Below, piece after piece: positions 1-64,000 of a stretch of 64,000 bases of DNA; position 1 is the first letter of the stretch; each line of letters starts with the position of its first letter. The notes beneath the pieces were generated by a model that was not told the DNA's origin, ran no database searches, and saw only the letters and a list, made by a program, of their open reading frames with translations. The DNA is from Pempheris klunzingeri (lineage: Eukaryota; Chordata; Actinopteri; Acropomatiformes; Pempheridae): assembly GCF_042242105.1 (NCBI RefSeq), contig NC_092012.1, forward strand, positions 17,062,543 through 17,126,542. The letters are read 5' to 3'. A program made the position numbers and the translations under genes.

Positions 1-508
1 GAGTTTTGCTGACGGGCAGGTCACCCATGAGGGAGAGACAACATGAATTGTGAGAGCGGTGTTTTGATGGAGAAGGATAATTTATGGATACGCGCGCTGG
101 ATAAGTCGCATCCATAGGACAAGTTGGGGGCGAGGAGACGCACTTTTCTCTCGGATAAAAGCGCCAACTCTCCAGACTGCTGCGGTGCGTTCACTGAACT
201 TCTCCCCCGTAGCCGAGAAGAATTTCTTTCATGGCTGAAATAACAAGTAGCAGCATTTAATTCAACTGCTACTTAATGTGAAAATTTGACTGTCAACGCC
301 TTGATGGGTTCAACAACTGAACAACTGCTCGGACGCGTCGCTTGATTCTTCCCAGCGGGCTTTGGGGCAACGCGTGTGCAGCAGCTGATGCAGAAGCATC
401 CTCCAAACCACAGGGAAAACTGATGAAACAACAGTTTGAGACTGTGTGCTGCAGTAAAATCCAGCAGGTCACCCCGTAACCCAGTCAGCCATCACATAAA
501 AGCCAGAC
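1..508. other. 5' flank of mc1r
   Basis: No coding sequence could be recognised here. The segment directly precedes the mc1r start codon and should contain its 5' untranslated region and perhaps part of the promoter. No convincing TATA box or splice acceptor was identified, so the transcription start is unknown. Confidence 0.5.
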
Positions 509-1477
509 ATGGATATAACCAACAGGTCCCTACACAACCCCTCCATCCTCCACGTGGATCTAAGTGACTTTATGGAGGAGAACGAAACGAACAGCAGCAC
601 CGGAGAGCCAAACTCTTTGGACTGCGTGCAGATCCGCATCCCTCAGGAGCTCTTCCTGGCGCTGGGGCTCATCAGCTTGGTGGAGAACATCCTGGTGATC
701 CTGGCCATCATCAAGAACCGCAACCTGCACTCTCCCATGTACTACTTCATCTGCTGCCTGGCCGTGTCCGACATGCTGGTCAGTGTCAGCAACGTGGTGG
801 AGACCATATTCATGCTTCTCAACGACCACGGCCTGATGGTCGTGCACCCCGGCATGCTGCGCCACCTGGACAACGTCATCGACGTGATGATCTGCAGCTC
901 CGTGGTGTCCTCGCTCTCCTTCCTGTGCACCATCGCCGCGGACCGCTACATCACCATCTTTTACGCGCTGCGCTATCACAGCATCATGACCACGCAGCGC
1001 GCCATCGCCATCATCGTGGTGGTGTGGCTGGCCAGCATCACATCCAGCATCCTCTTCATCGTCTACCACACCGACAACGCCGTCATCGTGTGCCTCGTGA
1101 CCTTCTTCTGCACCACCTTGGTGTTTAACGCCGTGCTCTACCTGCACATGTTCGTCCTGGCGCACGTGCATTCCCGGCGCATCATGGCCTTCCACAAAAG
1201 CAGGCGCCAGTCCACGAGCATGAAGGGAGCGATTACCCTCACCATCCTGCTCGGGGTCTTCATTTTATGCTGGGGCCCCTTCTTCCTCCACCTCATCCTC
1301 ATCCTCACCTGCCCCACCAGCACGTTCTGCAACTGTTTCTTCAGGAATTTTAACCTTTTCCTCATCCTCATCATCTGTAACTCGCTCATCGATCCGCTCA
1401 TCTACGCCTACCGGAGCCAGGAGCTGCGTAAAACCCTGCAGGAGCTGGTTCTGTGTTCGTGGTGCTTCGGCGTGTGA
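509..1477 (+). CDS. mc1r: Melanocortin 1 receptor (class A GPCR), intronless, 322 aa
   Basis: Plasma-membrane receptor for alpha-MSH/ACTH (agonists) and agouti (antagonist). It couples through Gs to cAMP and controls melanin and dispersion in fish melanophores. The single open exon has the usual family length. Visible features: N-glycosylation sequons at N5, N25 and N28; seven hydrophobic segments beginning near residue 48; DRY at 145-147 closing TM3; the very short second extracellular loop typical of melanocortin receptors; and DPLIY at 295-299 in TM7, the melanocortin variant of NPxxY. Acidic ligand/calcium-site residues E98, D121 and D125 (by position human E94, D117, D121) are all present, so no known constitutive or loss mutation is evident there. 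The C-terminal tail is short and carries Cys316 and Cys319, possible palmitoylation sites. The first ATG of the frame was chosen; the frame is GC-rich compared with its flanks. mc1r rather than another melanocortin receptor is supported by the def8 neighbour. Confidence 0.97.
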
Positions 1478-1995
1478 CACCGTGCGCATTTAGGAGGGAA
1501 ACCAGAGCACCAGGTGACCAACACCGCCCACCCGTACCTCCTGCACTGTGTCAGAAGCTGAAGTGAGCCGTGACTGATGCGCGAACAAAGACTTTACCTC
1601 TGACAAAGATTTGAGTACGCTACATCTCATGGATTTTAGTTTCCACGCATGTCTGCAGTTTTATTTAATGTTGCGTTGAGCCAATCCGTGCCCAGGTTTC
1701 TGCACTGGGAAACATCTGGACATTGACATTTAATGACTTCCTTAACAAAGAGAGATCCTTCACTTGGGAACTCAGTTAAGTGTGTCAGTAGTTTATTGGA
1801 CCAAATTATATAAATTTACATGCATTTTTTTTTTGGTTTAAAACAAGTACAGATCTCTGTTAATCATTTTTGATGTTCTTGTTTATAAAGTGCTGTTTCC
1901 TGTTAGTCGAAATAATCTGACCTTAATTATGCTTTTAAAAGCTACGGACAAATCTTATTAACAAATTAAGAAAATAAACTGAAACCATGCACTGG
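1478..1995 (+). other. mc1r: mc1r 3' untranslated region, candidate poly(A) site
   Basis: Non-coding sequence after the mc1r stop. An AATAAA hexamer at 1973-1978 is a plausible polyadenylation signal about 500 nt downstream; the exact cleavage site cannot be read from the sequence. Confidence 0.45.
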
Positions 1996-4900
1996 AAATG
2001 TATAAAAAGATTTCTCAGCTGAATTTCTTCCATTATTAAATTTAGACGTAACGACAGTGTTGAGAAGCTTTTTTATTTTTGTGCATATAACCTATTGGAT
2101 ATAGTCAGTGAGACATAATTTCGGCCTGGTGAGCCTGCTCATGAAATGGTTATTTCCCTCTGAAATAACCCAGAACAAAAGCATCTGCAAAGCTGGAACT
2201 TTGTCTTTGGGAGCAAACATTCAAGTCAGTTGAATATTCAATATATTCAAAGCTGTTGTGATGGATGATTTGTGTTCGGGCCCTGGGACGTCCTCTGTCC
2301 TTTCTCCACTGTTTTAAAGTAATTGCCATATCTGCGCATCATCTGAAAGGGAGAAGCATTCATTCTGACGAGAATGAGACTAAAACAGACAACAAATGTT
2401 CTTGTTTAGAGAAGAATTGGCCGGGTAATGTGTTTTAAGCGTGGCACAAGAAGATCAGGAAATAGATTAAAAGCGATAAAAAGCTTGTTAAGCATCTTAA
2501 ATATCCTTGTTTGTAGTCTGTTTGATGGTGCTGCGAGTGAATTACTCCTCCAACTCAAAATAAATGACTGGGTGGTTGAAGAAAAAATGATGGGGGAAAT
2601 CACATGAATGGCCTCGGTTGGTGGACGGCCTGATGCCCAGGGCGCTAGAGGGTTATGAAAGATGTCAAAGTGATTTCTAGAAGTTTATGTGGTTCTTTGA
2701 AGTGTGAAGAAGGGGGCGGTTTCTTATGAGGTTTCTGAGACTGATTTCAGTTATATAGGTCATACATGTCCTGTCGGGAAAATATAGATTTTTTTTTTTT
2801 TTTTACACTGCTTTTAGACCCAATAAAACAAATACATGGAACCGCCAAAAGACAACTCCAAGACAGTTTTCAACAGATCAAGTTGTCCTGAAATGTACCT
2901 TAAGATTGAGCATATGGCTCAAGGTGATCAGGTCTTTTTTATTCTTTGTTCCGCGCCCCACATATCAAGAGGATGTCCCGCATTTTGGTTGGCTCCAGTT
3001 TTGAAACCACTGCGAGAAAAAGACGCTTTTCTAAAAATCTGTCATATTTTTTTTTCCAAAGCTGTGAGGACAGCTGGGAAGGCTGTCATTAACAACCGTA
3101 CCGAAACTGTCAAAGACCCTGAAGCAGAGCAGAGGTGCGCGTTTGGAAGCTTCAGCCTCAGTGCGCTCCTGGCACCTTCTGTGCGCCTTCTGTATCCGCC
3201 GCCAACAGGAAAGCTAAGACCAAAGTGCTGAATGCAGCTTTCTCACGCTGTTTACTTCCTGTCCACGTGCTCGGTCCGAACATCTGCACTATGGATAAAA
3301 GATGCATGTAAAAATTGTCAAAATTCTTGGCTACTGGCTACAGTGTCCCACACGGACATGCTGTTCTTTGTCCCAGATCTGGTTAGTTTGGATCTGCTCG
3401 CTTTACTCTGCAAATCAACAAGTTTGCTGTTTTTGAAAAAAATCATTTCATTCTATTTTATGCAGGCCTGTCTTATGATATCCTATTCTTTATTGATCCT
3501 AAGGATTTATTGTAAATAACACATATTTTAGACAAAATGAAAATCAGTCATCTTGTATTTGAGCCATGAAGTGTAGTTTTTTTTATTTTCCTCCCCATGC
3601 ACTGAGCTGGGGTGTAAGTGCTCTGGCACAGTTGGGGCAAAGATCCCATTGCAGATCCCATTATTAAGCTGTCTTAATAATAATAATTCAACTTCACTGG
3701 TTTGGGGGATGGCTACCATGTGAAATGTGCATGTTAACATTGATGTTCATGTAGACTGCTGTACGCTATAGTACTTGAACAATGCTTGCCAGACTATTTG
3801 CTGCTAAGTAATATATGATTTACAGTCCCTGCTGTTATCATTCAGTTTAGTCCTCAATATTTTTCAGTGTCATTTTTGTACTATTTATAGGCTTAATGAT
3901 ATTTTTGTTTTAATACAATAACTTTATTGTCTGTATTTTTCTCTTTTTGGCGTGGGAGTTGTCACAGAGGATTGTGAATGTCCAGTATGGTTGTCTTGTA
4001 TCTGCTGTATGGATCTTAATAGATAGAGAACATAGGACTAACCTAATTAAAGGTCTCATTAAAGGTAATGAGACTCTGGTACTCAGCACTTCTGTATATC
4101 TCCTAAAGAAAACCTGATGTATTGTAAATGCTGTGGGTATAAGTATAAGAACCGCAGCATGCATCCCATGTTAACTTCCAAATGATAAAAACAGGACTTT
4201 GTTGTACAGTTATTTTATAGACTAGACTATATTGTCCACTATATGTAATCCTTGTTTACATGTGATCTATTTATCTCAAATAAAGAGGTCAAAACAAGAG
4301 CCTGTGGTAAATGAATAATATCATTATCATTGCTGATCACCCCTCCAGTATATTTTTCCTCCTCTTATTTCATAGTATGCAGGTTGTTTTAGTTATTTTG
4401 AGACCAAATATCCAAACCAAAGCTTTCTTTCACGTGCACGCTAACAAGATAACAGTTTACTATTTCTCAAGGAAATGGATGTCTGGTTCTCACAGTTATC
4501 CAATTATAGCTGCTGCTCTTGGTTTTTTATTCAAAACACTCAATTCATTTACAAGAACACCTTTACAAGTAGCTCTGTAATGCTATGCATAAAATCTAAC
4601 ATCATCCATGAGCTTCAACATATTTGCATGCATCATGAAGACATTTTTCTGCTTCATAGATGAAAAAAAAAAAAGTGCAATATAACGTTTGCCCTCGGCA
4701 GACAGAAGGGCCATTGATGAATAACACAACAGAGATGTTTTTCAAATGTTGTGTTTAAACTCATGATCCAGCTCAGTTGCTGTGTTGTAAATACCATCAC
4801 TGAAGGGATGGGGATTTCCAGCATGAATGAATATAAATCCTCATCCTGTTTTAAAGGACAGAAAATTAAAAATCTTAACTGTTTTAAATCCTTCCATAAA

Positions 4901-7900
4901 GTACTGGGTTTATTATAGATGACCCACGTGGGCGTAATTAGAAGAAAATAAATGAATCCGACAGTTTTAGCATTTTTTAGAGAGAAAGAGCGAGAGAGGA
5001 AAAATTGTCATGCAAACTGACATCTCTTTTAAATTCTAGCTAACTTTTTATACGTTTCTGATCTGTCTTCTTTATTCTTGACATTTTATTACTGGTTGTA
5101 ATGGTGCACTTGTTTTATTGCCGTCATTTTATTATATTTTAGACTTTGGCATAGTTTTTTCAGAGGCTGACAATGGGCATTAAAAATAAAACCAAAAATG
5201 AATGAAAAACTGGTGATCTGACCATAAAAATAATTTGTTACCCTGAACAAATAATAATTTCTAGATGGCAGTAGCTGCAAGGTCTGCTCCACAGCTTTGA
5301 ATCCTTTGTTTGAAGGTTTTACATGTCCAACTACTGAGCACTAAGAAGCACAGATTACGTTACTTAATAATGAATAAAGCTTACCTATTATGTTCAGATG
5401 TCAGTGAATGAAAATTAATTTAATTTTGGTCCAAACTTAACTTGCACATGGTTGGAGGGACTCTGGGGTCTGGCACCCCAATATCTCCCCGACATGCAGG
5501 CAAACATTCCTTTTTAGCTGCAGCTTTCAGCAGTCTGGTTTGCAAGTCTTAACTATTATTTTCATTTGAATTATTATCTATTATTATTGAATTATCATTA
5601 CTATTATTATTTTAATTCACATTTTATTGGTCAACTGTTGGTCTCAATTGGTATTTTACTTGATTGAATTTATTCTTACTTTTTAATGGTTCTGTTCATA
5701 TGTCTTTTTTTATTTTTACTGACATTTTTACTGTTGGTCTTATTGTTTTATTATTATATTATTATTCCTACTTCTTAATGGTTTTTACCGACATGTAATA
5801 TTAATATGTCAATTTCAATTGTGTTTATTGTCCACAAAGAGTTTGTGGCTGCAACTTAATTCTCACGGGTTGTGCAGCACATTGTGCTTCCCCCTGAAGG
5901 AAATATGCAATGTAAATAAAGTTTGAATGATAAAATAAATATAACAATATATGAAATACACGAATCTATAAATGTTTAATGACTGAATTTCTGTATTATT
6001 GTAATTTTGAATTAGTTCTCGATGTGATGCATTAATGTTATAAATGCTGAATTTATATTTTCTTTTCACATTTTTTATTTTCATTCAGTTATTGAATATA
6101 GACATGCACTTGGGTTTAATTATAGCTGATTTGTCTAAAGGATGACTGATGTGTGACTGTATTATTTGTGGGGAGCATATTTACAGTTACGGTTAGGGTT
6201 ATGACTTGTTCCCTCAGTTAACCGCACAAAGCGGCTCTGTTAGCATCAAAGAGTCTCCACAACAGGAAACACTCAACACTGAAGCTGAGAAAATTCAGGG
6301 TCATCCATAAGATCAGCTCTTCTTGAGTTGCTTGGCCTCAATGGTACTTTACATTGACTGATCTGATTTTATGGAACTATCTTTTCCATGATGTGTGTGT
6401 CTTATAGTCACCCCGCCCCCATCATTGCTCTCTTTCTTTCTCTCTGCATTATGCTCTAAATATAAGCTCCAACATGAATCCCACATGATCACAGCCTACA
6501 GTAAACTAATGTAAATTCAAGAGATTCAAGATTCTTTATTTGTCACATACACAGTTATACACAGTATAATGTGCAGTGAAATTTTCTTAGTGCCTGTTCC
6601 AGACTGAAACAATATAAAATAGAAATAAATATAAAAGACACACAAAGTGAAACAATAAGAATAGAAACATATATATATGTACACACAAATAAAGATAAAT
6701 AAATAATAAATCAAAGTCTAAAACAAGGTATGTGGGTGTATTTACAGTATGCCAGAATATTGTAAATGACCATGTCAGTATTTTTTTTTTTAATATAAAC
6801 AGCAAATGTGTTGGTGTTCAAAACTTATTTGTGAAAAAACACTAATTGTTGAACACTGTTGTTGGACTCATCTGCTGATGTACCCTGCTGATGAGAGGAT
6901 TTACACAGTAAACTTGATATGCATAGAATCTCAGCACAGCTTCAAAACTTATTCTAATTCATGATATTTTAATTATTTGCTCATATTCCACTGAAAGGCT
7001 GCTTAAATGATTTCATTAGCAAAGCCTGTGGTAAAGGAGAGGTAATGAAGCCATTCAGAACGCAGGTCAGTCTCAGATTGGTGTAGTTCACATCAGCCGG
7101 CTCTGCCCTCGCTGTTCCATAGACATCTAAGTCATAGATCATACATCAGACCATTTATAGATACTTTGCCTGCATAGAGAGTTTAAAATTTTCTGTCTAT
7201 GTCAAATTGTCTCTGCAGTGTGTGTACACTGAAGATACAGCACGGCCATAAACCTAATTCACTATTATAGTCATTTTATGGAATTTCCATGAAACATGGC
7301 CTCATGCTGTATTTGCTGTGTTCATGTATATTGATGTGCTATTCTACAAACTATTTAGGTTGGTGACATCACCAGCCTAATTGATGTGACTAAGTAATTC
7401 TTCTTTAATAGGAATACATTTTGTATCATGTGTTACATTTCTTTGAATATACATTAGTAATAATGTGATCATTTGTCCAGGAATCCTGTTCTCCTGTTTT
7501 CCTTGTAATATGTGACCATCTTTTTATATAGAAGCTAAACAGTGTGGACTTTTCTTCCCTTAGCCATTTCAGACAGACAAAAAGCCACTTACATATCTGC
7601 AAAACTGTGGGCATTTTAGACACAGGTTCATTGTAATTAATGAGAAAATAATTTGATTGAGTCTGTTGAAACGCTGTGCCTTGAAATGTGATAAAAACTG
7701 ATAGTATTACAAACTTTTATCATCAGTGCAATCTCTCATTCTATCAGTAGTTATTATTGGATGTTCTGGGGACAAGCTGTGATTCATTAGAGGAAAGAAA
7801 AGTCCTGTCATGTCACGTAGCCACATCCAAGGTGTTTTTTTTTATCTCAGGAAAGAGACGGAATGGATGGGTTTATTTTTTCAAAGTAAAAGCATCAAAT

Positions 7901-8130
7901 ATTACTTTCATATATGCTAGTGCAGCTTCATGTGATAAATTTAGACAAGGCACGGAATTATTATGTTTTTGTTTAATATTTCAATTAAGCGTAGGTATCT
8001 AACCCTGAATTTATTTATATAAATGGCACAATGTAATGCATGGTAGTCATATGGGATTATATTTTGAAAATACCAACCGGAACCTAGCCTTTAAACAGTG
8101 ATGACTTGATGACGCTTTCTGCCTTGTGAT
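1996..8130. other. mc1r-def8 intergenic spacer
   Basis: AT-rich spacer with no supported gene on either strand. Short ORFs in it (for example 2836-3231) lack protein-like composition, splice partners or any family I recognise. Human TUBB3 lies in this position between MC1R and DEF8, but no beta-tubulin coding sequence is present here. A retroelement tail occupies about 6513-6720. Confidence 0.6.
6513..6720 (-). mobile_element. Retroelement 3' tail (LINE- or SINE-type), minus orientation
   Basis: Read on the minus strand, the segment has the well-known teleost retroelement tail: a stretch beginning near 6600 resembling TTTCACTGCACATTATAC, then a TGACAAATAAAG-like hexamer region and a terminal duplication of a GAATCTTGAATC-type motif near 6515-6535. 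The part toward 6720 is A/T-rich low-complexity sequence, as in these 3' untranslated regions. No reverse transcriptase reading frame is attached, so it is 5' truncated. The exact family is uncertain. Confidence 0.6.
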
Positions 8131-8480
8131 GTTGCAGATGACAGAGACAAAACAACACGGGCGCAACTCTTCATTTTAACTACAAGCGTCCACCCAAACA
8201 TAGATTACACGGCTGCCAATTCTTTGATGACAAATAAGCTCAACAACGGGGTAAGCTTCCGAGCAGAGCGAGCCGTTAAATTAGCTTTCATTAGCACCAA
8301 AACAGATGATTGGTTTGTTTTGAAAGCTAGCTTGCTAACGTCAACTAGCTAGGTTAACATTAGCCGGTTGTTGACATCTGTGTATTGATGCTGATGCGAC
8401 CTTTCAAATGTTTGGTCGCATAGCTGTCAGTAAATATATTCAACCTCGTGTATGTTTAGCCGTAATGCTCGAAGCATAAT
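8131..8480 (+). promoter_or_regulatory. def8: Probable def8 promoter and non-coding first exon
   Basis: A candidate 5' untranslated exon ends at 8250, where a consensus GTAAGC donor begins at 8251. The surrounding few hundred bases are richer in CpG than the neighbouring spacer. It would splice to the acceptor at 9212-9213 directly in front of the def8 start codon. This is inference from position and donor quality; the transcription start is not defined. Confidence 0.4.
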
Positions 8481-9166
8481 CAAGGTTACCGCTTTGTGGA
8501 GGAGGACTGTCAGCAGCAGTGCTGATTGGTTGTAAATGCTGAGGTGAGGTTTAAGCTGTGCATACTACAGTTCCCAGACCCTGTCATGTTGCTCCATGTG
8601 TGGCAGCAGTTTGATAGATTTACATTTCTGCTTTCAGGATCGTTACGTAGAAGTGACTTCCTGCTAACCAGCAGCCTTTGCAGCCTGCTCAGTGGCAGTG
8701 TTGTCATTGTCCGTCCGAATAGAGCACATTGACTGATTTAATAATTTATGTAATAATACTACCCAATGTCTTTTGTTGAAGCTTATGTTGAGGTTTCCTA
8801 TTATAATTTGCTTACTTCAGAATTATTGCAGACCACTTGCCATTGACAAGAAACCTCCATTAATTGTGTTTATAAAAATCAGTCCAGTATTTTAGTCATG
8901 CTGTTCATGTTTTTAAGAGCTGCAAACACCTTTCTAAACTTCTTGACATGACAATGCATTATTCATAATCTTATTATTTATAATCGAAGGGAATGCTACA
9001 ATTGTATTATGTCTTCTGTGACTTGGTCTGAGAAAACAGCCCTGATGGTTTGGGAACTGAGCAGGAACACAAGGAACAATAAGCAATAAACATTATTTAC
9101 TAGGCTTCTATTAAAAGATGTCCATGGTCCTCATTCCTGCCAAAAACACAGAAGAGGAGTTAATTA

Positions 9167-9187
9167 GTGTGTGTGTGTGTGTGTGTG
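9167..9187 (+). repeat. (GT)n microsatellite upstream of def8 coding exon 1
   Basis: Uninterrupted GT dinucleotide run of about ten units, ending 26 nt before the exon that starts at 9214. Confidence 0.9.
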
Positions 9188-9227
9188 ACTGCAGTGTGTT
9201 TTGTCTTCCTTAGATGTAGCCAATGAA

Positions 9228-19211
<9,984 letters not shown>

Positions 19212-20760
19212 CTGTGGACAGCACCACCTCATGTTACTGGATGTTGCACTTTTCCTCATGTCGTGCTCTACTCGATCAACAAGGTCCGATAGAAGACTAG
19301 CTTTCCGTCTTTGTCTTTGGTTTGTTTTGTGCGTTTGTTTTTACTGTAGTGTCTTTATCCTCCTGTGCACTACGTAATGAAGCAGGGCACTTAGAAACCC
19401 ATCTGGAAATGAATATATATATATTTTTATCAAACTTTTTAATTCATACTGAAATTGGATGTACTGAACACTGTGTATGTGTGTCTGCGTGAGTGATTGT
19501 CATTAGTGTGTGTGTGTGTCTGCTTGTATAAATGTACAAAATAAATGCCCTATAGAGAGAAGCCACCTCATCAGGGGGTGATTATGCATGCAGGAGTTAT
19601 ATATTAACTGTCGCAAGCCTCTGCTGCATTAACCCATACTGCCAACTTTCCTGAATGCTTAACTTTATGGTTTCCATATACAAATTAGGATTTTGAATTT
19701 TAAGTATTGTAACCACAACTTACAAAGATAAATATCAAAATTATATAAACCAGAGGTTTGCCTTTCAGCTTTCAACTGTATTAAAATCCAGTAAACATGT
19801 TCGAAAGCTAAATGACTTTATTGGGTCATATAACTTAGTATAATGTGCATAGTTTAATTAGTTTACAATAATGTATTAATTAAGCCAGTTTGACTGATTA
19901 TGTGATCATAACATCACTGTAACTCTTTTCCCCCTTTATACACATTTTCCATAATCAGTTCCAACCCTGGTTATCTCACAAGCACTGTCCCTACAGCAGT
20001 CCATACACGTGCTCCACTTGTGCTAAAAGCCCATTTTCTTTTCAATACAATAATCTGCATTCCATTTTCAATTTACTTTGAAGTATAAGCCTGCTTTGAA
20101 TCTGTTAATTGTCAATTAGCCACCTTGGATACTGGAAAAAATTATAAGGCTTGCAATTGCTTGACAAGAAAGGTTGTGTGTATATATATATATAGAATCA
20201 TCAAAACCATAATTTGAAAGATAAATACATATATTGGCAGCAGATATATAATCAAAGCATGAAGTGCTTGTACATTTTCCTGTAAGGAGAATTGTTTAAT
20301 TGAAAACGAAAAGGAATATGAAGTTAAATGTGCTTTCCTTTTTTTTAAAAACTGTGAAATCGTTGTGGGCAGTTTGATCTGTGTTTAATCTGGTTCAGTT
20401 CAGTGCGGTGTGTAGCAAATAGATGTGAATACTCATCAACATTGTGTGCCTAAGATTGTCAGGTTACATAAAGCTGTTATTCAAATGTCTTAACACACTT
20501 ACCATCATGTTAATGGTTTCAGTCTTAAAATACCTACAGCACACAAAGATGTTAAGTGACACCTTTGGTAATGTGTAAATGTTCATCTAAAGTATTTGTT
20601 TTAAAATAAGGACATTTGGCTGTGTTATCTTTCAGCATGATGTACTGGGTTTTTTTTTGTTTTGTTTTTTCAAACTAATGGACAGACGAGGTGCCTGTAT
20701 ATGCCATGCTCTGTTTTAAAACATGTGGAGTAGTGCATGAATAAAGTAATGAACTGCATT
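19212..20760 (+). other. def8: def8 3' untranslated region with two candidate poly(A) signals
   Basis: Non-coding sequence after the def8 stop. AATAAA hexamers at 19540-19545 and 20740-20745 suggest a short and a long 3' end. No other gene is visible. Confidence 0.45.
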
Positions 20761-20808
20761 AAAGCTGCAGCGTTGTGTTCAAATGAAGTTCAACTTTCAT
20801 CTGCCTTA

Positions 20809-21025
20809 ACTATCCATCCATTAGCCACACCGTTTATCCTTAAGGGTCAGCGCTGATACTGGCTGAGAGGCACGGGACCCTGTCACAGGGCTGACACATA
20901 TTCAGTCACACTCACCAATTAACCTGACCTACATGTGTTTGGACTGTGGGAGGAAGTCAGAGTACCTGGAGAGAACACACACAAGCATGGGGAGAACAAG
21001 CAAACCCCAAACAGTGAGGCCCTGA
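20809..21025 (+). repeat. Teleost interspersed repeat (CATCCATCCATTAG...GTGGGAGGAAG family)
   Basis: Starts with an ATCCATCCATTAGCCAC-like head, contains the CACCAATTAACCTGACCTA and TTTGGACTGTGGGAGGAAG motifs and ends with a GGGGAGAACAAGCAAAC motif. This order of motifs marks a very abundant dispersed repeat of teleost genomes. The copy is internally deleted. A fragment of the same family in the opposite orientation lies at about 54605-54735. Confidence 0.7.
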
Positions 21026-21592
21026 TTAATTAATCCACAATTTCTGTCATTCTCACTGAATATTTGACTAATAATGGAGACAAATATTTACTTCTGAGAT
21101 AGACGTTTATATATGTTTTCTTCCCCCCGCTGGTTATATAGGCTGGCCAAATAGAGGGTTATGTCAACACCACTCTTTGGCTACACATGGGAAAGCAAAT
21201 GCATGTGTGTGAGAAGTGGTCAAGGACTTGGATCACCACCAGTCATTATGCAACACTGAGGAACAGCATGTCCCATGTTACACCCAAACATTAAACCAAA
21301 ATATAATAAGTCCAGAACTTGTGTAATGTTACAATTCAAAATACAAAATATATGGGTGAGAAGGAGTAGGATTTATCATAAACGGGACTTCAGACTTCAG
21401 ACACACAGAGTGAACCCAGTGACTTCTGAGACATCCCACATGTGAAACCTCACGCTCTTTATTTTGTAACCCAATTCTCGCGAGATGAGGGGTTTGGTTT
21501 GTTGGCGTCCGGTTTAGGCTTCGGTAAGTGTTGGTGGCTCGTCCCTCTCAGTCCGTTGCAGCCGAGAGAGGGAGAACTGAGGAGCTGACACG
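21026..21592. other. afg3l1: Spacer and probable afg3l1 promoter
   Basis: No coding sequence before 21593. The last 120 bases are GC-richer with several CpGs, including a TCTCGCGAGA palindrome at 21476-21485. That is a known TATA-less housekeeping promoter motif (ZBTB33/Kaiso- and GTF2IRD1-associated element), about 110 nt upstream of the start codon. It suggests constitutive expression, in keeping with a mitochondrial housekeeping gene. Confidence 0.55.
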
Positions 21593-29047
<7,455 letters not shown>

Positions 29048-31331
29048 ACGCAGCCAAATATTCCACTGGATTCAGGTGAATATTTCTCGAGTGCAGCACC
29101 TCACTGGGCTCTGGAACAAAACTGCAAAGGGAGGAACGGTGACGTGTTCTGCAGGCCTTAAATGGCCTAGATTTTGCATTTAGTGTTTTTATAATTGTAG
29201 TTTTTATATTCCAGTGGGAATTCCAAGATTACTCGTCATTTTAACGTTAAAACCAATGTAAACTCTGTAAGCTACGGCTTCTGTGAAGAGAGCAGTTTGG
29301 GGCTTACATTTCACTGGAGGTGCCTTTTACACCCTTTCTTCCACACTCTGATGCAGTCCTGCCGTAGACTGTGTATAAGATGTACAGCCTATGAGTCCTA
29401 CAGTGCAATGACATACCACAGAGCAATCTGTAGTCATGGTCAGGAAAGTTGTTGAGCTGGAAAAAAAAAACAGAAACCAAATGAAATAGCCTTTCAAAGA
29501 AATTATAATTAGTTGACATCATGTGAGAGGTGCATTAGTTATGGCGTGTACCGGATATGATCATGTGATGGTGTCATATGAGATACATTTTGTTGTGGGG
29601 CTCACTGACCGCAGCATTAAAGAAGCCTATTCTTTAGGCTGTGGTGGAGTTTCATGAATCTATAAGTCTGATAGGAAGGCTTCCAGTCTCAGGCTCCACT
29701 TCATTATGCTGATAGCTAAATATTTGAATTGTGTTTTCCCTGAGTGGGAACTCAGGCTTCTTTTTGTGTTTCTCAGATGTTGAAGATTTCAAAGGTACTT
29801 TGAAATCTCGTCGCGTCTCAACTCCAATAGACTTTTTTATTCTGTTACAGTCTTCTAGCAGACTTCATCCTAGGTTAACCTCAGTCTGGTTCTCATCAAC
29901 ATATCAGTAAAGGCAGCTGCTAGAACTCGTTAGAAGGTGTTTGTTCCTTTGTGCACATATGACCAATGTTACAAATGGTATTGAATAATATGTACTGTAG
30001 CTTGTTTTCTCCTGCTCAGTGACCCAACGCAACACAAATCAGCTTTGATGTAGGCCTCCATTACTAACTAACTGTTGATGGTCACTGTAGAAACTGGAAT
30101 CAACTGAGCTGAGTAAGAATCATACATAAGCTAACAAAATGGCAAACGTTTGCTCTGAGATGTTCACATACACTACCTCGCAGTCTCTGTATTCTTAACT
30201 GCCTTCTAAAATAACATGTAGATTAACAACACTGACACCACAGTCTAGTTTTTGGTGCTTAACTGTAATTGATGTGGGTAAAAGAAAATGAGCGAGGCCT
30301 TAAAGTAAAATGGAAATCAGTCTGCTTTTCTAGGGATGGATCAGGTGTCCTTCATCTACCTCTCCTCCAACATTTATTAACATGACAACAAATCGCTGTT
30401 ATTCAGGAAACCATAATTTCTGTCAACTGTGGCTTATTGATGAATGTTTTCCCTAACAGTGAGCCAAGCAAGCTAAGCTAGGCAACTATTCATGTAGCAT
30501 TCTCATCTCATGTATTTGAGAATCACTCCTGTAAGGGTTCGCTACACACTGTTCACCATATTGCTAATAGTGTCTTAATGTCTGAGCGAGTAGCGCCTGG
30601 GCTGAGTGAACAGGATTATTATAAAATCATACTTGAAGTAATGCCTTGCAATATGAGCAGTGCTGGTGCTAAAATTTTAATCAGGTTTTCTAATAGATGG
30701 TTAAAGGACTCCGACCAGCGCCACACTCGACATTTTTATCATCCGCATTTTAAAAGCAGTAATAACTGATGAGCAGGCTGGTTGTATATAAAGATGTTGT
30801 GTATGTTGTGCCAGCTTGACAATGTACTGTTCTTGTATTTGCTTGATGAATGTCTTGTACATGTCAGTGAGAATTATTGACTTTAAATTGAGGTCTGCCA
30901 CAACAGATGAAGAATCTAAAATGTGAGGCTGCTGTGGCTGACAGCAATATTAAATCATTTTTTACAACCCACTGGTCTGTTTTTTTTTTGTTTTTTTTTT
31001 TATCTCCAATATTTTATATTTTGTTCTATCAGCCCACTTTCTCTTTTGGAGAAGTACATTTTATAAAAAAGTAAGAATTCTACCGTAAACATTAATAAAA
31101 ACAAACCTTTTTGTGCCGAGCCAATCAATTTTATAAAGGAAGACCACAGATAGAATAGTGTAAATGAAAACCATGACGATACACCGACGACAACTTAAAA
31201 TGATCTGTGCTGACCACACTACAGAACAAGGCTGTTTTTCTGAGGTGTGCCAAGTAAATCACACAATAACACATACTTTTCAAGACTTATTTATTTTCCT
31301 TCCATCCCAGTGTCACTTTTGATCCATCGTG
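29048..31331. other. afg3l1 3' untranslated region and spacer
   Basis: Non-coding. An ATTAAA hexamer at 29616-29621 is a plausible afg3l1 poly(A) signal. No supported gene lies on either strand up to the repeat at 31332. Confidence 0.45.
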
Positions 31332-31792
31332 TCACAGCATTCAGAATTATTGGCACGCCTGGTGAAGACAAGCTAAAGGTGAGATAAATAAATCAAGTAA
31401 CCAGCTATAACCTTTGCTGAGAAAGATGAGAAATATTGCATCATAAGATGAATTCATCCTTTATAAGATGGTTACAAAACTGTTGGCACTTTGTTGTATT
31501 TTTGGCATTCATGCAAAGCTTATTGAAGTCCATATGTGAGTGTGGTGCTATTCTCCCTTCAAGTATTACTCATCAAGTTGATGCATCTCTATTCATGTAG
31601 TCTGACTACCAACTTTGAATGACCAAACTCTTAATTTATCTTAGCAGCAGCATTTCTGGCAGCCATTTTAAAAATGTATCAAGAAAAAAAGTACTTGAGT
31701 ATGAAAAAGTGTGTTGCACATAGCTTGCTACTTGATCTCTTTATCTTTAGTGTCATCTACACCAAATGCCAATAACTCTGAGGGGCACTGTA
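31332..31792. mobile_element. MITE-like non-autonomous DNA transposon
   Basis: About 460 bp bounded by imperfect terminal inverted repeats. The left end, near 31340, reads CAGAATTATTGGCAC. The right end, near 31766-31792, gives CAGAGTTATTGGCAT when reverse-complemented, within a longer TACAGTGCC-type terminus. There is no transposase reading frame. The ATTATTGGCAC-ended family is familiar from fish genomes; its superfamily assignment (Tc1/mariner-like or other) is uncertain, and target-site duplications were not clear. Confidence 0.6.
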
Positions 31793-32359
31793 AATACAAT
31801 TCAGTGAGAGAAGTGCAAAATTTTCATTTAGGCAATTACAATATCAGCACACATTCTTCATTAGGATGGAGAAGGTGTGATGGATGTAAAGAACATGGCC
31901 TCACTGATATCCACTTCCACTAGTTACCTTAATTGCAGGCAACAGAAGAAGAAGAAAAAAAACACTCACATTTTCAAGCCAACACATTAAGTAGTAGCAT
32001 CAGTGAGATATTTTACTTTGAACAGCTCTATTGATTTTTTGTTTCAAATCATATTCTGGCAATTCAATGTGAATCCCAGTGTCTGACCTTTACAAGGAAA
32101 GTCTGGCCACACACTGGACACAATTTAGCAGCCTAATGTCTAATGTCCAGGCTGTTTCCCACCCTGAGAGGCTGTAAGGATGGAGGTGCTCTTATTATTC
32201 TGCTGCCCTCATACCCTGTCTGTCATTCAAAAACAAAGCTTAAAATCACCTGGCAGCCCAGAGTGCATTAAGAACCCCTTGCATGAAAAACACAAAGATT
32301 AGGTGTGTTTGTTTGTATGTGTGTGTGTATGTATGTGTGTGTGAGAGAGAATGTGTGTG
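31793..32359. other. Spacer downstream of dbndd1
   Basis: No gene seen. Contains a short GT/TATG-rich low-complexity patch near 32310-32360. Confidence 0.5.
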
Positions 32360-32365
32360 TTTATT
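32360..32365 (-). terminator. dbndd1: Candidate dbndd1 poly(A) signal
   Basis: TTTATT on the plus strand is AATAAA on the minus strand, about 200 nt beyond the dbndd1 stop codon. This would give a short 3' untranslated region. Confidence 0.45.
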
Positions 32366-32562
32366 GCACATCTCAACATCTTTAGTTAGAGCACAGAGCA
32401 CGTTGTCCAGAGTTCAACCTGAACTTGTCTATTCAGCACCATGAAATGTTATGTGAGTGCACAGTTGCAGATGGGGGCCTCTTGGTCCGCGCTGTGTTCC
32501 TACTCTGGCCGTGTCCGCTCTGGGGTTTCCCTCTCTGCCGTCCAGCTGTTTCACATCAGATG

Positions 32563-35500
32563 TCACGGTTGCTTCGGCCTTTCCAGCTTCATTAATGGCT
32601 CTGCAGTGTCCGAGTCGCTGTGGTGCTTTCTCTCTCGTGGGGGCTCGACTTTGCTGCAGCGTGTCCACGAGGGGGAGCGCATGTACCCACCCCTGGGCAG
32701 CACAGGCTGGTGGGAACCTGGGGACCAAACACGTAACGTCTCATTACCAACAGGAATTCAAAGTCTTGGCAGATGTGAATACGAAAGAAGCGTTTTTAAG
32801 TCATATGGAAATAAACACAAGGAAAATCACTGCACAGTAGTTTGAAAATAAAATCTTAACATTAAAAGCCTTCAAGTCTTTGTAGCATCCCTGCATACCC
32901 TCATACATACCAGCCATTAGACAGGCCACAGACTGTTGTTCATTCAAGATTATAGGGATCAACCTGATTATATTTTTAGGGATTCTTAAAGAATATGAAA
33001 GTGATATAATTACCAGCTACGATGGTGCATATATCATTAAACATATAAATAACATAAATAACCTCTCATAGCATAGAGTTTGTTTGGTTGTATTTGTAAT
33101 AATAGCCATACAAAGATTATTTTTTCAGTTCCGCTTTAGACCACTCGGTGGTGATGTCCTTCCTACCAGAAGGACAACAAAGCAACAGAGTGAATGAGTG
33201 GTAGAGAGCTCTGTCTTACGCTGCCCATAGCAGTCTAACGTTGGGTCTCTTAAGTGAAGGTCATACTCAGTACCTGGCTTATATATCTCCCCACAGCCAC
33301 GCCACATCCCCAAACACATTAAGGACTGAGAGACAAAGAGAGAGAGAGAAAGGGGGATGCAGAGAAGACGTATTGATCTCAGGAGATTGATGGCGTCTCC
33401 ACTGGATTTTAATGAGAGGGACGACCAGCTCCTCAGCAGCATGAAGGAGTCTGCTGCAGCAAGCACCATGAAAACATACTGATGACTGCTTGCTGTTTTT
33501 TTTGTAGTTATATCGATGTATAACTGTCATGTGCACATACTGTATGATGTATGTGTGTGTTTGGTCATTTTTCCATTCTTTAGGTGCATTGTTCAGATTT
33601 CCTGTTTTTATCCTAACATTGAAAATTGCCTTCAACACACATAGAGTTTCCCCTTTTGAGGTTTTAAGTTGGATATTTGACATCCACCCCGGACCCAGCA
33701 GTGTTTGTTCAATATCTTCTCCTTACCTGACAATATTAGTAAAAATTATGAGGAAAACATACATACTACATTTTTTTTGTGTCCAATGAGTAAGTAATCA
33801 TCTCGGGTGGTGATCTGGAGTTACTGCATCCCAATCTTTTTTTCTCCATAAAATTATTTACTAAAATACAACATGAAGATGTGTGTCCTACTTGTCCAAT
33901 GTAGTAATAATAACTAGTATTCATTTAGAGTCACTGGGTTGCATTACATGGAATACACTGAAAAATGTTATTATTTATTAAAATGTGTATGTCAAATAAA
34001 TAAATTACACACATAGCAAGCATGCTATATGAAATCAATTTAGTACCGTTTTTAATTATAGCTTTCACTAATATTGTCAGCATGAAGGTATTGAAAAAAC
34101 ACAGTTTTTCTGTCAATTAAACAGTGATGTATTGATCTTCCCTAAATCAGCCTTCAGCAGTTCTGGGGGGTGAGCTAACGTCCTCCTGCTGCCAACACTG
34201 GGCGAAACTGAGTGAGAAGATGCTGCTGGGCCCATGTTTTTTTCTCTCTCTTCCTCTATGGACGTCACACACAGAGTACAGTGAGCTGTGGGCTACTGTA
34301 CTGTATTCCTTCTGTGCTGCTGGCTATGAGACATGAGGTTCCTCAGTCAGCACGTTACTGTGTTTCTGAAATGCTCGACTCAAAACATCTGGTGTACAAC
34401 ACCTCATTCGTGTTTTACATGTCCAGTTGTGCATGTATTTTAAAAGCCTGGAGTGACCCTAAAGGCAGTGAGCTGAACTAAAGTCTGTCCTTTCACATTC
34501 AAATGAGTTTTTTAGGGGGTCTGTAGTCTCGTGCTCCTGCAGGATATATCGCCACAGGGCAGGAAACAGCAGCAGCACTGCCATACTATGGGCTAAAACT
34601 TTACAACATGCTTCATTTCTGACACCATATGGCACCAGCAATACTGTCAAAAGATTTGAGAATGACACAATATGTGGTGTGTAATAAACAAACTACTAAT
34701 GAACAATGCATTTCTGCTTCTATTCCCTCATTTGTGAATCACTCCATCCGTTCATGCATCTACTAAAGAAATCTATATCTGCTCTAAAAATCATATCACT
34801 TAAACATGAATCTACCAGACAGAAACACAATAGGTTATAGTCTGCAATGTCATCAGTTAAAACCCTGTTACTGCTCCAATGACAAAGAATAGGAGGCCAA
34901 AGCTACGCCTGTGGTAGTTTTTCAGGGATGTGGGTAAACTTTATGGTTCATCAGGCTCATTTGATCGTGAAACAAAGAGCAACCCGACTGGACAAAGTCA
35001 GCCGTTTGTTCTGTGCCTCTGGAGCTGCTCTAGACAGAAACGCTAATCACTGTATGTTCTTATCTGGGTTATAACTATGAAGTTCAGCTGATCATGTTCA
35101 GTAATTTTGGCGGAAATGTCCATGAAATAATGCCCTTCTGAATTAGCCTTTAAGCTGCCAAGACCTTTAAGTGAAATGAACATGGGAACGGAAAAAGGGA
35201 AAATGGAAAAGAAAGACAGCAGAGTAAACAAAACAAACAAGACACAGGCATCTATAAATAACGTGCTAGTGTAAGTCACTCAGATTATGATCTAACCGTT
35301 TAAATGGCTTTGAAGGACCCGGCCTTGTTTCCAGCAGGGAAAAGTGAATTATTCAGGAACCTGCATTTAGCATGAACTCGCTCACCCATCTTCACCCCCC
35401 TCCATCTCCTCTCATAACTGTACCTCCTTTATCCTCTCCTATATGCCCACCACACAATCAGCACTTTCCCATGCACCGTAGTGCTAACAAGCACAATACT

Positions 35501-38500
35501 ACCACATTTGCAAAGTAATCTTTGACACAAATGAGTTAAAGTCCTTCTCTTTCTACACCACCGTAAACTCACTGATGACTTCATGAACAAATAAACCTAC
35601 CTCATTTCACTATCACAGTCACAAAACTCTATACAGTATGTAAATGTCATAGTTCCTGCAGTGTTGTTCAAGACTTTACAAAAATCAAATTACAGGGCGG
35701 AATAATGCAGAAGGTTTTAGGGAATTCAGATGAAATGGAACAGCTGGTCCTCACGGTGGAGATTTGTGCAATAAGTCAATGTTTGGATAAATCCTTTCTC
35801 TTTCTCTCTCACACACACACACACACGTGTCATTGTCTGCTGGGCACAACATCTGCATGCAACAAAAGAATATCTGTGCTCATATGTGAGATATATCATT
35901 TTGCTGTTTGAAATGATCTAAAATACTGTTGCACCATTAAGAAATGCATTTTTTAATGATAATGCTTGAGTTTTCAAATGACATGATAACACAAGACAGG
36001 GCATCAACCGTGTATGGTGGAAAACAAATGAGGAAATCAAGCATTAGCATCCTATTGTATCACCTACACAATACTTCAGATGACCACTGCTGTCAGGCAC
36101 CATTCAAAAACATCTGTCATCTGTCAGGTTCACGCTGTGGATGAGCTGACACCACCTGCTGTACGCTGTACTGTTATTATCATAAGCTGATGACGTGCTT
36201 TTCACAGATTCATTGTTTGTGTCTGTGCCTTCCTTCATGGTCTAATTGGAAAACAGCCTGTTTTGTTAACCATAAAGGTGCCAACAGCACCTTGGTGGCT
36301 CCGCTGCTGAGCTTCACACAACACACATTCTTTCAAAGAAACATTCTAAATATTCTATCACCAGAAAACATCATGTAGCAACAGCTGTGTTTCATTCTGT
36401 GATCATATGATTTTCTTTACATTTTGTGCTGCCCTATATACATGGATAGTTTTGCAGGTGCTTTACAGTATCTGTCTGTTGTGTAGAGCAACCTAAGTGG
36501 CTGCATCATTCTGAGATTGTCGAGCTTCCTCTGCACAAACCGTATCTGAGGTAGACATGCAAAGAGAGACTGGGAATGACGGATAAAGGCAAGCTAAGAG
36601 ATGGAGTGCGGGAGAGGAGGATTGTGTCTGCGGTGAACAAAAACAGCTCACTGGCAGAAGTGAGAGATTTTTTTTGGAAGCTGAAGAAAGGCGCTGCACA
36701 AAAGAATACATCTAATGTCGAAAGGTTGAAGACTTTCAACAAGGAAGAAATGCTTGCTGCGCTCTCGGATTGCTGATCTATTTTTATTCATGATTTATGC
36801 GGGTAAAAATACAAGAGTGAATGTAACACACTGCAGATTGCGAAGTTATCGGTTGCATTAATTAACATTAAAACAGATCAATCAGCTTAATATATCATTA
36901 GTGTATGCAAACGCTTAATCATTGGTGGGATCATTTGGGATTGTTGAGGCTCTGTAAATGACATCATTCCACAGCATAACAGTAGTATACAGCTGTCCAT
37001 CTCCTGACAGCAGGACTTCATCTTGACTAGCAGACAGCAGAGCAGCGGATATGAGGCCTTGGGCTGGAAGCCTCTTGGCTGCTGCATTTCCTGCACCTGG
37101 CTACGAAGAAAGCAGCTGTGGCCTGTGACTAACAAGAGGAGCTGAAGAAACTTGTTGTGATAGTGTTGGAGACGACAGCAGAAAAGGGTGGATGAGCTAA
37201 AAGTGTGTAGTCTGCTGGGCTGTGGGAACATGTGAGGTAACTACAAATATGTAATAATTTATCGACTTGTTGATGTTTGAGCTTTAGGTCAAGTCAAATT
37301 GTTTGAGATGTTTAGTTACAGTTATAGTTAGTTTAGTTAGTTATCATTAGGTTAATCAGAACATTTTGCATTTGTAAATCTGTGAAACTATTTCAACTGT
37401 CATCATTAAAGGATAACTTATATGGTACAAAATTGCAGCAAAAAGGCTACAATAGCTGCAATGTAGCCTATGTAGCAATTGCACCTGATCAAAGTATGTC
37501 CACTAAAAATGCTTGTGTTTTTGCCTCTGATCCTTTTTGTTAAACCAGTAACAGTCATTGTACTGCTCTATTCAAACCCACCAGATTCCACTGACAAATA
37601 GTAATTTTACATTGTACAACATGTGAATGGCCTACTGCTGTGTTGATTGGTTAGTTTGTGTTATTAGTATGCAGCACAAATATTGTGTTTGATCAGAACT
37701 AACTCTTTTTGACAGCAAAGTCTTTAACATTAACACAAACAAACTGATCGAGGCAGCGGTAGATCAGCAACTCCCATGAAAAATGTTTTATTCAATGGAG
37801 TCTGGTGGCTTTAAACCGAGCGATCTTTCTGGTTTAACAAAAAGGGTCTCATTGGTCTGTCTCTATAGGGAACCTTTCTGTGATGTTGTCAGACGCTTTG
37901 AATAACAATCTGAGTTTGAGCTCTGGCAAAAATAAACAGTTTTAGTGGATGTACTTTGAACTGGCACAATTGCCAGAAAGGATTACATTACAGCCATTGT
38001 AGCTCGTTCACCATCCATTCTCAGGTGGAGGCTGATTCCAAAAGTTTTTGTACCTTCTAGTCATTTCAAACCCAAAACATGTTTGAAAATACTAAAGTTA
38101 TCCTTTATGCAAACGGAACTGAATTGAATGAAATCATAGCAGAATATAATATCTGATGAAGCACCAAATCTGAAAGAACCAACTTAATTAATTGTGTCAC
38201 CCCATTTTGTATGAAGTGATCCGTCGATTTCACTTTTGAAAGGAGCATAGCCATTTTATGTGTTTAACATTGGGATTGTTAATAAGTGATTGATATTCTA
38301 TATTCTATATTATTCTATTATTCCTTTACAGTTTACCCTAAACTAGCAAATCACCTGCCAGTGTTTCATTTAAGACATTAAAATAAAATGAAGAGACAGC
38401 AGTGCTGCCAGATCACACTTTTAATTGTTTTCCATCCATTTTAAATCCATATTTTATCATTTAAATCAAAGGGAAATTGCTAAATTGTACACTACCTGTC

Positions 38501-39516
38501 CAGCACCACCAGCAGATAAACAAAGTTAGCAACTGGCTAGACAGGGCTGTGTTTCAATGGAGTTCAATGATCCAGAGTTCAGACCTCTGAATACACATAA
38601 ATCAACCTCCAACCACATTAGATTGTCTGTTAAGTACCTGCAACCACGTGACCACCATGACCATGTCGGCCAGAATCGCCAGAATGATTGAATGATCTGT
38701 TTTGAACTTATCATGTCTTCTCAGCCAAACAAAGAATGAGAACTGACCACACCCCTAGTTGATGACAGTATCCCAACTTAAAGTTTGAACATTTCTATCA
38801 AGAAAAACGTGACACTTTAAAGTTGTTAATTAGCACACTTCATGCACAGCACATACAATATTTGTAAGACATAGTTTACACTGTGTCAGTGGCCCTTTAA
38901 ATTTTGAGCTGGCATAAAATCTTAGTACCTACTGAGATGCAGGAATGTCGGAGGAGGAAAGAGTTCACTGTCCGCATGCAATATGAGGCTCACAGATCAT
39001 AAATAAAACATGGGAATGATTTTGTGCTTCCTTTTGCAACTCAGGAGAAAGACGTCCAACCCTTTACCCTGTACCTGCTCCTGTGACACACATGCAGGGT
39101 GAACTGTCTCTGCTCGTTAATATGCATGTGTGCATGAGGTCCATCTACTGCACTGTATTCATTTGTCTCGTATGCGGATGGTGTGATGCAGTCCCAGCTC
39201 AACACTACATTGTTTCCTTTTATTCCTGCTTTCCAGAAAGACAGAGAGAAAGAAGTCCTAGTTGTGCTTCAAAATGTTATTATCTGGCGTAATCTAAGTA
39301 AAATAGTTTCACATTAGAATCAAATGGAGTGAGACAATCTGGGGCTCGAATGAACCTTTTCAGTTTAAGGGCAGTCGTACTGAACACTGTGAAATCTGTT
39401 TTTGATGAGTGTCTGAAGGAGTCACGTGGCATTTCAAGTCATTATGGCTCAGCAAGCTTTTTAGGACCCTGCTGGGCTATGGTGATATGAAAACACTCTC
39501 TCTCTCTGTCTCTGTT

Positions 39517-39561
<45 letters not shown>

Positions 39562-42500
39562 AGATGTGAATATTCCACAGAGATAAAAATTAAAGTGTGA
39601 AATGCCTCCTCAACAATAAATTTATTTAAAGTTGTTTCTTATAATTTCTGTTAACACTTGCATAAATTAAAATCCGACAGATCTGTCTGCGCACTTTTAC
39701 AACACACTTCATGTGTAGTGTACACATGTACTTCATATATACTGTAAGAAATACGCCAATTCATGTACTAACACATTGATAGTGTGAACTTACTGTATTG
39801 TATGTGATAATGTATTTCAAGCTGAGTAATTAATTCTATTCTGTTTTACGCACAAACCTTGAGTGAATCTAGGTTTGGTTTTTGCAATAGAAGAGGTTCC
39901 CTTTAATTATGTTCTTCTTGTTTGTTGTGATATGCATTTTAATTTTTAGCAGGCCTTACCTGCCGGGGACTCATTGTGGTTCTCCTCATCGGAGTCAGCA
40001 AAAACTTCAGCCAGTTCCTGGTCAGACATGTCAGTCAGCTCAGTCAGATCCAGGAGGTCAAAGTGCACCTCCAAAGAAGACACACTACTGAGCGGTTCTA
40101 TAAGGCAGAGGGAGAAAACAGGGGGAGTTGAGAGATTAAAATCATCCACTCATTTTTGCTGACAATGGGAGAACTGAAGCTGCATATATTCTGAACACAG
40201 AGCTTCTCAGCCCATCATGCAATGCAGCTCTTGAATCTCCATTGTACTCATAATCAGATCAATAGCTGGCTCTTGCAGTAATATTGTAAAATCGATTTCA
40301 ACAAAGAACATTTTTACTCTTTTATTCATATCTTGTAAGTTAAACGTTCTCTACTGAATCTGCCTCTGAGATAGGCACTGCAGTCAGTGGGTATCTCTGT
40401 TTCAGCGTGACAGCTATGTATTAACGCAGGCAGTGACTGAGGAACTGAAACAAGAGCTAAAGTCATTGGCAATGAAAATAGCCAGTTCTTTAACGCATTG
40501 TGACCTTCGTCTTTCTCCTGGGAGTGTTGCACCTGTTCATTTCTGCCTCTGATTCCTCAACAGGCAGGAGTCACTATTGCACACGGCAGGGTCATAATCA
40601 CATGTGGTGTGTAGCAACGTGCCAGGCTCAGCGTTTCAATCAGACTGCCGCTAAGGCAGGAATTCTACTGTAATGTCTGTAAAGTGAAAAGTATTCAAAG
40701 ACTCTGTAAAACAAACATAAGCCTAGCAAAGGTCCAAGAACATCTGCTTGTCTCAGCATCGCCCAAGTTAGGAAGCGATTCGGTGTAACAGGGCCGAACT
40801 AATCTGCCATTATAGTGAGAGAGATGTTTGGAGACCACACTGAGGCAGACGGAGATGTGTTTGTATTTCCCTCTGAATAAGTGGATGCCTGTCTGCCAGC
40901 CATGCAACATCAGGTCTGAATGAAACACTTCACTGGTTGTTTGTGGGTGTGACTTTGTGGAGAAAACGATGGGTTAAGCGACAGGTTGAAAGCTGTTATT
41001 ATCCCGTGTCGTTTGCCTGCTGCTTTCCAGGCTGTTTAAAACAATGCTTCAGGCTGAAGAAGCAGGGCCCACTCTCCTGCTGCTCTTTGTCTGCTGCTAC
41101 ATTTCAGTCAGTGCATCGTCCTACTGATAGAGCACATATTGATTTAAAGAAGGCTGATGGTCATGCTGAAGCAGTGGCTGGTCACTGTGCCATGTTTGGG
41201 AGTATCAAAAACACTCAAGAACAGAAATGCCAGGAGACAAGTGGCATGAAAAATAAGGGAGCAGTGACTATGAGAGAATACAAATAAGAAATGAGCAATA
41301 AAAATGTAGAGACTTTTAAGTTGAACTAAGGGCGGTCAAACTCAAACCTATTCTATCTAATCCATCTCACCCCAAACCCTCTGCTCTTCTGCAGATCAGT
41401 CCTGTCCAGTTCTACTGTCACGTTCATCACCAGGAATGGGTCACATGCCGGCCTCACACAGATAGATATGACATGCATGAACATTTACTAATGCGCTAAT
41501 AACGCTAACCAAGAAATATATTAGTAATCACAATATCTACAAAAAGAGAGAAATAAGGACAGAAAAATAATAAAGATGATGGAAGACAAAGAAAGGAGAA
41601 ATGCACATGAAAGAGAAAAATAAAGGGGATAGTGGAATTTTAATCCTTTTAGATGTTGGGGGGGCCCTCAGCAGCTCTTTCAGCAGCAGGCTGAGGCACC
41701 CACTCTGCAAGAAGGAACGCTACCGCAGGTCATTTCTCCCATCAGCCATCAGACTCTATAACACCAGCATCACTGGCTGATGTTAATATACTGCCTACCA
41801 TCCATGTCATTCCATTCCTGTCTAAAGTGTAAATATCCTATGGTGTAAATATTTATTTCATTTCATCACAATCCATATATTTATATTTATATTTATTTTT
41901 GCTATTTTTTGTCTTTTCTATTGCTTTGTTTTTTTCACTCTCCCTGTTTATATTGTTGCTGCTGTAACAAGAACATTTCCCCCTATGGGGGATCAAATAA
42001 AGAAGTCTAAGTCTAAGTCTAAGTCTAAGTTAAACGTTGTCTGCAAATAATAACTTACCTAAACTGAGAACTAGCAGCTTAGATTCACCTCCCAATGAAA
42101 CATCTTCCCTTATAAGAAGTGATTCCTTATCTTTCTCTGCAGTGATCACTTGTGGGGTGCCTCATGGCTCTATAGTCCATTCTGCTCCTCTACATATTCC
42201 AGATTAGAAATATCATTGCAAACATATGTTTCTTTCCTGATATCACTCATCAAATCCCACAATAAAACCCATCTCCACACGTTGATATTGGGTATCTGAG
42301 GACAAATAAAAGCAAAGAAAGCTTTCACTTAAAGCTCCAGACCGAGCTGTTTGACTTCACATTACAGTACAGTACAGTTAAATAATAAATTGTCCCTTTG
42401 AAGGCTCTAACACAGTACTTCATTAAAGGGTTAAGGTGACCAGTTTCCATTATCACACCATTAACCGCATAATCAAACAGCAGCAATAGAAAGGCTCAGC

Positions 42501-45500
42501 AGTCAAAACTATTTTATATCCAAAGGTTCCGTCTGCTGTCTGATGGTGGTTTGTTATACTCCGTGGAGAATAATTGCAATGTGCCATTATTGCTTGACAA
42601 GAACAATATAGAACCTATTTTTTATTCATTTCATATTTTTCGTCACTTCAAAGTGCTTCTCGACTGTGTTTGTGAGTATATTTTTCTTTTCCCACAGGTT
42701 GTACGATGTGCGCATACAGCTATCAGTCTTTTTGACCTCCTTTTCAGGAAGGGTGAAGAAGGGAAAAGCAGAGGCTGGAAATTGCGGAGGAGGAGATGAA
42801 GGGAAAAAATGGAGAGGCAGGATGATGGGAGAAGTGGGAGACACAAAGAGGCAAGAAGAAGGTAAATGTAAAACAAGACGGCAGGGAAGACAGAAAGTGG
42901 GTGAAGAGGAAGGAAGGCAAAATGTAAACCAGAATGCCCTCTGCATTATTTGTTATTGAATAATGTGCCATTATTTTCAATTGGTTACAAGGCTATTCCC
43001 ATTCTGCTGCGCTTGTTTTTTAACCACCTCTCCCCCATCTTTTTTCTCCTCTCCCACACCCTTTCTCTTTGAATAATTTATCAGTGCATTTTCTCTCCCA
43101 GACAGGCACACTGAAACAACTGCCTCCATCTCAATAGCCAATCAGTGGAGGTCTGAGACTACATGGGGAAAAACCGACAATAGAGAATTCACACAGAGAC
43201 TAAAAAAACTGAGGACTTGTGCCTACAGCAGATGGATGATGCAAAAGACCACTACCTCTTCTTACAGCAAGCATACCGCCTGCTCTTCTGATCCATTCTC
43301 ACTCCTCCTTGACATATTTTTCAGCATGCCCTTAATCTCACACTTTCTATTCGTGCCTTTGTAGTTAATATGTGTGAAATAAAAGTGCCTTCAATTCACT
43401 GAAAAGTAATATGATTGTTTCCTTTAATTCAGAATATGACAGTGAGAAAATAATTGTTTGCACGCTGTCAATTTGATGCTCTATAAAAAGGGTCTCATTT
43501 CCTTTTTTCTCCCCTTTTTTTTTCTTCCCTCTCTCTGCAAGCACAGAGGTACGGATAGATTGCACTGAAGGAACAAATACTAGGGAGGATGGGTGAGAGG
43601 GAGGAGTTCACATTTGGGAGAAGGGATAAGAGAGCAGTGGGGATGTGCCTTGCATGCTGGATCTGTGTAATCCCCTTCCTACTCTACAGGGCTCTGAGGT
43701 CATCAGACCAGCCTGAGCAGCTTGTAATGATGGCAGGGCTCTGATGCTATGAGGATGATAAAGAAAAAGCCAAGAGTACTGGGATGCTAAACAAACAATG
43801 CCAAAAAAGATTTCCTCTAAACAATAAATTCTGTTCCAAGTGCTTTTCCCTCACAGTGAAGTTACTTGTCCAAACAGTTCCTGTATCTTTCTGATGCATT
43901 GTTTGCTAATCAACAACCAACAAGTAAATAAGCTATAAGAATAGCAATAGATAATAATAAAATATTAAGCTGTACTGACACATGCACAGCGTAGTGCAGA
44001 CCAGTGAGTATCAAAATTACATGTTGCAAGTCTCTTCTCCAGTAAACCATGCTTTATTCACCACTCTGATGAAGGCAAATTAGCTGAAATGTTTGATGAA
44101 TAATGCATGGTTTATTGTGCAACATGTTTTCATTTAAGCTGTAAAATAAACTGTACTCAATTTTGAATGAATCCCACACCCTCTTTTCTTCCCCTTGAAC
44201 TCCTTGTTTTGGCTATTAACGATCATTAAAAACAGATAAGACCCTTTTTTTACTGCACAGCAGTTACCATCAATTTTTAATCTTCAATTCTTACGCACCC
44301 ACCCAATCACAATAACAAAAAACTGTACGCAGTTTATCCGCAATGCAGTTTTATATGTATTTGTGCATCTGCCTGTACTGTTGTTTTTCGGTGATCTAGT
44401 TGCCACAAACCAACTCACAACTTGTTCTTTTCTGGGATATAATGATGTTTGTATTTTTAAGATAGGCTGTTTGCTTCGGGCCTACATATTAATGTTGCAG
44501 ATGAGTCAGGAGCAACTCTTTTTGAAGATGAAACTGCCGTAAGGGGAATAAATTTGTCTCTGTGCCATTCAAGATGAAGCAGGAAAGTGGCTCTCTGGCA
44601 CTGTGGCCAAAACCTAACTGAATAATCTTACTGAATGTACCTGCTCTGAGATCTGAATAAAATTCAAAGAGTAAGGACGTGCTTTTGTTGGATTCCTGAT
44701 CGCTCAATGATATGGGTGAGGATTATTAATGCACTGTAATAAAAGGGATGATCATTTTTGATTACATGTTTCTCTTCAGGATGGGATTTGAAGAGTATTT
44801 TGTGAATAGTTAACGCAGCAATAATCCCTTTGCTTCATAGCCACATACTATTAGCTGATCTCCCAGGCCGGTCAGGCTAGTTAGTGGGTCATATTAAATC
44901 ACAGAGACACAGACATTCGCCTCTGGATGAGCTGTCTCCCTGAAAAAGTGTTGAGTTAGTGAAGCACATAAAGGTTGCCTTGTCACCCATGTAGCCCCAG
45001 AAGCCCTCTGTGGTTCTATGCCCCGGGCTCTTAGTCTGGCACGTACTGGGAAGCCTCTGTATGGGACTGATACACAATGAGTCCTTTCAACCACGGCTAA
45101 GCTGCAGTGGTCTTTGAGAATATTGGATCAGAACACCTCCGATCGGCAGAGATCATTCAGTGAGATTAAAGATCGGGATCAACCTGGACTGGAAGAGGAT
45201 AATGGAAAGTCCAAGATTATATCTGTGAAATGTTATGTTACGAATGCATTAATGCTCCATTGATATACTGTGAGATTCGTTATGAATTACCATATTTTAC
45301 AACAGGTCGATCCAGTAGTGACTGTCACTGATAAGACACTCTTTAACAGAAGCAGGATATCCTCTTGCTATTGATTGAAGGCACTTTCCACCCATAATTA
45401 GCCTGTAACACCTCTTTAGCACCGATGAATATTCATCACTGTTTCACATTCTCTTTATCGCCCTCTCTTTACCCCTTTCCCCGGCACTCACGTCTCTTCT

Positions 45501-48500
45501 CAGTGATGTGCAGCAGGCTAGCAGTGTGCCCTGACAGGCTGCCCTCCTCCTCCTCCCCTGCTGGGTGCTGGAACAGCTCCTTGGACAGGTCACTTGAGCT
45601 GGAGGGCTTCAACAGCTTCTGGATATCTTTATTGGGCTCTATCGGCACACATATACACAGAAATAGACAGTGAGATCGAGCAAAAACAATAAAAAGGTGA
45701 AGATATTGATTAGAGTTTTTAGATTTTTAATAAAAGATTACTGTAGAGATGCTGCCTTATTTGCTCTACTTAACTTACTGTATATCTCAGGTATAGATCT
45801 GACCCAGAGACATTTAAAGCATCAAAACATTGCAGTAAAAACAATATTTGCTTATGTTTGCCAGTTATTATCCTCCTTGTATAACCAATTATATATTTTC
45901 CCCCTAAATTACTCAATTTAAACCTGACATTAAGTCCAAGGTACCTGCATCACCTGTTATTGTACTGTTTCAGTGTCTCATTTTTTAGTGTCTGCCCATT
46001 TTTCCTCGCGACATTCATACAGTTTATCCAAGTCTACACATTCGGTCACTTTCTTTTGTCACTCCTCTGCCAGTCTCTGTTTATATCTATGTGTGCATAT
46101 GCATAGACAATGTTGAAAGTTTTTTCAGAGTTTGGTGGACTCGGCGGGTCTCTTATTCAACAGTTGTTACATTATTGCAGTTTTAATGTTTCTGTAAAGG
46201 AAAAGCATTCTGAAAGCCTCACAAACATCCATTCAAAATAGAAGAAAGTTCACACGGGCTATTAACACTGTCTGAAAATAGAGGGTACTTAAAATAGCAT
46301 CCCCTCAAATGCTGGAGTATGAGCAAACTCTGTTCACCTGTTTGACAGCTGAAAACACGCTGGGGTATGTGACGAGGCACAATGAGGTAATGACAGGTGT
46401 ACAGAAGTGCTGCACATTTAACTGAAAGAATAGAAAATAATATAACTGCAACACAGATGATTCTCTAATCCGAAGTGTGTTAGAGAAATCATGCAACAGA
46501 TTCAACAACAAAGTAGACCAGTAGTACATTAAAAGAAATTGACATTTAAAGGGAAGTTATAAAGATTAACCTGCGTGTCGGCTATGAGGCAACATTCAGC
46601 AAAAGAAATGACAGTATGGCTTTTTATGTGATAACAAGCAGAGCTGATGGAAAGTAAGTGTGGGAGTATAGCAGCTTTGTGATGGGCCTCACCAGATGGC
46701 CGGCGAGGCCATTTCTACTCACAGTATGTTCCTAGATGGTTGAATTTCTCATTTCAGATGAAGAGTGTGTTACAGCCAAGGCAAACCAGAACATGACAGA
46801 TTCTGATTTCACCCTGAGCCCATTGTTGATTGCAGGCTATTGATCGATTTCCCCAGTGAGGAGACACACAAACTGAAAGACTATAGCCGTACCTCTGCTG
46901 TTACAATGAAATGTTTGCTCAATATTTATAGTGAGCCAACAGCGTTGGTTTCCATTTCAATCACCTTCTACGGCAAACATTCATTGTAGAGATGATGCTG
47001 AATAACTCTTCCTGACCTCTCTACCACTGAGGCAGTTTATCATCTACATATCCATCCAAGCTTAATCTTATCCATTAACCCTAAAATCGGCTTTTTTTCC
47101 AGAGAAATATATCACAAGAGTAGTGGGCTGTTAAGGCTGCAGTGCAGTCATAAAGAAAACACATTTACCATGTTTTGAATTATTTGTGTTGTGTATGGAT
47201 GGATAGTATAGATGTGGCCTTACTGTATATCACATAATAAATGACCACATACACACAATGTCCAGGACATCAAGACATAAATCTAAAGTGCGCAGTTATA
47301 CTGGTACCCACTGTCCTGAATATACAGCATCCTCATGTTTTGTGTGCCAACATATTCCCAAATGTTTAGCATTTTGTTGGAAGATGAATCTGGCTCTAAA
47401 TCAGGATGTTAATCCCTGACTAAAGAAAATAGCTTTCACAAAGTCACAGTATTATCCGCATGTAAAGGAGGACATGTTTACACAGATGGCCTGATCGAGC
47501 CACCACCTGCAGAGCCGGCTGTGAAGAAACCAGAGGAAATAAGGAGGATATAAGTTACTGTTGGGAAAAGACAGCCAGCCATCACAAATGTGGTCCTGTC
47601 AGGTAATGGCTATCTTTGAACCAGCTAACCACAGACAGGTGGAGAGAGAAGGAGAGAGAGAGAGAGAGAGAGAGAGGAGTAGGGAGGATGAAAATGATGT
47701 ACTGTACGTTTGCCAAAAGTTGAATCAAACTTAGTGTCTCAGTTCAATAAATCAATTCTCATTTGTAGTGCAGGCAGGAGGAATTAGCATCCACTCTCAA
47801 CATCCTTTTCACCAGGTCATTGTGTTTGCTGATTGTTGTCTATTTTCTGTACCTTATAGTGTATTTTAGTATTTTTTTATTTTATAATATACTTTACAAT
47901 GAGCATTTCTTTACAAATTTCTCTAAAAGAGATGGACCAAATCACTGTGCAGAGGGAATGAGTTCAATCAATCAATTTTCCTAATAGCTGATAATGTTTT
48001 GGATTCATTTTCTACCAGTATTAATGCTAATCCCCACAAGGAGGGCTGGGCATGTTTTCTTCTACTGCTAATGTCTTTAGTTATCTGGAAGTCACACTTA
48101 TACATCACAATAATGATGTATACTCTAATTCATTCCCATCATAATAGACAAATATCCCAACTTGCCATGGGCAGGTAATTCTAGTCAGCATGAACATGAA
48201 GTACTCAGACACTATGTAAACAATCACGAGTAGAACAAAGCAATGGCAGGACAAAAGCATCTTCCATTAAAAAAAAATACTACTGCAGCTTATAGTGGCT
48301 GAAGAGATGCTGTTTTACCCCAAGGTACAACAGAGTACTAAAGCAACATTTTAATAATGGTTGAATGCACACTGTAGATTCAGAGGCACTGCCAAATAAA
48401 CTACCCCTCTACTGCTTTGTTTGTCTTACAATACTCTGAATAGAAAGATAGTTAAATGATCAGGCCTTTGAATGTTTAGATGTGATAGTGCAATAGTGTT

Positions 48501-49063
48501 ACTGAGGCATTGTGCAGTGCTACCACACAGTGCCGGCTTCTCTGGATGGCCTTTACACAAAGGCCATATGCATCCACTATTGTGCTGCAGTTTGTGTTTC
48601 ATCAGTCCAGCTTTTGTGCAGTTGACCCACAGTTTCTGGATATAAAAAGACCTGTACAGCAAGGCTATAGATTAAACATGAAGCTTGGAAGTAGGAATGA
48701 GCTACAGCTAGATCCTAGGTGAGGAAAATGGTCCAGGACAGAGCACCGGTGCAGAGCTATATTTAAACCATAAAGTATATCAGTGAATAACTCTTGACTG
48801 GGCAATCAGAGAAATGCACTGAAATGATTCAAGAGCAGCTCAACTTACAGTTATTATTCAGTCCCACTATTTAGAAAGTGTCTGTACAATTCAATGTGGT
48901 GTTTTAAGAAAGACGCTTGCAATTCAGAGCACAAGTCATTCAGGAGACAAAGACAGTCTGCAACAATCATGCTTCTGTAATGTGACAAGAGCTGTGGCAG
49001 AGAGAAAGGAAAGAATAGAAAATGGCTCTTACCTGGGCTCCCTGCCCCTCCCTGTGCCTCCAT
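32563..49063 (-). CDS. dbndd1: Dysbindin domain-containing protein 1, 156 aa, 4 coding exons
   Basis: Minus-strand exons in transcript order: 49033-49063, 45492-45638, 39960-40097, 32563-32717; 471 nt, all GT-AG and in phase. The chain begins [10 protein letters not shown] and passes through an acidic Ser/Glu-rich region. The dysbindin core lies at about 62-98, with the [19 protein letters not shown] and [14 protein letters not shown] motifs. It ends with the family's conserved tail block SPSWTR (120-125) and ERPK near the C terminus. Length and order match human DBNDD1 (158 aa). Family knowledge: the domain is shared with dysbindin (DTNBP1) and DBNDD2, which has been linked to casein kinase 1 inhibition; the role of DBNDD1 itself is poorly known. 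The introns are long (7.2, 5.4 and 3.4 kb), unlike the compact neighbouring genes. Start divergent from mthfsd, 4.8 kb away. Confidence 0.95.
38495..38545. repeat. Fragment of percomorph repeat (CTGTCCAGCACC family)
   Basis: Diverged copy of the head of the element at 11168: CTGTCCAGCACC, then a CAAAGTTAGCAACTGGCTAG block. Only about 50 bases can be matched by eye. Confidence 0.45.
39494..39560 (+). repeat. Compound (TC)n(AC)n microsatellite
   Basis: A TC-rich tract passes directly into about fifteen AC units, with minor interruptions. It lies 400 bases from dbndd1 exon 3, on the intron 3 side. Confidence 0.85.
40098..45491. other. dbndd1: dbndd1 intron 2
   Basis: Intronic sequence containing a 5'-truncated LINE at about 41655-42030. 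A purine-rich stretch around 42740-42930 generates spurious ORFs on both strands. Nothing else is supported. Confidence 0.6.
41655..42030 (+). mobile_element. 5'-truncated LINE (Rex1/Babar-like) 3' end
   Basis: The first part encodes the extreme C terminus of a non-LTR retrotransposon polyprotein, including [20 protein letters not shown], with a stop at 41778-41780. An AT-rich 3' untranslated region follows, with ATTTCCCCCTATGGGGGATC and AATAAAG near 41995. The element ends in a tandem TCTAAG tail (about 42005-42030), typical of Rex1/Babar and related fish LINEs. The truncation removes nearly all of the reverse transcriptase, so it cannot move. Inserted in dbndd1 intron 2, antisense to the gene. 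Confidence 0.75.
45639..49032. other. dbndd1: dbndd1 intron 1
   Basis: No exon or recognised repeat apart from a perfect GA microsatellite around 47648-47676. Confidence 0.6.
47648..47676 (+). repeat. (GA)n microsatellite
   Basis: Run of GA units, lightly interrupted at its 5' end. Confidence 0.85.
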
Positions 49064-49600
49064 GCAGCTCAGCAGAGAGTGTCCTGCTGTTCACCACACC
49101 AGCATCGGAGAGTGGAGGAGACAAACAGGGAGGGAGGAAGGGAGAGGCAAGGAGAGAGTGTGTCTGTGTGTGTGTGCATATGTGGGATGGGCAGACACAG
49201 CGAGACCTCAGCCCTCCAAAGACGCTGCTCCTCCTTCTTTTTTTTGTCCTCTGCTGTTCTAGATTTCCCAAACAGGTGATGTTGGTTTCTCCTCTCGCAC
49301 AGTCCACTTGCTCCGCTCTGCCATCAGAGTAGTCTGAGCGCTGCACTGCCTCGCAGAGCGACTCCACCACAGACAGGCAGGTCTGGGAACAGCGACATCA
49401 CTGCAAATTTCTAAGCCACTTGGTTTAGTAAACGCAGCATTGTGAGGCTTGGCTTGGTATGCACTGAATACACAGAGAGAGAGATCCAGGGCAAAATAGG
49501 GGGAGAGAGAGAGAGGGAGAGAGAGAAAGGGAGGGGGGGGGGATGAGCTGGCAGCCTGCCCAGACTGACAGAAAGAGAGAATGGGGTGTCAGGGAGGTTT
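49064..49600 (-). promoter_or_regulatory. dbndd1: dbndd1 5' untranslated region and promoter zone
   Basis: Directly upstream of the dbndd1 start on the minus strand. It is purine/pyrimidine-skewed with (GT)n around 49160-49180 and a G/A-rich block at about 49496-49545 that ends in a run of more than ten G. No TATA box was recognised and the transcription start is undetermined. Confidence 0.35.
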
Positions 49601-50664
49601 ATGGACCACTGGAGGGGGGAAATTGTGTGTGTGTGTGAATGAGTACCCCTGTGTATATGTGCATGAAAGTGGCATAACAATTTATGGACATACTTGAAGG
49701 CAAGTTAAACCTGATGATGGGTCAGTTCATATTGAATACACACAGCTCAGTCATGCTACCTGGATGGTAGCAAGGCAGATGATTAAAAGAGATATGTGGC
49801 AACCAAACACCGACTAATGAATTACATTTGAGTGTGCAATTTTGAAAAGTCACGACATACAATAAATAGACCCATTGGGGCATCACTTATCTGTGACACT
49901 TGATGGAAATCTGAATCCCACACCTCCAGAGAAGCAGGAAATAGTGCTCCACGCTGCTGTGTGGAATCTGCTGGTAGAGCTCGCCCTCTACAGGACATTA
50001 TGTGATTGTTCACCACAAACTGTACCACCATCCTAATCCTCCTTCTGTGACTGGAGTCTATCACAAGGAGCTGTACAAGAAAACAAACAGTAATTTAATC
50101 TCCTCCCTAGTTAGAAAACACTATTAATTTAGAGCCAAAATAAACAACATGGCGTAGATTAGATTTGGCAGTTTTATGAATCACCAGAGGGGAAACAGGT
50201 GTGGTCACCTGCACTCAATGCAAAAAAACAAAACAGAAGCATCAGAAAGATCAAAGCAAACAACAGACATCACCCGTCTAACCACTAAATTAAAAACAAT
50301 ATGAATACAATTGATCATTTAATTGAAAAAAAAAAGGTGAAACTGGTTATCCAGGATCCCTGAACAGGAAGCCCACACAGACAAAGCAGTGTATATGGAT
50401 CATAATAAAGATGAAGGATTATAGTTGAAAATTTTTAGTTTGATTTAGTCATTTTGCTGGATCTCCTAGCTTTACATTGAGTGGTAACAGACCTGCATGT
50501 TCAGAGAATAAACCGTGTCAGAGACTTTGAGACAGATACTCTTGGGAAATCATTTGAGCAACACAACATTTGAACCTGTTTACTTCTGTGTACTTCGCAA
50601 CCAAGTCTTTGTTTACGGTCTCTTGCACAGGAGTGGCACGAGAGGGAACTTTTCCATGTCTTGA

Positions 50665-51060
50665 CAGCTATGGGATGGATAAAGTTTGGCATACACATCC
50701 ATGGTGCCCAGAGGATGAACCCTGCAGATTCTGGTGATTCTCTGACTTTTCCTCCGGCACCACCATTAAGTTAACATGTTATTTTCACTAAAATGTCTAA
50801 ACAGCTATTTGATGGATTGCAGTGAAATTTGGTACAGATACTCATGCACCTCTCAGGATGACTTATAATCATTTGGTGATCCTTTAAGTTATCAAAATAT
50901 TTATTTGTCTAATACCACAATTTATGACCAAATACCCGCTGAGCTAATGACACTCAGGCTAATGACAGCCTCAGCTGTATGTTGTGTTGTGATTCGCACA
51001 TGTCAGAATGCTAACATGCTAATTTCAGGTTGTGATCATGGCCTGTTGGCCACACACAGA
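50665..51060. repeat. Percomorph interspersed repeat (TTTGATGGATTGCAGTGAAA family)
   Basis: Two related units follow one another. Unit 1 (from about 50671) has GGATGGATAAAGTTTGGCAT then GGTGCCCAGAGGATGAA. Unit 2 (from about 50806) has ATGGATTGCAGTGAAATTTG then CTCTCAGGATGAC, followed by a TTTATGACCAAATACC block and an ATGCTAACATGCTAA block. I recognise this order as a common dispersed repeat in percomorph fish. There is no coding potential. Confidence 0.65.
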
Positions 51061-53908
51061 TGTAAATAATAAAACTAATGATAGCTGAATTTCATATGGC
51101 TGTCTCAGTTTCAGGGTCCTGGTATTATGCATGCTGACTCAACACGACAGCTTACTGGGACTCTTGAATAAAACTGAGCTCTCATTAATATTATATGTTA
51201 CTTTGTTATGTTATGCCTTTTTATTCCACAGCAGTTATGATGCCAAAACCTCTTCAACTTCTATATTTCATTCTTCTGTTTGAAAATTTCATTTCTTTGT
51301 TATGTACCTAAGTGTAATTATTTTCTAGAATTTACTAGAAGCATTTTTAATACTGCAAACCACTTTCTTAAGTTTGTTTCCAGTTAAAAGTAATACTCTT
51401 ATGATTACTTTACTTTTATTTTTAACCAGTTAAATACAGATGTGACAGTTATTATATGACAATAAGTGCTACAAAGATCCTTATAAGTTCACAACTGTAA
51501 TGTTGTTTTCCTGCTCATGTCTTCCCTTCTGACAGCTCCTTGTATAGAGGAGCGTTCACTGACGGAGGAGGACTCTCGTCATTTTCTCAATACCAGGACG
51601 AGACTGTCAAACAGTTCTTGTTCTCAGGGCCTTCTGTCTTAACTGGGATACTTCAGACCATCTGCAACTACTTCAAAACCGCTACAAACACAACCATCCA
51701 CTGGAATTTCACTGCAAAGTCCTGACCAGTATGATTGCTGGAAACATGACTCGAGCACTATGAAGTCTCATATGCTGAGGTTTACTGTGGTGAGTTCAGG
51801 GAGGTAAAGTACCCTATGTGGCAATGGGCTTCTTTCATGGGACTTTGGGAATGTGGTGTTAAGATTATACAACCATCGTCATGTAAATATTGATACCTGT
51901 GGACTGCCTGGAACACTCAGGTGAAGATGGGGGTCATCATGGTCTAAGATTGTTGCAAATACACAGATAATAGTACTCTAGTATAGTATAGTGTAGTAAC
52001 TATAGTTCTCTGCAATAACTAAGCTGAACAGCATATGACACCTAAAGACCTGCAAGTGATGCTCCTGTTTACCCGAGTTACAGTAAAATTGAATAAACTT
52101 TGGTGGGGACACTGATAAATCAAAAACATCTCAAATTTAATGGAAACTCAGCAACATAAACCTTTGCTGGAATAACAGTGTGTGAACAGAGGCTGCTGTT
52201 GTGGCTGAGCGGCATGTGCTCCTCCTTTCTCCTCCAGTTTCATCCGTCTAACTGACACAAAGGACCACACAATAAGGTGCTGAACACATCTGGCAAAAGA
52301 ATTTTAAAACTGTAGTTTCTAAATGCAATAAATGAATATGTGTATATGGTAGCTGAGTTGTGTCCTTGGAGGTGATATACCCTGCTGTTCTATTGTTTAT
52401 AATGACTACAAGTGCAAATGTATTGAGCATAAAAACATGTCAAATCTTCACGAAACCTGAATTTAAACATTCAGATTTTCAAAATTTCTCTGCTTTAACA
52501 GAAAGACTGTCAGTGAAAAGCATGAAGAACAATAACTTTATATTTAGAGTAATTGATGAAGGCCTTTTCACCAGATGCCACCTTTACATTTGATAAAACG
52601 GCTGCCAATACATCCCACAGATCTTCTGTTGGTCAACACTCAAGCTAACCATTTATCTACCTCACCTTCAACAATGAGCTGATTTTTTTTTCTGCACACA
52701 CGCTTACGAATGTATATTTTCTATTTTCCCTTGCTAGACCACGCTGTCATCACTGACAACCACCTGCTAACAATTACAGTGTCACTCAAGACCATCAGCT
52801 GCCACAACATTGAACACTGAACCACAACCTCATCCTGCGGTTGTACACAACAGACGCTGCATTGGTCCCTTCCTCACCAAGGACACTGCCCATCCTCTTC
52901 TTCCAGCTATAATTGACTCTGGGCACCACAACTATTTGAATCCGCCCTGTCAAGAATGCTCCATCCCAGCATGTCTTCTGTTCCACGTCATCCCCTATAA
53001 CCCCATCACCGGCTGCTTGGGCCTTGCATATATATATATACATACATACATGTCTGATTTCAAACCACTTCGACGAGCACAATACCAGCTGTGATTGTTT
53101 CAATAACTTCTAAAGTCTATCGTAAGCTGAGAAATAAAAATCCCTGCTTGTGCGTTAACATAGGACAATGCATTGTGTCTATGCAAATGTGCTTGAGCAC
53201 CAAAAGTAAAATCATGTAGATCATTTGCTTAAGAAGAAGTTGCAATGTTAAAACATGCAACAAGTAAAGATCACAAGTAAAAGTAAAAGTTTGATTGTGT
53301 TAGAACCAAATTATTTAACGTGAAACAGCTAATTCTGTTTTTGATAAGTTAACTGCTTTCATTTTGTGGCTGCAGGTAGAAATAAGTACTGCTGCCTCTG
53401 TAATGTTGGGCAGGTCTAAAGCAATGAATCACATTTTAAGTTACACTACAGGGAGGCTTCAATTTTATCCAGTTTTCTGAAATCTTCCACACAATTTTAA
53501 TCTTAAAAAAGAGTCTTCACATTGCTATGCCTTTCTTTTATGGCCTGTGAATTAGCTACCTAGTTGTTGAAAGGTACAGGACAAACAAACAGGCCTTGCC
53601 TGACCTATAGAAGTGGAAAGAGGAAGGAGTAGTAAAGTTAAAACTAGAGATACTCACGTTAAGTTAAAAACTTTAGTGTCATTCAGTGTTGTGCTAAACG
53701 CACTGTCTCCTCAAAATGATTCCCAGTAGGTTTACAATATGACAAACGCGTTTGGCAAGGATTGACCTTCCCGAGGCTCCGTACCAGTGATAAACACTGA
53801 CAAGCAGCTGTTCCGTCAGTATTATGTTACACAGCTCACGTGGAGGACTTTACTGCAGCGTAACCGACTTTTGCACAAAATAGACTCATTCGCATCAACG
53901 TTAACACA
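51061..53908. other. Divergent dbndd1-mthfsd spacer and mthfsd promoter side
   Basis: No recognised protein. Splice-like sites and a poly(A) hexamer at 51536-51789 and 52738-53155 are described as a possible unannotated transcript in the findings. The last 200 bases before 53909 should contain the mthfsd promoter; no clear core element was identified. Confidence 0.5.
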
Positions 53909-56900
53909 ATGCAGCCTGTCATACAAATACATCCTGGTAGGTTAAATATTCATGACGCTGGTTTTCTCGTTAAAAATGGATGTCAGTGTGGAGCACTTGG
54001 AAATGTTTGGCTAGTGCTGCTTCACTGTGAATGTGGCGTTAAGCCTGCTCTGTTTTCTCTGCAGGAGCGTCCAAATGGGACATTCGTCAGAAAGTCTGGG
54101 ACTACATCGAGGACAATAACCTGGCTAACTTTCCAAGGCCTGTTCACAACAGAATCCCAAATTTCAAGGCAGGTTAAAGCGGTTAAAAACTGGAGGACCA
54201 AGACCAAGTGTGGCTGGGACCAAATGAATCCACTGGCAGCTGAACTGTTATGTCAGATATACAGCGGCAATAATGGCGCAGTCGTTACAAAAGCTCTGTG
54301 CAGATATCTGCTTTGTCATTCATTCAGGCTTTATTCTTTAATTTCTGGTCCACTTACTGTGACACTGTGACTGGTCAGCTATGTTTAGCATGGGGGGCCA
54401 CGTGTCCTCAGGACGATACAAGCAGTGATGATGCCTATGTACACATATGGGTCGAAAAACAAGAGAACAAAACAGGCTGATTATGATAACTCTAAAAGCA
54501 GCAGTAGGCTATGAAGTGATAAAGTAAAGTTGTGTAGAATTACACATATGTAAACATATATGTAACACACACACACATACACATACACATATATATATAT
54601 TTAGGCCTGTATGTATGTGTTTTGCACCCTGTGGTTGGTTGGCGACCAGCCCAGGGTGTACCCCGCCTCAGAGTCAGCTGGGATGGGCTCCAGCTCCCCT
54701 GCGACCCTGACAGATAAGCGGTATAGAGGATGGATGTGTTTTGAAGCAAAAGTACTTTCTAGAATAGCAATCTTTTCCTAAACAGGTATGTAATCAACAC
54801 AGTGCGTGACTTCTAACTGAAAGAGATGGCAACTTACCCACTCATTAAGGTCACAGTGTTGTGTTTCACATGTTGGTAAAGTAAATGTCTTGGTCATTGG
54901 TTAAATCATTGTTACGAAAATAACACCAGCACATCAGTAGCTCTTGGCTGTATTTTGAATGATTAATGGCTGTCCTGTCTGTGCATCTATGATCTTTCTG
55001 TGTACTCATGGGCCAGGGTGCAATTGAAGCATGCAACAGGCTTGCAGACCTGCAGGAGTTCAAGTCCAGCCAGACAGTCAAAGTAAACCCAGACAGACCC
55101 CAGCAGCAGGCACGCTTTGTCAGTCTGGAAGTAAGTGGACTCGGGGAAAAAAAAATCATCAGCCCTTATGCCGTCCTCTCCTTTCAACCAGGGTGCTTTC
55201 ACAGCCTGTGCCAGGGTGTGTGAGCTGCAGGCGTTCACCCTGACAGCTGAGGTGAAGGTGGATCCTGACAAACCTCTGGAGGGTGCCCGGCTGGCAGTGC
55301 TACAGGTAGCACAAAGATCCAGAGTGCCTCAGGCTGTTTTACAGAAATATGATTACTCTGTCTGTTCTGTTTTGCAATACTGTCAACTTGAGCTGCATGC
55401 AGTGGTGTATTAGAAAGTGAGTTAGAAATACAGAAGAACTGTTTAAGAAAGTGGAGGATTACAGATCTGCTATTAGACTCCAGAATCTGCCAAATAAGAT
55501 CGTGTGTTTCTGTGTTTCCCATTTCAGGCACAAGAATGGTTTTTATTGCTGTGCATTTGCTATTTTCAGCATCACTCACTCAATTACGTTCAATTCAGAT
55601 TTAATGTACAAATAAAAAAAAATAACAGTAAATGTCTTGTCTTCTTGGGCTAATCTTTGCAGGCACAGAAAACATTATTGGTCCCAACTCCTCGTCTTCG
55701 CAGCGGCCTTTTCAATAGAATTACTCCTCCCCAGGGAGCCAACAAGGAACAGCTACGTATTTGCTCTTCCTCACAGGTTTCAACTTGCTGATTTTACATG
55801 TTTTTTTTTTTTTACCCAGAATGTAATTATGGCTGATGAGCCCCCAACATTTAACCCATTCCCATCTTTTCTTCTCTTCCTGTCCTCTGAACCTGCTCCT
55901 TCAGGGTGTGAAAGACTTCAGTGTGCCTGTTGGCCTGGACACAAAGATGAAGGTAGACCTGGTGGTGGTTGGTTCTGTGGCGGTGTCAGAGAAAGGTAAC
56001 AGCTCAGTTAAACACTGGCAGCATATTACACATTTCCCCACTAACAGATGATGAATTAGTATGCATATGTGCCTGCTAATGTATCTGTTTATTATGCAAT
56101 TTTATTTTGTTATAATTATTGTAACAGGGCTATGAGCCATAGACCAATTTCACCATATAAACAGTAAAGTGCAGTATATTGAATCTAATGAAAACCAGCT
56201 TAAAACATACTCTTCACCTGTCAACAAACAGTAGTTAAAGCCACATGTGTTCTGTTGTATTGTACAGTGTAATTAACATTATAGAGTCCAGGTATATTTG
56301 ATGATGACCAAACACGCACAGTCTGCTGATAGATACTGACTGTACTTTGAAGATTAGACATAATATCCTGTATGGGGTGTTGATTACACTGTGGAAAATG
56401 ACACAAACACAAATACTGTGTATTGATTATTGCATGTGCTTTGTAGCCCACTGACGCACCAGAACAGATTTGAAGAAGAACAGAAAATGGGAGTGGGGGC
56501 AGATGTGGATAATCAGATCCATTTTGCTCCTTGTGGGTTCTGCTGTGTTCTGCTCTCCATGTAAAATCACTCAGAGTGCATTTGGATCCTCATTTTCAAA
56601 ATGCCTGAGATAACAGACGAAGTGCTGCGGTGAAACAGACATGTTTACCGTAATGCATACATTTCCAAATGAGTGTACAACGTCACATGGTTCTCATAAA
56701 GCTTTGCACATCAGGCTACATTTCATTGATTTTTATGAAGTGAAGTGAATTATTACAGCTGCCCTCCGCATGCTCGTCAGTGTGTTATAATTCAGTGTTT
56801 TTAAAAATGCTGAATGTGATGCAGATGCTGGTTGTTTCTGATTTATACACAGAAAGGATCTGTGATATAGTCCAAGCAAGAAAATGCCAAATCAAAGGTT

Positions 56901-59889
56901 GAGTGTCGACTGTTCTCCTTCCTCATGGTTCCTGTCTGCTCCTGCAGGCTTTCGGATCGGAAAAGGAGAGGGTTACGCTGACATGGAGTACGGCATGATG
57001 GCATCAATGGGAGCTGTGAACGAGTCCACTGTGGTGGTTACTGTTGTCCATGACTGCCAGGTTAGTTCACTTATTAGAGTTCTGATCACGTTGATTTATG
57101 GATTGTAATGTACATGTCCAAGTACAGGAGACATTATTTAATTAAAGCTCTCTACACTTAATTTATTGAATAAAAACCAGATGAACACCATAGCATTAAA
57201 AAATGTCACTTAAAATGCCACTATAGCCATAGTGGTGAATGAAAATTACACTTTAAGTTATTATTTATATTTTTTCAATTCATCAATTTGACATGTAATG
57301 TAAAATAACAGCAAATGTGTGATACAAATCATACATTCATGTGAGTACACAAGTATTTTGGCAGATGTAACTATCAAAGGTTTTAACTTGAAATTCTAAA
57401 TAAATGAAAATAAGAATCTGATAAATACTCTCCTTTTCTCCTAATTAATAAAATTGTCACAAAGATGTCTAAATATGTCTAAAAATAAAAAGTGCTGACA
57501 TGATGGTATTTGTGCTTTCAGGTGGTGGACATTCCTGAGGAGTTGGTAGAAAGTCATGACATGACTGTGGACTACATCCTCACACCCACCAGAGTTATTA
57601 AGACAAACTGCCTGTTCCCCAAACCACAAGGCATCATCTGGACTAAGGTACATTTCTGTGTCTTGTGCTACTGTAAATCCACAATACAGACATACAGTAC
57701 ATCAGATAAGATAGGAAACCTCACTGCAGCCCCTTCAATAATACCTTAATCAAAAGCAATCCATCAGAGATTCAGTCCTTATGTAGCGTATTAATCTTAA
57801 AATGGATCAGTCTTATAAATTGTATGAAGTTAAATGAGAACACCATGAAGAGGGTTCTACTTCAGACTGAGGAAATTAGCATTTGGTGAACATAAACTCA
57901 AAAGTGTAAGAATAACATCTTTACAGCATCAGAACCAGTGTTGTACTACAGTTGAAGCACTCAGGTATAAAATTAACCTAAAATATTATCACTCATCTAG
58001 GGGAGGGTATGAATAAGATCCAGTGGGATGAAGATGACTTTTTATCCCAAATAAAATAAAATGTGTTACAAACAACAGATCACTTTGTTTACAAAGCGCA
58101 TGTGTGCTGTAATGTTTTAGCTGCTTCTTGAACACCTAATTTGACAACAAAGCTGCATGACTCTTAAAATGGATATACTGAACAGATATGTATAAGCTGG
58201 TTGTACACACATGCTCTGTCCTGAGCAAAGTATTTCTTTGCACAGCGACACACTGCCCTCTAATGGACGTCTAATGACACTACACCAAAGTCAAAAGACT
58301 TCATTCTGCCTCTGGATGCATTCACTGTCTCTGTACTATAATAATTGTTACAGTAAAACTCTTTTTTTGCTCACTTGTTTAATCAGCAATAATAATAGAA
58401 TGAGCTAGCATTTTAGTTTTTTACATACAGTACATAAATGTACTCTTAGGACGGCAAAACACAGGAAGGATCTTGCCAAGACAACAAAATAATGAATTAA
58501 CTGTAATGTGTGTGTTTTTAATTTTAACGTCTCACTTTATCTTCAGTCTATATTTAAATCTGGACCTTAAACTGCCTCTGATTTACTGACACTGGCGGAG
58601 AGACGTCGTGTTTTTCCACCGGATAATTTGTCTTTAATTAGACGTGATGGAGGACATTATTCTTAACATGTGAAGAGTTTGTGTGTAACCTCTGGGTTCC
58701 TTAAGACACGCTTGCAAGTAAACAGGACCCAGTGACCTCACTGGCAGGAAGGCCAAGTCTGATCATCAAAGGCTCCTCTGCCCGGCCAGCTCGGCTCTAC
58801 AGGGGCAGGGGAGCGATGGGTCAAACAGGCCAGTGTAAAAACAATAGCCCCGTATATCCTTTACAGGACTGGTCAGCATCAAAGGCTGCCAAGACACTTA
58901 GAGGCCCAACAAATCAAGAGAGCAGCCTTTATTTTTAACTGCTGGGGAAGTGAAATGTCCTGATGCTATAAAGATAGTTAGAACTATAACATCGGTATGA
59001 GCAGGATGGAATAACATCAATTAATTTGTCAGCTTTCGCTTTGTTGATAATTTAATTCATCCGTCGGTATGGTGCATTGGCTCCAAGCAGGGCTAACTGT
59101 TTGCTGTGTGTGACACCCTTCCCCATTTAGCCTTGCTGAACCTTTCCAGTTTTGTGTCTTCAGCTGGACACAGAAAAGTTGGAGAAGATCCCCATCCTGA
59201 AGAAGCTTCGTGCTCTGGAGGAACAGGCGGGAAAGGATGTAACACTGGGGGCGGCGCCTGTCGCAGCAGAGCCTGGTGAGCAGACCGGCCAGCCTAAAAG
59301 GCAAAGCAGGCGGAGGCCGAGGCAGAACGCGCAGCAGGGTGCTGAGGGAGAACCCAGACAGGACTATAAACAGGAGAAAAGAGCAGAGTCAGAACCGAAA
59401 GCCAGACAGCGCCCAGCTAGAGTGAGGAAGGAAAGCCGAGGAGATGGTGGGGGAGCTAGACGGGGAGAAGTGAATGAGAGAGGAAGGGGAAAAAGTGGAG
59501 GGAACATGAGGGAGAAGGGCTCAGAGGAGGGTGGAAGTGAAGTCATGTCTCAGAGTGTGACCACTGTTTACCTGGGGGGAATCCCTGCTGGGCTCCGGGT
59601 CAGTGAGCTGAAAGCTGCCCTCAGAGAGAGGGAGGCAGCCCCGCTGAGGCTCACCTGGCAGGGAGCTCAGCACAGGGCCTTCCTGGACTACAGTGACCCT
59701 CAGGCTGCAGAGCAGGCCCTGGAGGCCCTGCAGGGGCTCAGTCTGAATGATCACACTCTGCACGCCGAGCTGGCCAAGAGCCAGCGGGGAGGCAAGCGGT
59801 CCGGACAGTCCAATAGGAGACCCAGACCATCAAGGCCTCAGAAAACTACCACAGCACCAGATGCTAAGAGTGACACCAATGAAGACTGA
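53909..59889 (+). CDS. mthfsd: Methenyltetrahydrofolate synthetase domain-containing protein (MTHFS-like fold plus RRM), 471 aa per isoform
   Basis: Exons: 53909-53936, 54065-54168, then either 55017-55130 or 55192-55305, then 55663-55776, 55905-55995, 56948-57060, 57522-57647, 59164-59889; 1416 nt with one cassette. The MTHFS-like (5-formyltetrahydrofolate cyclo-ligase) domain covers about 12-260. Motifs are [13 protein letters not shown] before the cassette, [16 protein letters not shown] after it, and [13 protein letters not shown] at 153-165, the counterpart of the nucleotide-binding glycine motif of MTHFS. A basic Arg/Glu/Gly-rich linker (about 275-355) leads to an RRM at about 363-440, with TVYLGGIP as RNP2 and HRAFLDY (400-406) as a weak RNP1. 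Family knowledge: MTHFSD binds RNA and its cofactor activity is unproven. Exon 2 ends at a GC donor (54169-54170). The two cassettes are homologous and probably mutually exclusive; inclusion of both would give 509 aa. Confidence 0.93.
54605..54735 (-). repeat. Teleost interspersed repeat fragment in mthfsd intron 2
   Basis: Contains GGCGACCAGCCCAGGGTGTA, then CAGCTGGGATGGGCTCCAGC, then CAGATAAGCGGTATAGAGGA followed by a TGGATG end. This is the reverse orientation of the family seen at 20809. It lies between mthfsd exon 2 and the duplicated cassettes. Confidence 0.7.
55017..55130 (+). other. mthfsd: mthfsd cassette exon 3a (38 codons)
   Basis: Phase 0 at both ends, acceptor GGGCCAG at 55010-55016 and strong donor GTAAGTGG at 55131. 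It encodes a segment from [15 protein letters not shown] to [14 protein letters not shown] and then SLE. Read with exon 2 upstream and exon 4 downstream, it completes the MTHFS-like domain. The NPD-P signature resembles the form I remember from bacterial, plant and some vertebrate relatives. Confidence 0.85.
55192..55305 (+). other. mthfsd: mthfsd cassette exon 3b (38 codons)
   Basis: Also 114 nt and phase 0 at both ends, acceptor TTTCAACCAG ending at 55191 and donor GTAGCA at 55306. It encodes a segment from [15 protein letters not shown] to [14 protein letters not shown] and then VLQ. The second half closely resembles the human MTHFSD segment I remember ([14 protein letters not shown]). Identity to cassette 3a is 17 of 38 residues without gaps. 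Confidence 0.85.
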
Positions 59890-62800
59890 GCAGTAATGGC
59901 AGTAGGCAATACACAGCCCAGGATGTGTTGATGGTGGAGTGATGTTAAATGCACATTACAAGTTGACCTCAGTTATATGAACCTTAAACATCTAAAAGTG
60001 ACTGCCAAGGCTAGTGAGTTTAACAAAATCTAAATACAATATGCAATTGCTGAATTCCAGCAGCATAAAGTGTTTCGTTAGAAAAGTATTGTTTACATAC
60101 GTTTGACTAAAGTTAACCATACACCTATGTGCCTTGTTTATTAACACACACCTTTATTCCTTTAAGTTGTCTTTTTTTTTTTTTTTGATAGACTACAATA
60201 ATTTCCCTTTCAATACACAGACTGTATGTATATACAGTATTTTGTTTAAATACCAGTGTTAATTGAATTTTAGTAATGCAGTTCAGCATCAGTATTTCCT
60301 CCTCCCAGAAGGTCATGTTTTCAGATGTGTTTGTCTGCTTGTTGGTTTTCTCAAAAAGGCCGTGGGCCAAAGAAGAACTCATTAGTTTTGGTTGCAGATA
60401 GCACCACTATGTGGCCATTTGTACAATTCCTACCATCCTCACGAAGCCTATTAGTAAAATTAGAAATTCACATCCACCTCGGCCACACCGATGTTTGACC
60501 GTGGAGATTTTCCACCATTTTAATTTTTCATCTTCTAAAAATCTTTGACATTTGAATGACCTTAAATTGACTATTGCCAGTTTCTGAAATAGATGGCCCA
60601 TTTGACATAAATTGCCATAAATCTTTAGTTTCAACCAAATATGTAATGATGGGAACACATTTTTATGCCATTCTGATTTCAGACTACAGCAGCAGAATGC
60701 AGTTACATCGCTGTAATTTAGACGTCATCATTTTTGCACAGTTCGTCCCTGCGCATAACTGAGGATTTAGGTATTCTCTAAAAACCTGTTTTATTTAAAA
60801 CTAACAAAACTGGAGGTTCAGCCTCATCGGAGGGGTGCTTTTTGTTTTTTACTTGGTTTGGTTTTTTTCAGAATATTTTGGACATATGCAGTGTACATTT
60901 AAACAGTGATGTTTGTATCTTTTTGACGATAAGAAAAAATGATATTAATGGCATTCTGCCATGTTAGGTCACTTTGAATATGAAGGGAGCCTTACCATTT
61001 AAAGAGATGCTGCCACGCGTGGTTGAACTGTTCTGGTGTTAACGCATCTGTCTGTAACACGTTATGACGTTCTCTACTAAAGTGTTTGACTGCACAGGTT
61101 TCGACGTGGTGTCTTTTTTTTAACAGGACATAAATACTCGAGGAGTGACGCATCTTCACATTGCTTTGCAGCATTTGAGAAATGACACTGATCAACAGCA
61201 TTATTCTAGTCCAGTTGTAACAAAGCCTGTAACTCCTCAAACTAACCTCACAAATAACACACTTGTTCTTCTGATGAGACAGTGATTAAAGGGCTGAAGT
61301 TAAAGTTAAGGTTGATAGCTCAGATCACTGAATGGATTTTGACAAAACTCACAAATACAAAACAAATAAATGAATGTTCAGCTTTTAAACTTAAATTTCA
61401 GCAGTGATTTTGAGCGAACTTTGGATTATGCTTCCAGTTAGTGTTTTCTTGTAAATGATTGTTGCCTTGTTTTGAAAGTGGCTCTATCTGCAGTAGCACC
61501 AGTTGGATTTCAGAGAGAACAGAACAAAGAATTTACTCAGACTGAAATACTGAGAATATCAGTACACAGGCAGGCTGCTCATTTGGACTCAAGAACCCAA
61601 TAACCTGCATCACCTGGTAACTCATGACTTTCATGTTGCTCTGCAGTGCCAGACAAGTGTCCTGTTTTCACTGATGTCTAGATTGTAGTGAGACACAAGC
61701 ACACGGCGTGTCTGTCTGCACAGAGCAGGCCTCGGGCTTTTTATGGAGCTGTCATCCAGGCCTGGCGAGGGAACAGCTGTGGAGCCCCCCATCTCACTCC
61801 CTCAGCCCCGTCAGCGCACTGAACCCCCGGCAAATGTCATCAGTTTGTTAAATGCTGTGGTAGAGCCTGCTGTCCCTGTGCTCGGTGGCATGCTCATTTC
61901 ACTGGGGTTCAGCCGGTGGTCATGTTGTCAGATATCAAAGCTACACAAGTATTAAAACACGGCTTGGTACGACCTGAAGATGTTTGTGTGAACACGCTTC
62001 AACCACATTACTTAGAATTAACAAGAAGACGTCTTAAACTACAATTCTTTTCCTTGATCTAACTCACAGGAGATGTGCATCACAGTGATCTAATTGGGGG
62101 AAATACGGACGTTCACAGAATAGATTTCTGCCCATGATGTTTTTGTACATAAGAGCCACCTGCTTTTATTTAAAATCACAGACGTCTCTGAAAGTAAAAA
62201 ATCATCTCCTCAAAGATATTTGCACTTTCTTATTTGTGTCAATGAAAATGAATATTACTTGCATTTGCTTTGATATGCTGCTGATAATAGTTGCTGGTAA
62301 AACTAACAGTTATGAACTTTGGAAACCTTAAAATTTGCTTTGTGCTGTCTGCAATATTTTCTAATATAACAAGTGTAATATTTCTGATAAGATGTTTGCT
62401 TTTACACTATCTGTGTGTAAACTGAATTCCATCTTATTCTTGTGCTCCTGCTTTGCACTTTGAGGTTGATGTTTCTGTAATATTAAATGGTGTTTTTGAG
62501 AGGAGAAACAAAGCTGTCAGCTGCACAGCAACCCTTCATATTTCACGAGAAGCCCACTGAACCTTTTTCCCACCCCCCCCTCTTCACAAGTAGTTAGAGG
62601 TTTATTTTCGTAAAGCCCATTCTTTGTGTAGATTGTCAAAAGGCGTGTGCATCTTTGACAGCCCTGAGTTTAGCAGGAAAATCCTTAGACTGCATGCTCT
62701 TGAGGAACACTGCTGTGAATGTACCAGAGCCATGACGGAGCTGCAGGTTTTCACCCTGTAACCAAACGCGGGTTAGAGCTCTGCCTCTCGTTTGTTACGC

Positions 62801-64000
62801 TTAATTGCTCCGTGCACTGTCGTTACACAGAGGGCGTGATGGGATTGACTCTTAAAACCATTTATTTAAAAGCTCTATTCGATTAATCATTGTTTTGTGG
62901 AAATCCATGTAATCTCACTGTACAATAACATGCGCTGGTCAGTTAAACTGTTAAACTTGTGTTGCTGTGATCTTCCTTTAACACGTTTCTGTGCTTCTGC
63001 TGCGGTTTGGACCTTACGTGCGTATTGTGCTTTAGACTTGTGGCTTCAGTGTCCCAGTAAACCCGCACGGACCCCGTTCACTCTCCTTTTTTTTTAGTTT
63101 GATTAATTAATTAATTGCTAGCCTTTACATGAATGGAAGAATCATGTTGAAGGACCTTGCAGGAAAAAGCAGAAATTGCCTCACTCTAAAAACTCACTCT
63201 TAAATTGGCCTACCGCTAAATTTGGGTCGGTTGCGCAATTTTAATCAGAGAAATGTGCAGTTTTGGTGGCACATTTGTTTTCAGTGATCCAGAAACGTTG
63301 CCATGAGCTGTGGGTGTGTGATGAAATCGAACTATGCCTTGTTTTTTTTTTTTTTTGGTGGATTTAGGCTTAAACAGCCCAACAGATATATTTTATTTCT
63401 TACAAATGATTTGTTGTAATATAGCCTGTTAGCCCTCATTGGCAGGCCTTTGCTAATTTTCCTAACAATATATAAGTATACAGTGCTGAAAGTAATGGTC
63501 TACATACATCTAACACAAACGACATAACAGTGCTTACAATATATCCTCAATTTTCATTTTAAAACAAATAACAAGCGTTCTGACAAATATTGCCAATAAA
63601 GCATATACCTCCTTGGCCAATTCGCCTGAAATTAAAATATGTAGGCCTAAAGAATAAATAAAAAGTTGCGCTTATAGGCTATTCAAAAAGTGCCTTCATC
63701 GTTTTTACACAGTATATATGGACACGTATATGTAATGTCCATAATTGTTCATTTCAAAATTCAACGATGGTATGAAAGTCCAAAAAGAAAAAGAGCCTCA
63801 GTCTAATTTGTCAAAGAAAAGTAAAAACTTGGGAGAAAATGGACGTGTGCATTTTTACATTGGCCTGCTTTAACAAGAAGAATAAACATGGACACAAGTG
63901 TGAAGTGGTAGTCATCCGCTCTGCAGGACTAAGTACCAAACAGCAACAGGGTTTCACACAGCCAGTCTTTACCCCGCTGGTCGATGGTTGACGGCATGAA
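59890..64000. other. mthfsd 3' flank and spacer
   Basis: No coding exon recognised. ATTAAA near 61285 and AATAAA at 61365-61370 are possible mthfsd poly(A) signals. In human, FOXF1 and FOXC2/FOXL1 flank MTHFSD, so this segment could be forkhead-gene flanking DNA, but no forkhead coding sequence is present. The sequence alone does not show whether any part is a conserved enhancer. Confidence 0.5.

Follow-up and report, generated by a model that had tools for sequence, protein, structure and literature searches.

The mthfsd gene of the fish Pempheris klunzingeri holds two adjacent, homologous versions of its third exon, here called 3a and 3b, and their sequences lead us to regard them as the outcome of an ancient tandem duplication of one exon, each mRNA most likely carrying exactly one of the two. 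The two are a real, old and probably functional pair of substitute exons, and mutually exclusive use is the most likely way in which they are spliced. The gene lies in a stretch of 64,000 nucleotides of contig NC_092012.1 (positions 17,062,543 to 17,126,542, forward strand), hereafter the window, and all positions in Table 1 are those of the window.

Table 1. Features of mthfsd in the window (a slash marks the exon-intron border)
Feature	Position	Strand	Remarks
Candidate exon 1	53909..53936	+	MQPVIQIHP and the first base of a Gly codon; donor CTG/GTAGGT
Exon 2	54065..54168	+	ends ..RIPNFK; non-canonical GC donor AAG/GCAGGT at 54169
Exon 3a	55017..55130	+	ancestral-like version, KVNPDRPQ; donor GAA/GTAAGT, pyrimidine-poor acceptor
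GT-AG intron between 3a and 3b	55131..55191	+	61 nt
Predicted branch-point A	55168	+	CTTAT; yUnAy consensus match at intron position 38, with exon 3b starting 24 nt downstream
Exon 3b	55192..55305	+	derived version, KVDPDKPL; pyrimidine-rich acceptor, weak donor CAG/GTAGCA
Exon 4	55663..55776	+	
Exon 5	55905..55995	+	
Exon 6	56948..57060	+	
Exon 7	57522..57647	+	
Last exon (coding part)	59164..59889	+	RRM-like stretch near end

In this gene model, exon 1 was the sole candidate in a crude scan of positions 51001-54060 for an ATG with a phase-1 donor, and it is in frame with exon 2. Apart from the short intron between 3a and 3b, the introns from exon 2 on measure 128, 357, 461, 848, 952 and 1516 nt. 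The RRM-like stretch of the last exon matched RRM_1 with E 0.0029 and 17.9 bits, under the Pfam cut-off of 20.7. As a side observation, intron 2, just upstream of the exon pair, begins with GC and not GT (54169-54170), and use of the GT that follows four bases later would put the exons out of frame. Elsewhere in the window, positions 500-1477 hold a single-exon ORF recognised by eye as resembling a melanocortin receptor (MC1R-like).

Exons 3a and 3b are adjacent internal exons of 114 nt each, of phase 0-0, with an open reading frame that fits both neighbouring exons. Their translations align without gaps, 17 of 38 residues being identical, and the BLOSUM62 score of 85 is far beyond chance, as 20000 shuffles gave a mean of -31 with a standard deviation of 12 and a maximum of 28. 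The coordinates, lengths, phases and identity given in the original prediction were reproduced, and its claim that the exons are homologous holds; the short intron that it placed between them was confirmed, together with a usable GT-AG donor and acceptor on both 3a and 3b, as judged by consensus. At the DNA level the copies agree at just 60 of 114 bases (24/38 first, 24/38 second and 12/38 third codon positions), which rules out an assembly or haplotype artefact as the source of the pair. Since pS is saturated, beyond correction, at 0.81, and pN is 0.364, the duplication is old and has diverged under constraint at the protein level.

The same values bear on the alternative that one exon alone is used and the other is a fading relic. 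The pyrimidine-poor acceptor of 3a and the weak donor of 3b speak for it; against this, both exons keep an open frame and the right phase between GT-AG sites, and the low pN beside the saturated pS points to constraint since the duplication, although two sequences cannot tell on which copy. Moreover, both versions retain G1, A5, K22, P25, D26, R33 and L37, each of which occurs in at least 84 of the 87 prokaryotic relatives compared below (7 from plasmids and the best 80 of at least 537), K22, P25 and D26 being part of the search pattern. A relic is, on this evidence, quite improbable, and we continue with 3a and 3b as substitutes for each other.

No further copy of the exon 3 segment was found in the whole 646-Mb genome, searched with a protein carrying both exons and with the DNA of exon 3a, and neither a retrocopy nor a third copy turned up elsewhere. 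The protein search returned the mthfsd exons together with a weak hit (E 0.29) on a different contig, whose alignment leaves out the exon 3 segment, and the DNA search returned exon 3a itself only. When the window was scanned in all six frames, the sole other stretch reaching at least 25 against 3a or 3b scored 26.

With regard to the reading frame, either 3a or 3b alone links exon 2 (..IPNFK) to exon 4 in frame, as originally claimed. Counted from exon 2 and including the stop, one exon gives 462 codons, both give 500 and neither gives 424, all in frame. The claim that read-through from 3a into 3b is unproductive stood for retention of the intron, in which the frame is lost and a stop is reached within 3b, but not for the spliced 3a-3b product. 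The frame argument therefore covers retention only, because 3a-3b splicing and double skipping stay in frame, and for the same reason the frame cannot enforce exclusivity.

Joining of 3a to 3b in frame is also what would allow both exons to be spliced in together, the short intron being constitutive and the protein carrying a tandem repeat of 76 residues. In favour of this, the intron carries GT-AG sites with a consensus branch point, and splicing of introns of 43-65 nt occurs in human (PMC8363638). Such double inclusion is nonetheless very unlikely when the protein is considered. By the model of a bacterial relative, it would burden a compact fold with an additional helix-strand-helix unit. 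The domain PF01812 (cut-off 27) was matched over profile positions 1-186 of 186 with 102.9 bits by the 3a form and 99.0 bits by the 3b form, and the form with both exons scored slightly lower, at 96.5 bits. The prokaryotic relatives, 27-43% identical to the 3a form, match, as far as listed, a single-copy query over about its length (567-675 nt, with one partial match of 303 nt), leaving no room for an extra unit of 38 residues. In human MTHFSD, exon 6 includes residue 175 and exon 8 includes residues 243-244 (PMC11943623); with the fish exon lengths, the candidate exon 1 and one exon 3, exon 6 would span about residues 151-188 and exon 8 would start at 231, so that the human residue numbering fits, indirectly, one copy of exon 3 per protein.

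If each mRNA carries one exon, the shortness of the intron may be what keeps 3a and 3b apart. Branch points were called by a match to the yUnAy consensus. The 61-nt intron has a single match, 38 nt from the 3a donor, and any branch point at least 18 nt from the acceptor would lie at most 43 nt from that donor. A donor-to-branch-point distance below 50 has been treated as potential steric interference, found in 57 (9%) human clusters (PMC5740500), and a threshold of about 50 nt has also been given in PMC7969005; the predicted branch point falls under it. This lone consensus branch point may be too near the 3a donor for efficient joining of 3a to 3b, and it could still be used when exon 2 provides the donor for joining to 3b. 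The steric mechanism originally invoked is thus supported in its geometry and not established by it: because human introns of 43-65 nt are spliced, the branch-point distance is permissive evidence, no proof. The part of PMC4122358 consulted gives no minimum intron length.

The choice between the two exons could depend on a split in the strength of their signals. Scored with a donor matrix, the donor of 3a reached 4.8 and that of 3b 0.8, and the 16-base stretch before the acceptor contains 9 pyrimidines for 3a and 13 for 3b; the sole yUnAy match within 120 nt of exon 3a is 51 nt upstream. Exon 3a would combine the stronger donor with a pyrimidine-poor acceptor served by this one branch point, and 3b a pyrimidine-rich acceptor with a weak donor.

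A less strict use of the pair, in which 3a-only, 3b-only, double and skipped products all occur, overlaps with the use of one exon per mRNA and differs from it in degree. All four products are in frame, and OGDH reporters in ectotherms, fish included, yielded doubly included and doubly skipped products (PMC7969005), whereas the skipped form of mthfsd would be without the N-terminal third of the domain (79.7 bits, with profile positions 1-63 lost) and the position of the only consensus branch point speaks against free joining of 3a to 3b. We consider this arrangement unlikely and retain one exon per mRNA as the preferred reading.

As regards the domain, both versions scored 37.9 against the bacterial equivalog TIGR02727, whose cut-off is 84.9, and because of this the product of mthfsd is not called a 5-formyltetrahydrofolate cyclo-ligase. 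It resembles that family (PF01812) in passing the profile cut-off with either exon, and differs from it by the TIGR02727 score, the RRM-like tail and the two versions of one segment. In the confident model of the bacterial relative, the exon 3 segment corresponds to one helix-strand-loop-helix unit of an MTHFS-like fold, and the N-to-D change between 3a and 3b maps to the place where the first strand of the domain has just ended. The proposal of substitute exons inside an MTHFS-like fold is supported by the sequence, by the domain profile and by this mapping, and the swap of KVNPD-P for KVDPD-P is seen as KVNPDRPQ and KVDPDKPL. The swap would alter the loop after the first MTHFS-like strand, from Asn to Asp and from Gln to Leu, and would provide two versions of a putative ligand site; since the N-to-D change directly follows the first strand in the model of the relative, different ligand properties are plausible. 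Some other matches were rejected as due to chance, namely PF03034, phosphatidyl serine synthase, with 3b alone and with the double form (12.5 and 14 bits, cut-off 25), SWIB with the skipped form (11.8 bits, cut-off 25) and acetate CoA-transferase chains (E 0.024). Separately, two exon matches to PF01812 were observed at 29498446-29501273 on the contig of mthfsd, about 12.4 Mb off, which are probably MTHFS itself.

The polarity of the pair is a finding added to the original prediction, as is the GC donor of exon 2. Sequence comparison places 3a nearer to the prokaryotic family, whose motif it keeps, and shows 3b as the diverged, derived version; KxNPDxPQ or a near-identical motif is present in most aligned prokaryotic relatives. 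A tblastn search against plasmids gave 7 records with each version, and the full-length bits were higher with 3a in 6 of them, the one relative favouring 3b being from Halalkaliarchaeum. A pattern scan of genomes gave at least 593 matched stretches, with 537 relatives among those listed, and the best 80 of at least 537 relatives by similarity to an alphaproteobacterial query were sampled. Near duplicates were kept in the counts; L071 and L073 do not differ anywhere in the aligned stretch. With the exon columns scored by BLOSUM, 3a exceeded 3b in 6/7 plasmid relatives and in 80/80 from the scan (best 80 of at least 537); when the columns of the search pattern were removed, 3a was ahead in 6/7 and 77/80, respectively, with 3b ahead in 2 of the scan relatives and 1 tie. 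Position 24, which lies inside the search pattern, is Asn in 84 of the 87 relatives (7 plasmid and best 80 of at least 537), and position 29, which lies outside it, is Gln in 81 of the same 87.

To reduce bias, 301 genomes of one phylum were searched with the 3b protein as query. Matches were obtained in 9, of which 8 were new and the ninth was the genome at the centre of the search, with its gene from the pattern scan; the best place per matched genome was compared, and a partial second match of L113 was left out. Both the exon BLOSUM score and the full-length blastp bits were higher with 3a in 9/9, and plain identity of the exon columns favoured 3a in 7 and 3b in 1, with 1 tie. Position 24 was Asn in 4/9 (3/8 of the new genomes) and Asp in 0/9, with Thr or Pro in the remainder. 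At position 29, 6/9 had Gln and 3/9 had Leu, so the Leu of 3b is not foreign to the family. No relatives were found in viral contigs and phages, nor in a first scan of genome contigs with N-terminal patterns.

The prokaryotic relatives of the mthfsd domain presumably belong to COG0212. Paralogues of the COG0212 type are reportedly linked to thiamin. For such paralogues and thiamin, PMC4120688 cites Pribat 2011. Some single records deserve mention: the bacterial relatives L105 and L106 are 41-44% identical to the fish MTHFSD domain, versus 36-37% for the alphaproteobacterial L101, and their exon 3 motif is VKVNPDAPQ. The proteins of L071 and L073 are identical and come from records titled Opitutia and Anaerolineales, and L052, 57% identical to the alphaproteobacterial query, comes from a record titled Bifidobacterium breve; these may be mis-binned metagenome records.

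The name MTHFSD rests on a folate-enzyme fold, and we know of no settled biochemical role for the protein. The presumed human exon peptide shares 23/38 residues with 3b and 15/38 with 3a (17 between 3a and 3b), and the mammalian reference protein presumably shows only the derived, 3b-like form. If this human exon peptide is right, it follows that the duplication is older than the split between fish and mammals. A text search with three presumed human MTHFSD peptides matched no paper. In the MTHFSD literature surveyed, within the article texts consulted, no account of the 3a/3b pair was found. Among papers joining MTHFSD with 'mutually exclusive', in the same kind of text, only PMC7443856 gave such an MTHFSD event, listed as MTHFSD-102413-ME, with its exons unnamed in the text; the name MTHFSD is absent from the main text of PMC9741552 and PMC5740500.

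The pair is like the mutually exclusive tandem duplicated exons of KHK, OGDH (4a/4b) and U2AF1 (3/Ab) in that homologous exons, matching in length and phase, lie side by side and swap one segment of a fold, and in its old origin. Differences are also seen. In human, 377 clusters (60%) hold exons not divisible by three (PMC5740500), whereas in mthfsd joint inclusion keeps the frame; swapped regions in human coincide with predicted ligand residues less often than expected, 10.7% vs 14% (PMC9741552), whereas the mthfsd swap is at a conserved loop of the domain. OGDH is alike in that the branch point of the intervening intron is less than about 50 nt from the upstream donor (PMC7969005), but its branch points lie far from the 3' splice site, and in mthfsd the whole intron is short and the predicted branch point lies at an ordinary 24 nt from 3b.

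The 3a/3b pair adds a fresh example of a well-known type of gene feature, and the mthfsd locus lends itself to a compact test of the intron length below which a choice between exons is forced. It is possible, and proposed here tentatively, that vertebrate MTHFSD has interchangeable cassettes for a putative ligand loop, an ancestral 3a (KVNPDxPQ, in many prokaryotic relatives) and a derived 3b (KVDPDxPL), with splicing deciding whether an RNA-binding protein has an old, metabolite-related activity or a new one. If two versions of the loop exist, the ancestral-like form may go unnoticed in activity tests that use only the reference form.
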